From the NCBI RefSeq assembly GCF_012163145.1, contig NZ_JAAVTX010000006.1:62001-126000 (forward strand): 64,000 nucleotides of DNA. The letters are read 5' to 3'. A program made the position numbers and the translations under genes. Below, one piece after another: positions 1-64,000 of this stretch. Every line of letters begins with the position of its first letter. Positions within the stretch are counted from its first letter, which is position 1. Below the pieces are notes generated by a model, which worked only from the letters and a program-made list of their open reading frames with translations, searched no databases and was not told where the DNA came from. This stretch comes from Falsiroseomonas frigidaquae. Lineage in GTDB: Bacteria > Pseudomonadota > Alphaproteobacteria > Acetobacterales > Acetobacteraceae.

Positions 1-670
1 CGATCGTTGCGACGACGCGACCCCGCTCCCGGATCGGCATGGCGACGGTATTGGAGTTGCGCGGCTCGACCTGCGGGTCGCGTTCCGCGAAGCCCTCCCG
101 ACGCACCGTCGCGATGATCGATCGGGCTGTTGCCATCAGGTCGGGTGGATGATCCTCGCCGGGCGGCCGCGCGGCCACCATGCGCAGCAGGGCCTGGCGC
201 TCCTGCGCCGGACAGAAGGCGAGGTAGGCGCGGCCAAGCCCGCGTCCCAGCAGGCTCAGGCGCAGCCCGACCGTGGAGTGGATGGGGGCCATGTGGCTGT
301 CGGGAATGGTGCTGAAGCAGATCACCACGGCGTCCTGCTCGGGCACCGCCACGGCGGCCGGCCATTTCAGCTGCTGCGTCAGGCGGATCGCGGAGGGCCG
401 CGCGGCCTCGACGACCAGCGGCCCGCCATGGAAGCCGGCACTGAGATTGGTCACCAGGGAGGTGACCTGATAGCCGTCCAGCCGCGCACCGCTGGCGACG
501 TATCCGGCGGCGACCAGCGTCTCGAGCAGCCGGACCAGGGTCGGCTTTGGCAGCCCGGTGGCGCGGTGCAATTCGGCGATGCTGACACTGCGCCGGCGAT
601 TCACCTCCTCCAGCACATTGAGGGCGCGCAGCACGGATTGCACGGCTTTGTAGGAGGGCATGGCCGGCAT
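1..670 (-). CDS. IclR-family transcriptional regulator (partial, C-terminus off the left edge)
   Basis: About 223 residues of an IclR-type regulator are visible. The N-terminus has the winged helix-turn-helix: a short helix reading RALNVLEEVN, then the recognition region SIAELHRATGLPKPTLVRLL and a wing. The ligand-binding domain follows, with IHSTVGLRLSLLGRGLGRAY typical of the family. The final part of the effector domain lies outside the window. A second in-frame ATG sits 9 bp downstream (661), so the start is uncertain by three codons. IclR proteins usually control catabolic or transport genes next to them. The neighbour here is a divergently unrelated glycosyltransferase, so the target is probably to the left, outside the window. 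Confidence 0.88.
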   Translation of the reverse strand, partial: MPAMPSYKAVQSVLRALNVLEEVNRRRSVSIAELHRATGLPKPTLVRLLETLVAAGYVASGARLDGYQVTSLVTNLSAGFHGGPLVVEAARPSAIRLTQQLKWPAAVAVPEQDAVVICFSTIPDSHMAPIHSTVGLRLSLLGRGLGRAYLAFCPAQERQALLRMVAARPPGEDHPPDLMATARSIIATVRREGFAERDPQVEPRNSNTVAMPIRERGRVVATI

Positions 671-760
671 GCTCGATCCGCCATCAATCCTCCGCAAGAT
701 GCGCCGGGGCGTCCGATGTGGCGGAGCAGGCCGGCCCGGCGCGCCGACCGCTGCGCCAAA

Positions 761-2056
761 TCACTCGACCGGCGACAGGCCATCCACCAGGCCCAGCACC
801 GCGTCGATGTGGCTGGGCCAGTCCGGCGCTTCCCATCCCGTAATCCGCCGCAGCTGTGCCGCGCGCCGGGGCGCCGTGGGGCTGGCATAGTCCTCGACCG
901 CCCGCTGCCACGCCAGCAGGTCCAGCGGGTCGAGGAACTCAGGCGCCTGGCCGCCGATCTCCCGGTGCGCGGCGATGTCGCTGCAGAGCACCGGCGTGCC
1001 GCGCGCCAGGGCCTCGGCAACGGGCAGGCCGAAACCCTCGATGAAGGAGGGCATGAGCAGGGCGCGCGCATGGTCCATCAGCCCGGCCACCACGCCATCC
1101 GAAACCCGGCCCATCTCCAGCACATGCGGGCGCAGGCGGTCGCAGCGGTCCAGCAGGTCCAGCACCTGTTCATTGTCCCAGCCGCGATTGCCGACGATGA
1201 CCAGCTTCGGCACCGGCCCTGGCGTAGCCTCCGCCAGCCTGCGCCACAGATGCAGCAGCATCAGGTGGTTCTTGCGCGGCTCGATGGTGCCTAGGCAGAG
1301 GAAGAATGGCGTGTCGCCCAGGCCGGTTGGCAGCGGCGCGGCGCGGCGGGGCGCAACGCCGAGGGGGGCGGCCAGCAGCGGCAGGCCGGGCGGCAGCAGG
1401 GGTCGCAGCAGCGCCGCGGTGGCCGTGGAATTGGCAATCACGGCGCTGGCATGCCGGCTGATGGTCCGCATCCGCCGCCGATGCCGCACCGTCTCGGCGG
1501 TAGCCACATATTCCGGCCAGTCCAGCGGAATCAGATCATGCACCAGCGGAACCAGCCGCGCGCCGCTGCGCCGCAGCAGGCAGGCCACCGCCTCGGTATG
1601 CGCCATGGGATGGTGTGAGACATTGAGATAGACCGGCGCGGGCGCGCCTTGTGCCAGCGCCGGTGGCGCGCGCCAATGCGCCAGGCTGCCGGCGAACAGG
1701 GCCAGCGCCTGCGGCGCCAGGCGGGGCAGGGTGCCGGCCTGCCATGCCGGCCCAACGGCGCGCACCAGCGCCGAGGTGCGCGCATGCGGTAGCAGGCCGA
1801 AGCCGCCACGATAGTCGAAGGCGATGAAGCGGAGCCGGTCCCCGGCCTCCATCAGCAGATGCTCGGCATAGGCAAGCTCGACCCGATCCACACCGGTCAG
1901 GGTGCCGCGGAACACGCGCCAGAGCAGGCGCGACAGATCCAGCCAGATCGGCGCCGCGCCATCTGCCCGCGGCCGCGGGCGGGGCGGGACGCGCAGGACA
2001 AGGCTTCCGCGCGGCCGAGCCGGTGTATCCAGAAGTTGCAGCGCCGGGACGGTCAT
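761..2056 (-). CDS. GT4-type glycosyltransferase
   Basis: A 431-residue glycosyltransferase of the GT-B fold, probably a cytoplasmic enzyme building a surface polysaccharide. The C-terminal half carries the GT4 hallmarks: LGTIEPRKNHLMLL at the donor-domain start, then MPSFIEGFGLPVAEALARGT, where the E-x7-E pattern contacts the nucleotide sugar. The N-terminal half has ISRHASAVIANSTATAALL, typical of mannosyltransferase-like members. An ATG five codons further upstream exists (2071), but GGGGAAG precedes the ATG at 2056, so I prefer the shorter form. It is divergent from the export operon starting at 2243. Sugar donor and acceptor cannot be read from sequence. Confidence 0.88.
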   Translation of the reverse strand: MTVPALQLLDTPARPRGSLVLRVPPRPRPRADGAAPIWLDLSRLLWRVFRGTLTGVDRVELAYAEHLLMEAGDRLRFIAFDYRGGFGLLPHARTSALVRAVGPAWQAGTLPRLAPQALALFAGSLAHWRAPPALAQGAPAPVYLNVSHHPMAHTEAVACLLRRSGARLVPLVHDLIPLDWPEYVATAETVRHRRRMRTISRHASAVIANSTATAALLRPLLPPGLPLLAAPLGVAPRRAAPLPTGLGDTPFFLCLGTIEPRKNHLMLLHLWRRLAEATPGPVPKLVIVGNRGWDNEQVLDLLDRCDRLRPHVLEMGRVSDGVVAGLMDHARALLMPSFIEGFGLPVAEALARGTPVLCSDIAAHREIGGQAPEFLDPLDLLAWQRAVEDYASPTAPRRAAQLRRITGWEAPDWPSHIDAVLGLVDGLSPVE

Positions 2057-2242
2057 GCCGCTTCCCCGCATCCCATCCGCGGACGATCCACATCAAAAAA
2101 GGTACGATGCAGGTTGTGGAAGACGAATGAAGCCGCGCTCTGGTTGTACATGACCGTGTCCACACTCTTGCAAAGCGTTGACGCAAAGGTGTATCGATCT
2201 ACCCTGAGTTGCTGAACAAACGCAAACAGGAACGCACCGGCT
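2057..2242. promoter_or_regulatory. Divergent intergenic region between two glycosyltransferase genes
   Basis: This 186-bp gap is noticeably richer in A and T than its surroundings and lies between two divergently transcribed genes, so it should hold promoters for both. A TTGACG hexamer is present at about 2178 in the plus direction, but no convincing -10 box sits at the right spacing. The assignment is by position rather than by clear promoter elements. Confidence 0.4.
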
Positions 2243-3679
2243 GTGCATATCGGATCAAAAACCGGTCCCTCGGGTCATCGCATGGGGCATCGGCCGCGCC
2301 TGGCGATCGTCAGCACCTATGACGAGCTTTGCGGAATCGCAGGATATACCAGGGCCTTGGAGCAGCAGCTGTGTGGCACTATGGAGGTTCAGGTCTTCGA
2401 CCTGGACCAGTACCTGCTGCGGAGCACGCATCGGCGCGTACAGGCGCTGGCCGATGCGCATATCCAAAATATCGCTCGAAAGATCGCAAAATTCGATAGC
2501 GTCAATATCCAGCTCGAGCACGGCACGCTCGGCCGGACATCATCCCAGATTGCGCGACGTTTCCGTATCCTGACACGTGCGGCGCCAAGCCTGTCCGTCA
2601 CCTTCCACACCATCCTGGACGAGGCGGCGGTTCCCTTTGCCCAGATCTGGCAGCAGGCCCGGCGCCTGCGGCTCGGTGCCGCGACGCTGGCGCTGCTCGA
2701 CAGCATCCGCAGCAGGCGGCTGTCGCAGGGCATCTATGCGGAGTTGCGTCGCCAGCAGCGCCGCAAGCCCGTGCATGTCATCACCCACACGCGGCGGGAC
2801 ATGCGCCTGCTGCGGGATGTGCACCGGCTGGCGGATGTCCACCACCACCCGCTGTCCTTCGTGGCGCCGGAAACCGCGGCCGCGATCCGTGAAAGCGCGA
2901 CGCGCGATGCGTTTCCCATGATGAAGCGCCTGCCGCCCGGCGCGAAGCTGATCGGCACCTTCGGCTTCCTGTCGCCCTACAAGGGCTTCGAGACGGCGGT
3001 GGAGGCGCTGCGCTACCTGCCGGAGGACCACCATCTGCTGGTCTTCGGCGGCATCCACCCGCAGGCCATCGCCCGCAACCAGCCGCGCGATGCCTACATC
3101 ACCAAGCTGCTTGCCGAAGGCCGCATCGGCCAGAGCGTGATCGACACGCTGCGCGGCGATGGCGGCAATACCAGCCTGGCGCTGGATGGCTCCGCCGCAC
3201 AGTTGCTGGCGCGCCACCCGCAGGATCTGCACGACCGGCTGCACTTCATGGGCGTGCTGGACGACGCGCAGTTCATGACCGCGATGGCGCTGTGCGACAC
3301 GGTAGTGCTGCCTTATCTCGAGGTCGGCCAATCCAGCAGCGGGCCGATTGCGATGGCGCTGGAGATGGGCTGCCGGGTCATCGCCTCCCGCACCCGCGCC
3401 TTTCTGCAATTCGCCCGCTACCACCCCGACCGCGTCGAGTTCTTCGATATCGGCAATTTCGCCGAGCTGGCGCGACGGATCGAGGCCGGCTCGCCCCCGG
3501 CACCCGCCGATCGGCGGCTGACGCATGACACCGCGACGAATGCCGCGCTGTATCTGCGCGTCAGCCTGCCGCCCGGCATGGCGCCACCCATGGCACCACC
3601 GGCCGAAGCCCCGGTAGGCCGGGATTGCGCGACTCAGCCGCTCACCCAAGCGGCGCCACCCGCCGCGGTCCACTTCTAG
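2243..3679 (+). CDS. GT4-type glycosyltransferase, first gene of the export operon
   Basis: A 478-residue GT-B enzyme. The C-terminal donor domain shows GTFGFLSPYKGFETAVEALR and a late LPYLEVGQSSSGPIAMALEM, equivalent to the GT4 EGFGLP region but with Q-S-S-S in place of the usual glycine-rich turn. A GTG start is used here with AGGAA just upstream. An ATG at 2282 (MGHRPRLAIVS) is a credible alternative and begins right before the first beta strand. The next gene begins 15 bp downstream after a strong GGGGAGGAG ribosome site, so the two are probably co-transcribed. Likely role: assembly of the polysaccharide exported by the ABC transporter encoded next. Confidence 0.85.
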   Translation: MHIGSKTGPSGHRMGHRPRLAIVSTYDELCGIAGYTRALEQQLCGTMEVQVFDLDQYLLRSTHRRVQALADAHIQNIARKIAKFDSVNIQLEHGTLGRTSSQIARRFRILTRAAPSLSVTFHTILDEAAVPFAQIWQQARRLRLGAATLALLDSIRSRRLSQGIYAELRRQQRRKPVHVITHTRRDMRLLRDVHRLADVHHHPLSFVAPETAAAIRESATRDAFPMMKRLPPGAKLIGTFGFLSPYKGFETAVEALRYLPEDHHLLVFGGIHPQAIARNQPRDAYITKLLAEGRIGQSVIDTLRGDGGNTSLALDGSAAQLLARHPQDLHDRLHFMGVLDDAQFMTAMALCDTVVLPYLEVGQSSSGPIAMALEMGCRVIASRTRAFLQFARYHPDRVEFFDIGNFAELARRIEAGSPPAPADRRLTHDTATNAALYLRVSLPPGMAPPMAPPAEAPVGRDCATQPLTQAAPPAAVHF

Positions 3680-3694
3680 CGGGGAGGAGCAGGC

Positions 3695-5320
3695 ATGGCG
3701 GCGGAGCAAAATGCTCGGCGGCCTCTCGCGGCGATTGGCGCCGCGATCGAGGCCGGAGTGCCAGAACAGGCGGCGCGGCTGTACGAGGCCTGGGAGACGC
3801 CGGAGCCGGCCGCGGCCTTGCTTGCGCTGCTGCTGCTGGACCGTCGCGCGGCGCTGGCCGAGATGTTGCCGGCCGCCGACCAGCCTGGGCTGGAGGCTGC
3901 GCTGCGCGAGCTCGGGCTGCCGGTCGGCGGGCCGGGGCCGGATCTGGTGGCCGCATTGCTCGGTGCCGCGCACGACCCGGCGGATGAGGTGCCACGCGTG
4001 CATTTCGCCTCTCTCGTGCTGGTCGCCGGCCGGCACCGGCTGGCGGAGGCGCTGCTGCTGCCCGCCTGGCAGGGCCAGGCCAGCAGCGCCATGGTCGCCC
4101 GCGCGCTGTCCGGCACCTGGATGTTGCTGGGGCGGGAGGCGCAGGCGCTGGAGGCCGCGCGCATCGCCGCCGAGGCCGCACCGCAGGCGCCGGAGCCGAT
4201 GGAGCATCTCTCCGGCCTGTTGCTGCGCGCCGGCCAGCCGGGCGCCGCGCTGCTCGCCGCCGGGCGCGCCATCGGCGCGGAGCCGCAATCGCACCAGGGC
4301 TGGCGACTGGCCTCCACCGGGCTGCTCGACCTCGGCCAGACGGCGGAGGCGATCACTGCGGCGAACCGGGCGGCGCGGCTTTCCGCGCTGCACGCGCCGC
4401 ATGCCGAACAGATCCGCACCGCGCATGCGGCGGAGCTTCCGGCGGCGCGGCCCGGCGATGCGGCCGTCGCCCGCCCTGCGGTGCCGGCTGGCTGGGCGCG
4501 GCTGCCCGAGCATATCGTACCACCACCGCCACCGCCGCTCGGACGAGCCTTGGCCTCCCGCGCCCGCATCGTCGATGCGCTGCTGCTGCGCGAGACGCGG
4601 ACGATGTTCAGCCACAGCCGCCTCGGCTACGCCTGGGCGCTGGTCGAGCCGCTGTCGCATGTGCTGCTGCTGAGCGCGGTGTTCCTGTTCCTCGGCCATG
4701 ACAGCCAGCCGCCGATCGGCGACACCATGCTGACCTTCTACATGACCGGCGTGCTGTCCTTCCTGTTCTTCGCGCATATGACGGAACGCGCGATGGACCT
4801 GCCGGCGACCAGCCGGACGCTGCTGCTGGTGCCGGCGGTCGGGCTGTTCGACATACTCGCGGCGAAATCGGTGCTGTCGGCGGTGACGGACCTGGTCGTC
4901 GCCGCCATCACCTTCCTGCTGCTGATCGCAATGGGCGTGGGCAAGCTGCCGGATGATCCGGCGGCGATGGTCGCCTGCTACCTGGTGCTGTTCCTGCTGT
5001 CCTTCGGCATCGCCTGCGTGAACATGGTCGTCTCCAGCTTCACCTCGGCCTGGGACAAGCTGTGGCCCACCATGCTGCGCGTGCAGTACTTCACCTGCGG
5101 CGTCTTCTACCACCCGCTCGACATGCCGGAGGACATCCGCAACCTGATCCTGCTGAACCCGCTGGTGCATGTCACCGAATGGATGCGTCAGGGTTATTTC
5201 CACGGCTACGAGAGCCCGTTCCTCGACATTCCCTACCTGTTCCAGTGGACCATCGGCAGCCTGCTGGCCGGCACCGCGCTGTTCGCGGCGACAGCGCGCC
5301 AGATGCGGCGGCCCGCCTGA
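3695..5320 (+). CDS. ABC-2 polysaccharide export permease with an N-terminal repeat-like extension
   Basis: A 541-residue protein in two parts. Residues 1 to about 280 are soluble, alanine-rich and helical, with spaced motifs such as ARIAAEAAPQAPEPMEHLSG and AGQPGAALLAAGRAIGAEPQ that look like degenerate TPR repeats, ending in a proline run (IVPPPPPPLGR). Residues about 285-541 are a KpsM/Wzm-like permease: the cytoplasmic lead-in LLLRETRTMFSHSRLGYAWAL, about six hydrophobic segments, and the conserved late YHPLDMPEDIRNLILLNPLV. The permease part alone matches the usual length of about 260. Its stop overlaps the ATPase start (TGATG), implying translational coupling. It should move an undecaprenyl- or lipid-linked glycan across the inner membrane. 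The extension is unusual. Confidence 0.88.
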   Translation: MAAEQNARRPLAAIGAAIEAGVPEQAARLYEAWETPEPAAALLALLLLDRRAALAEMLPAADQPGLEAALRELGLPVGGPGPDLVAALLGAAHDPADEVPRVHFASLVLVAGRHRLAEALLLPAWQGQASSAMVARALSGTWMLLGREAQALEAARIAAEAAPQAPEPMEHLSGLLLRAGQPGAALLAAGRAIGAEPQSHQGWRLASTGLLDLGQTAEAITAANRAARLSALHAPHAEQIRTAHAAELPAARPGDAAVARPAVPAGWARLPEHIVPPPPPPLGRALASRARIVDALLLRETRTMFSHSRLGYAWALVEPLSHVLLLSAVFLFLGHDSQPPIGDTMLTFYMTGVLSFLFFAHMTERAMDLPATSRTLLLVPAVGLFDILAAKSVLSAVTDLVVAAITFLLLIAMGVGKLPDDPAAMVACYLVLFLLSFGIACVNMVVSSFTSAWDKLWPTMLRVQYFTCGVFYHPLDMPEDIRNLILLNPLVHVTEWMRQGYFHGYESPFLDIPYLFQWTIGSLLAGTALFAATARQMRRPA

Positions 5321-5988
5321 TGGTGCTGCTCGACGGCGTCAGCAAATTCTACCGGACGGCGGATGGTGGCCGGCGCGCGATCCTGCGCGATGCGACCATC
5401 GCCTTTCCGGCCGGGCTGAAGGTCGGCGTGCTGGGCCCGAACGGCGCCGGCAAATCCACCCTGCTGCGGCTGATCGCGGGGACGGAGCCGCCGGATGCCG
5501 GGCGCATCCACCGGCACGGCCGCGTCAGCTTCCCGATGGGCTTCGCCGGCACCTTCCACCCGCAGCTCAGCGGGCGGGAGAACCTGCACTTCCTGGCGCG
5601 CATCTACGGGCTGGATGCGGCGGCAATGGTGCGCGCCGTCGCCGATTTCACCGAGATGGCGGCGGAGCTGGACGCACCGCTGGAGCACTATTCCTCCGGC
5701 ATGGCGGCGAAGTTCGCCTTTGGCGCCTCGCTCGCCATCGATTTCGACGTGTACCTGGTGGATGAGATCACGGAGGTTGGCGATGCGCGTTTCCGCGCCC
5801 GGTCCGTCGCCGCGTTCCGCGACCGGCTGCGTCATGCCTCGCTGATCCTCGTCTCCCACAACAGCCACACCATCCGCAGCCTGTGCGACTGCTGCGCGAT
5901 CCTGTCGGGCGGCGAGCTGATCGCCTTCGACACGGTGGATGAGGCGCTGGAGCGATATTCCGAACTGATGGGGGTGGCCGATGCTTGA
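5320..5988 (+). CDS. ABC transporter ATPase for polysaccharide export (KpsT-like)
   Basis: A 222-residue nucleotide-binding subunit. Visible motifs are Walker A GPNGAGKSTLL, signature YSSGMAAKFAFG in the KpsT style (SSGM rather than LSGGQ), Walker B VYLVDEITEVGD and the switch histidine in LVSHNSH. The short length, without the C-terminal carbohydrate-binding domain of Wzt, points to the capsule-type (KpsT) branch. Its start overlaps the permease stop by one base and its end overlaps the next gene by 8 bp. It powers export by the upstream permease. Confidence 0.93.
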   Translation: MVLLDGVSKFYRTADGGRRAILRDATIAFPAGLKVGVLGPNGAGKSTLLRLIAGTEPPDAGRIHRHGRVSFPMGFAGTFHPQLSGRENLHFLARIYGLDAAAMVRAVADFTEMAAELDAPLEHYSSGMAAKFAFGASLAIDFDVYLVDEITEVGDARFRARSVAAFRDRLRHASLILVSHNSHTIRSLCDCCAILSGGELIAFDTVDEALERYSELMGVADA

Positions 5989-7177
5989 GACGGTGCGGCG
6001 ATCGGCGCCGGTGGCCGAGATGGTGCGCGCGGCGGAGCGGGAGCGCCCCTCAACGCCGCCGCGTCCGCAGCCGAAGCTAGCGCGAAAGCCCGCGCGGCCG
6101 GGTCTGTGGCTCGGCTTCGTGCTGATGGTGCTGCTGCCGACCATCGGCTTCGGCACCTGGCAGGTGCATGGCGCGGCGGACCAGTTCGCGGTGGATATCC
6201 GCTTCGCCGTGCGGCCGGCGGACCCGTCACGTGCGGCGCTGCCGGCTGGCATGCTGGCGGGCGCGGCGGCCGGCAGCACGGATGCCTATGCGGTGGTGCA
6301 GCATCTGCAGAGCCGCGCCGCCATCCTGGCCGTGGCGCTGCATGCCGATGTGCGCGGCATCCTCGGCCGGGCGGAGGCGGACCCCTTCGCGCGGCTCGAC
6401 CCGGCGGCGCCGATCGAGGCGGCGCTGCGCGCCTGGCGACGCCAGGTGCAGCCCTATTACGACCGCGCCAGCGGCATCGTCACGGTCGAGGTGCGCGCCT
6501 TCACGGCGGCCGATGCGCTGGCGCTGGCGCAGGCGGTGGAGGCGGCGTCGGAGGCGCTGGTGAACGGCATGTCCGAACGCAGCCGGGGGGAGATGATGGC
6601 CGCGGCGGAGCGTGATGTGGCGTTGGCAGAGCGCCGCTTTTCCGCCGCGCGCAGCGCCGTGCAGGCCTTCCGTGACCGCAGCCAGGAAGTCGATCCGCGG
6701 CGCGACGCGCAGGCCTATTCGGAACATCTGGTGCGGCTGCGCTCGGAGCTGATCGCCATGAACGGGCAGCTCGCCACGCTGCGCACGGTGATGAGCGACA
6801 CGGCGACGCCGGTGCTGCAACTGCTCGGCAATATCCGCAGCACGGAGCAGCAGGTGGCCGCGGTGCAGGCGCGGCTGACCGAGCACAACCCGGGCACGCG
6901 CACGCTCAGCCACAGCATCGGCGGCTTCGAGGCGGTGGAGACGGAGGCGATCTTCGCCCAGCGCGCCTATGAGGCCGCGATGGGCGCGCTGGAACGCGCC
7001 CGTACCGAAGCCTCGCGCCAGCAGGTCTACCTCGCGCCCGTGGTGCGGCCGGTGGCGCCGGAGCGCGCGATCTACCCGATGCGGGTCACCAATACGCTGA
7101 CCGTCTTCGCCGGCGCATTGCTGGCGTGGTTCGTCGGCCTCATCGCCTTGCGGGCACTCAGGGAACATCTGGCATGA
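5981..7177 (+). CDS. Capsule export inner-membrane protein (KpsE/Wzz-like polysaccharide co-polymerase)
   Basis: A 398-residue protein with the two-transmembrane layout of the KpsE/PCP family: a proline- and arginine-rich cytoplasmic start, a transmembrane segment around residues 41-58 (LWLGFVLMVLLPTIGFGTW), a long periplasmic helical region with coiled-coil stretches, and a C-terminal segment around 372-392 preceded by APERAIYPMRV, the proline-rich motif typical of the family. It probably links the ABC transporter to an outer-membrane exporter across the periplasm. It overlaps the ATPase gene by 8 bp and its TGA overlaps the next ATG. No outer-membrane partner is in the window. Confidence 0.85.
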   Translation: MLETVRRSAPVAEMVRAAERERPSTPPRPQPKLARKPARPGLWLGFVLMVLLPTIGFGTWQVHGAADQFAVDIRFAVRPADPSRAALPAGMLAGAAAGSTDAYAVVQHLQSRAAILAVALHADVRGILGRAEADPFARLDPAAPIEAALRAWRRQVQPYYDRASGIVTVEVRAFTAADALALAQAVEAASEALVNGMSERSRGEMMAAAERDVALAERRFSAARSAVQAFRDRSQEVDPRRDAQAYSEHLVRLRSELIAMNGQLATLRTVMSDTATPVLQLLGNIRSTEQQVAAVQARLTEHNPGTRTLSHSIGGFEAVETEAIFAQRAYEAAMGALERARTEASRQQVYLAPVVRPVAPERAIYPMRVTNTLTVFAGALLAWFVGLIALRALREHLA

Positions 7178-8163
7178 GCTACCTCGATCGAAGCAGTCCG
7201 GCCTTCGCCGAACTGGGCCACAGGGGGCGGCGCGTGCTGCCGCTGGGGCCGGGCGAATTGCTGGTGGAGGCCGCCTGGGGCGGCTTCATGGTGGTGCCGG
7301 CCTTCAACCTCGACGTCGCCATCGGCGTGACGCGCGATGGGGTGCATGAGGCCTGGACCACGCGGCTGGTGCAGGAATTGCTCCGGCCGGGCGATACCTA
7401 CCTGAATGCCGGCGCCAATTTCGGCTATTTTGTCTGCCTCGCCGGACGGCTGGTGGGGGCGGAAGGGCATGTCATCGGCGTCGAGCCGAACCCGCATATC
7501 CTGCCCTTCCTGATGAAGTCGCTCTACTGGAACGGCAGCATCGGCAATACCGAGATCGTCGCCCGCGCGCTGGCGGAGGTGCCGGGCGAGGACATCGAGT
7601 TCCACTTCGACCCGCAATATCTCGGCGGCGGCGCGGTGCGCAGCATGCCGCAAGGCGTGCCGCCCTCCGAAGGTGCGCGCGGCGGCTTCGCGGATGCGCT
7701 GTGGTCGCCCGCCAGCGTCATGCAGTTGCAGGACGGGGAGGGGCGCTGGATCAAGGGCATGGGGCTGATGCTGCCCTTCACCGCGCGCACCACCACCATC
7801 GACACTGTGCTGGCGCATCTGGCGCTGCCGAAGCTGGACCTGCTGCACCTGGACATCGAGGGGTCCGAGCCCTTCGCGCTGCTCGGTGCGCTGGAGACGC
7901 TGCGGGCCTCGCCACGGCTGAAGCTGATCACCGAATGGTCGTTCGGGCATTACCGCCTGGGTTCGCCAAAGCTGCGTGCCGCCTTCGATGCGGTGTGGGG
8001 GCATCTGGCGGCGCTCGGCTACGGCGTGCGGCTGGTGCAGCCGATGCTCGCCTCCGATGGCGGCATCCATGTCTCGCCGCGGCTGAGCCACGACACGATG
8101 ACCGAGACCGCGCCGCACGGCGACTACGTCTGGATCAAGACCGAGGAGGACCCCTTCCGATGA
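7174..8163 (+). CDS. FkbM-family methyltransferase
   Basis: A 329-residue SAM-dependent methyltransferase. The SAM-binding motif I reads NAGANFGYFVCLAGR, where the family usually starts D-x-GAN, followed by the acidic loop VIGVEPNPHILPFL and the late LLHLDIEGSEPFALLGAL, the strongest FkbM signature. FkbM enzymes O-methylate sugars and other hydroxyls. In this operon the substrate is probably the exported glycan. The ATG at 7174 overlaps the previous stop in an ATGA arrangement, and the gene ends in the same way against its successor. A start 48 bp further upstream is possible but would sit inside the preceding gene. Confidence 0.88.
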   Translation: MSYLDRSSPAFAELGHRGRRVLPLGPGELLVEAAWGGFMVVPAFNLDVAIGVTRDGVHEAWTTRLVQELLRPGDTYLNAGANFGYFVCLAGRLVGAEGHVIGVEPNPHILPFLMKSLYWNGSIGNTEIVARALAEVPGEDIEFHFDPQYLGGGAVRSMPQGVPPSEGARGGFADALWSPASVMQLQDGEGRWIKGMGLMLPFTARTTTIDTVLAHLALPKLDLLHLDIEGSEPFALLGALETLRASPRLKLITEWSFGHYRLGSPKLRAAFDAVWGHLAALGYGVRLVQPMLASDGGIHVSPRLSHDTMTETAPHGDYVWIKTEEDPFR

Positions 8164-11100
8164 ACGCCCCGATCACCACGCTGCGTGCCCAGGACGGGCT
8201 GACCAGCGAAACCTCCCTGCGCGCGCCCGGATGGGCCGCCGGGATGCGGCTGGCGTTCCTGCACATTCCGAAGACCGCCGGCACCGCCTTCGGCGCGGCA
8301 TTGGCGCAGCGTTTCGCGGAACATGAGATCGCCAGTACGCTTCGCATGGCATTGACCAGCGGTGCGGCGGACCCGCTGCTGACGCAGGTGGTGCCGGCCT
8401 ATCGCGCGCTGGGTATCGGCAGCCATCTCGACCAGGACAAGCTCGATGCCATCGCCGCCGCCCTGCCGCCCGGCCAGCGGCTGTTCACTGTCACCGTGCT
8501 GCGGGAACCGCGGGAAAGGCTGATCAGCCAGTACCGCCATTGGCGCCGCAGCCTGGATTCCAGCATGGCGGACCTGCCGCAGGCGCACCGCGACGCCTTC
8601 CTCGCCGCCCGCAGCCTTACGCTCGGTGAGTTCCTGGAGGCGGCGATCCCCTTCGCCGAACCGCATTTCCGCAACGCCCAGGCCCGCATGCTGTGCGGCC
8701 ATGGCAGCAGCGAGATGATGGATGAGGCGACGCTGCTGCAGACGGCGCTGGCCAACCTGGCAAGCTACGACGTGGTCGCCACGACGGAGACCCTGGATGA
8801 CGGGATGGCCCGCATCGCCGAGGCCTTCGGCTGGTCGCCGCCGGATTCCGTCCGTCCGCTGAACGTCGCCCCCGGCGAACCGCTCGCCACGCTGGCGCCG
8901 GAGGTGGAGGCGCTGATCGAGGACCATATCCGCGTTGACCGGAAGCTGTGGGAGGCGGCACAGGAGATCATGGCCGCGCCGCCGGTGCCGCGCGCCGGAC
9001 GCAGCTACTACGGCCCATCCCCCGCGCTGGTCGCCACCCTGCTGGAAGGCGGCCGCACCCGCTTCGGCATGGAGGCCGCGCTGGATGGGGTGGGCTGGCA
9101 TGTGCGGGAAGGGGCGGGGGCGACGCTGTCCCGCTGGACCGGCCCTGGCCGCCGCGCCACCATCCGCCTGCGGGCGCCGCAGCTCCGGCAGCTGGAACTC
9201 GGCATAAGCCTGGTCTCGGTGCTGGATTGGGCGATGGTCGACCAGGTGGCGCTGACGCTGGATGGCGTGAAGCCCAGCGCCCCGCCGATGGTGGATCACG
9301 GCCAGGGTCAGCCGCTGCTGCGCGCGCGCTTCGACCTGCCGGATGCCGGCGACGGGCTGCGCGACCTGGTGGTGGAGGTACCCTTCACCCGTTCGCACCA
9401 TGATGTGGACCCCGAGATCAACGACAAGCGCCAGAAGGGGCTGGCGATCGGTGAGATCACCCTGTCCGCGCTGCCCGAGGCCGCGAGCGGCCCGGCGACG
9501 CTGGGTGCGCTGTTCTGGCCGGGCGAAAGCTGGGCCGATGTGCCGCCGGTGGCGCTGATGGATCATGTGCCACACCACCCGCCGGAGCCATCCCTGCCGC
9601 CGGCCCACCGCAACCTGACGCTCGACCTGCCGATCCTGCGTGGTCTGCTGGAGCTGGTGCGCCCGGACCATGTCTGGGCCGCAGCCGGACGCAGCTTCCT
9701 CGAGGAGCTGGGGCGCGGCCAGCCGCTGGCACTGCCGGCGCCGGGCGGGCGGCTCGCCATGGTCGCCACCCTGTTCGAGATTCCGGGCCGCGGCGCGCCG
9801 ATGGCGGCGCTGGCCCGGCGCTTCCCGCAGGCGGTGCTGCTGCTGCACTGCGCCGAGGATTTCCGGCTGCGGGAGGTGCTGGCCAACCCGCTGCTGGCGC
9901 CGCATCTGCACCTGATCGGCTGCACCAACGGCATTCTCGTCGCCAATCTCGCGGCGATGCGCCTTGAGGGTGGGGCAGAACGGGTGGAAACCTTCATGCT
10001 GGTGCTGGAGCGCATCGCCACCACGATGCCGGAGAATCTGGCGACGCAGCTTCCCGATTTCGGCCCGGCCTATGTTCTGCAGCAGCTCGACGCGACCTTG
10101 AGCGGCCTTGAGGCGCTGCTGGAGGGCAGTGCCAGCCCACGGCAGAAGCTGGCGACGCTGATGCTGGAAGCGGCACCACCGCCGCCCCTGGCCGGTGGCA
10201 TGGAAGCCCGGGTCCGGCGAATGCTCGAACGGCAGGATACCCCTCTCAGCCTGGTGGATCCGGCGCTGACCGGCCGGCTGCTGGCGCTGGCCCAGCAGCT
10301 TGGCGCGGCCGAGGGGGCTCCGGCGCAATGGCAGGCGGCGGTGGTCGCCCATGAATGCGCCTTCCGCATCACCTCCCTGATCGCCGGCTGGGTCCGCTTC
10401 GACCTCGCGGCCAACCGCACCGCCGGGCTGGCGATGCGGCTGCGGCCGGAGGCGCCGCGGCCGCCGCTTTATCCCAAGCCGGCCAAGCCGTTCCGCGAAT
10501 ATATCGACTTCTACCGCGGTGAGGCCCGTGCCATGGCGGCGCAGAAGCCGGCGCCCGACCTGGTCACCCGGCTCGACGCCATGCGCGGCGGGCTGGACCA
10601 TGTGACGCGGCTGAACCAGGCGGCACGGGAGATCGAGCTTGCGTTGCGGCTGCTCGGCGACCGGCATCCGGGGGAGGAGATTCTCTGGGTGGATGCCGGC
10701 TGTTCCTATGGCGTCATCATGAACGCCGTGCAGCCGCCGCAGAACATCGCCGGGCGGTGCAGCTTCCTCGGCTTCGACTTCAACCCGCCGGCCATCGACA
10801 TCGCCCGCATCGTCGCCGGCAATCTCGGCAATGCCCATTGCCGGTTCGAGGTGGGGGATGTGGCGGAGGCGCAAAGCCTGGCAGCCGGGCGGCGGATCCA
10901 CCTGATCACCGCCTTCGAGGTGCTGGAACATTGCCCCGATCCGCTGGCGGTGCTGACGGATTACCGGGCGATGAACCCCGGCATGCTGGTGATCGGGTCT
11001 CCACTGGCCGAACAGCAGGCGATCTTCCCGGCGGAACAGCACATCTGGGCCTTCAACGCCCGCGGCTTCTCCGCCCTGGCGGAAGCCGCCGGGTTCAGCG

Positions 11101-11204
11101 TGATCGGCCTGAACCAGCGCCAGGTCGGTGCCTTCGTCGGCGGGCATGACTGGGTGACCGTGACCGCGACCACGAGCAGCCCGGCCTCGCTGCACATGGT
11201 CTGA
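8160..11204 (+). CDS. Sulfotransferase-methyltransferase fusion protein, 1,014 residues
   Basis: A single uninterrupted frame with at least three parts. Residues about 30-270 resemble a Sulfotransfer_2-type domain: LAFLHIPKTAGTAF (PAPS 5'-phosphosulfate loop, residues 31-44) and TVLREPRERLISQYRHW (3'-phosphate site, about 111-127). Residues about 290-830 are not recognised; one stretch (about 305-440) looks beta-rich and contains EVPFTRSHHDVDPEINDK, and a later stretch resembles a Rossmann-type fold. Residues about 838-1000 are a class I methyltransferase: WVDAGCSYGVIMNA, LGFDFNPPAIDIAR, ITAFEVLEHCPDP. The inferred role is sulfation and methylation of the exported polysaccharide. The start overlaps the fkbM-like stop (ATGA). 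It is the last gene of the operon. Confidence 0.8.
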   Translation: MNAPITTLRAQDGLTSETSLRAPGWAAGMRLAFLHIPKTAGTAFGAALAQRFAEHEIASTLRMALTSGAADPLLTQVVPAYRALGIGSHLDQDKLDAIAAALPPGQRLFTVTVLREPRERLISQYRHWRRSLDSSMADLPQAHRDAFLAARSLTLGEFLEAAIPFAEPHFRNAQARMLCGHGSSEMMDEATLLQTALANLASYDVVATTETLDDGMARIAEAFGWSPPDSVRPLNVAPGEPLATLAPEVEALIEDHIRVDRKLWEAAQEIMAAPPVPRAGRSYYGPSPALVATLLEGGRTRFGMEAALDGVGWHVREGAGATLSRWTGPGRRATIRLRAPQLRQLELGISLVSVLDWAMVDQVALTLDGVKPSAPPMVDHGQGQPLLRARFDLPDAGDGLRDLVVEVPFTRSHHDVDPEINDKRQKGLAIGEITLSALPEAASGPATLGALFWPGESWADVPPVALMDHVPHHPPEPSLPPAHRNLTLDLPILRGLLELVRPDHVWAAAGRSFLEELGRGQPLALPAPGGRLAMVATLFEIPGRGAPMAALARRFPQAVLLLHCAEDFRLREVLANPLLAPHLHLIGCTNGILVANLAAMRLEGGAERVETFMLVLERIATTMPENLATQLPDFGPAYVLQQLDATLSGLEALLEGSASPRQKLATLMLEAAPPPPLAGGMEARVRRMLERQDTPLSLVDPALTGRLLALAQQLGAAEGAPAQWQAAVVAHECAFRITSLIAGWVRFDLAANRTAGLAMRLRPEAPRPPLYPKPAKPFREYIDFYRGEARAMAAQKPAPDLVTRLDAMRGGLDHVTRLNQAAREIELALRLLGDRHPGEEILWVDAGCSYGVIMNAVQPPQNIAGRCSFLGFDFNPPAIDIARIVAGNLGNAHCRFEVGDVAEAQSLAAGRRIHLITAFEVLEHCPDPLAVLTDYRAMNPGMLVIGSPLAEQQAIFPAEQHIWAFNARGFSALAEAAGFSVIGLNQRQVGAFVGGHDWVTVTATTSSPASLHMV

Positions 11205-11304
11205 CGCGCGATGCCGATCTCGTGACAGCCTCATCCCGAAGCTGTTGCGCCTTCGTTGCGGGTGGCGGCGTTGCCTGCGCCACCCGTAATGGATAGACCG
11301 CGGC

Positions 11305-12348
11305 ATGCACAAAGCCACCCTGCTGCTGACGCTGCTCCTCGCGCCCCTGCCAACGCTGGGCCAGAGTGTTCTCCCCTCCTTGCCCGACGCGCTGACACCG
11401 ACCGTGGGCGAGGTGACGCCGCCGCCGCCCGACCCCTTGGGGGGCTGGACCTTCAACTACGAGAACGACACGCTCGGCGGCACGGACCAGAACTATTCCA
11501 GTGGTTTGCAGATCGCCTGGCGCTCCCCCTCCGCCGATCTGCCGAGCCCGCTGCGGTGGCTGAACGAGCAGGCCACCCGGCTGCTTGGCCCCGGCCAGGT
11601 CCGCTGGGGCGCCGGGCTGGTGCAGGCGATCTATACGCCGCAGGACACGCAGCTCCGCACCCCGGACCCGCGGGACCGGCCCTATGCCGGTCATCTGTAT
11701 GGCGCACTGGTGTTGCAGCGCGACACCGGCTCCGCCCTCAGCACGCTGGAATTCCAGGCCGGCGTCGTCGGCCCGGCCGCGCTGGGTGAATTCGTGCAGA
11801 ATTCGGTGCATGAGGCGATCCGCGTCGACACGACGAAGGGCTGGGACAGCCAGTTGAAGGACGAGCTGGCGCTGAACCTGGTGTTCGAGCGCACGCTGCG
11901 GACCGCGCCGCTGGAGCTGGGCGGGCTGCAGGCGGACATGCTGCCCTCCTTCACCGTCGCGCTCGGCAATGTCTCGACCTATGCCGGCGCCGGCCTGTCC
12001 TTCCGGCTGGGGCAGGGGCTGGAGGCGGATTACGGCGCGCCGCGCATCCGCCCGGCGCTGGTCGGCTCCGCCTTCTTCCAGCCGCGCGAGGAATTCGGCT
12101 GGTACGGCTTCATCGGCGGCCAGGGCCGCGCCGTGGCGCGCGACATCTTCCTCGACGGCAACACCTGGCAGGATGGCGGCCCCTCCGTCGACCGGCGGCC
12201 GCTGGTGGCCGATGTGACGGCGGGTGTCGTGGTGCATTGGCGGGGCCTGCGGCTGGCCTACAGCCATGTCTGGCGGACCGAGGAGTTCTACGGCCAGCGC
12301 GGCGGGCTGCAGAGCTTCGGCTCGGTGGGCTTCACCGCCCGCTTCTGA
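11305..12348 (+). CDS. LpxR-like outer-membrane lipid A deacylase (DUF2219)
   Basis: A 347-residue protein with a signal peptide (MHKATLLLTLLLAPLPTLGQ). The mature start has NYENDTLGGTDQNYSSGLQI, matching the LpxR family in which the Asn-Asp pair and a nearby Thr help bind calcium at the active site. RDRPYAGHLYGALVL is a second family motif, and the C-terminus ends in Phe after alternating residues, as in outer-membrane beta barrels. LpxR removes the 3'-acyloxyacyl group of lipid A at the outer membrane. It is transcribed alone: 100 bp separate it from the glycan operon and hairpins follow it. The substrate in this organism is inferred only. Confidence 0.85.
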   Translation: MHKATLLLTLLLAPLPTLGQSVLPSLPDALTPTVGEVTPPPPDPLGGWTFNYENDTLGGTDQNYSSGLQIAWRSPSADLPSPLRWLNEQATRLLGPGQVRWGAGLVQAIYTPQDTQLRTPDPRDRPYAGHLYGALVLQRDTGSALSTLEFQAGVVGPAALGEFVQNSVHEAIRVDTTKGWDSQLKDELALNLVFERTLRTAPLELGGLQADMLPSFTVALGNVSTYAGAGLSFRLGQGLEADYGAPRIRPALVGSAFFQPREEFGWYGFIGGQGRAVARDIFLDGNTWQDGGPSVDRRPLVADVTAGVVVHWRGLRLAYSHVWRTEEFYGQRGGLQSFGSVGFTARF

Positions 12349-12353
12349 AAGAC

Positions 12354-12398
12354 GGGTTGCGGCGTACCGCAACCCCTTACCGATTGCATCTGCAATCG
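12354..12398 (+). terminator. Two consecutive hairpins after the LpxR-like gene
   Basis: The first hairpin has a perfect 9-bp stem (12354-12362 with 12367-12375, loop CGTA) and starts 5 bp after the stop codon. The second has a perfect 8-bp stem (12381-12388 with 12391-12398, loop TC). Neither has a T-tract, so intrinsic termination is plausible but not certain. Confidence 0.5.
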
Positions 12399-12460
12399 AT
12401 TGCGGGCAGAGTTTCCCGGCTGGCTCCCATGGCGGGGCGGCGGGAAGAAACGGGCCCTCA

Positions 12461-13918
12461 ATGAACCAGATGGAAGCCTCCGGCCTTGGCCGGCGCGCAT
12501 TGTTCGCCGCGGCCGCGGCCGGCTCAGCCCTCGTCGCGACGGGGCCGCGCCCGGCCGCCGCCCAGCCCCATGCGGTGGGCCAACCCATCCTGCTGCGCGG
12601 CGCGCATATCCTGTCCATGGACCCGGCGATCGGCGACCTGCCGCGCGGCGACATCCTGGTGCAGGACGGCGAGATCCGCGCCATCGCCGCCAGCATTCCG
12701 CCGCCGGACGGCGCGCTGGTGATCGAGGCCGCGGGGCGCATCGCACTGCCTGGCATGGTCAACGGCCATATCCACCTGGCGCAGACCATGCAGCGCGGCC
12801 GGTCCACCGAGCATTCCTTCGGCGGCTATTTCCAGACCATCGTGCTGCGACACTCCAATCGCATGACGCCCGCCGATGTGCAGCTGGCCGACCATGCCGG
12901 CGGGCTGGAGCAGATCGCGGCCGGCGTCACCACCGTGATGGACTGGTCGCGGGAGACGATGTCGCCCGACCATGCCGATGCCGCGCTGGCCGGGCTGGAC
13001 GCGGCGGGTATCCGCGCCGTGCTGGCCTATACCGCGCCGCCCATTCCGCAGGGCGGCGACGCGCCTGCGATCCACGGCCGGATGATCGCCCATGCGCGCA
13101 GCCTGCTGGCGGCCCGGGCCAATGGGCTGGTACGGATCTGGACCTGCCTGCAGGGGCCGGATTTCACGCCGCTGGCGCCGGCACTGGCGGATATGAAGCG
13201 CCTGGCGGAGCTCGGCGTGCCGATCGCCATCCATACCGGCGCCGCCATCTATCCCAACCGCAAGCCCGGCCTGCTGGCGCTGCTGGATGCGCAGGGCCTG
13301 CTGAACGAACGGCTGCAGATCGTCCACGCCAACCTGCATGGCGCCGAGGAATACCGGCTGGCGGCGGAGCGCGGGGTGATGCTGTGCTCGACGCCGGAGG
13401 TCGAGATGCGGATGGGCCACGGCCACCCGGCGATGTTCCAGGCCGCCGCGGCGGGGATGAAGGTGTCGGTCGGCACGGACATCCCCTCGATGGTCGGTGG
13501 CGGGCTGCTGCCGCAATTGCGGGTGGCGATGGCGGCGGAGCTGCACCGGATCAACCAGGTGGCGCTGGCGGCCGGGCAGGGGGTGCCTGCCACGCCGCCG
13601 GTCACCGCGCGGCAGATGCTGGAATTCGCGACCATCGGCGGCGCCCGCGGCCTGGGGCTGGACCGCGTGACCGGCAGCCTGACGCCTGGCAAGCGTGCCG
13701 ACCTGCTGCTGGTGCGCACCGACCAGCCGCTGACCGCGCCGCTGAGCGACCCGGCCGGCCTGGTGCTGCTGCAGGCCGGGGCCGGGGAGATCGAGACGGT
13801 GCTGGTGGATGGCCGCTTCCGCAAGCGCGACGGGCGGCTGGTAGATCCGGGGGCGCCGGCCGTCTTCGCCCGGCTTCAGGCGCGGGCCGAGGAGATGGCC
13901 GCTGCCGCGGCGCGATAG
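12461..13918 (+). CDS. Exported metal-dependent amidohydrolase (chlorohydrolase/cytosine-deaminase-like)
   Basis: A 485-residue amidohydrolase with an N-terminal export signal: an Arg-Arg pair (GLGRRALFAAAAAG) before a hydrophobic stretch and an AAAQ cleavage-like site suggest Tat export. The catalytic TIM barrel shows the metal ligands in order: VNGHIHLAQ (H-x-H), IAIHTGA, IVHANLHG and the late Asp in VGTDIPS. The flanking beta-sandwich is completed by LTPGKRADLLLV. Relatives deaminate or dechlorinate N-heterocycles; the substrate cannot be assigned. The chosen ATG keeps the signal peptide at the true N-terminus. It precedes three cell-wall genes on the same strand but is probably a separate unit. 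Confidence 0.85.
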   Translation: MNQMEASGLGRRALFAAAAAGSALVATGPRPAAAQPHAVGQPILLRGAHILSMDPAIGDLPRGDILVQDGEIRAIAASIPPPDGALVIEAAGRIALPGMVNGHIHLAQTMQRGRSTEHSFGGYFQTIVLRHSNRMTPADVQLADHAGGLEQIAAGVTTVMDWSRETMSPDHADAALAGLDAAGIRAVLAYTAPPIPQGGDAPAIHGRMIAHARSLLAARANGLVRIWTCLQGPDFTPLAPALADMKRLAELGVPIAIHTGAAIYPNRKPGLLALLDAQGLLNERLQIVHANLHGAEEYRLAAERGVMLCSTPEVEMRMGHGHPAMFQAAAAGMKVSVGTDIPSMVGGGLLPQLRVAMAAELHRINQVALAAGQGVPATPPVTARQMLEFATIGGARGLGLDRVTGSLTPGKRADLLLVRTDQPLTAPLSDPAGLVLLQAGAGEIETVLVDGRFRKRDGRLVDPGAPAVFARLQARAEEMAAAAAR

Positions 13919-13985
13919 TCATCACTGTTCGTTGCCGGCGCAACCGTGCGTTGCTCCACCCCCCCTGGCTGTGGCATCCAGCGGC

Positions 13986-14948
13986 ATGGTCCCGACCCGG
14001 CGCATCCTCCTCTCCGCCGCTGCCCTCCTGCTCGCCTCGCGCGCGCAGGCGGCCAGCCAAGGCTTTGATGCCTTCCTCGATGGCGTGCGCGCGGATGCGC
14101 GACGCGCCGGGGTATCCCAATCCACGCTCAACGGGGCGCTGGATGGGCTGCGTCCGAATGACCGGGTGCTGGAGCTGGACCGGCGGCAGCCGGAATTCAC
14201 CCAGACCTGGGAACAGTACCGCGATGCGCGGCTGTCGCAGCAGCGCATCGATGCCGGCCGCCGCGCCTTCGCCGACAACCGTGCGACGCTGGAGGCGGTG
14301 CAGGCCCGCTTCAACGTCTCGCCCCGGATCGTCACCGCCATCTGGGGGCTGGAGACGAATTACGGCGGCTTCACCGGCAACATGAACGTCATCCAGTCGC
14401 TGGCGACGCTGGCCTGGGACGGCCGTCGCGCCAGCTATTTCCGCAACGAGCTGATGGCCGCGCTGAAGATCCTGGATGCCGGGCATGTGGCGCCGGCGCG
14501 GATGCGCGGCAGCTGGGCCGGCGCCATGGGCCACCCGCAATTCATGCCGAGCAATTTCGAGCGGCTGGCGGTGGACATGGATGGCGATGGCCGCCGCGAC
14601 ATCTGGGACAACCGGGCGGATGCGCTGGGCTCCATCGGCCATTACCTGTCTCGCTCCGGCTGGCGGGACGATGAGCTTTGGGGGCGGGAAGTGGTGCTGC
14701 CGGCGGGCTTCAACCCGGACCAGGCGCGCCGCGACAACATGCGACCGCTGCGCGACTGGGTCCGGATGGGCGTGCAGCGGCCGGATGGGGTGCCGTTGCC
14801 GCCGCTCGACATGCAGGCCGCGGTGTTGATTCCGGGGCCGAGCGGGCAGGCCTTCCTCGTCTACCACAACTTCAACGTCATCCGCCGCTACAACCCCTCC
14901 AACTACTACGCCCTGGCGGTCGGGATGCTGTCGGACCGCGTCGCCTGA
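13986..14948 (+). CDS. mltB: Lytic murein transglycosylase, MltB family
   Basis: A 320-residue periplasmic enzyme that cleaves the MurNAc-GlcNAc bond with 1,6-anhydro ring formation. The signal peptide is MVPTRRILLSAAALLLASRA with cleavage near AQAA. The catalytic Glu is in IWGLETNYGGF, and SWAGAMGHPQFMPSNF and YNPSNYYALAVGML are the other MltB-family (SLT_2) landmarks. There is no lipobox, so it is likely soluble in the periplasm, unlike E. coli MltB. The stop overlaps the rlpA start (TGATG), coupling two glycan-strand-cleaving enzymes. Confidence 0.92.
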   Translation: MVPTRRILLSAAALLLASRAQAASQGFDAFLDGVRADARRAGVSQSTLNGALDGLRPNDRVLELDRRQPEFTQTWEQYRDARLSQQRIDAGRRAFADNRATLEAVQARFNVSPRIVTAIWGLETNYGGFTGNMNVIQSLATLAWDGRRASYFRNELMAALKILDAGHVAPARMRGSWAGAMGHPQFMPSNFERLAVDMDGDGRRDIWDNRADALGSIGHYLSRSGWRDDELWGREVVLPAGFNPDQARRDNMRPLRDWVRMGVQRPDGVPLPPLDMQAAVLIPGPSGQAFLVYHNFNVIRRYNPSNYYALAVGMLSDRVA

Positions 14949-15880
14949 TGCGGCGTGCCTGGTATGGGCTGGCGGCGGCGCTGCTCCTCGCCGGAGTCGC
15001 GGGTTGCGCGCGGCGAGATGCCGGGCCGGTGGCGCAGCCGCGCTACATGATCGGCGCGCCCTACCAGATGGGCGGGCTTTGGTCCTACCCGCGCGAGGAT
15101 TTCGGGCTGGACGAGACGGGCCTTGCCGTCGCCGCCGCCGATACCCGCGCCGGCCGTCGCACCACGAATGGAGAGGTGCACGACCCCACCGCGCTGACCG
15201 CGGCGCATCGCACTCTGCAGCTGCCCGCCGTGCTGGCGGTGACCAACCTGGAAACCGGCCTGCGCGTCGAGGTCCGGGTGAACGACCGCGGGCCGGAGAA
15301 CCCGGGCCGGGTGGTCGCCCTGTCCCGCCGCGCGGCGGAGCTGATCGGGCTGCGGCCGGGCAGCGTGGCGCAGGTGCGGATCGAGGTGGTGGGAGACCAG
15401 TCTCGCGCCTTCGCCGCCGGCCTGCCGAACACCGAGGCACCGCCGCTTGAGATCGCCGCCGCGCCGGTCGGTGCGGTGGGACGCGAGGATCTGGCTCCGC
15501 CGCCGGGCGCCACCCAGGCGACGCGGCTGCGCCAGGCGCGGCAATTCCCTGGCGCCGGCCAGGCGGGCGCCGCGACCGCCGCTTCCAGTGGCACGGCGCC
15601 ACCGCTGCGGCTGCCGGAACGGGTGACGCGCGTGCCGGCGCGTCCCGGGCAGCTCTGGGTGGAGCTTGCCACCTTCTCCCGCCGCGATCTCGCGGACCGG
15701 CAGGCGGCGCGGCTGGCCGGGCTGCGGGCGCGAGTGGATGTGCTGGGCGGGCGCGGCCGGGGGGTGCAGCCGAGCTACCGGGTGCGGCTCGGCCCCTTCA
15801 ACTCGGTGCCCGAGGCCGACAGGGCGCTTGAGGGGACTCTGCGGGCCGGCGTATCCGAGGCCAGGATTCGCGTTGACTGA
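14948..15880 (+). CDS. rlpA: RlpA-type septal lytic transglycosylase lipoprotein with SPOR domain
   Basis: A 310-residue lipoprotein. The signal ends in the lipobox LAGVAGC. The double-psi beta-barrel domain (about residues 60-140) contains GRRTTNGEVHDPTALTAAHR and VRVNDRGPENPGRVVALSRR, matching RlpA. A linker rich in Pro and Ala leads to a C-terminal SPOR domain (about 230-310) with WVELATFSRRDLADRQAARL and the closing YRVRLGPFNSVPEA. SPOR domains bind denuded glycan strands at the septum. It is translationally coupled to mltB and lies 28 bp before the carboxypeptidase gene. Confidence 0.92.
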   Translation: MRRAWYGLAAALLLAGVAGCARRDAGPVAQPRYMIGAPYQMGGLWSYPREDFGLDETGLAVAAADTRAGRRTTNGEVHDPTALTAAHRTLQLPAVLAVTNLETGLRVEVRVNDRGPENPGRVVALSRRAAELIGLRPGSVAQVRIEVVGDQSRAFAAGLPNTEAPPLEIAAAPVGAVGREDLAPPPGATQATRLRQARQFPGAGQAGAATAASSGTAPPLRLPERVTRVPARPGQLWVELATFSRRDLADRQAARLAGLRARVDVLGGRGRGVQPSYRVRLGPFNSVPEADRALEGTLRAGVSEARIRVD

Positions 15881-15908
15881 TCAACGCCGCGACAGGGGGA
15901 GGCTGCCG

Positions 15909-17123
15909 ATGCGCCGCCGTGACATGATGGGGGCCGCTGCCGGCCTCACCACCGGCCTCGCCACGGGCCTGGTTGGAACCGAGGCCCTGGCGCAGCGCCA
16001 GGCGCCGCAGCGTGCCGCGCGTCCCGCGCCGCCGCCGACCAGCCCGGCCAATACGCCGCTGGGGCCGCTGGATACCACCGCCCGGCACGCGCTGATCATC
16101 GACTACGACACCGGCGCCGTGCTGCTGGAGAAGGTGGCGGATGAACGCATGCCGCCGTCGTCGATGTCCAAGCTGATGACGATGTATGTGGTGTTCGAGC
16201 TGCTGAAGAACGGCCGGCTGCGGATGGACCAGCAGCTTCCGGTCAGCGAACGCGCCTGGCGCATGGGCGGCAGCAAGATGTTCGTCGAGGTCGGCAGCTC
16301 GATCAGCGTGGAGAACCTCTCCCGCGGCGTCATCGTGCAGTCCGGCAACGATGCCTGCATCGTGCTGGCCGAGGGCATCAGCGGGTCCGAGACGCAGTTC
16401 GCCGAGCTGATGAACGAGACCGCGCGCCGCATTGGCCTGCGCGACAGCACCTTCCGCAACGCGACCGGCTGGCCTGATCCGGAACACCGGATGACAGCGC
16501 GTGACCTGGCGACGCTGGCGCGGCGCATCATCCGCGACTTCCCCGAATACTACAGCCTGTACAACGAACGCAGCTTCCGCTGGAACGACATCAGCCAGGA
16601 GAACCGCAACCCGGCACTCAGCCGCGTGGCGGGCGCCGACGGGCTGAAGACGGGCCATACCGAGGAAGCCGGCTATGGCCTGACCGCCTCCGCCATCCGT
16701 GGCGGGCGCCGCCTGATACTGGTGGTGAACGGCCTGCCCTCGATGCGCGCCCGGGCGGAGGAAAGCGAGCGCCTGTTCGAATGGGCCTTCCGCGAATTCG
16801 AGAATGTGGTGGTGTTCCGCGCCGCCGATACGGTGGAGGAAGTGCCGGTCTATCTTGGCGAACGCGCCACCGTGCCGCTGGTGGCCGGCCGCGACCTGGT
16901 GCTGACCCTGCCGCGGCAATGGCGCCGCAACCTGGATGTGCGTGTGCGCTACGAGCAGCCGGTGCCGGCGCCGGTCAGCAAGGGCCAAGGCATCGGCACG
17001 TTGCTGATCGGCGGGCAGGGGGTTCCCGAGATGAATGTGCCGCTGATCGCGGGTGCGGATGTGGACCGTCTCGGGCTTTTCCCGCGCATCCCCGCCGTGA
17101 TCGGGCGCTGGTTCGCGGGCTGA
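15909..17123 (+). CDS. D-alanyl-D-alanine carboxypeptidase (PBP5/6 family)
   Basis: A 404-residue low-molecular-mass penicillin-binding protein that trims the terminal D-Ala of peptidoglycan stem peptides. All three active-site motifs are visible: S-x-x-K in PPSSMSKLMT, S-x-N in VQSGNDACI and KTG in GLKTGHTEEAGYGL. The N-terminus begins MRRRDMMGAAAGL, followed by a hydrophobic stretch and ALAQ, consistent with a Tat-type signal. The C-terminal beta-rich domain (about 300-380) is the PBP5_C fold. The end reads IPAVIGRWFAG and may include a short membrane anchor. A strong hairpin shared with the convergent chemoreceptor follows. Confidence 0.92.
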   Translation: MRRRDMMGAAAGLTTGLATGLVGTEALAQRQAPQRAARPAPPPTSPANTPLGPLDTTARHALIIDYDTGAVLLEKVADERMPPSSMSKLMTMYVVFELLKNGRLRMDQQLPVSERAWRMGGSKMFVEVGSSISVENLSRGVIVQSGNDACIVLAEGISGSETQFAELMNETARRIGLRDSTFRNATGWPDPEHRMTARDLATLARRIIRDFPEYYSLYNERSFRWNDISQENRNPALSRVAGADGLKTGHTEEAGYGLTASAIRGGRRLILVVNGLPSMRARAEESERLFEWAFREFENVVVFRAADTVEEVPVYLGERATVPLVAGRDLVLTLPRQWRRNLDVRVRYEQPVPAPVSKGQGIGTLLIGGQGVPEMNVPLIAGADVDRLGLFPRIPAVIGRWFAG

Positions 17124-17124
17124 C

Positions 17125-17170
17125 GGTGCGGGGGCTGACCGGTGCGGGGCTGACCGGTGCGGGGGCGCTG
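17125..17170. repeat. Short direct repeats after the carboxypeptidase gene
   Basis: A unit reading GGTGCGGGGGCTGACC occurs at 17125-17140, again with one G fewer at 17141-17155, and a third partial copy starts at 17156. The third copy supplies the left arm of the terminator-like hairpin, so the repeat appears to have grown out of the hairpin arm. Confidence 0.75.
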
Positions 17171-17185
17171 GCGCCCCCGCACCGG
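17154..17185. terminator. Bidirectional terminator-like hairpin between convergent genes
   Basis: A perfect 15-bp inverted repeat (17154-17168 with 17171-17185) separated by TG lies between the 3' ends of the carboxypeptidase and chemoreceptor genes. It is very GC-rich with no T-tract on either side. Position and stability suggest transcription termination for both strands. Confidence 0.7.
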
Positions 17186-17194
17186 CGCGTGGCC

Positions 17195-18898
17195 TCAGGC
17201 CGCGCGGATGCCGGATAGGAAGCTGTCCACCTGGCTGCGCAGCCCTTCCGACTGCCGCGACAGCACGCCGGAGGCGGAGCGCACGTCGTTCGCCGCCTGG
17301 CTGGTGCGTTCGGCGCCCGCGGCAAGGCCGGCGGCGTTGCGGCTGGCATTCTGCGTGCCGCTGGCCGCTTCCGCCACCGAACGACCGATCTCCTGCGTCG
17401 TCGCGGCCTGTTCCTCCGCCGCCGCGGCCACCTGGGCGGCGATGCCGTTCAGGGATTGCACGGTGCGGGCGATGCCCTGGATGGCGGCGACGGCGGCCTG
17501 GGTCTCGGCCTGCATCTGGCCGATCTGCCCGGCGATTTCCTCGGTCGCCTTGGCGGTCTGCGCGGCCAGGGTCTTCACTTCGCTCGCCACCACGGCGAAC
17601 CCCTTGCCGGCTTCCCCGGCACGCGCCGCCTCGATGGTCGCGTTGAGGGCGAGCAGGTTGGTCTGGCTGGCGATGTCGCCGATCAGCCGGACCACGTCGC
17701 CGATCTTCTGTGCGCCGGTCGCCAAGCTCGCCACCGCATGATCGGTCGCGCGGGCTTCTTCCGCCGCCTGGTTGGCGACACGGGCGCTCTCGGCCACCTG
17801 GCGGGCGACCTCGGCAATGGAGGATGCCATTTCCTCGGCGGAGGCGGCCACCGTCTGGACATTGGCGCTGGCCTGTTCGGCCGCCGCCGCCACGCCGGTG
17901 GCCTGGGTCGCGCCCTGCTCGGCCGTCCGGCCCATTTCGCCGGCCGTGGCGTCGAGTTGCGTCGCCGCGGCGCTGACCTGGACCAGCACTTCCGTCGCCT
18001 CCGCCTCGAAGCCCCGGACCAGCGCATCGATGCGGCCGGCGCGTTCGACCTGAACCTTCGCCGCCGCTTCCTGCGCTTCACGCGCCCGGCGCCCGGCGGC
18101 AAGCCCGTCGCGCAGGCGCAGCAGGCTGGCGGCCATGCGGCCCACCTCATCCCGCCGCTCCGCACCCTGGACCGGGGAGGTATCGTCGCCGTCGCGGATG
18201 CGGGCCATGGCGGCCTCCAGCTCCGTGATCGGGCGCACCACGCTGCGCTGGACGAAGGCGACCACGCCGAGCGCCACGGCCAGCAGCAGCAGGGCGATAC
18301 CGCCCAGCACGAACATCGCGGTTCTTTCGCCGCTATCCGCCATGGCGCGGGAATCCCTGCGGACCTGGTCGCGCAGTGTCTGGGCGAATTCGGCGATGCG
18401 GTCATACAGCCCCTGCACGGCCGCGCGGCCTTCGGGGCTCGCCCAGAGCGCCTCGATGGCCTCCGAATGGCCCGGCGCGGCGGCGCGCTTCACGGCGTAG
18501 ATCCGGCTGGCGAGGCGGCGGATCCGGGTCGTGGTCTGCCGCGTCTCGGCGACGATCCGGGTCGCGATCCCTTCGCCGCTCCGCTCCATCAACCCGGCGC
18601 GGCGCTCGATCTCGGCGAGCAACCCGTCGATCGTGGTCTCGAGTGGCGGCAGCCCCTCCGGCGCGTCCTCGAGCAGGCGGATATTGTTGATGTTGCGCGC
18701 GATGTTCTGGATGTCGCCGCGGATCGAGAGGGCATGGCCCATCACCTCGACCTCACGGCCCAGCATCTGCTCATACTCGGCGCTGTCGTCGACCCAGTGC
18801 CAGACCAGGAATCCGGCGGCCCCGAGGTTGAGGACGCCCAGAACGCCGACGACCAGAAGAATTTTCACGCGCAAGCTCGCCTCGGAAAGCCATGCCAT
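17195..18898 (-). CDS. Methyl-accepting chemotaxis protein
   Basis: A 567-residue transmembrane chemoreceptor. The start [20 protein letters not shown] gives a first transmembrane segment at about residues 10-32. A helical periplasmic domain of about 150 residues follows, then a second segment ([20 protein letters not shown]), a HAMP domain ([20 protein letters not shown]) and the cytoplasmic signalling coil. The kinase-binding tip is intact: [20 protein letters not shown], followed by [12 protein letters not shown]. There is no C-terminal CheR-binding pentapeptide. An upstream in-frame ATG at 19033 would add 45 residues without family character. No che genes are nearby, so it is an orphan receptor. 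Confidence 0.93.
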
Positions 18899-19031
18899 CG
18901 CCAAACCGCTCCCTGTATTGCCACGGCCAGGATGGGGCCCGCGGTGAGCATCAATTTGCAGAGGGTCGTTGCGGGCTTGTTTCCCGCGGCGTGCCGCTTG
19001 AGTGATGAGCGGGAAGCGGCGAGATAGGGCC

Positions 19032-19670
19032 ATGCAGCATCATGGCCGGTTCATCACCCTGGAAGGCGGCGAGGGGGCGGGGAAGTCCACCCAGGCCCTG
19101 CGGCTGGCCCGGCACCTGGCCGAGCGCGGCCTGCCGGTGCTGCTGACCCGCGAACCCGGCGGCGCGCCAGGGGCGGAGGCGATGCGCCGGCTGCTGCTGG
19201 GCGGGGCCGGGCTGGATCCGGTGGCGGAGGCGATGCTGGTCTTCGCCGCAAGGCGCGAGCATCTGGTCAGCACCATCCGCCCGGCGCTGGCGGCCGGGAT
19301 GTGGGTGATCTCCGACCGATTCGCGGACAGCACACGCGCCTATCAGGGCCACGGGCAGGGCGTGCCGCAGGCGGTCATCGCGGCGCTGGCGGACATCGCG
19401 CTGGAGGGCCAGGCGCCGGACCTGACGCTGCTGCTGGACCTGCCGGTGGATATCGGCATGGCGCGCGCGCGCCGCCGCGGCGTGGCGGCCGACCGCTACG
19501 AGAAGCTGGATACCGCCTTCCACCAACGCATCCGCGACGGCTTCCGGGCGATCGCGGCGGCGGAGCCGGGCCGCTGCGCCACGGTGGATGCGACGCCGGA
19601 TGCGGATGCCGTCGCGGCCCGCATCGCGGCGCTGGTCGATGAACGCCTGCCGGCGGGAGTTCCGGCATGA
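19032..19670 (+). CDS. tmk: Thymidylate kinase
   Basis: A 212-residue dTMP kinase making dTDP. The P-loop is GGEGAGKST (residues 12-20), the DR-x-x-ST motif is [13 protein letters not shown], and the LID region is [12 protein letters not shown]. An in-frame ATG ten codons upstream (19002) exists, but GATAGGG precedes the ATG at 19032 and the resulting length fits the family. It overlaps holB by 4 bp (ATGA), forming the common tmk-holB pair. It is divergent from the chemoreceptor. Confidence 0.95.
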
Positions 19671-20734
19671 GCCGCGCACCGAGGGCGTTGAAGGAACAGG
19701 TCTTCGAGGAAGACGCCGACCTGCCCGTCCGCGCCATGGCGGAACTGTTCGGCCATCACGCGGCGGCGGAGACGCTGCAACGCGCCGCGCAATCCGGCCG
19801 GCTGCCGCATGCCTGGATGCTGGCGGGCCCACCCGGCATCGGCAAGGCGACGCTCGCCTACCGCTTCGGCCGCTGGCTGCTGGCCGGCGGCGCGGAGGGG
19901 CAGGTGCCGCCGGGCGAAACGCCGCTGCATCTCGACCCGCAGCACGCGACCTTCCGACGCATCCTGGCTGGCGCCCATGCCGATCTGCGGGCGCTGCGGC
20001 CCAATACCGGCGAGAAGGGCGGCGTGAAGATGGTGATCCGGGTGGAGGATGTGCGCGCCGCCATCCGCTTCCTGGCGATGACCCCGGCCGAGGGTGGCTG
20101 GCGCTTCGTGCTGGTGGATGGGGCGGAGCAGATGCAGCCGCAGGCGGCCAATGCCCTGCTGAAGACGCTGGAGGAGCCGCCACCGCGCGCCGTCATCGTG
20201 CTGACCACCGCGGCGCCGGACCGGCTGCTGCCGACGATCCGCAGCCGGGTGCGGCGGCTGGACCTGGCGCCGCTGGATCACGCTGCGCTGGACCCGCTGC
20301 TGATGCGCCTGCTGCCGCAGCTTTCGGCAACGGAACGCGCGACGCTCGGGCAGATCGCGGAGGGTTCGGCCGGGCAGGCGGTGGCGCTGGCGGAAGGTGA
20401 GGGGCTGGCTCTGCAGGCGCTGGTCGACCAGGTGCTGGGCGACCTCGGCAACCGGCGGCACTGGCATAAGGTGGCGGATGCGGTGGCGGCGAAGCGGGAT
20501 GGCAGCAGCTTCGCCACCTTCATGGCGCTGCTGCGCCGGGCGATCTCCGCCGGGGTGCGGCAGGCGGCGCGCGGCCAGGGGGCACCGGCCTGGCTGGAGG
20601 ACCGTCCGCTTGCCGAGTGGTCGACCCTGTGGGATAGCCTTGGACGGCTCGCAGCCGAGACGGATGTGCTCAGCCTGGACCGCAAGCAGGCGGTGCTGAC
20701 GGCGCTACTCTGGCTCTCGCCGTCCCGTCGGTAG
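19667..20734 (+). CDS. holB: DNA polymerase III subunit delta-prime
   Basis: A 355-residue clamp-loader AAA+ subunit. The P-loop region is LAGPPGIGKATLAYRF (about residues 52-67). The sensor region ANALLKTLEEPPPRAVIVLT and the arginine-bearing RLLPTIRSRVRRLDLAPLD (SRC-like motif) are typical of delta-prime. The usual zinc-binding cysteines of E. coli HolB are absent, as in many alphaproteobacteria. It overlaps tmk and lies 13 bp before metG, and the three probably form an operon. Confidence 0.93.
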   Translation: MSRAPRALKEQVFEEDADLPVRAMAELFGHHAAAETLQRAAQSGRLPHAWMLAGPPGIGKATLAYRFGRWLLAGGAEGQVPPGETPLHLDPQHATFRRILAGAHADLRALRPNTGEKGGVKMVIRVEDVRAAIRFLAMTPAEGGWRFVLVDGAEQMQPQAANALLKTLEEPPPRAVIVLTTAAPDRLLPTIRSRVRRLDLAPLDHAALDPLLMRLLPQLSATERATLGQIAEGSAGQAVALAEGEGLALQALVDQVLGDLGNRRHWHKVADAVAAKRDGSSFATFMALLRRAISAGVRQAARGQGAPAWLEDRPLAEWSTLWDSLGRLAAETDVLSLDRKQAVLTALLWLSPSRR

Positions 20735-20747
20735 TGGATGGGCGCTG

Positions 20748-22304
20748 ATGGGCGAGAAACCGGAAGCAAATGCTGTGACCTCAGGCTCCTACATCACCAC
20801 GCCCATCTATTACGTGAACGACAAGCCACATGTCGGTCACGCCTATTCCACGCTCGCCGCCGACGTCATGGCGCGCTGGCGGCGGCTGCAGGGGCGGGAG
20901 GTGTTCTTCCTGACCGGCACGGATGAGCATGGCCAGAAGGTGGAGAAGGCCGCGCAGGACGCGGGGATGGACCCGCAGGCCTTCACCGACAAGGTGAGCC
21001 AGAGTTTTCGGGACCTCACCGCCACCATGGGGTTCTCCAACGACGGCTTCATCCGGACGACGGAGGAGCGCCACAAGCGCGCCTGCCAGGCGCTGTGGAC
21101 GAAGCTGGTCGAGAATGACGAGATCTACCTCGGCGCCTATGAGGGCTGGTACGCGGTGCGCGACGAGGCCTTCTACGGACCGGATGAGCTGGTGGAGCGG
21201 GACGGCGTGAAATACGCCCCCTCCGGCGCGCCGGTGGAATGGGTGAAGGAGCCGTCCTACTTCTTCCGCCTGTCCAACTGGGCCGACAAGCTGCTGGCCT
21301 ATTTCGACGCCAACCCCGACTTCATCCTGCCGGCCAGCCGGCGGAACGAGGTGGTGGCCTTCGTGAAATCGGGGCTGTCCGACCTTTCAATCTCCCGCAC
21401 CTCCTTCACCTGGGGGGTGAAGGTGCCGGGCGACGACAGCCATGTGATGTATGTCTGGATCGACGCGCTGACCAACTACATCACCGCGCTCGGCTACCCG
21501 GATGAGACGGCGCCCGAGTGGAAGCTGTGGCCGGCCGAGGTGCATTTCGTCGGCAAGGACATTTTGCGGTTCCACGCCATCTACTGGCCGGCCTTCCTGC
21601 TGGCGGCCGGGCTGCCGGCGCCGCAGCGCGTCTTCGCGCATGGCTGGTGGACCAATGAGGGGCAGAAGATCTCGAAGAGCCTCGGCAACGTCATTGATCC
21701 GGTGGCGCTGGTCGAGGAATTCGGGCTGGACCCGCTGCGCTACTTCCTGCTGCGCGAAGTGCCGTTCGGCCAGGACGGCGATTTTTCCCGCTCCGCTTTG
21801 GTCAACCGGTTGAATGGCGAGCTGGCGAATGCGCTGGGCAACCTGGCGAACCGCACCCTGTCGCTGATCCAGCGCAACGCCGATGCCGTACTGCCGGAGG
21901 CCACCGCGCCGACCGAGGCCGATGCCGCGCTGGCCGCCCAGGTGGCGGCGCTGCCCGGCGTGGTGGGCGCGCATATCGACCGCCAGGAATTCCACCTGGC
22001 GCTGGAGGCCATCATGGCCGCGGTGCGCGACGCCAATGGCTACATCACGGTGGCCGCGCCCTGGGCACTGAAGAAGACAGACCCGGCGCGCGGGCTTGCC
22101 GTGCTGCGCCACCTGCATGATGCGCTGCGCGCCTTCGCCACCGTGCTGCAGCCCTTCATGCCCGGGACCATGGCCAAGCTGCTGGACCAGCTCGGCGTGC
22201 CGGAGGCGGCGAGGGGGCTCGATGCCCTGACAACCCCGCTGCCCGCCGGGCTGGCCCTGCCGCCGCCGGAGCCGCTGTTCCGCAAGATCGAGCAGGCCGC
22301 CTGA
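20748..22304 (+). CDS. metG: Methionyl-tRNA synthetase
   Basis: A 518-residue class I synthetase charging tRNA-Met. The HIGH-like motif is KPHVGHAY (HVGH at residues 28-31) and the KMSKS-like motif is GQKISKSLGN (about 306-312). HGWWTNEGQKISK and YVWIDALTNYITALG are further MetRS landmarks. The protein ends after the anticodon-binding helical domain and lacks the C-terminal tRNA-binding (OB-fold) extension found in longer enzymes. It is followed after 2 bp by tatD, a common MetG-TatD pairing. Confidence 0.96.
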   Translation: MGEKPEANAVTSGSYITTPIYYVNDKPHVGHAYSTLAADVMARWRRLQGREVFFLTGTDEHGQKVEKAAQDAGMDPQAFTDKVSQSFRDLTATMGFSNDGFIRTTEERHKRACQALWTKLVENDEIYLGAYEGWYAVRDEAFYGPDELVERDGVKYAPSGAPVEWVKEPSYFFRLSNWADKLLAYFDANPDFILPASRRNEVVAFVKSGLSDLSISRTSFTWGVKVPGDDSHVMYVWIDALTNYITALGYPDETAPEWKLWPAEVHFVGKDILRFHAIYWPAFLLAAGLPAPQRVFAHGWWTNEGQKISKSLGNVIDPVALVEEFGLDPLRYFLLREVPFGQDGDFSRSALVNRLNGELANALGNLANRTLSLIQRNADAVLPEATAPTEADAALAAQVAALPGVVGAHIDRQEFHLALEAIMAAVRDANGYITVAAPWALKKTDPARGLAVLRHLHDALRAFATVLQPFMPGTMAKLLDQLGVPEAARGLDALTTPLPAGLALPPPEPLFRKIEQAA

Positions 22305-22306
22305 CC

Positions 22307-23086
22307 ATGCTGATCGTGGACAGCCATTGCCACCTGGACCATTTCCAGGGGGCGGAGCAGGAGGATGTCGTCGCGCGCGCCAAGGCGGCCGGCGTCGGCA
22401 TCATGGTCACCATCGGCACCCGCATCGGCCCGGGCGCCGCCACGGTGCGGGAGATCGCGGACCGCTACGAGAACGTCTTCGCCACCGTTGGCATCCACCC
22501 GCACAATGCCGGCGAGGGCGATGTGCCGAGCGTCGAGACGCTGCTGGCGGAGGCCGACCACCCCAAGGTGGTGGGCATCGGCGAGAGCGGCCTGGATTAT
22601 TTCTACGACAAGGCGCCGCGGCCGGCGCAGCAGGAAGGCTTTCGCCGGCATATCGGTGCCGCCCGCAAATCCGGCCTGCCGCTGGTGATCCATGCGCGCG
22701 ACGCGGATGCGGATATCGCGGCGATCCTGGAGGATGAGGATGCACGCGGGAAATTTCCCTTCCTGCTGCATTGCTTCTCCTCCGGCGCGGATCTCGCGCG
22801 CACCGCGGTGCGGCTTGGCGGCTACGTCTCCTTCAGCGGCATGCTGACCTTCCCGAAGTCGGATGCGATCCGCGCCGTGGCGGCGGAGGTGCCGGCCGAC
22901 CGGCTGCTGGTGGAGACGGACAGCCCTTACCTCGCCCCCGTGCCCCTGCGCGGCAAGCGCTGCGAGCCAGCCTATGTGGTGCATACTGCGGCCAGGCTGG
23001 CGGAGGTGAGGGGCCTCAGCCTCTCCGCGCTGGCGGATCTGACAACGGGCAATTTCCGCCGCCTGTTCAACCGGGCGAAGGCGTGA
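22307..23086 (+). CDS. TatD-family deoxyribonuclease
   Basis: A 259-residue metal-dependent hydrolase of the TatD/YcfH type. Metal ligands appear in order: DSHCHLDHF, GESGLDYFYD, LVIHARDAD, LLHCFSSG and the late Asp in VETDSPYLAP. The family acts as a 3'-5' exonuclease or on D-aminoacyl-tRNA-like substrates, so the exact role here is open. It starts 2 bp after metG and overlaps the next gene by 4 bp (GTGA). Confidence 0.93.
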   Translation: MLIVDSHCHLDHFQGAEQEDVVARAKAAGVGIMVTIGTRIGPGAATVREIADRYENVFATVGIHPHNAGEGDVPSVETLLAEADHPKVVGIGESGLDYFYDKAPRPAQQEGFRRHIGAARKSGLPLVIHARDADADIAAILEDEDARGKFPFLLHCFSSGADLARTAVRLGGYVSFSGMLTFPKSDAIRAVAAEVPADRLLVETDSPYLAPVPLRGKRCEPAYVVHTAARLAEVRGLSLSALADLTTGNFRRLFNRAKA

Positions 23087-23877
23087 GGGTCACGCTGCTG
23101 GGGTGTGGCGGCTCGGCCGGGGTGCCGCAGATCGGCGGCACGGATGGCCGCGGCGCCTGGGGCGTCTGCGACCCCGCCGATCCGCGCAACCGGCGCAGCC
23201 GGACCTCCGCCGTGGTGGAGGATGCTGCCGGACGGCGGCTGCTGATCGATGCCGGGCCGGATCTGCGGAACCAGTTCCTTTCATGCGGCATCGCAACGAT
23301 CGATGCGGTGGCCTTCACCCACGCGCATGCCGACCATGTGCTCGGCATCGATGACCTGCGCAGCGTCAACCGGCTGACCGGCACGGCGCTGGATGCCTTC
23401 GGCAGCTACAGCACGCTGTCGCAGCTCGGCCAGCGCTTCGACTATGCCTTCCGCGCGCCGACGCCGCCCGGCTTCTACCGCCCGGCGCTGACCGCGCGGG
23501 CGATCGCGCCCGGGGAGACGGTGACCATGGCCGGCATGTCCGTCCAGGTGTTCCGCCAGGATCATCGGGTGATGGAGACGCTGGGCTTCCGGATCGGCCG
23601 CTTCGGCTATTCGACCGACGTGGTGACGCTGCCGGAGGAAAGCCTGGCGGAGCTGGAGGGGCTGGATACCTGGGTGGTCGGCTGCTTCCAGCGCCGACCG
23701 CATCCGGTGCATGCCGATGTCGCGCAGGTGTTGGACTGGGTGGCGCGGCTGAAGCCGCGGCGGACGGTGCTGACCCACATGGGCACCGACATGGATTTCG
23801 GCGAATTGCACCGCATGCTGCCGGCAGGCGTCGAGCCGGCCCATGACGGGATGGTGCTGGAGATCCCGGAGGGCTGA
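23083..23877 (+). CDS. MBL-fold hydrolase, PhnP-like
   Basis: A 264-residue metallo-beta-lactamase-fold enzyme starting at GTG, coupled to tatD. It opens VRVTLLGCGGSAGVPQIGG and carries the metal-binding motif FTHAHADHVLGIDDLR (H-x-H-x-D-H), a downstream DHRVMETLGFRIG, and THMGTDMDF near the end. The nearest functional relatives are PhnP, a phosphoribosyl cyclic phosphate phosphodiesterase, and tRNase Z-like proteins. The cysteine pair used by PhnP for structural zinc is not evident. The consistent order metG-tatD-MBL suggests a housekeeping role. Confidence 0.87.
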   Translation: MRVTLLGCGGSAGVPQIGGTDGRGAWGVCDPADPRNRRSRTSAVVEDAAGRRLLIDAGPDLRNQFLSCGIATIDAVAFTHAHADHVLGIDDLRSVNRLTGTALDAFGSYSTLSQLGQRFDYAFRAPTPPGFYRPALTARAIAPGETVTMAGMSVQVFRQDHRVMETLGFRIGRFGYSTDVVTLPEESLAELEGLDTWVVGCFQRRPHPVHADVAQVLDWVARLKPRRTVLTHMGTDMDFGELHRMLPAGVEPAHDGMVLEIPEG

Positions 23878-23925
23878 TTCACCCTCTGTTCCAGTGGTCC
23901 CCAGAACCAACCTCCCAAGACAAGA

Positions 23926-24037
23926 ATATTATGGAAATCCCCGCTTTCCTCCCAGGCTTATCCCCAATCCAGTATTTTCCATAATATATATTATGCGGCA
24001 AACAGATTTGGGGATAAATCCGGGAGGGTTTGGGGAT
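23926..24037 (+). promoter_or_regulatory. AT-rich symmetric element upstream of mazG
   Basis: Within a GC-rich chromosome this segment is clearly AT-rich and highly symmetric. A 12-bp inverted repeat (ATATTATGGAAA at 23926-23937, its complement at 23976-23987) overlaps a perfect 16-bp palindrome CATAATATATATTATG (23980-23995). Three TTGGGGAT-like boxes also occur: inverted at 23960-23967, direct at 24008-24015 and direct at 24030-24037. The two direct copies are 22 bp apart, about two helical turns. It ends about 50 bp before the mazG start, so it probably contains that promoter and one or more operators. No regulator is identified. Confidence 0.6.
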
Positions 24038-24089
24038 TGCGGCCGCTGCGCCAGGATGCCGCCGCCCTCGCCCCGGAGATTCGCCGCCC

Positions 24090-24890
24090 ATGTCGCATGC
24101 TGATCCTGCCGCCGCCCTGACGCGGTTGCTCGCCATCATGGTTCGCCTGCGCGCGCCGGATGGTTGCCCGTGGGACCAGGTGCAGGATTTCGCCTCCATC
24201 GCGCCCTACACGGTTGAGGAAGCCTATGAGGTGGCGGATGCGATCGCCCGCGGTCCGGACTTCCCGCAGCTGCAGGACGAGCTGGGCGACCTGCTGCTGC
24301 AGGTCGTCTACCACGCGCAGATGGCCAGCGAGGCTGGGCATTTCGGCTTCGCCGAGGTCGCCGAGGCGATCTGCAGCAAGATGATCCGCCGCCATCCGCA
24401 CGTCTTCGGCGAGGCCGCCGCACGCGACGCCGGCATGCAGAACCGGGCCTGGGAGGCGCAGAAGGAAGCCGAGCGCGCCGACCGCGCTGAGACCGGCACC
24501 TTGGCCGGGATCCCCGTGGGCCTGCCCGCGCTAACCCGCGCGCTGAAAATCTCCCGCCGCGCCGCACGGGTCGGCTTCGACTGGCCGGAGCCTGGCGAGG
24601 TTCTCGACAAGCTGGAGGAGGAAGCGGCGGAGCTGCGGGCGGAGCTGCCCGCGATGGACAAGGCGCGGCAGGCCGATGAGCTCGGCGACCTGTTCTTCGT
24701 CATGGTCAATCTGGCCCGCAAGCTGGACCTGGACCCCGAGACCTGCCTGGCCGGCGCCAATGCGAAGTTCACGCGGCGATTCAACCAGATGGAGGCGCGG
24801 CTGGCGGCGCGCGGCCTGGCGCCCGCGGATGCCGGGCTGGCTGCGATGGAGGCCGAGTGGCAGGCGGTGAAGGCGGTGGAGAAAGATTGA
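24090..24890 (+). CDS. mazG: Nucleoside triphosphate pyrophosphohydrolase
   Basis: A 266-residue tandem-domain MazG that hydrolyses NTPs to NMP and pyrophosphate, cleaning the nucleotide pool. Domain 1 has PDGCPWDQVQDFASIAPYT and the metal-binding EEAYEVADAI plus ELGDLLLQVVYHAQ. Domain 2 has KLEEEAAELRAEL and DELGDLFFVMVNLAR. Length matches E. coli MazG (263). The stop codon lies inside a 10-bp inverted repeat. The upstream AT-rich element suggests dedicated regulation. Confidence 0.95.
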   Translation: MSHADPAAALTRLLAIMVRLRAPDGCPWDQVQDFASIAPYTVEEAYEVADAIARGPDFPQLQDELGDLLLQVVYHAQMASEAGHFGFAEVAEAICSKMIRRHPHVFGEAAARDAGMQNRAWEAQKEAERADRAETGTLAGIPVGLPALTRALKISRRAARVGFDWPEPGEVLDKLEEEAAELRAELPAMDKARQADELGDLFFVMVNLARKLDLDPETCLAGANAKFTRRFNQMEARLAARGLAPADAGLAAMEAEWQAVKAVEKD

Positions 24891-24909
24891 TGTAGTAAAA
24901 CTACATCAA
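24887..24909. promoter_or_regulatory. Perfect 10-bp inverted repeat overlapping the mazG stop codon
   Basis: TTGATGTAGT at 24887-24896 is followed by AAA and its exact complement at 24900-24909. The mazG TGA lies in the left arm. No T-tract follows, and two more CTACA pentamers appear shortly after (about 24921-24945), so the element could be an operator for the downstream gene as well as a terminator. Confidence 0.55.
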
Positions 24910-25067
24910 TATCTGTCTCGCTACACAGCGCTACATTGAGGCATCGGGCCAGTCGACCACTCGAACAGAGGGTGAACACGAGTTTCATCCAGGCTTCACG
25001 CAGCCTTCCGCCACGCGCCGCCTCGCCCCGGCTAGGTTGCGAACCCTCCCCAAGGAAGGTTTCGCCC

Positions 25068-25985
25068 ATGGCCCCGCCGCTCTCGCTCACCATCCAGGTG
25101 AAGGACCCCGACTGGGCCGACCTGCCCGCGGCGCTGGACGATGCGGCCGCGCTGGGGGTGGAGATCGCGGAACTGCCGCTGCACGCGCTTGATGTGATCG
25201 TTGGTGGCCGCATCCAGGACCGGCGCCTGGCCGATGTGCGGCGGATCTGCGCCGGGCGCGGCCTGGGCTACGTGCTGCACGGCCATCTCGGCATCAACCT
25301 GATGGAGGACCCGTTCCGGGTGCCCCTGCACCTGGAGGTGCTGCGCGCCAACATCGCCGCCGCCGCGGCGCTGGAGTGCCGCAACCTGGTGATCCATTCC
25401 GGCTTCGTCCCCACCGTCCAGTCCGCCGGCATCGAGGCCGCCTTCGACCGGCAGCGCGAGCATCTCTCCCGCATGGGCGATGTGGCGCGGGACCATGGGG
25501 TGACGCTCTGCGTCGAGAACATCTTCGAATTCACCGGGATCAAGGCCACCGCCCTGCCCGGCCGCCTGGCAAAGGAGCTGCGCGCCATCGCGCACCCCAA
25601 CGTCATGGCGACCTTCGACATCAGCCATGGCTGGCTGCATTGCGGCCAGTGGGGCGTGGATTTCCTGGAGGAAGCCCGCGCCCTGGCGCCGCTGTCGCGC
25701 CACCTGCACCTGCATGACAGCTTCGGCCGGCCGAATGATTTCTGGACCTACAGCGTGACCGAGGCGCTGGCCTTCGGCATCGGCGACCTGCATCTGCCGA
25801 TGGGCTGGGGCAGCATCCCCTGGGATTCGCTGGCCGAAGCCTGCACCTGGCCGGACGATCTGGTGGCCGATGTCGAGGTGAATCACCGCTACCGCAGCGC
25901 CTTCCCCGAGGCGATCGCGGCCAGCCGCGCCTGGGCGGCGCGGCTGCAACTGGCGCCCGCGCCCTTCGCGCTGGCCGCGGAATAG
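25068..25985 (+). CDS. Sugar phosphate isomerase/epimerase-like TIM-barrel protein
   Basis: A 305-residue AP-endonuclease-2-family TIM barrel. Visible metal-site motifs include NLVIHSGFVP, VTLCVENIFEFTG, MATFDISHGWLH and HLHLHDSFGRPNDF, then VADVEVNHRY. The family covers xylose-isomerase-like, myo-inosose and tagatose epimerase enzymes, so the substrate is unknown. AAGGAAGG with 8-bp spacing precedes the ATG at 25068 and decides the start. It converges with pirin, leaving 3 bp between the two stops. Confidence 0.85.
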   Translation: MAPPLSLTIQVKDPDWADLPAALDDAAALGVEIAELPLHALDVIVGGRIQDRRLADVRRICAGRGLGYVLHGHLGINLMEDPFRVPLHLEVLRANIAAAAALECRNLVIHSGFVPTVQSAGIEAAFDRQREHLSRMGDVARDHGVTLCVENIFEFTGIKATALPGRLAKELRAIAHPNVMATFDISHGWLHCGQWGVDFLEEARALAPLSRHLHLHDSFGRPNDFWTYSVTEALAFGIGDLHLPMGWGSIPWDSLAEACTWPDDLVADVEVNHRYRSAFPEAIAASRAWAARLQLAPAPFALAAE

Positions 25986-25988
25986 CGC

Positions 25989-26933
25989 TCAGCTGGTCGG
26001 CGACCCCTCGCCGGCCCGCACGACCTTCTTCTCCGGAAGCGGAATCCATTCCGTCTCGCCGGGGACAGGCGTGCCGAAGCGGTCCCGCGCCCAATCCGCC
26101 TTGGCCTGTTCGATCCTTTCGCGGGAGGAACTCACAAAATTCCAGAACAGGTAGCGCGGGCCGTCCATGACGGCGCCGCCCAGCAGCAGCAGACGCGCGC
26201 CCAGCGGCCCGGCCTTCAGGGACATGCGATCCCCGGCGCGGAACACCAGCATCCGCCCGGCGTCGAACACCTGGCCGGCCACTTCGACGCTGCCGGAGAA
26301 GACGTAGGCGCCGCGTTCCTCCTGCTGGTCCGGCAGCGGCACCTGCGCGCCAGGCGCCAGCACGGCATCGGCGTAGAACAGCTCCATCGGCGTGCTGACG
26401 GGGGAAGCGAGGCCCCAGGCATTGCCCGCCACCAGCCGCAGCTTCACCCCCTCCGCATCCAGGGTCGGCAGCTGCGCCGCGCCATGGTGGACGAAGGCGG
26501 GCGCCGTCTCCTCATGCGGTTTCGGCAGCGCCACCCAGGACTGGATGCCCGACAGGCGATGCGGCGCGGCACGGCGCTGCGTGGCGGTGCGCTCGGAATG
26601 AACGATGCCCTGCCCGGCCGTCATCCAGTTCACGTCGCCGGGCGCGATCGGCAGCTCGGTGCCCAGGCTGTCGCGGTGCAGGATCTCGCCCTCGAACAGA
26701 TAGGTCACGGTGGACAGGCCGATATGCGGGTGCGGCCGGACATCCACGCCTGTGCCGGTCAGGAACTCGCCTGGGCCCATCTGGTCGAAGAAGATGAAGG
26801 GGCCGACCATCTGGCGTTCCTTGGCCGGCAAGGCGCGCCGCACCTCGAAGCCGCCAATGTCGTGGGTGCGCGGCAGGATGACGGTCTCGAGGCCGGGCGG
26901 CAGCGGGTTGGTCGGGTCAATGAGGGTGGACAT
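25989..26933 (-). CDS. Pirin-family protein
   Basis: A 314-residue bicupin. The N-terminal cupin keeps the metal ligands: RPHPHIGLSTVTYLFEG (two His) and GQGIVHSER (His and Glu). The second cupin ends in RLLLLGGAVMDGPRYLFWNF, characteristic of the Pirin_C domain. Bacterial pirins have been linked to quercetinase activity and to interaction with pyruvate metabolism, neither of which can be told from sequence. It converges on the sugar isomerase-like gene. Confidence 0.93.
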   Translation of the reverse strand: MSTLIDPTNPLPPGLETVILPRTHDIGGFEVRRALPAKERQMVGPFIFFDQMGPGEFLTGTGVDVRPHPHIGLSTVTYLFEGEILHRDSLGTELPIAPGDVNWMTAGQGIVHSERTATQRRAAPHRLSGIQSWVALPKPHEETAPAFVHHGAAQLPTLDAEGVKLRLVAGNAWGLASPVSTPMELFYADAVLAPGAQVPLPDQQEERGAYVFSGSVEVAGQVFDAGRMLVFRAGDRMSLKAGPLGARLLLLGGAVMDGPRYLFWNFVSSSRERIEQAKADWARDRFGTPVPGETEWIPLPEKKVVRAGEGSPTS

Positions 26934-27015
26934 GGTGCGCGTTCTCCCTGCGGGTCAGGCCATCAGATGGACCAGCACGGCCGTCCGGAGGAATCATCAC
27001 ATGGTATGAAGCCCA

Positions 27016-27549
27016 TCAGCCTGCCGTATAGGCGATCGCCACCACCTCGATCTCCTCCGCCCCCGCCGGCGTCCGCAGCTTCCGCGTATCGCCGACCCGC
27101 GCGCCGAGCAGCGCGCGCGCCACCGGCGCGACCCAGGAGATGCGGCCGGCGGCGCTGTCGGCCTCATCGACGCCAACGATGGTGATGGTCACTTCGGCAT
27201 CGTCGGAGGCGCGGGCATAGGTGACGGTCGCGCCGAAGAACACCTGGTCCCGCCGGGTCTGCGCCGCCGGGTCCACCACCTGCACCCGTTCCAGCCGCTT
27301 GCGGAGGAATCGCACCCGGCCGTCGATCTGCCGCAGTCGGCGCTTGCCATACTGGTAGTCGGCGTTCTCGGACCGGTCGCCGAGGCCGGCGGCCCAGGAG
27401 ACGATTTCGACCACCTGCGGCCGTTCGTCGTCCCAGAGCTTCCGCAACTCGGCGCGCAGCGCGTCATGGCCCGCGGGGGTCATGTAGAAGGGCGTGCCGG
27501 GGGGCAGGCCGGGCGGGCCGTCCTCCCCCTCATCCTCCTCCTCAGCCAA
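27016..27549 (-). CDS. greB: Transcript cleavage factor GreB
   Basis: A 177-residue Gre factor that rescues backtracked RNA polymerase by stimulating RNA cleavage. The N-terminal coiled coil carries the acidic tip in GLGDRSENADYQYGKRRLRQ, the GreB form of the signature, followed by IDGRVRFLRKRLERVQVVDP. The C-terminal FKBP-like domain ends the protein. An acidic 17-residue N-terminal extension precedes the fold. It overlaps the upstream phosphatase gene by 8 bp. Confidence 0.93.
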   Translation of the reverse strand: MAEEEDEGEDGPPGLPPGTPFYMTPAGHDALRAELRKLWDDERPQVVEIVSWAAGLGDRSENADYQYGKRRLRQIDGRVRFLRKRLERVQVVDPAAQTRRDQVFFGATVTYARASDDAEVTITIVGVDEADSAAGRISWVAPVARALLGARVGDTRKLRTPAGAEEIEVVAIAYTAG

Positions 27550-28372
27550 GCAATGCGTTCCGCGCTTCCTGCCAGGAGGCCTTGTCCGGCGCGCAGATCA
27601 GGCCGCCGGTCACATGCTCCCCGGCCAGGTATTCACTGCCGTCGAAGCGGGCCGAGTAGCCGCCGGCCTCCCGGTGCAGCAGCCAGCCGGGCGCGTGGTC
27701 CCAGGGCATCAGCTTGTTGTAGAACAGCAGATGCGCGTGGCCGCTGGCCGCCAGCCGGTATTCATGCGCGGCGCAGCGGTAGTTCAGCGTCGCCGCCAGC
27801 CGCGGCAGGCGCCCCGCCACCAGCGATTTCTGCGGCTCCGGCAGCCAGCCCCAGGACACCGCGCCGACCATGCGGCCGACCGGCACCGGCTCCGCCACGC
27901 GGAGGTCGGCGAAGCGGTGGCCCTCGGCATCCTCGAACCAGGCCCCCTCCCCGCGCAGCGCCACCGCGGTGTCGTCGCCCAGCGGGTCGTGGATCCAGCC
28001 GCCGACCACCTCACCCTTGATGAAGGCCGCGGCCATGCAGCCGAACAGCGGCATGCCGGCGGCGAAATTCGCGGTGCCGTCCACCGGGTCCACCACGAAG
28101 GCGAGGTCCGCATCCTTCAGCTTCGACAGCAGCGAGGCATCGGCCGCCGTTGCTTCCTCCCCCACCACCACGCAGCCGGGAAAGCGCGCGCGCAAGGCCG
28201 CCTCGATCATGCGTTCGGCCGCCTCATCGGCCTCCGTCACCAGGTCGAGCGGGCTGGATTTGGTGCGGACATCGCCGGCAGCCAGGCGCCGGAAGCGCGG
28301 CAGGATCTCCGCCTTGGTCGCGTCGCGCAGCAGCGCGGCAACGTCGCGTGCCGCCTTGGTATCGAAGCGCAT
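27542..28372 (-). CDS. Inositol monophosphatase-family enzyme
   Basis: A 276-residue lithium-sensitive-phosphatase-fold enzyme. Metal ligands appear as VVGEEATA (Glu), FVVDPVDGTANFAAG (D-P-x-D-G-T) and PWDHAPGWLLHREAGG (Asp). Relatives hydrolyse inositol-1-phosphate, histidinol phosphate (HisN) or 3'-phosphoadenosine phosphate. The motif set does not discriminate among them. A HisN role is possible but has no neighbour support. Its ATG overlaps the hflX stop. Confidence 0.9.
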   Translation of the reverse strand: MRFDTKAARDVAALLRDATKAEILPRFRRLAAGDVRTKSSPLDLVTEADEAAERMIEAALRARFPGCVVVGEEATAADASLLSKLKDADLAFVVDPVDGTANFAAGMPLFGCMAAAFIKGEVVGGWIHDPLGDDTAVALRGEGAWFEDAEGHRFADLRVAEPVPVGRMVGAVSWGWLPEPQKSLVAGRLPRLAATLNYRCAAHEYRLAASGHAHLLFYNKLMPWDHAPGWLLHREAGGYSARFDGSEYLAGEHVTGGLICAPDKASWQEARNALLG

Positions 28373-29694
28373 CAGTGTCCCCGCTGTTCGAATCGTGCCC
28401 GGTCGGCGGGGGTCAGGCGCACGGAGACGCGGATCGTGTCCTCCGTATCCTCGCGCGAAAGCACCTCGCCATGCTCATACAGCCAGGCGAGGCTGGCGCC
28501 ATCGGCCAGGGCGATGCGGTAGTCGGCGGTTTCCATCCCCGCCGTCATCCGCGCATCCAGCGCCTCCCGCAGCGCGTCCAGCCCGTCGCCAGTCAGCGCC
28601 GAGACGGCGATGGCGCCGGGGATCTCCGGCACCGAATCGACGCCGCCCATCAGGTCCGCCTTGTTCAGCACCTCGATGACGCGGCTGGGCCAGGCTTCAT
28701 CCATGGTGGCGTCCTCGCCCTGCGCCATCTCGGCCAGCACGCCCAGCACATCGGCGCGCTGCGCGGCGCTGTCGGGATGCGCGGCATCGCGGACATGCAG
28801 GATGATGTCGGCCGCCGCCACCTCCTCCAGCGTCGCCCGGAAGGCCTCGACCAGCTGCGTCGGCAGGTCGGAGATGAAGCCCACGGTATCGGACAGGATG
28901 ACGGTGCGGCCCGACGGCAGCTTGATCGCCCGCATGGTGGGGTCCAGCGTCGCGAACAACTGGTCCTGGGCGAAGACGCCGGCGCCGGTCAGCGCATTGA
29001 ACAGCGTGGACTTGCCCGCATTGGTGTAGCCGACCAGCGCCACCACCGGGTAGGGCACGCGCGCACGGGCGGACCGGTGCAGGCCGCGTGTGCGGCGCAC
29101 CTGCTCCAGTTCCTTCTTGAGGCGGACGATGCGCTCGTCGATCAGCCGCCGGTCGATCTCGATCTGCGATTCGCCCGGGCCACCGAGGAAGCCGAAGCCA
29201 CCGCGCTGCCGCTCCAGGTGGGTCCAGGACCGCACCAGGCGGGTGCGCTGGTAGGAGAGATGCGCGAGTTCGACCTGCAGCGCGCCTTCGCGGGTTCGAG
29301 CGCGTTCGCCGAAGATCTCCAGGATCAGGCCGGTCCGGTCGATCACCTTGGCGCCCCAGGCGCGCTCCAGGTTGCGCTGCTGCACCGGCGACAGCGCGGC
29401 ATCGACCACCACCACCGTCACGCCGTGGCGCTCGCATTCCTCATGCACCATCTCGACCTGCCCCTCGCCCAGCAGGGTCGAGGGCCGCGTCGCGCGCAGC
29501 GGGAAGATGGCGGAATGCACGATCGTCAGGCCGATGGAGGCGGTAAGCCCCACCGCCTCCGCCAGCTTGGCATCGGCCGCCCGGTTGGCGCTGGATTCGC
29601 CATGCGCCGAGACGCCGCGCAACCCGAAGCGGTCGAAGGGCAGGATCACGGCGGCCTTCACGGGGCCGCCGGCCGTCTCCTGCGGCCCGGTCAC
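28372..29694 (-). CDS. hflX: GTPase HflX
   Basis: A 440-residue ribosome-associated GTPase involved in splitting or rescuing stalled ribosomes. The N-terminal HflX domain has LLGEGQVEMVHEECE and GAKVIDRTGLILEIFGERAR, then the linker GGPGESQIEIDRRLI. The G domain shows G1 VGYTNAGKSTLFNAL, G3 LSDTVGFISDLP and G4 LNKADL. It lies directly downstream of hfq (7-bp gap), the conserved alphaproteobacterial order. Confidence 0.96.
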   Translation of the reverse strand: MTGPQETAGGPVKAAVILPFDRFGLRGVSAHGESSANRAADAKLAEAVGLTASIGLTIVHSAIFPLRATRPSTLLGEGQVEMVHEECERHGVTVVVVDAALSPVQQRNLERAWGAKVIDRTGLILEIFGERARTREGALQVELAHLSYQRTRLVRSWTHLERQRGGFGFLGGPGESQIEIDRRLIDERIVRLKKELEQVRRTRGLHRSARARVPYPVVALVGYTNAGKSTLFNALTGAGVFAQDQLFATLDPTMRAIKLPSGRTVILSDTVGFISDLPTQLVEAFRATLEEVAAADIILHVRDAAHPDSAAQRADVLGVLAEMAQGEDATMDEAWPSRVIEVLNKADLMGGVDSVPEIPGAIAVSALTGDGLDALREALDARMTAGMETADYRIALADGASLAWLYEHGEVLSREDTEDTIRVSVRLTPADRARFEQRGH

Positions 29695-29701
29695 ACCCGG
29701 C

Positions 29702-30049
29702 CTAGTCGCGCGATCCGACAGGATTCACCTCGCGGCCCAGCGTCAGCCGGCTTTCACGTACGGCCCCGGCAGCGCCCTCGGTGGCCTGGGCCGGCGGCGC
29801 AGCGCCCGCACCGGCGGCGGTGGCATCGAACAGCATGATCGGCGCGCCCGGCATCACGGTGCTGATGGCGTGCTTGTACACAAGCTGCGTGTGCCCATCG
29901 CGGCGGAGCAGGACGGAGAAGTTGTCGAACCAGGTGATGATGCCCTGCAGCTTCACGCCGTTCACCAGGAAGATCGTCACCGGAGTCTTGGATTTTCGAA
30001 CATGGTTCAGGAACACGTCCTGCACGTTCTGGGATTTCTCGGCGGCCAT
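29702..30049 (-). CDS. hfq: RNA chaperone Hfq
   Basis: A 115-residue Hfq that pairs small RNAs with mRNAs. The core begins [20 protein letters not shown], with Sm1 [19 protein letters not shown] and Sm2 [11 protein letters not shown]. The Sm2 YKHAIST block is essentially invariant in the family. A C-terminal tail of about 35 residues, rich in Ala and Gly and ending EVNPVGSRD, is longer than the roughly 80-residue rhizobial forms. The chosen ATG gives the canonical N-terminus. hfq-hflX is a likely operon. Confidence 0.97.
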
Positions 30050-30194
30050 GGGGAGGAGATCCTTCTTCTTCTTGGCCGTTGATCGGCCGGATGCAGGCGG
30101 CGCGCCGGGTGACAGGTGGCATTGGACCACCATCAGCCACCAGGCGACGTCATCCGGCCCATGGCGTGAACCAGCGGCGCGGACGCCGCCAACA

Positions 30195-30857
30195 TCACTC
30201 GGCGACCCCTGCCCTGGCAAGGTGTTGCAACCCTGCCGCGAGCGCATGGCCGTCATCGAAAACCAGATCCGGCCGGGCTGCCGCGACGCCTCCATCATGC
30301 AGCGCCGGACCCAGCAGCACCGCGGTGCAGCCGGCGGCGCGGGCGGCATCCATGTCCAGCACCGTGTCGCCGATGTACCAGACCGCCGGGCCCGGCTGCA
30401 CGCCGCAGGCAGCCAGCGCCATGAGAATGGGCGCGGCGCTGGGCTTGTCGGCGCTGGCATCGCCGGCGCCGACCAGCGTGGCGAAATGACCGGCCCAGCC
30501 GAGATGCGCCGCTTCCGCCCGCAACAGCGGCCCCTGCTTGTTGGAGACGACGCCCTGCGGCCCGAGCGCACCCGCCGCCAGGATCGCCGATTCGGCCCCC
30601 GGCATCGGGTTCAACACATCCAGGTGACAGGACCGCACGGCGCCGTAGAAGATGTCCCGCGCCCTTTCCCATTCCGCGCCGAACATGCCTGGGAAGGTAT
30701 CCCGCAGCGATCCGCGGACATTGGCCAGCACCGTCTCCCGATTCCATGCCGGCATGGCAAATTCGGCGAAGGTCGCGTTCAGCCCATGCTGGATGGCGGC
30801 CCAGCCATCCACCAGCGTGTTGTCCCAGTCCCAGAGGATGCAGGCGGGCGGGGTCAT
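30195..30857 (-). CDS. HAD-family phosphatase, phosphoglycolate-phosphatase-like
   Basis: A 220-residue haloacid dehalogenase-fold hydrolase. Motif I is [12 protein letters not shown] (D-x-D-x-T), motif II is VVSNKQG, motif III is the Lys in [10 protein letters not shown], and motif IV is [13 protein letters not shown]. The helical cap between motifs I and II fits subclass I (Gph-like). The substrate is unknown. It overlaps the D-amino-acid transaminase gene by 4 bp, so both may respond to the ntr block upstream. Confidence 0.87.
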
Positions 30858-31726
30858 GCCGCGTTCTTCACATCGCCCTTCACATGGCGGGCGAAGATGT
30901 CGAACAGCCGCCGCACCACCGGCCCGACCTTGCCATCGCCGACAGGCTGGCCATCGATCTTCGTGATGGGCTTCACGAAGGAGGTGGCGGAGGTGATGAA
31001 CGCCTCGCGCGCCCGCCGCATCTCCTCCAGCGAGAATTCCCGCTCGTCATATTCGATGCCCAGCGTGCGGAGTTCCGCCATCAGGGCGGCGCGGGTGCAG
31101 CCGGGCAGGATGACGTGGTCGAGGAAGCGGGTGCGGATGGCGCCGTTCTCATCCACGATCCAGAAGGTGGTCGCGGCCCCTTCGGTGACCATGCCGGTCG
31201 CCTCGTCGTACAGGATCGCCTCGATGGCGCCCTGCTCCCGCGCCTTCTGCCGGGCGAGGCAATTGGGCAGCAGGTTGACCGACTTGATGTCACGCCGCGC
31301 CCAGCGCAGATCCGGCAGGGTGATGCAGGCGGCCTGCCACTTGTCGACATCGGTGGGGTAGGCCGGCACGCGGCGGATGGTGACGACCAGCGCCGGCGGC
31401 ACCGGCTTCGCCGGGAAGGCATGGTCGCGGCGGGAGACGCCGCGCGTCACCTGCATGTAGAGCAGCCCCTCCCGCACCCGGTTCCGCTGCGCCACTTCCC
31501 GCAGCACCATCGACAGCGCGGCACGGGACATCGGCATGGGAAGCTGGATCTCGCCGAGGGAGCGTTCCAGCCGGGCCAGGTGCAGGCCCTCATCCACGTA
31601 GCGGCCGTCATGCAGGTGCACGACCTCATAGATGCCGTCGCCGAACTGGTAGCCACGATCCTCGATGTTCACCGAGGCTTCCGACTGCGGCAGGTAGCGA
31701 CCGTTCACATAGGCAATCTTGGACAT
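30854..31726 (-). CDS. D-amino-acid transaminase (class IV aminotransferase)
   Basis: A 290-residue PLP enzyme of fold type IV. NIEDRGYQFGDGIYEVVHLH is the D-alanine aminotransferase N-terminal motif. The PLP lysine is in ARRDIKSVNLLPNCLARQKA, and VTEGAATTFWIVDENG is the phosphate-binding region. The family interconverts D-alanine and D-glutamate with their keto acids, feeding peptidoglycan. Branched-chain or 4-amino-4-deoxychorismate relatives are less likely given the N-terminal motif. It lies downstream of ntrX, separated by a hairpin. Confidence 0.9.
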   Translation of the reverse strand: MSKIAYVNGRYLPQSEASVNIEDRGYQFGDGIYEVVHLHDGRYVDEGLHLARLERSLGEIQLPMPMSRAALSMVLREVAQRNRVREGLLYMQVTRGVSRRDHAFPAKPVPPALVVTIRRVPAYPTDVDKWQAACITLPDLRWARRDIKSVNLLPNCLARQKAREQGAIEAILYDEATGMVTEGAATTFWIVDENGAIRTRFLDHVILPGCTRAALMAELRTLGIEYDEREFSLEEMRRAREAFITSATSFVKPITKIDGQPVGDGKVGPVVRRLFDIFARHVKGDVKNAA

Positions 31727-31805
31727 CTTTGCTTTCCTCAGACGCCGGCGCAGCCTCCGGCCGCTTGGCTTTCGCGGCAGTGGCCGCGGCGGCCGTTCGG
31801 CCGCT

Positions 31806-31831
31806 CAGCCTGGGCGAAGTGGCCCAGGCTG
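31806..31831 (-). terminator. Hairpin between ntrX and the transaminase gene
   Basis: A perfect 10-bp stem (31806-31815 with 31822-31831, 6-base loop) lies in the 141-bp gap downstream of ntrX. No U-tract follows on the minus strand. It may terminate or attenuate transcription leaving the ntr genes. Confidence 0.5.
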
Positions 31832-31867
31832 CAGGTTGCGATGATCTTCGTCTCGTGGCCGGTCTGG

Positions 31868-33280
31868 CTAGCCCCCTGCCGCGGCGGCCGGCGTGCGATC
31901 ATCCGCATGCACGTTCAGGAACTTCAGCTTCCGGTGCAATGCGCTGCGCTCCATCCCCACGAAGGCCGCCGTGCGGCTGATGTTGCCGCCGAAGCGCAGA
32001 AGCTGCGCCTCCAGATATTGCCGCTCGAACAATTCCCGCGCCTCGCGCAGCGGCAGCGTCATGATCTCCGAGGACCGGTCCAGCTTCAGCACGGCAGGGG
32101 CGGAGGCGCCGACCTGCGGCGGCAGCATGTCCGGGCGGATCGGCTCCCGCGCATCGCCCGGGGCCATGATCAGCAGCCAGTCGATCAGGTTGCGCAATTC
32201 GCGGACATTGCCCGGCCATTCATAGGCCTGCATCGCCGCCAGCGAATCCTCGGACAATTCGCGCGGCGCCATGCCGGAGGTTTCGCCCGAGCGCTTCATG
32301 AAATGCCGGGCCAGCGCCGGAATATCCTCCCGCCTTTCCCGCAGCGGCGGGATCCTCAACGGCACCACGGCCAGGCGGTAATACAGATCCTCCCGGAACC
32401 GTCCGCCGGCGATCTCGGCCTGCAGGTCGCGGTTCGTCGTCGCGATGACGCGAACATCCACCGTCACCCGCTGCGCCCCGCCGATACGGACGAAACCCTG
32501 TTCCTGCAGGGCGCGCACGATCTTGCCCTGGGTCTCCAGCGGCATGTCCGCCACCTCGTCCAGCAGCAGCGTGCCGCCATGGGCGCGTTCCAGCACGCCG
32601 GCCCGGCGCGGCTGTGCGGAGGGGTCGAGCCCGGCCTCGACGCCGAACAGCTCCTCCTCGAAACGGGACGGCGCCAGGGTCGCGCAGTTCAGCGCGACGA
32701 AGGGGCCATCGGCGCGGCGGGACCGGCTGTGCAGCATGCGCGCCGTCACCTCCTTGCCCGCGCCCGCCGGCCCGCTGATCAGCACGCGGGACCCGGTCGG
32801 CGCCACCCGGTCGATCGCCTGGCGAAGCTGCGTCACCGGGGCCGAAACCCCCACCAGCTCCGCCTCCGCCCCCGCCCGCAGCCGCAGCTCGCTATTCTCC
32901 CGCTGCAGGCGGGAGGCTTCGAGCGCGCGGGCGATGACCAGCAGCAGCCGGTCGGATTTGAACGGCTTCTCGATGAAGTCGTAGGCGCCGTTCTGGATTG
33001 CCTGCACGGCGGTCTCGATGGTGCCGTGGCCGGAGATCATCACGCAGGGAACCCGCGGCTCCTCGCCATGCAGCGCCGCCAGGATGCCCAACCCATCCAG
33101 CCGCGAATTCTGCAGCCAGATGTCGAGCACCACCAGCGACGGCCGCCGCGCCTTGAAGGCGGCGATCGCCTGGTCGGAATTCGCCGCCTGGCGCGTCTCA
33201 TAGCCCTCATCCGACAGGATGCCCTCGATGAGGGCCCGGATGTCCGGCTCATCGTCGACGATCAGGATTTCATGCGCCAT
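31868..33280 (-). CDS. ntrX: Two-component response regulator NtrX
   Basis: A 470-residue NtrC-family regulator, partner of NtrY. The receiver domain (1 to about 120) has ILIVDDEPDIRALIEG and the phosphoacceptor Asp in LVVLDIWLQ. The AAA+ domain has a Walker A-like SGPAGAGKEVTARML and Walker B GTLLLDEVADMP. The sigma54-contacting GAFTGA loop is absent: the equivalent position reads LFGVEAGLDPSAQPRRAGVL. The C-terminal Fis-type helix-turn-helix ends ISRTAAFVGMERSALHRKLK. Lack of GAFTGA suggests it does not activate sigma54 polymerase in the classical way, as described for other alphaproteobacterial NtrX. It starts 2 bp after ntrY. Confidence 0.94.
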   Translation of the reverse strand: MAHEILIVDDEPDIRALIEGILSDEGYETRQAANSDQAIAAFKARRPSLVVLDIWLQNSRLDGLGILAALHGEEPRVPCVMISGHGTIETAVQAIQNGAYDFIEKPFKSDRLLLVIARALEASRLQRENSELRLRAGAEAELVGVSAPVTQLRQAIDRVAPTGSRVLISGPAGAGKEVTARMLHSRSRRADGPFVALNCATLAPSRFEEELFGVEAGLDPSAQPRRAGVLERAHGGTLLLDEVADMPLETQGKIVRALQEQGFVRIGGAQRVTVDVRVIATTNRDLQAEIAGGRFREDLYYRLAVVPLRIPPLRERREDIPALARHFMKRSGETSGMAPRELSEDSLAAMQAYEWPGNVRELRNLIDWLLIMAPGDAREPIRPDMLPPQVGASAPAVLKLDRSSEIMTLPLREARELFERQYLEAQLLRFGGNISRTAAFVGMERSALHRKLKFLNVHADDRTPAAAAGG

Positions 33281-33282
33281 GG

Positions 33283-35571
33283 TCAGCCTGCCCCATCGCC
33301 GCGCCCAGTGATGCCCATGGGGTGGTGCCCCATGATCGGCGTTTCATCTGCCGCTCTTATCTGATGCGGGCCCGAGTCCCTGCCATCCCTCGGCGCTACC
33401 AGCGGAAGAATCAGCAGGGCGCGCGCGCCGGGCCCGTCGGGCCGGTCCATCAGGTCCAGGCGCCCGCCATGGTCCTCCATGATCTTCTTGACAATGGCAA
33501 GGCCAAGGCCGGTGCCTTTGGCCTTGTGTGTCACATAAGGTTCCGTGAGCCGCGCCCGTTCCTCGCCATCCGGCAGGCCGACGCCGTCATCCTCCACCAC
33601 CACCGCGAAACCTTCCGCCACGGGCTCGACCCGCAGGCCGATATGCCCCTTCTCGCCGGGCTCGCGCGGCACGGCGGCGACGGCATCGGCGGCGTTCTGC
33701 AGCAGGTTGGTCAATGCCTGGCCGATCAGCCGGCGATCCATCGGCAGCAGCGGCAGTTCCGCGGGGATCTTCGTCTCGTAGTGGATCTCGGGATGCGCGC
33801 CCTGCTGCAGCACCAGCGCCTCCCGCACCACCTGGTCGAGCCGGTCCGGCCTGATGACGGGCTGCGGCATGCGGGCAAAGGCCGAGAATTCATCGACCAT
33901 CCGGCCGATATCGCCCACCTGCCGCACGATCGTGTCGGTCAGCGTGCGGAAGGTCTCGGGGTCGCTGGCGATTTCCTTCAGGTATTTCCGTTTCAGCCGC
34001 TCGGCGGACAGCATGATGGGCGTCAGGGGGTTCTTGATCTCATGTGCGATGCGCCGGGCCACATCGGCCCAGGCGGCCTTGCGCTGGGCGGATTGCAACT
34101 CGGTTATGTCGTCGAAGGTGAGCACGAAGCCGGCGACGCGGCCGGGCTGGCCCTCGCTGCCGATGCGCGCGATCAGCATGCGGCGGTTGGCGGGCGGGCC
34201 GATCGGGATTTCGGCCGTGCGCACGCGCTCCGGCTGGTCCCGCGCCTCAGCCACCAGGGCGGCGAATTCCGGGGCGATTCCGGCCAGTGGCAGGCCGATG
34301 GCCGCATCCAGATCCACGCCGAGCAGCTCACTGGCGGTGCGATTCGGCAGGTTGATGCGGCCTTCCGCATCCAGCCCCACCACGCCGGCGGAAACGCCGG
34401 ATAAAACGGTTTCGGTAAAGCGCCGGCGCTCATCGATCTGCCGGTAGGCTTCCATCAGCTCGCCCCGCTGCGCCGACAACTGGCTGGTCATGCGGTTGAA
34501 GGCGCGCGACAGGCTGGCGAGTTCGTCGTCCTGCGTGCCTTCCTCCACCCGTGTGCCCAGATCGCCGGCCCGCACCCGTTCTGCGGCGGTGATCAGGCGG
34601 GAGATCGGGCGGGCCATCTGGTTGGCAAAGACCAGCCCCACCAGCACGGCGGCCAGCAGCACCAGCAGGGCGGCGCAGGCGAAGATCAGCGCGAAGGTGA
34701 TCTGCAGGCTGCCGCGGTTGCGGTCCAGCTGGTCATATTCCTGGAAGGCCAGCTCTGTGGTCCGCATATGGTCCAGCACGCTGCCATCCAGCGGCCGGCC
34801 GATCAGCAGCAGCAGGCCTGGCGGGATGTCGAGGCTGGTCACGGCGCGCACCCGCGCATCCGATTCGCCCGGCACCACAGCCACTTCCCCCTGCCGGACC
34901 TGTTCCAGCGCCCAGCCGGGCGGCGGCTCGATCATCGCGCCGGGGGTGAAGCCGGCGGCGGCCATGACGCGACCCAGCGTCGGCTCGAACACCACCGCCT
35001 CCGTCAGGCCGCGGATCGAGGTCTGGGTGGCCAGCAGTCGCTCGAAGGCCGGCATGTTGTCCGGCAGGAAGACCTGGGCGGCGCGGTTGAGGTCGGCGGC
35101 CATCGCCAGGGCATCGACCCGGATCTCGTCCCGGTGCTGGTCCATCCAGGCGCGGGACGCCACCAGCGAGGCTTCCAGCGTCGATCGCACCCGGTCGCTG
35201 AACCAGGCCTGGATGCCGAGATTGAAGAACACGGCGGCGAAGGCGGCGACGATCAGCGCCGGCACCACGGCGACGCCACCGAACAGCATCACCAGCCGCA
35301 CATGCAGCCGGGCGCCCGCGCTGCCCCGCCGCCGTTCCGCCCAGACCCGCACGAGGCGGGAGGCGAGCGAGGCGGCCAGCAGCAGCAGCACGCCGGCATT
35401 GCACAGCACCACGGCGACGATCTGCCCCGGGCTGGTCGGCCCGAAGGGGCTGCCGCCGGCCAGCAGCACGAAGGTGGCGATGCCCAGCAGAACGGCCGTC
35501 ATCGCCAGGCCAAGCGTCGTGGCCCGGCCGAAGAAGATGTCGCCGATACGCCGCCAGCCCACTGCCATCAT
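33283..35571 (-). CDS. ntrY: Sensor histidine kinase NtrY
   Basis: A 762-residue membrane kinase. The N-terminal region has several transmembrane segments within about residues 15-105 and an extracytoplasmic loop, then a further segment near 300-325 and a HAMP domain (ANQMARPISRLITAAERVRA). A PAS domain follows (FTETVLSGVSAGVVGLDAEG). The H-box is DVARRIAHEIKNPLTPIMLS, with ALTNLLQNAADAV (N-box), DDGVGLPDGEE (G1) and KGTGLGLAIVKKI (G2). It phosphorylates NtrX and is linked to nitrogen, redox or envelope signals in relatives. Confidence 0.94.
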   Translation of the reverse strand: MMAVGWRRIGDIFFGRATTLGLAMTAVLLGIATFVLLAGGSPFGPTSPGQIVAVVLCNAGVLLLLAASLASRLVRVWAERRRGSAGARLHVRLVMLFGGVAVVPALIVAAFAAVFFNLGIQAWFSDRVRSTLEASLVASRAWMDQHRDEIRVDALAMAADLNRAAQVFLPDNMPAFERLLATQTSIRGLTEAVVFEPTLGRVMAAAGFTPGAMIEPPPGWALEQVRQGEVAVVPGESDARVRAVTSLDIPPGLLLLIGRPLDGSVLDHMRTTELAFQEYDQLDRNRGSLQITFALIFACAALLVLLAAVLVGLVFANQMARPISRLITAAERVRAGDLGTRVEEGTQDDELASLSRAFNRMTSQLSAQRGELMEAYRQIDERRRFTETVLSGVSAGVVGLDAEGRINLPNRTASELLGVDLDAAIGLPLAGIAPEFAALVAEARDQPERVRTAEIPIGPPANRRMLIARIGSEGQPGRVAGFVLTFDDITELQSAQRKAAWADVARRIAHEIKNPLTPIMLSAERLKRKYLKEIASDPETFRTLTDTIVRQVGDIGRMVDEFSAFARMPQPVIRPDRLDQVVREALVLQQGAHPEIHYETKIPAELPLLPMDRRLIGQALTNLLQNAADAVAAVPREPGEKGHIGLRVEPVAEGFAVVVEDDGVGLPDGEERARLTEPYVTHKAKGTGLGLAIVKKIMEDHGGRLDLMDRPDGPGARALLILPLVAPRDGRDSGPHQIRAADETPIMGHHPMGITGRGDGAG

Positions 35572-35620
35572 GCCCGTTCGGATACGAGGCGCCGCTTATA
35601 GCGTGCTCCGCGGCAAAAGG

Positions 35621-37081
35621 TCAGGGCAGGCCCCGCACCACCGGCAGGTCCAGCTCCCGCAGCTTCTTGCGCAGGGTGTTGCGGTTCAGGCCGAGCATGG
35701 CGGCGGCCTTGATCTGGTTGCCGCGGGTGGCGGAAAGCGCCAGGCGCAGCAGGGGCCGCTCCACCTCCGCCAGCACCCGGTCATAAAGGTCGCGAATCGG
35801 CATGCCGTCTTTATGCGCGGACATGAAGCCGGCCAGATGCCGCTCCACCGCCTGTTCAAGCGTCTCCGGCGCGCGCGGGCCTTCCTCCGGTGGGGCGGCG
35901 GCCTCGGCCAGTTCGGCGCCCACGGCATCGGCGCCGATGATCTCCTGCGGGTACAGCGCCGCCATGCGGCGCATCAGGTTCTCAAGCTCCCGCGCATTGC
36001 CCGGCCAGGCATGCTGCTTCAGCCGTTCCATCGCCCCCTGGTCGAGCTGCTTATGCGGTAGGCCGGCGGCGCGGGCGCGTTCCAGGAAGTGGCGCGCCAG
36101 CAGGGGAATATCCTCCAGCCGCTCCCGCAGCGGCGGCAGGCGGATCGGCACGACATTGAGGCGGTAGAACAGATCTTCCCGGAACATGCCGCCGCGGATC
36201 GATTGCCGCAGGTCGCGATGCGTCGCCGCGACGATGCGGACATTGGCCTTGATCGGCTGGCGGCCGCCGACGGTGGTGAACTCACCCTCCTGCAGTACGC
36301 GCAGCAGCCGGGTCTGCGCCTCGGAGGGCATGTCGCCGATCTCGTCCAGGAACAGCGTGCCGCCGGCCGCCTGTTCGAAGCGGCCGACGCCGCGGTTCAG
36401 TGCGCCGGTGAAGGCGCCGCGCTCATGGCCGAACAGCTCCGATTCGATCAGCTCGCGCGGGATGGCGGCCATGTTGATGGCGACGAAGGGGCCGCTGCGG
36501 CGGCGGCCGTAATCGTGCAGCGCGCGGGCCACCAGCTCCTTGCCCGTACCGGATTCGCCCGTGATCATCACCGTCAGGTCGGTGGTCGTGAGGCGGGCGA
36601 CGGTCCGGTAGATTTCCTGCATGGCGGCGGAGCGGCCGACCAGCGGCAGGCGCTCCTCCGGCTCCTCGGCCTCGGCCGTGGCAGGCTGTGAAGGGGCTGC
36701 CAGCGCACGCCCGACGACCGCCAGAAGTTCCTTCAGATCGAAGGGCTTCGGCAGGTAGTCGAAGGCGCCACGTTGGGTTGCCTTCAGCGCGGTGGAGAAG
36801 GTGGACTGCGCCGACATCACCACCACGCGGAGGTCCGGCCGCACCCGGCGGATGCGCGGCACCAGGTCCAGCCCGTTCTCATCCGGCATGATCACGTCGG
36901 TGATCACCAGGTCGCCTTCCCCATCCTCCACCCAGCGCCACAGGGTGGCGGCGGAAGATGTTGCGCGGACATGGTAGCCGGACCGGCCAAGCGCCTGGGA
37001 AAGCACGGTTCGGATCGCCCGGTCGTCATCCGCGATCAGGATGGTGCGGGTGGTGGCGGAGACCGCGGCAGCGTCACTCAT
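35621..37081 (-). CDS. ntrC: Nitrogen regulation response regulator NtrC
   Basis: A 486-residue sigma54-dependent activator. The receiver opens [20 protein letters not shown] with the acceptor Asp in [14 protein letters not shown]. The central AAA+ domain has Walker [15 protein letters not shown], an intact GAFTGA ([14 protein letters not shown]), Walker [13 protein letters not shown] and the [20 protein letters not shown]-like stretch. The C-terminal HTH reads [20 protein letters not shown]. It drives nitrogen-limitation genes when phosphorylated by NtrB. The ATG at 37081 overlaps the ntrB stop and places the receiver at the N-terminus. An upstream in-frame start (37165) would add unrelated residues. 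Confidence 0.96.
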
Positions 37082-38241
37082 GCGGCAACTCCGGATCGGC
37101 GGGGATTGGGCGGGGGGACCGGCAGGGACAGGCGGAAGGATGTGCGGCCGGGGCGCGTATCGCATTCGATCAGCGCGCCCTGGTCGGCGACCAGCTTGGC
37201 GACGAGCGCGAGGCCGAGCCCCTGCCCGCCCCGCTTGGTGGTGACGAAGGGCTCGAACAGCGTGGCACGAACCTGGTCCGGGATGCCCGGGCCATTGTCC
37301 CGCACCACCACCTGCAGCGGCAGGTCCACCCTTTCCCGGCTGCCCGGCACTGCGATGCGGACGCCATGATGGTAGCCAGTGCCGAGCCAGATCTCGCCAT
37401 CACGGGAATCAACGGCTTCGGCCGCGTTCTTCACTAGGTTCAGCAGGATCTGGATCAGCAAATCGCGGTTGCCCCAGACCGGCGGCAGGGACGGATCATA
37501 TTCCTGGTGGATCTTCAGATGCGCGGCAAAGCCGGACAGCGCGATGCGGCGGACATGGTCCAGCACCTCATGGATATTGACCTCGGCCTGCTCCACCGGG
37601 CGTTCGGAGAACATGTCCATCCGCTCCACCAGGTTGCGGATGCGGTCCACCTCGTCCTGGATCAGCTGGCACAGCTCCCGGTCGCCCTCGCTGGCGCCCT
37701 GTTCCAGAAGCTGCGCGGCGCCGCGAATGCCGGAGAGCGGGTTCTTCACTTCATGGGCAAGCATCGCCGCCATGGCGGAGGCACTGCGCGCGGCGCCGCG
37801 GAAATTCAGCTGTCGGTCCAGCATCTGCGCCGTGGAGCCATCCTGCAGCGTCAGCACTACCCCGCCCGGCATCTCCGGCAGCGGCGCGCCATGCGCGGCG
37901 ACGCCCAGCCGCCGCAGCCGCGGGCTCTCCAGCGCCAGGTCATGGTCGGAAACCGGCGCATCATGCAGGCGCACCTGCGCCAGCATGGCGAACAGCCGGT
38001 GGTCGCCCGGCAGCAGGTCGCGCAGCGAATAGCTGCGGAGCGAGGCTGCGGAATGCTGGAAGAACAGCTCCGCCGCCGGATTGGCGAAGCGGAAGCGATC
38101 CTCCGCATCCAGCACCACCGCGGCGATCGGCAGCGCGCCCAGCACGGCGACCGAATCCGGCAGGCCGACCGGCGGCACCGGCACCGGCGGCACCGGCAGG
38201 CGCAGCGCGCGGGCGGCGCGGCTCAGGGCGGTGGACCTCAT
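37078..38241 (-). CDS. ntrB: Nitrogen regulation sensor kinase NtrB
   Basis: A 387-residue cytoplasmic kinase. The PAS domain (about 30-140) includes [20 protein letters not shown]. The H-box is [20 protein letters not shown], the N-box [19 protein letters not shown], and the ATP lid [12 protein letters not shown] and [14 protein letters not shown]. There is no transmembrane segment, as expected for a PII-controlled NtrB. It overlaps both dusB and ntrC by 4 bp, so dusB-ntrB-ntrC are translationally coupled. Confidence 0.95.
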
Positions 38242-39287
38242 GCGGCCAGCCGCTCCTCGGTGCCGCGCTCGATCAGGGGCAAGTAGAAGCGGTCGATCAG
38301 CGCCAGCACGGCTTCCACCGAATCCGTGCGGTTGACCTCAGACCGGAACTCAGCCGAGCCATGCAGGCCCTTGGAATACCAGGAAATATGCTTACGAGCC
38401 AGGCGCATGCCCGGGTCGCGGCCATGGTGATCCAGCATGGCGTGGTAATGCGCCAGCAGCGTCTGGTACTGGGTCGGCAGGTCCGGGTCCGGCGGCAGGA
38501 TGCCGGTGGCCAGGTAATCCGCCACCTGCTTCGGCAGCCAGGGCCGGCCATAGCAGCCGCGGCCGATCATCACCCCATCCGCGCCGGATTGCCGCAGCGC
38601 CTCGGCGGCATCCTGCGGGGTGAGGATGTCGCCATTGACGATGACGGGAATTTCCACCGCCGCCTTCACCTGCGCCACGAAGGCCCAGTCGGCGGTGCCG
38701 TTGTAGAACATCTGCCGGGTGCGGCCATGCACGGTGACCATGCGGATGCCGCACTCCTGGGCGATGCGGGCCAGCTTCGGTGCGTTCAGGGACTGGTGAT
38801 CCCAGCCCATCCGCATCTTCAGCGTGACCGGCACCGTCACCGCCTTCACCACGGCTTCCAGGATGCGCGCCGCGCCGATCTCGTCGCGCATCAGCGCGGA
38901 GCCGGCGGATTGGCCCAGCGCCACCTTCTTCACCGGGCAGCCGAAATTGATGTCCACGATGCTGGCGCCATGCTGCACCACCAGCTTCGCCGCCTCCGCC
39001 ATCACCGCCGGGTCGCAGCCGGCGAGCTGGGTGGAGGAGCCGGCGCCATCGACCTCGACCATCTTCAGCGTGGTCCGGTTCTCCCGCACCATGGCGTTGG
39101 AGGCGATCATCTCGCTGACCACCAGGCCGGTGCCCTGGGCGCGGGCAAGCCGGCGGAAGGGCAGGTCCGTCACGCCGGACATCGGCGCGAGGATCACCGG
39201 TGTCTGGATCACCGCGCCGCCGAGATCGATCGGGCGCAGCCGGTTCGGCCCGCCATGCGGGTCGGTGGGATGGGTGGTGATGCTCAT
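38238..39287 (-). CDS. dusB: tRNA-dihydrouridine synthase (NifR3/DusB type)
   Basis: A 349-residue FMN enzyme reducing uridines in tRNA D-loops. [20 protein letters not shown] opens the TIM barrel. The catalytic Cys is in [20 protein letters not shown], followed by [38 protein letters not shown] and [14 protein letters not shown]. It heads the nifR3-ntrB-ntrC arrangement found across alphaproteobacteria. An upstream ATG (39335) would add 16 residues. The shorter start (MSITTHP) fits relatives better. Confidence 0.94.
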
Positions 39288-39418
39288 GATTTGGGCAAGA
39301 TAAGGGGCTGCTCGCCTTTCGGCAATGCGAAGCATGGGGTGTGACGGGCCGCTGCCACTTATTCCGGCAATGGCCGGCGCCCCTGGGCCGAAGCCGTGCC
39401 CTCCGCTAGTTTCGCGGC

Positions 39419-40564
39419 ATGCAATGCATCGCCCTTCTGATGGCGGCCGGCAGCGGCAGCCGCTTTGGCGCCGACCGGCCCAAGCAGTTTCTCACCCTGG
39501 CCGGTAAGCCGGTGCTACGCCATGCGGCGGAGGCACTGCTGCGGGAGGGTGGGGTGGATGCCATCCTGCCGGTCTGCGCCGCCGATTCGCAGGCGCTGGT
39601 GGCCGGGATGCTGGAAGGCCTGCCCTGCCTGCCCCCGATCCCCGGCGGCGCCACGCGCCAGGCGAGTGTGCGCGCCGGGCTGGAGGCGCTGGCGGCCAAC
39701 CCCCCCGCCCTGGTCCTGGTGCACGACGCGGCCCGCCCTGTGGTGCCGCCCGGCACCGTGGCCGCTCTGCGCGCCGCGCTCGCGGCGCATCCCGGCGCCA
39801 TCCCGGCCCAGCCGGTGACGGATACGCTGAAGCGTGGCGCCGGGGGGCTGATCGAGGCCACGGTGCCGCGCGCCGGCCTGTTCCGCGCCCAGACCCCGCA
39901 GGCCTTCCGCTTTGCCGACCTCCTCGCCGCGCATCGTGCCGCGACGGCGGAGGCGACCGACGACGCACAGCTTCTGGAAGCCGCCGGGATGGCGGTGGCG
40001 CTGATCCCTGGGCATGAGGCGAACATCAAGATCACCTGGCCGGAAGACCTGGCCCGCATGGAGGCCACCCTGTCCCCGCATCTGATCCCGCGCGTCGGCA
40101 CCGGCTTCGACGTGCATCGCCTGGTGGAAGGCCGCCCGATGGTGCTGTGCGGCATCACCATCCCAGGTCCGATGGGGCTGGACGGCCATTCGGATGCCGA
40201 TGTCGGCCTGCACGCGCTGTGCGATGCGATCTATGGCGCGCTGGCGGAAGGCGATATCGGCCGCTGGTTCCCGCCCAGCGAGGCGCAGTGGAAGGATGCC
40301 GACAGCGCCCGCTTCCTGCGCCACGCCGCCGGCCGCATCGCCGCCCGCGGCGGGGTGCTGGCCAATGCGGATGTGACCCTGATCTGCGAGCGCCCGAAGA
40401 TCACGCCCCACGCCACCGCCATGCGCGAGAGGCTGGCGGCGCTGCTGGAGGTGCCGGTGGACCGCATCTCCGTGAAGGCCACCACCACGGAGCGCCTGGG
40501 CTTTCCGGGCCGCGGCGAGGGCATTGCCGCCCAGGCTGCGGTCTGCCTGCTGGTGCCGGGCTGA
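39419..40564 (+). CDS. ispDF: Bifunctional IspD/IspF isoprenoid enzyme
   Basis: A 381-residue fusion of two non-consecutive MEP-pathway enzymes. Residues 1 to about 222 are IspD (2-C-methyl-D-erythritol 4-phosphate cytidylyltransferase): [33 protein letters not shown] and AQTPQAFRF. Residues about 224-381 are IspF (MECDP synthase): [31 protein letters not shown] and [18 protein letters not shown]. The fusion is typical of many alphaproteobacteria. It is divergent from dusB and converges on the thiolase-like gene with a 4-bp gap. Confidence 0.97.
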
Positions 40565-40568
40565 GCGG

Positions 40569-41735
40569 CTAGCCCACCCGCTCCAGGATCGAGCAGTAAT
40601 TTGCCACCGCCGCGCCGCCCATGTTGAACACGCCGGCGCGGTCCGCCTTTGGCAATTGCATCTCGCCGGCCGTGCCGGTGAGCTGCATGGCCGCCAGCAC
40701 ATGCATCGAAACGCCGGTGGCACCAATGGGGTGGCCCTTGGATTTCAGCCCGCCGGAGGGATTCACCGGCAGGCGGCCATCCTTGGCCGTCCAGCCCTCC
40801 AGCGCCGCGCGCGCGCCCTGCCCTTCCGGCACCAGGCCCATCGCCTCGTATTCGATGAGCTCGGCCACGGTGAAGCAGTCATGCGTCTCGACGAAGCTGA
40901 GATCGGACAGCGCCAGACCCGCGCGGTCCAGCGCCTGGCCCCAGGCGGCGCGCGCACCCTCGAAGCGGATCACGTCGCGCTGCGCGATCGGCATGATGTC
41001 CGTTGCCTGCGCCGCGGCGCGGAAGCGCACCGCCTTGCCCATGCTGCGCGCGGTTTCCTCATCCGTCAGGATCAGCGCGGCGGCGCCGTCGGAGACCAGG
41101 GAGCAGTCGGTGCGCTTCAGCGGCGGCGCGACGAAGGGATTTCTTTCAGATTCAGCGCGGCAGAAGGCGAAGCCGAGATCCTTGCGCATCTGGGCATAGG
41201 GGTTGGCGACGCCGTTCTTGTGGTTCTTCGCCGCGATGGCGGCCAGCGCGTCGGATTGGTCGCCATGGCGCTGGAAGTAGCTTTCGGCGATGCGGCCGAA
41301 GACGCCGGCGAAGCCTGCGGGGATGTCGCCCTCATCCTTCCGGTAGCTGGCGCCCAGCAGGATGTCGCCGATCTGCGGGCCGGGGGTCGCCGTCATTTTC
41401 TCCGCCCCCACCACCAGGGCGAAGCGGCCGCGTTTCGCCGCCAGGAAATCCAGCGCGCCATGGATCGCGGCGCTGCCGGTGGCGCAGGCGTTCTCGTAGC
41501 GCGTGGTGGGCTTGAAGCGCAGCTCCGGGATGGTCTGCAGCAGCAGGGAGGCGAAGAAATCCTGCTTCGAGAAGCCGCCATTGAAGACGCCGACGAAGGC
41601 GCCATCCACCTCCGCCGCGCCGATGCCTGCATCCTCGATCGCCGCGCGGGCGACGCGGCCGAACAGGCTCTCGATATCCGGGTCATCGAGCTTGCCGAAG
41701 GGCGTATGCGCCCAGCCGACGATGCAGGCGGTCAT
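40569..41735 (-). CDS. Thiolase-family protein (SCP-x/acetyl-CoA acetyltransferase-like)
   Basis: A 388-residue thiolase-fold protein. The nucleophilic Cys is in RYENACATGSAAIHGALDFL, a second motif is VETHDCFTVAELIEYEAMGL and the catalytic His is in GGLKSKGHPIGATG. NPSGG precedes the latter as in SCP-x thiolases. The family includes degradative 3-ketoacyl-CoA thiolases and non-condensing relatives; the C-terminal Cys of classical thiolases (CxG) is replaced in FNMGGAAVANYCSILE, so the activity is uncertain. It may share a transcript with the enoyl-CoA hydratase 113 bp upstream, suggesting acyl-CoA turnover. Confidence 0.85.
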   Translation of the reverse strand: MTACIVGWAHTPFGKLDDPDIESLFGRVARAAIEDAGIGAAEVDGAFVGVFNGGFSKQDFFASLLLQTIPELRFKPTTRYENACATGSAAIHGALDFLAAKRGRFALVVGAEKMTATPGPQIGDILLGASYRKDEGDIPAGFAGVFGRIAESYFQRHGDQSDALAAIAAKNHKNGVANPYAQMRKDLGFAFCRAESERNPFVAPPLKRTDCSLVSDGAAALILTDEETARSMGKAVRFRAAAQATDIMPIAQRDVIRFEGARAAWGQALDRAGLALSDLSFVETHDCFTVAELIEYEAMGLVPEGQGARAALEGWTAKDGRLPVNPSGGLKSKGHPIGATGVSMHVLAAMQLTGTAGEMQLPKADRAGVFNMGGAAVANYCSILERVG

Positions 41736-41848
41736 GGCGGGATCCTCCGGTTGTCAGGTTGGCCGGTTATAGGCGGCCGAATGGCCGCCGCGGCCAGCGC
41801 CGCGAAGCCCAGTCGGCGGATGCCGACGCCCGGCGTTTGCGGGCAAGG

Positions 41849-42646
41849 TCACGTCAGCATCCAGCTGGGCTTGCGGCGCTGCTTGAAGCTGGCGATGCCT
41901 TCCTCGGCCTCTGGGCTCGCGGCGCGGCGGGCGAAGCTCTGGGCGCCAGCCTCGGCATAGGCGGGCGGCGAGACGGGGCCGAGCGCTGCCAGCAGCGCCT
42001 TCGTCTCCGCCAGCGCGCCGGGGGCGCCCTGAACGATATCCGCGATGGTCGCCTGCACCGCCGCTTCCAGCCCGGCCGCATCCGGCAGCACCTGGTGGAT
42101 CAGCCCGGTGCGGGCGGCTTCCTCGGCGTCCATCACATGGCCCTGCAGGCAAAGCCGCGCCGCCTCGGACCGCCCCATGCGGCGCACCAGCCAGGGCAGG
42201 ATCTGCGCCGGCACCAGGCCGCGCCGCACCTCGGGCGCCGAGAAGCGCGCATCGGCGGAGGCCAGGCAGATATCGGCGGAGGTGACGAAGCCAAGGCCCC
42301 CGGCATAGGCCGAGCCCTGCACCGCCGCGATCACCACCTGCGGCAGTTCCGCAATGGCGGCGAAGCGGGCGCCGGTCTTCTGGTTGCGGGCGTGCTGGCG
42401 CGCCAGCTTCTCCTCCGGCGTCTCCACCGCGCCGACCTCGGTCAGGTCCAGCCCGGCGCAAAAATGGCCGCCTGCGCCGGACAGCACCAGCACGCGGGCG
42501 GTGGTATCCGTCTTCAGCTCCGCCAGCAGCACATCCAGCGCCTCGACCAGCGCCTGGCTCATCGCATTGCGGCGATGCGGGCGGTTGAGCACGGCACGCA
42601 CCACCGGGCCGTCCCTGGTCACGAGAACGGGGTTTTCCTCGGTCAT
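41849..42646 (-). CDS. Enoyl-CoA hydratase/isomerase-family protein
   Basis: A 265-residue crotonase-fold enzyme. LNRPHRRNAMSQALVEALDV is the N-terminal family motif, LSGAGGHFCAGLDLTE supplies the oxyanion-hole backbone, and AAVQGSAYAGGLGFVTSADI is the second oxyanion segment. One of the two glutamates of classical hydratases is not obvious, so it may be an isomerase, hydrolase or lyase. GGAGCAG lies 5-11 bp upstream of the chosen ATG. It lies upstream of the thiolase-like gene on the same strand. Confidence 0.88.
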   Translation of the reverse strand: MTEENPVLVTRDGPVVRAVLNRPHRRNAMSQALVEALDVLLAELKTDTTARVLVLSGAGGHFCAGLDLTEVGAVETPEEKLARQHARNQKTGARFAAIAELPQVVIAAVQGSAYAGGLGFVTSADICLASADARFSAPEVRRGLVPAQILPWLVRRMGRSEAARLCLQGHVMDAEEAARTGLIHQVLPDAAGLEAAVQATIADIVQGAPGALAETKALLAALGPVSPPAYAEAGAQSFARRAASPEAEEGIASFKQRRKPSWMLT

Positions 42647-42713
42647 GCGCGTCTGCTCCCTTGCATTTTCCCGAGGGAAACTCTGCCCAGCGGCCAGATG
42701 CGTCAAGATCGGC

Positions 42714-43388
42714 TCAGACACCCTCGCATTCGCCTTCGCGTTCCGCGGCGCGCAATGCCGCCACTTCGGTACGCAGCGCGGCCAGTTCCGCCCGCAGCGA
42801 GGCCAGTTGCTCGCCGACCGGGTCCTCATCCACCGCCGCACCCAGGCCATAGCCGATGGAGGGATCCTGGCAGGGCTGGCCGCGTGGCGGCCGGGCGGGA
42901 ATGCCGACCACGGTGCAGCCGGGGGCAACCGGCCCCACCACCACGGCATTGGCGCCCACACGGGCCCCGCGGCCGATGCGGATCGGGCCCAGCACCTGGG
43001 CGCCGGCGCCGATCGTCACCTGGTTCTCCAGCGTCGGGTGGCGCTTGCCGGGCTGGCCGGACAGGCCACCGAGGGTGACGCCGTGATAGATCAGCACATC
43101 GTCGCCGATCTCAGCCGTCTCCCCGATCACCACCCCCATGCCGTGGTCGATGAACAGCCGCCGGCCGATCTTCGCCCCGGGGTGGATTTCGATGCCCGTC
43201 AGCCAGCGCGCCAAATGGGAGGAGAACCTTGCCGCCGCAGGCAGGCCGAGCCGCCACAGCCCATGCGAGAGCCGGTGCCACAGCACCGCATGCAGCCCGG
43301 CATAGCACAGCATCGCCTCCACCCAGCTCGGTCGCGCCGGATCACGGGCGCGGATGGTGCGGGCAAGTTCGGTGATTTCGAGCGCCAT
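42714..43388 (-). CDS. cysE: Serine O-acetyltransferase
   Basis: A 224-residue enzyme making O-acetylserine for cysteine synthesis. A helical N-terminus is followed by left-handed beta-helix hexapeptides: [40 protein letters not shown] and [20 protein letters not shown]. The catalytic His residues are in [10 protein letters not shown] and YHGVTLGG. The C-terminus extends into a charged helix ending EGECEGV rather than the usual terminal isoleucine that docks into cysteine synthase. It follows cysK by 7 bp on the same strand. Confidence 0.94.
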
Positions 43389-43395
43389 GGATGTG

Positions 43396-44397
43396 TCACT
43401 CCAGCCAGGGCGGCGTGGGCAGGCCACGCTCGCGCAGGAAGGCGGGGTTGAACAGCTTGGACTGGTAGCGGGCCGCGCCATCGCAGAGGATGGTCACGAT
43501 GGTGTGCCCCGGGCCGAGGTCGCGCGCCACGCGGATGGCCGCCGCCACGTTCAGCCCGGCGCTGCCGCCGACCGAGATGCCCTCATGCGCCTGCAGGTCG
43601 AAGACCTGTTCCAGCATCTCCGGGTCCTCGATGCGGATCGCGTCGTCGATCAGCTCGCGCGCCTGGGCGAGGTTGCCCGGGGCGCGGGCGGCCTGGCCGA
43701 TGCCCTCCGTGATGGAGTTGCCCTCAGCCTTGGGCGTTCCGGTCTTCACCCAGTCCAACAGGCCGGAGCCGCCGGGATCGGCCAGCACGATCCGCACGCC
43801 CGGCTTCTTCGCCTTCAGAGCGCGGGCCACGCCGGCCAGCGTGCCGCCGGTGCCGCAGGCGCAGGTGAAGGCATCGATCCGGCCGCCGGTCTGGTTCCAG
43901 ATCTCGGGGCCGGTCGTGTCCTCATGCGCGCGGGCATTGGCCAGGTTGTCGAACTGGTTGGCCCAGACGGCGCCCAGCTCCTCCGCCAGCCGCTTCGAGT
44001 AGTGCACGTAGTTGCCGGGGTCGCTGTAGGGCTTGGCCGGAATCGCGCGCAGATCGGCGCCGATCATCCGCAGATAGTCCAGCTTCTCCCGGCTCTGCGT
44101 TTCCGGCACCACGATCACGCTGCGCCAGCCCATCGCATTGGCGGCGAGCGCGATGCCGATGCCGGTATTGCCGGCGGTGCCCTCGACAATGGTGCCGGGC
44201 TGGCCGGGCACCAGGCGGCCCTCCGCCATGGCGGCCTTCAGGATGCCGATGGCGGCGCGGTCCTTCACGCTGCCGCCGGGGTTCATGAATTCCGCCTTGC
44301 CGAGGATCTCGCACCCCGTCGCCTCGGAGGCGCGCCTCAGGCGGATTAGCGGCGTTTCGCCGACCGCGCCCCAGAACCCATCCGCGACCCGCGCCAC
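43396..44397 (-). CDS. cysK: Cysteine synthase A
   Basis: A 333-residue PLP enzyme converting O-acetylserine and sulfide to cysteine. [16 protein letters not shown] opens the fold, the PLP lysine is in [13 protein letters not shown], the phosphate loop is [14 protein letters not shown], and [14 protein letters not shown] binds substrate. The start is not obvious: I use GTG at 44397, five bases after the peroxiredoxin stop. An ATG at 44451 would overlap that gene by 49 bp. Gene order peroxiredoxin-cysK-cysE suggests a sulfur and redox operon. Confidence 0.9.
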
Positions 44398-44402
44398 CGG
44401 CG

Positions 44403-45035
44403 TCAGGCCTTCACCTCGACCCAGCGTAGATAGGGCCGCTCCGCCTCCCACCCCTGCGGGAACAGCGTCTTGGCCTGCTCGTCCGAGATCGAGGGCGGGA
44501 TGATGGCGCGGTCGCCGGGCTGCCAGTTCACCGGCGTCGCCACCTTGCGGCCGTCGGTCATCTGCAGGCTGTCGATGACCCGGATGATCTCATCGAAATT
44601 GCGGCCGGTGCTGGGCGGATAGACCATGAACAGCCGCACCTTCTTCGCCGGGTCGATGACGAAGACGGTCCGCACGGTGATCGAGGGATCGGCCTCCGGA
44701 TGCACCATGCCGTAAAGCGCGGCGACCTTCTTTTCCGGGTCGGCGATCATCGGGAAGTTCACCGCATGGCCCTGGGTCTCGGCGATATCCGCCTCCCACC
44801 CCGCATGGCGATCCAGGTCGTCCACCGAGAGACCGATGACCTTCACGCCGCGCTTGTCGAATTCCGGCTTCAGCCGCGCCGTTTCGCCGAGTTCGGTGGT
44901 GCAGACCGGCGTGAAGTCCTTCGGATGGCTGAACAGTACACCCCAGGAATCGCCGAGCCATTCATGGAAGTGAATCGTGCCTTGGGTTGTTTCGGCCTCG
45001 AAATCCGGAGCTACCTGTCCGAGCTGGATTGTCAT
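44403..45035 (-). CDS. 1-Cys-type peroxiredoxin (Prx6/AhpC-TSA family)
   Basis: A 210-residue thioredoxin-fold peroxidase. The peroxidatic Cys is in SHPKDFTPVCTTELGETARL, with Arg in SITVRTVFVIDPAKKVRLF. The C-terminal extension (ALYGMVHPEADP onward to LRWVEVKA) is characteristic of the Prx6 subgroup, and no resolving Cys is evident. It detoxifies hydrogen peroxide and organic hydroperoxides. It leads the peroxiredoxin-cysK-cysE group. Confidence 0.94.
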   Translation of the reverse strand: MTIQLGQVAPDFEAETTQGTIHFHEWLGDSWGVLFSHPKDFTPVCTTELGETARLKPEFDKRGVKVIGLSVDDLDRHAGWEADIAETQGHAVNFPMIADPEKKVAALYGMVHPEADPSITVRTVFVIDPAKKVRLFMVYPPSTGRNFDEIIRVIDSLQMTDGRKVATPVNWQPGDRAIIPPSISDEQAKTLFPQGWEAERPYLRWVEVKA

Positions 45036-45285
45036 GGCGTCACCTTCCTGCTTGTCGCGGGGCGCGCGAGGGCACCCTCGACATCAGGATAAGGCTATTC
45101 GGAAGGGCGATTCCAGCCATGGCCGGGCGGTGTTACGGCCCGCCACGGCATCGTGCATGCGCGACGCACATGGCCGCGGCGCTTGTGTGTTCCCTGCGCG
45201 CGGGAACGGAAAAGGATCTGCTTCCGCGCGGGGCAAGAAAAAAACGCGGTGCTACGCGGTCTCACGGGCCGGACCAGCCGAAGGT

Positions 45286-45307
45286 CCCGCCCCCTGAAGG
45301 GGGCGGG
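45286..45307. terminator. GC-rich hairpin downstream of the H-NS-like gene
   Basis: A perfect 9-bp stem CCCGCCCCC/GGGGGCGGG with TGAA loop lies 9 bp beyond the stop of the minus-strand H-NS-like gene. There is no U-tract. A terminator is likely by position and stability. The remainder of the 281-bp gap to the peroxiredoxin gene (45036-45316) shows no gene; it contains an A-run near 45238-45244 and should hold the peroxiredoxin promoter. Confidence 0.6.
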
Positions 45308-45316
45308 CAGGCTGGC

Positions 45317-45670
45317 TCAGGCCAGGAAATCCGCCACGCCCTTGCCCTGGGCCAGCGCCTCGTTCAGCCAGCCGGGGCGGCGGCCGCGACCGGACCAGGT
45401 TTCGCCATGCGGGCCACGATACTTCACCCCGGCCGGCTGGCCGGCGTCCTTGCGGGGCTTGCGGGTACGCGGCGAGGCCGGTTCCGCCGTGCGGCTGTAA
45501 AGCTCATTCACCGTCACACCGAGCGCGGCGGCCTTCTGCTCGAATTCGGCCATCAGCGCGCTTTTCGCGTCCTCCAGCTTCTCCTTGCGCTTTTCCTCCG
45601 CCGCGCCAATCAGCGCGGTCAGATCGGGCACGCTCATCGCATCAAGATCGAAGGAGAATTTGTTGGCCAT
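45317..45670 (-). CDS. H-NS/HvrA-family nucleoid-associated protein
   Basis: A 117-residue histone-like protein. The N-terminal helix (LTALIGAAEEKRKEKLEDAK) is a coiled-coil oligomerisation region, and the C-terminus has the DNA-binding signature YRGPHGETWSGRGRRPGWL, matching the W-x-GRGR-x-P-x-W minor-groove loop of H-NS. Relatives such as HvrA in Rhodobacter regulate photosynthesis and nitrogen genes and silence AT-rich DNA. An ATG two codons upstream (45676) is also possible; AGGA spacing favours 45670. The gap upstream is comparatively AT-rich. Confidence 0.93.
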   Translation of the reverse strand: MANKFSFDLDAMSVPDLTALIGAAEEKRKEKLEDAKSALMAEFEQKAAALGVTVNELYSRTAEPASPRTRKPRKDAGQPAGVKYRGPHGETWSGRGRRPGWLNEALAQGKGVADFLA

Positions 45671-45919
45671 GGTCATGCATCCTGGTCTGGAGTCTCAGCC
45701 AATGCGGGTTATTCTTCTGGCAGGCATTCCGCAAGAGGGACATTATCGATTTCACGCCCATTTGGGTGAGGCCCGGTCGTCAGGAATTGTAACTGGCTGA
45801 TTGGGGGTGGCGCCACGGGCTAATGGGCCGCCTTTTCGACCCGGCCCGCCGAAACGATTACGGAATACAATCGACCGCCAGCAGCGCGGCGGCGGAACTA
45901 AGGGAAAGGTTAAATCGGG

Positions 45920-46483
45920 TTGAGCACCATCGCGGACACCATGATCCGGAAAATACGGGCACAGGATGAGGCATCGCTGGCGCGCCTCTACGAAGCGGCG
46001 TTCCCAACCGAGGATCTCGTGCCATTGCTGCGGCGCCTGCATGCGGAGGTGCCGGACCTGCTGTCCCTGGTGGCCGTCGGTGGCGCAAACGCCTCGGGCG
46101 CAGAAAACTCAAGCGAGGAATGTGTGGGTCATGCGTTGTTCACGCCGTGCGCCGTGGAAGGGACAGATCGGCAGGTCGCACTTCTCGGCCCGATTGCCGT
46201 CGCGCCATTCCGGCAAAGGCAGGGACTTGGCGCAACGCTGATCCGGGAGGGTTCTGCCCGGCTTTGCCAAAGTGGCATCCAGCAGGTGCTCGTTCTCGGT
46301 GACCCCGCCTACTATGGGCGCCTGGGCTTTCGCCCCGAGAAACGCATTCGGCCGCCCTATGAACTGCCGGCCGATTGGGCCGGGGCCTGGCAGTCCGCAT
46401 TGCTCGAAGGTAATGCGGCGCCATTGTCCGGCACCCTTCGCCCACCCGGCGCCTGGCTCGCGCCATCGCTCTGGGCGCCATAA
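45920..46483 (+). CDS. GNAT-family N-acetyltransferase (YhbS-like)
   Basis: A 187-residue acetyltransferase. The acetyl-CoA-binding motif A is LLGPIAVAPFRQRQGLGATL, followed by VLVLGDPAYYGRLGFRPEKR, where the beta5 strand and Y-x-R-x-GF motif are typical of the YhbS subgroup. I use TTG at 45920 because AGGGAAAGG lies about 10 bp upstream. ATG at 45941 (MIRKIRAQDE) would also give a complete domain. The substrate is unknown. The preceding region to the divergent H-NS-like gene (45671-45919) holds no other gene. Confidence 0.85.
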   Translation: MSTIADTMIRKIRAQDEASLARLYEAAFPTEDLVPLLRRLHAEVPDLLSLVAVGGANASGAENSSEECVGHALFTPCAVEGTDRQVALLGPIAVAPFRQRQGLGATLIREGSARLCQSGIQQVLVLGDPAYYGRLGFRPEKRIRPPYELPADWAGAWQSALLEGNAAPLSGTLRPPGAWLAPSLWAP

Positions 46484-46537
46484 GGGAATCGCGGTCTTCG
46501 CGGAATCGGCGCCGCACGAGGCTGCGGAGAGTGATGT

Positions 46538-46614
46538 TGGCGCACCCGGAGGGATTCGAACCCCCGACCAACGGAGTAGAAATCCGATGCTCTATCCAGC
46601 TGAGCTACGGGTGC
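46538..46614 (-). tRNA. tRNA-Arg (anticodon UCU)
   Basis: A 77-nt cloverleaf on the minus strand. The acceptor stem GCACCCG pairs with CGGGTGC, followed by discriminator G and an encoded CCA. The D-arm contains AGCTCAGCTGGATAGAGC, the anticodon loop is TTTCTAC giving UCU, and the T-arm has GGTTCGAATCC. It decodes AGA, a rare codon in this GC-rich genome. No integrase or duplicated tRNA 3' end is seen beside it. Confidence 0.96.
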
Positions 46615-46624
46615 GAAGCCGGCG

Positions 46625-46951
46625 TCAGTGGGACCAGTTCTCGCCCCGGCCGAACTTGAAATTGTCGGCATAGGCCTTTGGCTTGATATCGGCGCGCACG
46701 ACCGGCGGCTTTGCCACTTCATAGCGCCAGCCCTGCGCCTCGGCATAGGCAATCGCGGCCTCCGCCGTCGCGAATCGCAATCTCACCTGGCCGTTGGTGT
46801 CGCCGGAGCCCGGCCAGCCGGTCAGCGGGTCCAGCCGCTTCGGCTCCCCCGGTGCGAATTCGAGCAGCCAATCCCCCGCGCCGGCGCGGCCGGACTGCAT
46901 GGCGGATTTCGGCTGGCGGTGAATGCGGGCAATCTGGCTGTCGCGCGACAT
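46625..46951 (-). CDS. NDUFS4-type respiratory complex I accessory subunit
   Basis: A 108-residue protein of the ETC complex I conserved-region family. ARIHRQPKSAMQSGRAGAGD, WLLEF, DPLTGWPGSGDTNGQVRLRF, AIAYAEAQGWRYEV and the C-terminal KAYADNFKFGRGENWSH match the mitochondrial 18-kDa subunit core. Alphaproteobacteria carry this subunit as a complex I accessory, usually away from the nuo operon, as here. It sits 10 bp from the tRNA-Arg gene on the same strand. Confidence 0.92.
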   Translation of the reverse strand: MSRDSQIARIHRQPKSAMQSGRAGAGDWLLEFAPGEPKRLDPLTGWPGSGDTNGQVRLRFATAEAAIAYAEAQGWRYEVAKPPVVRADIKPKAYADNFKFGRGENWSH

Positions 46952-47115
46952 GCGGCTGCGATCTTCCTCGGAAGGCTACGGGCGTCCTGGGCTTTCACAT
47001 ACACAAGATGAAGGCCGCTGTCGCCAGGGTGGCGGCGCCGCAGCTTGAACCTTTGCTGTTAACGAACGGTCAAGCCCCGCCTGCCCATTGTGCGGCCCCG
47101 CGTCCGGAGGCCGTC

Positions 47116-48012
47116 TTGACCACGCCCCTCATCACCCCGCCCCTGATGCTGTACGACGCGCCGGAAGTGGCGGTCTACGCCGTCTACATGCTGAGTGCCG
47201 CCGCCCTGGCCGCACTCGTCTGCCGGGTCATCTCGCCCTTCCTCAACCTGCCGGACAGCAAGACCCATGTGGACATGGCGCTGCGGACCACCGCCGCCGT
47301 GGTCTCCGCCCTCACCCTCACCCTCGCCTTCTGTGCCATCCAGGCCCGCACCCAGCAGACCGAGGCCCAACGCGTCGTGGCGGTGGAGGTGGCCGCGATC
47401 GGCGGCATGGGCCGGCAGGCGGTGCGGCTCGGCCAGCAGGGCGTGGCCCTGCATGCGGGGCTGACCACCTATCTCCGCAGCATCATCGACGCCGAATTTC
47501 CCCAGATGGCCGTCGCCGGCCGCGACAGCGAGACGCAGCGCCTGGCGGAGGGACTGGAACATGCCACCTACGTCGCCGCCGCCGGCCTGGCCGACGCGCT
47601 GGCCCAGGACCTGCTGCAGGAGTTGGACGAGGTCGGCACGGCGCGGGAGGAACGCCTGCGCCACGCCGGGGATTCGCTGCCCGGCGCCTTCTGGACGCTG
47701 ATCCGCCTGCTGATGCTGCTGCTGCTGGCCACCGGCACGCTGTACCCGCCGAAGCCGCATGTGCTGCTGATGCTGGCGATCCAGGCGGCCGGCGTCGCCG
47801 CCCTGGTGGCCTTCGTGTTCCTGATGGACCGGCCCTTCCGCGGGCACCTCGCGGTCTCCGCCGCGCCGTACCAGAGCATGCTCATCAACATGACCCACCG
47901 TGCGGAGGTGGCGTCCACCGTGCGGCGCGGGCTGCTGGTGGCCGAGCCGCCCGCGGTGCCGGCGGAAGCGGCGCGACTGGCGAGGGATGACCCGCATCCC
48001 CCGGTCCCCTAA
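47116..48012 (+). CDS. DUF4239-like membrane protein
   Basis: A 298-residue membrane protein. It has an N-terminal transmembrane segment ([20 protein letters not shown]), then [20 protein letters not shown] leading into a second segment, a central helical domain of about 100 residues, and two C-terminal segments ([16 protein letters not shown] and [20 protein letters not shown]). [14 protein letters not shown] near the end resembles DUF4239, a bestrophin-related family. A TTG start at 47116 is chosen because GGAGG lies 5 bp upstream. Function unknown. Confidence 0.7.
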
Positions 48013-48041
48013 ACCCAGCCTCCGAAATGCGGAGGGATACC

Positions 48042-48356
48042 ATGGCGTGGGTCTACCTGGTCGCCGCCGGCCTGCTGGAGATCGGCTGGGCGATGGGGCT
48101 GAAGCAGACGCAGGGCTTCACCCGGCTCTGGCCATCCGTGCTGACCGTGGGCGCGATGGCCGGCAGCTTCTGGCTGCTGGCGTTGGCGCTGAAGGCGCTG
48201 CCGATCGGCACCGCCTATGCGATCTGGACCGGCATCGGTGCCGTCGGCACCGCCATCCTCGGCATCTGGCTGCTCGGGGAACCGGCCAGCCCGGGAAGGC
48301 TGGCCGGCATCGCGCTGATCCTGTCGGGGATCGTCACGCTGAAACTGGCGGGTTGA
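48042..48356 (+). CDS. sugE: SMR-family guanidinium exporter (SugE/Gdx)
   Basis: A 104-residue four-helix small multidrug resistance protein. [20 protein letters not shown] contains the membrane-embedded Glu (E13-type), and [10 protein letters not shown] plus [20 protein letters not shown] are signatures of the SugE/Gdx subgroup, which exports guanidinium rather than broad drugs. GGAGGG precedes the ATG at 48042. An earlier ATG (48027) is less likely. No guanidine riboswitch is apparent because the preceding gene ends 29 bp upstream. Confidence 0.92.
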
Positions 48357-48363
48357 GGCGCCC

Positions 48364-50703
<2,340 letters not shown>

Positions 50704-50722
<19 letters not shown>

Positions 50723-53700
50723 GGCTTCACAGCCTCACGGGCGGACCCGCCCGGCTTCACCGCCTCGAACACCCGCAGCGGCAGGTCGGCGCCGGGGATC
50801 CACACCTCATGCTCGCGCAACGCGAAGCCTGCGGATTCGACGAACTCCGGCAGGTCGAGGCCGAAGTCGGTGAAGACCAGCGCGCCTTCCTGACGCACCG
50901 GGTCGCCATGATAGGTAGCCGGCAGCAGATGCTCGACGCCACCTGCGCCGATCCGGGCGCGCGTCACGCTGTGCCGCAGGTCGCGGTCCTGCGGCACGGT
51001 GAAGATATGGGCGCCGCCAGGGCGCAGCACGCGGAAGGTTTCCGCGAAGCCGCGGCGCGGATCCGGTACATGCTCCATCACATCCTGGCTGAGCAGGACG
51101 TCGAAGCTGGCATCCGCGAAGGTCAGCCGCGTCACATCCTCGCAGCGCACCCCATGTGGGCCGGGCTGGCCTGGCGGAATCCCGTCGAAATACTCGGAGG
51201 TGGAATAGCCGGGCCAGCCGCGCAGCGTGCCTTCAATTCCGCCAACGAAGCCCAACTCGTGCACCCGCAGCGCCGGCGCGGCGCGCAGCAGCTCCGTCAG
51301 CGATTCCTCCGCACCCTGCCCGAAGCGCTGCAGCAGCACCTGCGCTACCGCCTGGCTGCGGCCGAGCGCGTAGCAGCCAAGGCAGCGGATGGATTCGCGC
51401 AGTTCCGCACCCTCGATGGGTGCCAGCCGCGCGGAGCCGCAGATCGGGCAGCGGCGCGTGTCGAACACCGTGGCGGCGGCGCGCCGCCCGGCGCTGCGGG
51501 AAAATCGGCGGCGAACCAGTGCCGCGCCTGCCTCGGACAGCGCGGCGCAGCGATCGGCGTCGCGGAACAGCGCCAGCGCGGCGGCGGCCAGCCCGGCCGG
51601 GCTGTCCTCCACCAGCGCATCCTGCCCGGCCACCAGGTCGATCCCCTCCGCCCCCACGGCGGTGGTGACGACGGGCACGCCGTTCTGCAGCGCCTGCACG
51701 ACCTTGCCCTTGACCCCGGCACCATAGCGCAGCGGCGCCAGGTTCAGCCGCGCGGCCTCCAGATACGGCTCGACCTGCGGCACATGGCCAGTCACCACGA
51801 TGCGCGGCCCGGCGAGGGACTGCACCTCCGGCGGCGGGGCGTAGCCGACAAGCACCAGCCGCGCTTCCGGCTCCTCCTGCCAGACCGCGGGCATGATCTC
51901 GTTCGCCAGCAGCAGCGCGGCATCGACATTCGGCGTATGCGGGAAGCCGCCGACGAAGACCACGTCGCGGCGCGTCGCGAAATGTGCCGCGTCATGCGAA
52001 TGGATCTCGGCATCCTCGAAGAAATAGGGCGGGATCGCCACCACCTCCCGCCCCGGGACCAGGGCGCGGATGATGGCGGCCTCGGCCTCGCTCGGCGTCG
52101 TCACGCGGTCCACGGCACGGAAGATCGCGGTTTCCGTGGCTTCCATGCGGTCGGCCTCGGCGTGCAGCGCCGCATCGTCGCGCATTTCCGCCTCCCGCCG
52201 CATGCGCTGATGGTGCAGGTCGTGCGTGTAGTAGGCGAGCATGGCGCCGCTATGGGCGCGCACCGGACCGATCAGGCGCTGCGCCACCTCGGGCCGTGCC
52301 AGCCAAGCGGCGTGCAGGTGGCGGCCATGGGCGGCCAGCCAATCCTCCGGCGAGCGCGGCGCGCGCACCAGCTCGATGCCGCGGGTTTCCAGTGCCTCCG
52401 CCGCCGCGCCCTCGGCCACGCCATCCATCGGGGCGAAGACCACACGCCAGCCGGCGGTGGCCATCAGGTCCAGGTAGCGGAACATGGTGACGTCGCCGGC
52501 GTGGCGGTCCGGCCGCGGCACGGCGTTGTCCGCCACGAACAGCACCGGCCCCTCCCCCGCCGCATGGCGCAGCTCGAAGGCATCGCCCCGATCCCACGGG
52601 TGCTTGCGCAGCACGTCGGCGAAGCGGGCGACGAAGCGGGCATGGTTGGTGGCGGAAAGCCGGTCCCGCGCCTCCGCGCCGTAGGAGGCACTGCCGAGAT
52701 GCACGACCCGGCAGCGCGGCTCGTAGATCACCGACAGGCCACGCTCGCGGGCGCGGAAGGCGAGGTCGAATTCCTCGTAGAAGGCGGGGGCGTAGAGCGC
52801 ATCGAAGCCCTCCAGCGCGTCAAACACGGCGCGCGGCACCAGCAGGCAGGCGCCGGTCACGCAATCGACCGGGCGGCGGTAGGTATAGGCGCCATCCTCG
52901 GCCGAGGCGTTGCGGCCGATCGGGTAGCCCCAGCCATCGCCGAGGATGCGCCAGCCGGCATCCTGCACCGTGCCATCGCGGTTCAGCAGCATGCCGCCGA
53001 CCAGCCCCGCGCCCGGCAGCGTCTCCGCCACCTCGACCAGCGCCGCCAGCCAGCCGGGCTGCACGATGGTGTCGCTGTTCAGGAAGCACAGGTGCCGCCC
53101 GCGCGCCTTCGCGGCGCCCCGGTTGCAGCTGTGCAGGAAGCCGAGATTCTCCGCATTCGGCAGCCGCACCAGCCCGGGGCTTTCGGGGATGGCAGGCAGC
53201 ACCGGATTGGCCGGGTCGTCATCGACCAGCACCACCTCGAAGGACGGCCCGCCATCCCGCGTCGCGATCAGGGATCGCAGGCAGGCCTCCAGATCCTCCA
53301 GACCCCGATAGGCCGGGATGATGACGGAGACATCGGGCGCCTCCACCGCCGGGAAGGCGATGGGCAGGTCGCCATGCTGGCCGAGGAAGGCCTGGCGCAG
53401 GTCGCGTCGGGCTGGCGGCGGCGGGGTCATCGCCACGGATGGGGTGATGAACCGCGACGCGGGCGCCGCCGCGGGGGCCGAGGGTGGCGCCGTCGCGGGT
53501 TGCTGCGTGGTCTGCGGGGCCGGCTCGGCCGGCGGCGCGAGGGGGGTGGGCGCCTCGGGCGCGGCCAGGCGCAGCCTTGCCTGGTTCTGCCGCCATTGCT
53601 GGTAGCGGTGGCCGATCTGCAGAGTCGCCGTCCACCAGGCCACCTTCACGCCGCGGCTCAACCAGCGCGCCGCGCCGGGGTGGCGCCGGCCGAACCAGCG

Positions 53701-54966
53701 CATCGGACCCAGGGCGCGCCAGCCGGTGCTGGTGTGGATGTTGTGCAGGAGGGTCAGCAGATGCGCCTCATGCGACTCCGCACGTTCGCGTGCCTGCTGC
53801 ACGGCATGCAGCCGCGCATGCGCTTCAGCCTGCACGCGCGCCAGTTCCGCACGGGCGGAATCACGCTGCTGGCGCAGCGCGGCTTCCACGGCCGCGGCGC
53901 CGCCACGCCGTGCCTCGTCGCGTTCCATCACTGCGCGGCGGCTCGCGACTTCCGCAGCTTCCCGGGCGCTGCGCTCGGCGGCCAGGGCTTCGGCCAGGTC
54001 ACGCGCTTCCGCGGCCAGGCGTGTCGCTTCCTGCTGCGCCAGCCGGGCCTCGGGCAATGTCACGTCGCGTTCCTGACGCAGCGCCTGCGTCTCCGCCCGT
54101 GCCGCATCACGCTCCGCCACCACGGCTGCAAGCTGGGCATGCGCCTCGGGCAGCCGTGCCGCCGCCTCCATGACGTCATGCACCCGCCGCCGGTCGAGAT
54201 AGGCGGAGGAAGCCAGCACCGGCAGCAGCCCGTCCCCGGCCAGGCCGAGCAGGTAGTGCGGTCGCGCCAAGCCACTAGTCGCCTCGATGATGTCGTTCGA
54301 GCGACGCTCATAGCTGCGCCACTCGCCTTCCGGCGCACCGGCGACGACCGAACCGAGCACCGGTCGCTGGCGCAGCACCTGGCTGCTGGCGAAGTGGCGC
54401 TGCAGCAGCGTGCCGAACTCGCCTTCCGTCAGCTCCAGCACATGATACGGGTTGGGGTCGCTGCCGGCGGCGGAATAGACCATGCGTTCCGGCGTGCTCA
54501 CCAGGAACATGCCGCCGGGGCGCAGCACGCGGCGCACCTCGGACAGGAAGCGAACCTGGTCGGGCAGGTGTTCCAGCGTCTCGAAGGACACCACCAGGTC
54601 GATGCTGGCATCTTCCAGCGGCAGCGCCTGCGCATCGCCGCAAAGGAAGCGCAGCCTGTCATGCGCATATTGCGCCTGGGCATGCGCGACGGAGGCGGCG
54701 TCGATCTCCACCCCGACCACGCTGCGCGCCAGCCCGGCCAGAATCGCCGCGCCATAGCCCTCGCCGGAGGCCACGTCCAAGACATCAAGGCCATCGCACA
54801 AGTCGCGCGCGATGCAGTAGCGGTGAAGGTGCTCGAATTCGATCTGACCCTGGACCGAACTGGTCATTCGCTCCCCAGTGAAGGGCAGCGCGTCGGCAGG
54901 TTGCAGAAAGCGGAAATTTCCGTCGCTCCGCGTGTGTACTTGAATCACCGGCATCCTGTCCGACAC
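50704..54966 (-). CDS. Giant multidomain glycan enzyme: methyltransferase, coiled coil, GT2, GT4, methyltransferase
   Basis: A 1,420-residue single frame. Residues about 40-230 are a class I methyltransferase (VLDVASGEGYGAAILAG, VVSFETLEHLPDQVRFLSEV). About 275-410 is an Ala, Glu, Arg-rich coiled coil, then a Pro/Ala linker. About 545-800 is a GT2 domain (VSVIIPAYRGLEDLEACLRS, FLNSDTIVQPGWL, with EEFDLAFRARERG). About 840-1165 is GT4-like (VVFVGGFPHTPNVDAALLLA, NLAPLRYGAGVKGKVVQAL). About 1170-1400 has CPICGS and CLGC zinc-ribbon-like pairs, then a second methyltransferase (DVLLSQDVMEHVPDPRRGFA). GTG at 54966 has AAGAAGG upstream; ATG at 54954 is an alternative. It could build and cap a methylated glycan, with the coiled coil setting length; that is inference. 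Confidence 0.82.
50707..50766. repeat. 30-bp tandem duplication at the end of the giant glycan gene
   Basis: Two adjacent 30-bp units (50707-50736 and 50737-50766) are identical at 28 positions. Because 30 is a multiple of three, they encode a doubled C-terminal peptide, EAVKPGGSAR then EAVKPCGSAR. The start codon of the next glycosyltransferase lies in the left copy. Confidence 0.9.
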
Positions 54967-55124
54967 AATCCCGTTACCTTCTTCATCATCCCATAGGAAG
55001 ACTGGCTGGGTTGATAGGTTCCCCGCCCGTGCGCCGCCAGAGGTCTTTGCCGCCGGGCGCGCTTGGCCTAAGCCCTGCACGGCGCTTCCGGACGGTCCGG
55101 AGCGGCCTACGTGTGGATGGTGAG

Positions 55125-56597
55125 ATGGATAGCCGAGGCCCGGATACCGCCCCTTCGCTGCTGGTGGATCTGCGGAATTGCTACGAGGGATTTGCTGGTA
55201 TCCCACAGGAATTGCGGCTGCTTTTCGCCCATTTCACGGAGATGCCCTTCAGGTCCCTGGCGGGCCTCGCCTCCGGCATCCATCATCGCGCTCCACGCGA
55301 AAAGGCGGCGCGTTCGGCCTACGAGAACGTGATGCAGCAGACCCGCATGGTGATCGCGCAGGACAGCCGCCGGCACCCGCTGCCCCTGCCCTTGCGGCTG
55401 CTGCCGGGGCGAATCCGGAATCGCGTGCTCTATCCTTTTTCCGCTCTGGTCACGGCGCACCGTGCGGAAACGCTGGACCGGCCGATCGACCGCGAGATCT
55501 TCGAGGACTACCTCTGGACCAAGCTGTTCGACAAAACCCTGCCGCCCGACCGTCGCAACATCATCGGCAAGGCGCAGTTCTTCGCCACCGAGCTGGGGCA
55601 TGAGAATGCGCGCCATCTGGCGATGCTGCCGAAGCCCTTCGCCAAGAAGCTGGACAGCACCGGCTACGACCTGTTCTTCGCCGCCAGCGTCTCGCCCTAT
55701 GCCCTTCCGGCCAGCACCCACATGGTGGTGCGCTATTACGACGCGCTGCCGCTGACCAGCCCGCACACCATCGGCGACCCCTGGCCGCACGCCACCAGCC
55801 ATGGCCGCATGATGGCGCGCAACATGGCCGCCGGCGCCACCTTCGTCTGCGATTCGGAGCCGGTGCGGCAGGATGTGCTGAAGCTGTTCCCCGAGGCGGA
55901 GCACCGCGTGCTCACCATCCCCGCGCTGCTGTCCTCCGACTACCGGCCGGAGCCGATCTCCTGGCCGATGGTGCAGGAGATCCTGTCCCGCCGCGCCAGC
56001 CCGAAGACCGGCGGTGGCGTCAGCGCACCCGCCGAGGGCACCCGGCTGGTGATGGCGGTCTCCACGCTGGAGCCGCGCAAGAACTACATGAAGCTGTTCG
56101 AGGCCTTCGAGATGGCGCAGCAGATGAGCCAGGTGCCGATGCGCCTGGTCATCGTGGCGAATCCCGGCTGGCGCTCCGACGCCGAGATGGCGGCCCTGAA
56201 GCAGCTGGTAAAGCGCGGCGCGGCGCATCACCTCTCGGCCGTGCCGCTTCCGGAACTGCGGCGGCTGTATTCCGCCGCGCATTGCGTGGTGAGCCCGAGC
56301 CGGGCCGAGGGCTTCGACTATTCGGGCGTCGAATCCATGGCCTGCGGCACGCCGGTCATCGCCTCCGACATCCCGGTGCATCGCTGGGTCTATGGCGAGG
56401 CGGCCGAGTATTTCGACCCCTACAGCGCGGAGGCGATGGCGGAGCTGATCGCGCAATTCGCAGAACTGCCGGCGCAGGAAGGCTACCTGGCGCAGCTCGC
56501 CGCAACCGGTCTGCGCCAGGCGCAGCTCTACAGCCCGGCGACGCTGATGCCGCGCTGGGAGGAGCTGCTGATGAAGCTGGGGCGCGCGAAGCGCTGA
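55125..56597 (+). CDS. GT4-type glycosyltransferase
   Basis: A 490-residue glycosyltransferase. The donor domain is clear: VSTLEPRKNYMKLFEAFEMA, LVIVANPGWRSDAEM, and VSPSRAEGFDYSGVESMACG with the Glu pair, then TPVIASDIPVHRWVYGEAA. The N-terminal acceptor domain has RYYDALPLTSPHTIGDPWPH. The ATG at 55125 follows GGTGAG; GTG at 55113 is another option. It is divergent from the giant enzyme across 158 bp, which must hold both promoters. It converges on the GT2 gene. Substrate unknown. Confidence 0.87.
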   Translation: MDSRGPDTAPSLLVDLRNCYEGFAGIPQELRLLFAHFTEMPFRSLAGLASGIHHRAPREKAARSAYENVMQQTRMVIAQDSRRHPLPLPLRLLPGRIRNRVLYPFSALVTAHRAETLDRPIDREIFEDYLWTKLFDKTLPPDRRNIIGKAQFFATELGHENARHLAMLPKPFAKKLDSTGYDLFFAASVSPYALPASTHMVVRYYDALPLTSPHTIGDPWPHATSHGRMMARNMAAGATFVCDSEPVRQDVLKLFPEAEHRVLTIPALLSSDYRPEPISWPMVQEILSRRASPKTGGGVSAPAEGTRLVMAVSTLEPRKNYMKLFEAFEMAQQMSQVPMRLVIVANPGWRSDAEMAALKQLVKRGAAHHLSAVPLPELRRLYSAAHCVVSPSRAEGFDYSGVESMACGTPVIASDIPVHRWVYGEAAEYFDPYSAEAMAELIAQFAELPAQEGYLAQLAATGLRQAQLYSPATLMPRWEELLMKLGRAKR

Positions 56598-56622
56598 CTG
56601 GCGGCTACCGCCAGCTTCGCGC
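56584..56622. terminator. Compound hairpin at the convergent ends of two glycosyltransferase genes
   Basis: An inner 7-bp stem (56598-56604 with 56608-56614) is flanked by an outer 8-bp stem (56584-56591 with 56615-56622), with six unpaired bases on the left side. Both stop codons fall inside the structure, so it may terminate both transcripts. Confidence 0.5.
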
Positions 56623-58482
56623 CACCCGCGGCGCCGAGGCGAGGACGATGTCGTCATCCGTCGCCAGCAGGTTCGGATTGAGGAAGGGGTCGTGCTGCAT
56701 CGCCTCAGGCCAGCGCTGCATCACCCAACCCTGCTCGCGCCGGAAGCGCGCAATGCGCTCGGGCGAACCCGCATCGGCCCGCGTCGCGGATTCGAGGTGC
56801 AGCATTTCCGCATGCGGCGTGTAGAGCACCCGAAATCCCTCCGCGCGGGCGCGGATGCAGATCTCGATGTCGGACCATTCGAGCGCCAGATGCTCCGCCT
56901 CGAAGCCGCCCAGCGTGTTGAAGGCGGCGCGCGGCATGGCCATGCAGGCGCCGGTGACGGCGCCGACATCCCGCACCACCGCAAGCTGCGCCAGGTAGCC
57001 CGGTGCCGAGCCGGGGGCCAAGCGCTGGATATGCGTCGCCCGCCCCTCCGGCCCCAGCGCCACGCCGGCATGCTGCACGCGCCCGTCCGGGTAGAGCAGC
57101 TTGGCGCCGACCACGCCGATGCCTGGCCGCATCGCCTGCCCAACCAACTCGCCGAGCCAGCCGGGCTGCGTCACCAGCGTGTCGTTGTTGAGGAACAGCA
57201 GCACCTCGCCCTGCGCCTCCGCCGCCGCCTGGTTGTTGGCGGCGGACCAGTTGAACGGGCCGGGCCGGTGCAGGATGCGGATGCGCGGCTCGGTGCCCAG
57301 CTTCTCCAGCAGCGCCAGTGCTTCAGGCTCCGTGCTGCCGGTATCAACCAGCAGGATCTCCAGCGCCTGGTGCTCCGTGCGGTGCAGGATGCCCTCGATG
57401 CAGGGGCCGAGCAGGTCGGCGCGGTCGCGCGTCGGGATGATGATGGAGACCATCGGCTGCCGGTCCCACACCGCTGGCGCGCTACGCGGCTCGATCGGCG
57501 GCGGCGCGGCGCGGTGCAGCAGCACGGCAGGGATGTGGCGCACCGCCTGCGGCCGCACCAGTGCGACCTGGCGCAGCATTTCCAGCATCGCGCCCGCCTG
57601 CGCGATGGCGCTGCGGCGGAGGAAGGCGGGGCGGCCCACTGAATCGGAAGCCCGCAGCGGCTCCGGGCTCCAGCCCGGCTTGAAGCGTGGCGCCATGCGC
57701 TGGCCGCCGGGGGCGATGGCATCCTCATCGGCGAAGACCATGTCCAGATCCGGCGCCGCCCGCAGCGCCAGCACGAGCTCGGCCAGCGCCTCCGGCGCCA
57801 GCGCGTCGCCCGGCTCCAGCACGGTCAGGAACTCGCCCTCCGCGGCGGCGACGGCCTGTGCCAGGGTCTCCCCCACCGGCTCGACCGGCGCCATGCCGGC
57901 GCGCCGCAGCGCATCCCGCAGCGGCGCCACGCGGCCCGGCGGCGCGGCGAGGCAGAGCTGCCACTTGTCGTGAATTTGGGCGCGCAGCGCGCGGATGCTG
58001 TGCAGCACCGGCAGCACCGGGCCTTCATCCAGCGGCAGGCAGACGGAGACCAGCGGCCCCTGCCCGTCCAGCCTGGCCCGGATGGCCGCCTCATCATCGG
58101 GCGAAAGGGTGCCGTAGGCCTCGATCCAGAGGCGGTAGGCGGTGGCATCGGCCAGGCTGGCGCCCTCCGGGAAGATGCGGGCAAAGAGGGGCGCGGCGTC
58201 CGCATCCGCCTCCCGCGCCGCCTGCTCGGCCAGCGATGCGGCCGTGCTGCCAAGCTCCGCCGCGTCGGGCGCACGGCGGCGATACTCCTCGGAGGCCAGG
58301 ATGCCTTGTGCCGCCTGTTCCCACGCCATGCCCCGCCGCAGCGCCGCCACCAGCCCTGCCAGGCCCGCCGCATCCGGCGCGCGACCCAGCCCGAGCCGGT
58401 AGAGCGCGAAGATGCGTGGCGCCAGGCGGCGGGCTTCCTCGATCGATGCGAAGGGACCCGGGCCGGATGTGGTGGAGGACAT
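56605..58482 (-). CDS. GT2-family glycosyltransferase with N-terminal DUF4214-like domain
   Basis: A 625-residue protein. Residues about 15-75 resemble DUF4214 (IFALYRLGLGRAPDAAGLAG, then QGILASEEYRRR), a helical module more often found in secreted or adhesin-like proteins. A degenerate first GT-A-like region follows (about 150-300, DMVFADEDAIAPGG), then a full GT2 domain (about 345-590): MVSIIIPTRDRADLLGPCIE, LFLNNDTLVTQPGWL, GAVTGACMAMPRAAF and WSDIEICIRARAEGF. It probably adds sugars in the cytoplasm. Start MSSTTSGP at 58482 is chosen because the upstream 29 codons lack family character. Confidence 0.85.
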   Translation of the reverse strand: MSSTTSGPGPFASIEEARRLAPRIFALYRLGLGRAPDAAGLAGLVAALRRGMAWEQAAQGILASEEYRRRAPDAAELGSTAASLAEQAAREADADAAPLFARIFPEGASLADATAYRLWIEAYGTLSPDDEAAIRARLDGQGPLVSVCLPLDEGPVLPVLHSIRALRAQIHDKWQLCLAAPPGRVAPLRDALRRAGMAPVEPVGETLAQAVAAAEGEFLTVLEPGDALAPEALAELVLALRAAPDLDMVFADEDAIAPGGQRMAPRFKPGWSPEPLRASDSVGRPAFLRRSAIAQAGAMLEMLRQVALVRPQAVRHIPAVLLHRAAPPPIEPRSAPAVWDRQPMVSIIIPTRDRADLLGPCIEGILHRTEHQALEILLVDTGSTEPEALALLEKLGTEPRIRILHRPGPFNWSAANNQAAAEAQGEVLLFLNNDTLVTQPGWLGELVGQAMRPGIGVVGAKLLYPDGRVQHAGVALGPEGRATHIQRLAPGSAPGYLAQLAVVRDVGAVTGACMAMPRAAFNTLGGFEAEHLALEWSDIEICIRARAEGFRVLYTPHAEMLHLESATRADAGSPERIARFRREQGWVMQRWPEAMQHDPFLNPNLLATDDDIVLASAPRVARSWR

Positions 58483-58766
58483 GGGAAGCAGGCGCCTTGC
58501 AGTCACGCGGCCTGAGGTAGCGGCGCGCGCGGCCCCGCGGCAAGCATCGGCCGGCGTGCCTTCAATCACGCTGTGCTTGCCACGGGCGGTTTGTTTTGCG
58601 GAACGTGCAATTCCGCCCTCGGCCGGTCCCTCACTTCGTCGCGATCGACTTGCGCTGCCTCGGCAAGGACACGCCGCGTTGCGACAGACGTGATACGCGG
58701 CATTCGCGGGACCAGCCTGTGGGACGCCCTGGCTCGCGCCGCATCAAGTCAGCCGAGGTAAAGCCA

Positions 58767-59750
58767 TTGAACGTCGAAGCCGAGGATCTGGTCGAGTTCG
58801 GCCGCAGGGTCACCCTGCCCTTCAATGGGCGGGAGGTGGCGGCGCGGGCGGACCGGGCCAGCGGCTACGTGTTCTTCGACCCGCCGCCGCCGGAGGAGTT
58901 GGAAGCCTACTACCTGCACACCTACCAGAAGGCCTCCACCGTCTACTACACGGTGGAAACCGACTACGAGGCGGACAAGAACCGCTACCACGCCGACCGC
59001 ATCCTGGAAGGCGTGCGCCACTTCGCCGGCCGCATGCCGCAGAACAGCGTGGAACTCGGCTGCGCCTATGGCGGGCTGGTGCATGACATGGCCGGCCGTG
59101 GCATCGCCGCGCGCGGCTTCGACATCAACGCCGGCGCCGTGGCCGAGGGCCGCAGCGTGAAGGGCAACATGGCGCTGGAGGCGGCGGACAACGTCACGGC
59201 GCTCGGCCGGCTGACGGCGCCGGTGGATCTGATCTACTCGCTGCATGTGCTGGAACACGACCCGAAGCTGGTGCAGGTGCTGCGCCTGGCACGGCAGGCG
59301 CTGTCCGCCGATGGGCTTCTCTTCGTCGCGGTGCCGAATGCGATGTATGCCGGTTCCGTGCTGCGCGGCTTCAAGGCGAACCCCTGGGTCAACTACCCGC
59401 AGCACCTGCACATGCTGTCCCCCGGCGTGATTCCGGCGCTGTGCGAGGCGACGGGCTTCGTGCCGCTGGCCTGGAGCACCGGCCTGGTGTTCGAGACCGA
59501 TGACAGCCTGGCGCGGATGCTCAGCCCCGAAGGCCTCGCCCATGGTGCGCCGGAACGCCTGGCGCTGATGATGAGCCAGTCCGGCTTCGGCATGGAGCTG
59601 AACATGCTGCTGGCGCCGCAGCGCAGCCGCATCGCCACGCGCCACGCCGCGGAGGTTGGCGTGCAACTGGCGGCGCTGGAGGCGCAGCGGCGGCGGGAGG
59701 TGGCGATCCGCGGCTGGCTGTGCGATTCCGCCGGCCCGCCGGCTGTGTGA
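58767..59750 (+). CDS. Class I SAM-dependent methyltransferase
   Basis: A 327-residue methyltransferase. Motif I is NSVELGCAYGGLVHDMAGRG, the acidic residue GFDINAGAVAEG follows, and DLIYSLHVLEHDPKLVQVLR is the post-motif. A C-terminal domain of about 100 residues includes YPQHLHMLSPGVIPALCEAT. TTG at 58767 is preceded by GAGG at 8-bp spacing, which decides the start. The last codons and stop belong to a 24-bp tandem repeat. The 284-bp gap upstream (58483-58766) shows no gene and should contain divergent promoters. The likely target is a glycan, by neighbourhood. Confidence 0.87.
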   Translation: MNVEAEDLVEFGRRVTLPFNGREVAARADRASGYVFFDPPPPEELEAYYLHTYQKASTVYYTVETDYEADKNRYHADRILEGVRHFAGRMPQNSVELGCAYGGLVHDMAGRGIAARGFDINAGAVAEGRSVKGNMALEAADNVTALGRLTAPVDLIYSLHVLEHDPKLVQVLRLARQALSADGLLFVAVPNAMYAGSVLRGFKANPWVNYPQHLHMLSPGVIPALCEATGFVPLAWSTGLVFETDDSLARMLSPEGLAHGAPERLALMMSQSGFGMELNMLLAPQRSRIATRHAAEVGVQLAALEAQRRREVAIRGWLCDSAGPPAV

Positions 59751-59822
59751 CTGGTCGGCCCGCCGGCTGGGTGATTGGCCGGCCTGCCGGCTGGGTGATT
59801 GGCCGGCCTGCCGGCTGTGGCT
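59727..59822. repeat. Four tandem copies of a 24-bp GC-rich unit
   Basis: Units lie at 59727-59750, 59751-59774, 59775-59798 and 59799-59822. Their shared core reads GGCCTGCCGGCTGGGTGA with variants. The first unit contains the end and TGA stop of the methyltransferase gene; the second and third also end in an in-frame TGA. Units two to four are the most alike, indicating recent copying. Confidence 0.92.
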
Positions 59823-59874
59823 TGACGCAGGCCGCCTGCTTCGCGACCGTTCGCCGGCAATGAAGGAGGCGACG

Positions 59875-60576
59875 ATGACCGAGGAACTGGAGAAGCTGGC
59901 GAAATGGCGCGGCTTCGTGCCGGATGAGGAGCTGGAGACCTACCGCAAGGGCGGCTTCGCGCGCCGCATCGGCATCGGCCGCCGCCCGGCGCTGCTGAAC
60001 ATCGACACCACCTACATGTTCGTCGATCCCGCCTATTCCCAATGCGGGCGGGAAGATCCGGCGCTGATCGCGGCGCTGACGCGGCTGACCGCGCTGTTCC
60101 GGCGCCTCGACCTGCCGATCTACTACAGCCGCCGCGACGACCGCACGCATCCCAGCTATCGCGGCATCTGGAACCTGAAGCTCGGCACGGCGAACGACTA
60201 CCAGTACAGCCGCGATCCGCGGGCCGATGAATGGCCGGAAGCCTATGCCCCGCGTGAGCAGGACCGTGTGGTGATGAAGAACAAGCCCTCCTGCTTCTTC
60301 GCGACGCCGCTGGAGGCCTTCCTGCGCTATGACGAGGTGGATACCGTGATCATCTGCGGCGTCTCCACCAGCGGCTGCGTGCGGGCCGGCGCGATGGACG
60401 CCTTCTCCCACAATTTCCGCACCGTGCTGGTGGAGCAGGCCTGCGGCGACCGCAGCCCCTCCGCCCATCGCGCCAACCTGTTCGACCTGGACATGAAGTT
60501 CGCCGATGTCGAAAGCCTGGACTATATCGAGCGGGAATTGAACGCGCGCTTCGGCGTGGCGCGCGCGGCGGAGTGA
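59875..60576 (+). CDS. Isochorismatase-family (cysteine) hydrolase
   Basis: A 233-residue hydrolase of the N-carbamoylsarcosine amidase/isochorismatase fold. The catalytic triad is visible: Asp in PALLNIDTTYMFVDP, Lys in VVMKNKPSCFFATPL, and Cys in VIICGVSTSGCVRAGAMDAF, where the cis-peptide precedes the Cys region. A CSHase or maleamate amidohydrolase type of activity is likely, not isochorismatase in the strict sense. AAGGAGG six bases upstream fixes the ATG at 59875. Its stop abuts the convergent small gene with no gap. Confidence 0.88.
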   Translation: MTEELEKLAKWRGFVPDEELETYRKGGFARRIGIGRRPALLNIDTTYMFVDPAYSQCGREDPALIAALTRLTALFRRLDLPIYYSRRDDRTHPSYRGIWNLKLGTANDYQYSRDPRADEWPEAYAPREQDRVVMKNKPSCFFATPLEAFLRYDEVDTVIICGVSTSGCVRAGAMDAFSHNFRTVLVEQACGDRSPSAHRANLFDLDMKFADVESLDYIERELNARFGVARAAE

Positions 60577-60840
60577 TCAGCGCGGCGCGTTGCGCGTGCC
60601 GCAGTTCTCCACTGCAAGGAAGACCTGCTCCATCGTCACGCCCTGCAGGCGATAGGGAAAGGTGGTGCCGTCCACAGTCACCTCCAGCGGGATCTCGCCA
60701 TGGCAGCGGTCGTAGCGGCCATTCTCGAAGACGCGGTCAATTTTGACATTGCCGATGCGACCGACCAGCTCGTCCCGTCGTTGCGCCTGGGCGGGAAAGG
60801 CCAGGCCAACGAGGGCGAGCAGGCAGCAGAGGCGCATCAT
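60577..60840 (-). CDS. Small secreted protein of unknown function
   Basis: An 87-residue protein. MMRLCCLLALVGLAFPAQAQ is a good Sec signal peptide with cleavage near AQA-Q. The mature part (about 67 residues) has two Cys (DRCHGEIPLEV and VENCGTRNAPR) that could form one disulfide, and a beta-rich pattern. GGGG six bases upstream supports the start at 60840; ATGs at 60852 and 60837 are alternatives. I do not recognise a family. It lies downstream of the hydratase-like fusion on the same strand with an 80-bp gap. Confidence 0.6.
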   Translation of the reverse strand: MMRLCCLLALVGLAFPAQAQRRDELVGRIGNVKIDRVFENGRYDRCHGEIPLEVTVDGTTFPYRLQGVTMEQVFLAVENCGTRNAPR

Positions 60841-60920
60841 CGGAAACCCCATCACGGATCCGTGAAACCTCCGTGCCCTCGCGCGGCTGTCAACGGCGGC
60901 GTGAAGCCAGGGTGCCGCGC

Positions 60921-61916
60921 TCAGATGCGCGTGACCCCGATCATGCCATCCCGCGTCACCAGCGACGTCAGCCTGTCCGCGTCCCAGCCTTCCGTGCCGG
61001 CGGGTCGCTTCGGCACCACCAGGTAGCGCAGCTCCGCATTGCTGTCGTGCACGCGCAGTTCCACGCCCGGCGGCAGCATCGTGCCGAATTCGGCGAGGAT
61101 GCCGCGCGGGTCGCGCACCGCGCGGGCTCGATAGGCGCGGCTCTTGTACCAGGCGGGCGGGCGGCCGAGGATGCTGCGCGGGTAGCAGGAACACAGCGTG
61201 CAGACCACGAGGTGATGCCGCGTCTCCGTGTTGAACAGCGCGGCGAGCTTGGTGCCCGCCGCATCCAGCCCGAGTTCCGCCGCAGCCGCCACCGCGTCAT
61301 CCGCCAGCCGTTGCGCGAAATCCGCATCGGTCCAGGCACGAACGACGATGGCAGCGCCGTTGTGCGGGCCGCGCGCATCCATCCGCGCGATCTCCTCCCG
61401 GATCTCGGCCGCCGTCAGCACGCCCTTTGCCAGCAGCAGGTTCCGCATCGCCACGCCGCGCAGGCGCAGCGGGGAAAGCCGCTCCTCCGCCGCGTCATGG
61501 TCTTCCTGGTAGGGGTGGTGCTCGTGGTCATGGTCGTGATGGTCGTGATCGTGGCCGTGGTCGTCGTGATGGTTGTGGTGGTCTTCCACCACATCGAGGC
61601 CGGCGGCGCGCAGCCGCTGTTCCTCCGCCAGCACCTCGGCTTCGGTCACGATGCCCTTCTCGATCAGCAGGCTTGAGAAGGCGAGAATCCAGCGTTCGTA
61701 GTACGGCATCGCCCAGTAGGTCGCGGAATCCAGCTGTTCCTGTACGCGGCGGCTTTCATCCGTGGTGAAGATCCGCCGCTTGGCATCGGACAGCAGCATG
61801 CGGATCGCATCCGCCTCCTTCTCCCAATGCGCCGCCTCATGTTCCGCCCGCTGCACGGGGCCATCGAAGCGGCCGCCGGCATCGTGCGGCGGATGGTCGT
61901 GGGGCAGGTCGTCCAT
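60921..61916 (-). CDS. Nitrile hydratase/thiocyanate hydrolase-like fusion: beta-N-type region, His-rich linker, alpha-type subunit
   Basis: A 331-residue single frame. Residues about 5-105 resemble the helical N-terminal part of nitrile hydratase beta (HDAGGRFDGP, AHWEKEADAI, YYERWILAFSSLLIEKGIVT). Residues 112-141 form a linker with 14 His among 30 residues. Residues about 150-331 are the alpha (or thiocyanate hydrolase gamma) subunit, with the metal-binding VVCTLCSCYPRSILG: Cys239, Cys242 and Cys244, with Thr-Leu between the first two as in cobalt enzymes. It then reads PPAWYKSRAYRARAV. The SH3-like C-terminal half of beta is absent. GGGAG lies 7 bp before the ATG. Hydration of a nitrile-like or thiocyanate substrate is inferred; a partner subunit would be needed. 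Confidence 0.8.
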   Translation of the reverse strand: MDDLPHDHPPHDAGGRFDGPVQRAEHEAAHWEKEADAIRMLLSDAKRRIFTTDESRRVQEQLDSATYWAMPYYERWILAFSSLLIEKGIVTEAEVLAEEQRLRAAGLDVVEDHHNHHDDHGHDHDHHDHDHEHHPYQEDHDAAEERLSPLRLRGVAMRNLLLAKGVLTAAEIREEIARMDARGPHNGAAIVVRAWTDADFAQRLADDAVAAAAELGLDAAGTKLAALFNTETRHHLVVCTLCSCYPRSILGRPPAWYKSRAYRARAVRDPRGILAEFGTMLPPGVELRVHDSNAELRYLVVPKRPAGTEGWDADRLTSLVTRDGMIGVTRI

Positions 61917-62032
61917 GGCTTTTCTCCCGGCATGCGGCGTGCAGGCTAACCATGCAGTGGCGCGGCTGAAAGCCTCGACAGCGCGGCGCGTCCGGGCGAA
62001 GGTCAGGACAATCAACAAGGGAGACACGTTGC

Positions 62033-63028
62033 ATGACGAGCCATTCCGCGCTGTTCGGGCGCCGCATCCTGCTGGCCGCCGCCAGCGCCGCCCTGGCGGC
62101 ACCCGCGCTCGCGCAATCCTGGCCGAGCCGCGACCTGCGGATGATCGTACCCTTCCCGCCCGGCGGCACCACGGATGTTGTGGCGCGCCTGATCGCGATG
62201 GCGATGCGGGACAAGCTCGGACGCGCCGTGGTGGTGGAGAACCAGCCCGGCGCCGGCAGCACCACCGCCGCCGGCCGCTTCGCGCGCGAAGGCGACGACC
62301 ATGCGATGTTCGTCTCGCAGATCGCGTCCCACGGCATCGCGCCGGCGCTGTACCGCAACCTCACCTACAATCCGCAGGATGATTTCAAGGCGCTGACACT
62401 GATGGTGACGGTGCCGAATGTCTGGGTCGCCAATCCCGGCAAGGTGCCCGGCGGCGATGTGCGGGCGCTGCTGCGCGACGCCAAGGCGCGGCCCGGCATC
62501 CGCACCTTCGCCTCCGCCGGCAACGGCACCTCCACCCATCTGACCGGCGAATTGATCAACCAGCAGACCGGCGCGCGCTTCCAGCACGTGCCCTATCGCG
62601 GCGCCGGCCCCGGCATGGTCGCGGTGATGGGTGGCGAGGTCGATACCTTCATCGACAACCTGCCGACCGCCTTGCCGCAGATCCGCGCCGGCACCGTCAT
62701 TCCGCTGGCCGTCACAGCCCCCGCGCGGCTGCCGGGGCTGCCCGATGTACCCGCCCTGGCGGAGCTGGGTGCCGAGTTCAACCTGGAGGGCTTCGCCTCG
62801 GAGGCCTGGTTCGGCCTGCACACGCATCGCAGCGCGTCGGATGCGGTGGTGGCGCGCATGGGCGATGCCGCCCGCGCCGCGCTGTCCGACCCCTCGATCC
62901 AGGCGCAGCTGGCCGAGCGTGGCACCCAGCCCCGGCCCGTGCCGTCGGCGGAATATGCCGCGCTGGTGACGGCGGAACTGGCCCGCTGGCGCGAGGTGGT
63001 GCGGCAGGGCAACATCCTGGTGCAATAG
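62033..63028 (+). CDS. Bug-family (TctC-like) periplasmic substrate-binding protein
   Basis: A 331-residue extracytoplasmic receptor. The signal peptide carries an Arg pair (LFGRRILLAAASAALAAPAL) and ends near LAQ, consistent with Tat or Sec export. The mature protein shows the Bug family landmarks MIVPFPPGGTTDVVARLIA, VVVENQPGAGSTTAAGRF and FQHVPYRGAGPGMVAVMGGE. Bug proteins bind small carboxylates or amides and often work without adjacent TctAB membrane subunits, as here. It is divergent from the hydratase-like gene across 116 bp, which hints at a linked substrate. Confidence 0.93.
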   Translation: MTSHSALFGRRILLAAASAALAAPALAQSWPSRDLRMIVPFPPGGTTDVVARLIAMAMRDKLGRAVVVENQPGAGSTTAAGRFAREGDDHAMFVSQIASHGIAPALYRNLTYNPQDDFKALTLMVTVPNVWVANPGKVPGGDVRALLRDAKARPGIRTFASAGNGTSTHLTGELINQQTGARFQHVPYRGAGPGMVAVMGGEVDTFIDNLPTALPQIRAGTVIPLAVTAPARLPGLPDVPALAELGAEFNLEGFASEAWFGLHTHRSASDAVVARMGDAARAALSDPSIQAQLAERGTQPRPVPSAEYAALVTAELARWREVVRQGNILVQ

Positions 63029-63044
63029 CCAGCGGGACAACCCC

Positions 63045-63509
63045 TTGCCTGACCTCCCCTTACCGGACCTCATCGAAGACCTTCTCGGCCTGGCGCCGGA
63101 CAGCGCGATCGGCGCGCTGCGCCGGCAGCGCCCGGAAGCCCTGCGCCATGCCGAGGGCGCCTATCGCGAATTGCTGCTGCCCGCCGACCCCGGCGGGCTG
63201 ACCCTGGCCGAACGCGCGGCACTCGCCCGCCATGTGGCGGAGCGGGAGGGTGATGCGGCGCTCGCCGCGCATTTCGCCGGCCTAGCCCCGGCGCCGGAAG
63301 CCTCCCCCCGTCTGGTGGCGCTGCTGGCCTATGCGGAGAAGGTGGCGATGCAGCCGGAGGGCACGGCCAAGGCGGATATCGACGGGCTGGCGGCGCTCGG
63401 CCTGACCGCGCGCGATATCGTGGCGGCAACCCAACTCATCGCCTTCGTGCCCTACCAGGTCCGGCTGCTGGCCGGGCTGCGCGCCCTGATGCAGGAGAAG
63501 GCCGCATGA
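63045..63509 (+). CDS. CMD-domain protein lacking catalytic cysteines
   Basis: A 154-residue helical protein resembling the CMD domain family represented by Agrobacterium vitis Avi_7170. It is read from TTG at 63045. It has ARHVAEREGDAALAAHFAGL and ALLAYAEKVAMQPEGTAKAD, then LTARDIVAATQLIAFVPYQV, the carboxymuconolactone-decarboxylase-like helix pair, but no C-x-x-C. It overlaps the next gene by 4 bp (ATGA). The adjacent gene carries the catalytic cysteines, so the two probably act as a pair. Family name is from memory of the pattern. Confidence 0.75.
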   Translation: MPDLPLPDLIEDLLGLAPDSAIGALRRQRPEALRHAEGAYRELLLPADPGGLTLAERAALARHVAEREGDAALAAHFAGLAPAPEASPRLVALLAYAEKVAMQPEGTAKADIDGLAALGLTARDIVAATQLIAFVPYQVRLLAGLRALMQEKAA

Positions 63510-64000
63510 GCCGGTTCACCCTGAAGCCGGTCGGCTGGCGCCCGCGCCTCGCCCCCGTGAAGGCGGAGACGGCGACGCCGGAACAGCTGGCCGCGCTGGA
63601 TGCCTGCCCGCCGGCGGTGCGGCGCTCCACCTATTTCCTGACGCTGGCGCATGACCCGGGCTCGCTGGGTGAGCGCGGCGCGCTGTTCAACATCGTCATG
63701 TATGCCGAGGGCGGGCTGGACCGGGCGGACCGGGAATTGTCCACCGCCGTCGTCTCCATGGTGAATGGCTGCGTCTATTGCACCTCCGTCCACGCCAAGC
63801 GTTTTTCCGAATTGACGAACGACGAGCCGGCGATGCAGCGGCTGCTGGACGAAGGTTGGGAGGCGGAGCCGGATCCGCGCCGCAAGGCGATCGCCGACTT
63901 CACCGAGGCGCTGACCCGCGACCCCGGCGCGACCACCGCTCGGCACCTGGCACCGCTGCGCGCGGCGGGGCTGGATGACCTCGAGATCCTCGACCTCATC
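63506..64000 (+). CDS. Alkylhydroperoxidase-like CMD protein (partial, C-terminus off the right edge)
   Basis: 165 residues of a peroxidase-related protein. The catalytic C-x-x-C-x-x-x-H motif is intact in VNGCVYCTSVHAKRFSELT, as in AhpD-type enzymes. The N-terminus begins MSRFTLKPVGWRPRLAPV. It follows the Cys-less CMD protein with an ATGA overlap and fits the partner family (Avi_7169-like). Such pairs are often beside transport and catabolic genes. The end lies outside the window. Confidence 0.85.
   Translation, partial: MSRFTLKPVGWRPRLAPVKAETATPEQLAALDACPPAVRRSTYFLTLAHDPGSLGERGALFNIVMYAEGGLDRADRELSTAVVSMVNGCVYCTSVHAKRFSELTNDEPAMQRLLDEGWEAEPDPRRKAIADFTEALTRDPGATTARHLAPLRAAGLDDLEILDLI

Follow-up and report, generated by a model that had tools for sequence, protein, structure and literature searches.

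How might a nitrile hydratase (NHase) function when its alpha subunit is joined in one chain to only the N-terminal part of its beta subunit (beta-N), with the SH3-like C-terminal part (beta-C) encoded nowhere nearby? The question is raised by a gene at positions 60921..61916 on the minus strand of the 64,000-nucleotide stretch of DNA analysed here (the window), which spans G000:C16:62001-126000, G000 being the genome that contains it. NHases are industrial metalloenzymes in which the role of beta-C in maturation and catalysis is still being worked out.

Domain structure and active-site residues of the fusion

The gene is a single open reading frame of 331 residues from its ATG start codon. 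Pfam searches place a beta-N domain at residues 10-105 (61602..61889, minus strand; PF21006 NHase_beta_N, E 1.7e-19) and an alpha domain at residues 152-329 (60930..61463, minus strand; PF02979 NHase_alpha, E 2.5e-75), separated by a His/Asp-rich linker at residues 111-146 (61479..61586, minus strand) that contains 14 histidines by residue count. A sequence-only reading of the window had proposed a beta-N-like region in residues 1-110, fused through a 14-histidine linker to an alpha-type subunit; domains, fusion and histidine count are all as it described, and the architecture is confirmed. The metal-centre motif CTLCSC of cobalt-type alpha subunits occupies residues 239-244 (61185..61202, minus strand), and we take its metal role here to be the one established for NHases. 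A complete beta subunit is not encoded with this alpha, and PF02211 (NHase_beta_C) has no match in the fusion protein up to E 1. The best solved relatives of the alpha part are NHase alpha chains; for the beta-N part, the best PDB match is the thiocyanate hydrolase beta subunit, followed by NHase beta. The fusion falls below the cut-offs of both relevant NCBIfam models, scoring 236 bits against 249.85 for the equivalog TIGR01323 (NHase alpha) and, for its alpha part, 183.7 bits against 291.45 for TIGR03887 (thiocyanate hydrolase gamma subunit).

In the beta chain, R52 and R157 are described, in the part of a review cited here, as highly conserved and as bridging the oxidised cysteines of alpha (PMC7193024). 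In an alignment, counted by hand, Arg56 of the fusion (61749..61751, minus strand) pairs with residue 52 of beta from P. putida NHase, and this position is kept in all 29 fusions. A second hand count indicates that Arg30 of the beta-C encoded elsewhere in this genome should correspond to beta position 157, provided that the four-residue gap printed for 1v29_B applies to the Pseudonocardia chain as well; it is kept in 27/27 beta-C genes examined. By this R52/R157 correspondence, the metal centre and the first arginine would lie in the fusion and the second arginine in beta-C.

Several known systems resemble parts of this arrangement. As in the eukaryotic fusions of the Monosiga brevicollis type, beta precedes alpha in one open frame, and as in those of the opisthokonts, a His-rich stretch lies between them (PMC2603476; PMC3323583; both sources in part). 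The likeness to Monosiga suggested by the sequence-only reading therefore holds for domain order and for the His-rich stretch (PMC2603476, in part). However, the cited parts of these reports describe both subunits of the eukaryotic fusions as complete, beta-C included (PMC2603476; PMC3323583), whereas the protein described here has no PF02211 match. In thiocyanate hydrolase (PDB 2dd4), homologs of beta-N, beta-C, and alpha are three separate, unfused chains; here beta-N and alpha are joined and beta-C is encoded elsewhere. An engineered P. putida NHase fusion likewise places beta before alpha, but with a whole beta subunit, a dipeptide linker, and a need for the activator P14K, as far as the cited part of that report describes it (PMC4709657).

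A single beta-C gene elsewhere in the genome

The earlier observation that no beta-C is visible in the window is correct: tblastn with the genome's own beta-C found none beside the fusion across L005 (G000:C16:119001-139000), which includes flanks of ~3.9 kb and 15 kb around the gene, nor any near the fusions of loci L006-L014. No full beta gene adjoins the fusion. A search of the rest of the genome, which that reading had recommended, did reveal an SH3-like beta-C: a genome-wide profile search returned one PF02211 match, on contig C12 rather than the fusion contig. Of the genome's two alpha domains, the first belongs to the fusion and the second adjoins this beta-C. The C12 locus (L004) is a three-gene set with the order betaN (8812-9132), betaC (9129-9428), and alpha (9428-10009), and so has all three components in one operon in the manner of Streptomyces canus, which the fusion locus does not. 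In S. canus, the anhD-anhE-anhA genes encode beta-N, beta-C, and alpha, respectively, in the same order as the three-gene sets found here, and the cited part of the report describes no activator gene; this system differs from the fusion in that beta-C lies within the operon and nothing is fused (PMC7329996, in part).

Exactly one PF02211 match is present in all 26 genomes with a fusion (the window's own genome, 20 other members of its family, and G398, G399, G424, G555, and G652), and none adjoins the fusion. In 25 of the 26 this beta-C lies inside a betaN-betaC-alpha set, although in G424 the contig ends inside the alpha of that set; the exception is G045. Co-occurrence within the genus says little, because each of its five fusion-free genomes (of 16) also retains one beta-C and a three-gene set. 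Since the fusion genomes are related, the 26 cases do not represent 26 independent events; the independent weight comes from two fusion origins and one gene loss (in G045).

Gene counts were also compared across a class sample of 385 genomes (alpha, PF02979 E<=1e-25; beta-C, PF02211 E<=1e-3). Either gene was present in 143, with equal numbers of alpha and beta-C in 127, an excess of beta-C in 10, and an excess of alpha in six. Five of these six (G000, G424, G555, G652, and G607) are genomes with known beta-C-less loci, a tally that concerns genomes outside the equal-count group. The sixth, G708 (79% complete), has one weaker alpha match (E 2.5e-34) and no beta-C, and is the sole case of alpha without beta-C in the sample. 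Beta-C exceeds alpha in G584, G593, G657, G677, G685, G709, G754, G771, G522, and G705.

Distribution and phylogeny of the fusion

Among 398 genomes of the window's family, 231 match the fusion protein somewhere and at least 21, its own included, carry the fusion, a lower bound as at most five candidates were scored per genome; in one of the genomes (G332) the fusion is cut by a contig end. A search of all 16 genomes of the genus added two more (G398 and G399), bringing the genus to 11 of 16. The total is 26 fusion genomes, 23 in this family and three in another alphaproteobacterial family (f26), from searches that covered one genome per species, some of these genomes being incomplete. The same architecture thus occurs in 22 further genomes of the window's family, at 93% to 66% identity. 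The f26 genomes, drawn from the class sample at E<=1e-60, hold five betaN-linker-alpha fusions: two in G424, two in G555, and one in G652 (86, 95, and 63% complete, respectively, with 7% contamination in G555). No bacterial betaN-alpha fusion was recognised in searches of the open-access PMC literature, and the cited part of a 2012 survey states that prokaryote data contained no genes fusing beta to alpha (PMC3323583). The genes described here establish betaN-alpha fusions in bacteria.

In a tree of 73 alpha domains, which also includes the Rubritepida MAG locus L014 from outside the 26-genome beta-C count, two changes are needed to account for the fusions, and strongly supported branches make both unavoidable; one shared origin is accordingly unsupported. 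Support is 87/92 for the family's fusion clade and 99/98 for the f26 clade. Placements within the tree are unsure, because the program warned of long branches and because of the 87/92 support of the family clade. The three-gene sets that accompany the family's fusions in their genomes belong to two distinct groups, so no fixed partner was inherited with them.

An unfused betaN-alpha pair with no beta-C between the two genes occurs in G607 (L121 7524-8495), which has a three-gene set elsewhere and, like the fusion genomes, exactly one PF02211 match. This pair falls among the three-gene alphas on the tree, and has the appearance of a pre-fusion stage in a third lineage.

An orphan beta-C gene in G045

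G045 is a single contig of 3.37 Mb, 98% complete. Its fusion is the only match to the fusion query P0001 (17/17 candidates scored) and the only PF21006 match in the genome. Its beta-C gene (L076 9756-10061, GTG start) has no betaN or alpha in the surrounding 3.3 kb (L061). In G125 and G176 the same stretch contains an amidase, betaN, betaC, alpha, and an ABC substrate-binding protein. Alignment of G045 with G125 gives ~81% identity in both flanks and 79.6% across beta-C; all that is left of betaN is a weak 96-base match at its start, and alpha is reduced to approximately its last 120 bases. Neither this orphan state nor the single beta-C of the window's own genome was noticed in the sequence-only reading, because both lie outside the window.

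The G045 beta-C has an open reading frame, gives a PF02211 match at E 6e-18, and retains the HxRTPxYxRG motif. In the comparison of G045 with G125, beta-C has a pairwise dN/dS of 0.19, the amidase of 0.20, and the transporter protein of 0.13. On the G045 branch, which also spans time before the gene loss, the value for beta-C is 0.33 (bootstrap 0.15-0.80; >=1 in 1.6% of 500), as compared with 0.24 for the amidase, 0.17 for the transporter protein, and 0.21 for the fusion. These values indicate purifying selection on the orphan beta-C, which may have become relaxed; it may also be that the loss is recent and the gene a leftover. The G045 fusion (L038 / L077 9402-10496) has CMLCSC as its metal motif in place of CTLCSC, and is the one exception among 29 fusions examined, the other 28 having CTLCSC or CSLCSC.

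Gene neighbourhood of the fusion

The fusion is followed by a convergent isochorismatase-family hydrolase gene (59860..60576, plus strand; PF00857, E 2.9e-29) and preceded by a divergent gene for a TctC-type solute receptor (62033..63028, plus strand; PF03401). No sigma-70-like site was found in the intervening gap (61917..62032), and scans for promoters, composition, and tRNAs added nothing. In many relatives a TctC cluster adjoins the fusion. In a survey of 24 relatives' fusion loci, at 7 of which the rough gene caller overlooked the fusion, an isochorismatase cluster occurred at 14 loci and a PF01425 amidase cluster at eight; in G045, the end of the fusion and an amidase gene share 4 bases. 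Judged by neighbourhood, the TctC and isochorismatase genes may be functionally tied to the fusion, and the setting would fit breakdown of a nitrile to an amide and then an acid.

In some relatives (L086, L088, and L090) a gene resembling Amdase/Asp-Glu racemase (PF17645) adjoins the fusion and hints at a different substrate pathway. Two adjacent genes lie near the TctC gene at 63045-64000 of the window, the second of which (from 63506) matches the carboxymuconolactone decarboxylase family. The large ORFs at 50704-59750 resemble, by eye, a glycosyltransferase and methyltransferase cluster.

Possible roles of a distant beta-C

The fusion is probably an NHase core completed in trans by an SH3-like beta-C, which brings the second conserved active-site arginine. 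Under this reading it would be the catalytic core of a cobalt-type enzyme, its CTLCSC alpha tied to the beta-N that gives Arg56. An ancestor would have lost its beta-C gene, the middle member of the related three-gene sets; with this gene gone, betaN would run into the His-rich N-tail of alpha, which may have become the linker. The only beta-C gene of the genome would supply the SH3-like domain and Arg30 in trans, and beta-C would join the fusion and be required for its activity. Two or three NHase cores would in that case share one beta-C in 25/26 fusion genomes. The substrate would presumably be a nitrile, used in the local catabolic cluster.

Supply in trans is favoured by the single beta-C of every fusion genome, its persistence as an orphan in G045, the two origins, the conservation of both arginines, and the excess of alpha over beta-C in all five genomes with known beta-C-less loci (one further genome shares this excess). 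By analogy, it is also consistent with S. canus, in which the betaN and alpha pair took up cobalt but left the tested substrate unconverted; the cited part of the study reports a need for both beta pieces (PMC7329996). Against it, three-gene sets are common in fusion-free relatives, such that co-occurrence by itself carries little weight; no fixed partner was inherited, the G045 beta-C is maybe a leftover, and the G045 fusion has CMLCSC.

A broader form of the proposal has about an even chance of being right: that one SH3-like beta-C is a shared, exchangeable part completing two or three NHase cores per cell, that cores without a beta-C of their own gave rise to fusions at least twice, and that one lineage then lost the other donor pieces and kept the shared part. 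If beta-C is indeed supplied in trans, the enzyme contains a component that is shared and exchangeable. A natural betaN-alpha core with its beta-C encoded elsewhere, in two lineages and the stripped G045, makes both the need for beta-C and its sharing directly testable.

Ranked second, and distinctly less probable, is that betaN-alpha alone is an active hydratase and that the beta-C gene serves only the other enzyme. The retained metal motif and Arg56 position agree with this, as does a neighbourhood of its own in which amidase or isochorismatase genes are frequent; activity has been reported for alpha or alpha-activator complexes, and the toyocamycin NHase alpha is reported to act alone. Yet local beta-C was apparently lost at two origins while one beta-C was kept in 26/26 genomes, G045 keeps beta-C alone, and the S. 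canus betaN and alpha pair failed on the substrate tested, as described in the cited part of the report (PMC7329996).

Unlikely, and ranked third, is that the fusion is no enzyme and acts as a cobalt-loading or maturation partner of the three-gene enzyme, as the holo betaN-alpha of S. canus does. Holo-AnhDA (betaN and alpha) activated apo-AnhDEA in that system (PMC7329996, in part), and activators are described as resembling beta (PMC4709657, in part). However, no other alpha was found in G045 for such a partner to serve, the three-gene set occurs without the fusion in five of the 16 genus genomes, a fused alpha would be unable to swap simply, and the neighbourhoods look catabolic. That the fusion is a decaying remnant of an NHase operon would account for the missing domain that other NHases need, but is very improbable given the 22 further genomes with the same architecture, the dN/dS of 0.18-0.30 between five fusions, and the retained motifs.

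Origin of the His-rich linker

The densest 22-residue stretch of the linker holds 13 histidines, a number equalled in none of 2000 shuffles of the fusion protein. Across 23 fusions, the histidine count of the linker ranges from 5 to 14. Unfused alpha subunits of related sets begin with tails such as MPHDGHDHHHDHQHDH; at least five histidines occur within the first 45 residues of 12 of 19 unfused alpha starts, and the remaining seven, which without exception come from g1 and g102 three-gene sets, carry at most one. The linker is therefore most simply explained as the old N-tail of alpha. The sequence-only reading had suggested that the linker may load or buffer metal instead of a separate activator; as similar tails are frequent on unfused alpha subunits, a novel metal loader or special activator substitute is unsupported. 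The cited part of one report describes activator-free maturation of a three-gene NHase (PMC7329996). A search for separate activators, limited to those recognisable by the PF21006 model, gave no match in 21 genomes beyond betaN itself, whether from the fusion or from the three-gene set. Linker deletions in the Monosiga NHase have reportedly been described.

A connection between the fusion and loss of the tail from the three-gene alpha of the genus was also considered and rejected, as the five fusion-free genomes lack the tail too. The alphas of the genus's three-gene sets (e.g., L004 9428-10009) have lost the His-rich N-tail whether or not a fusion is present.
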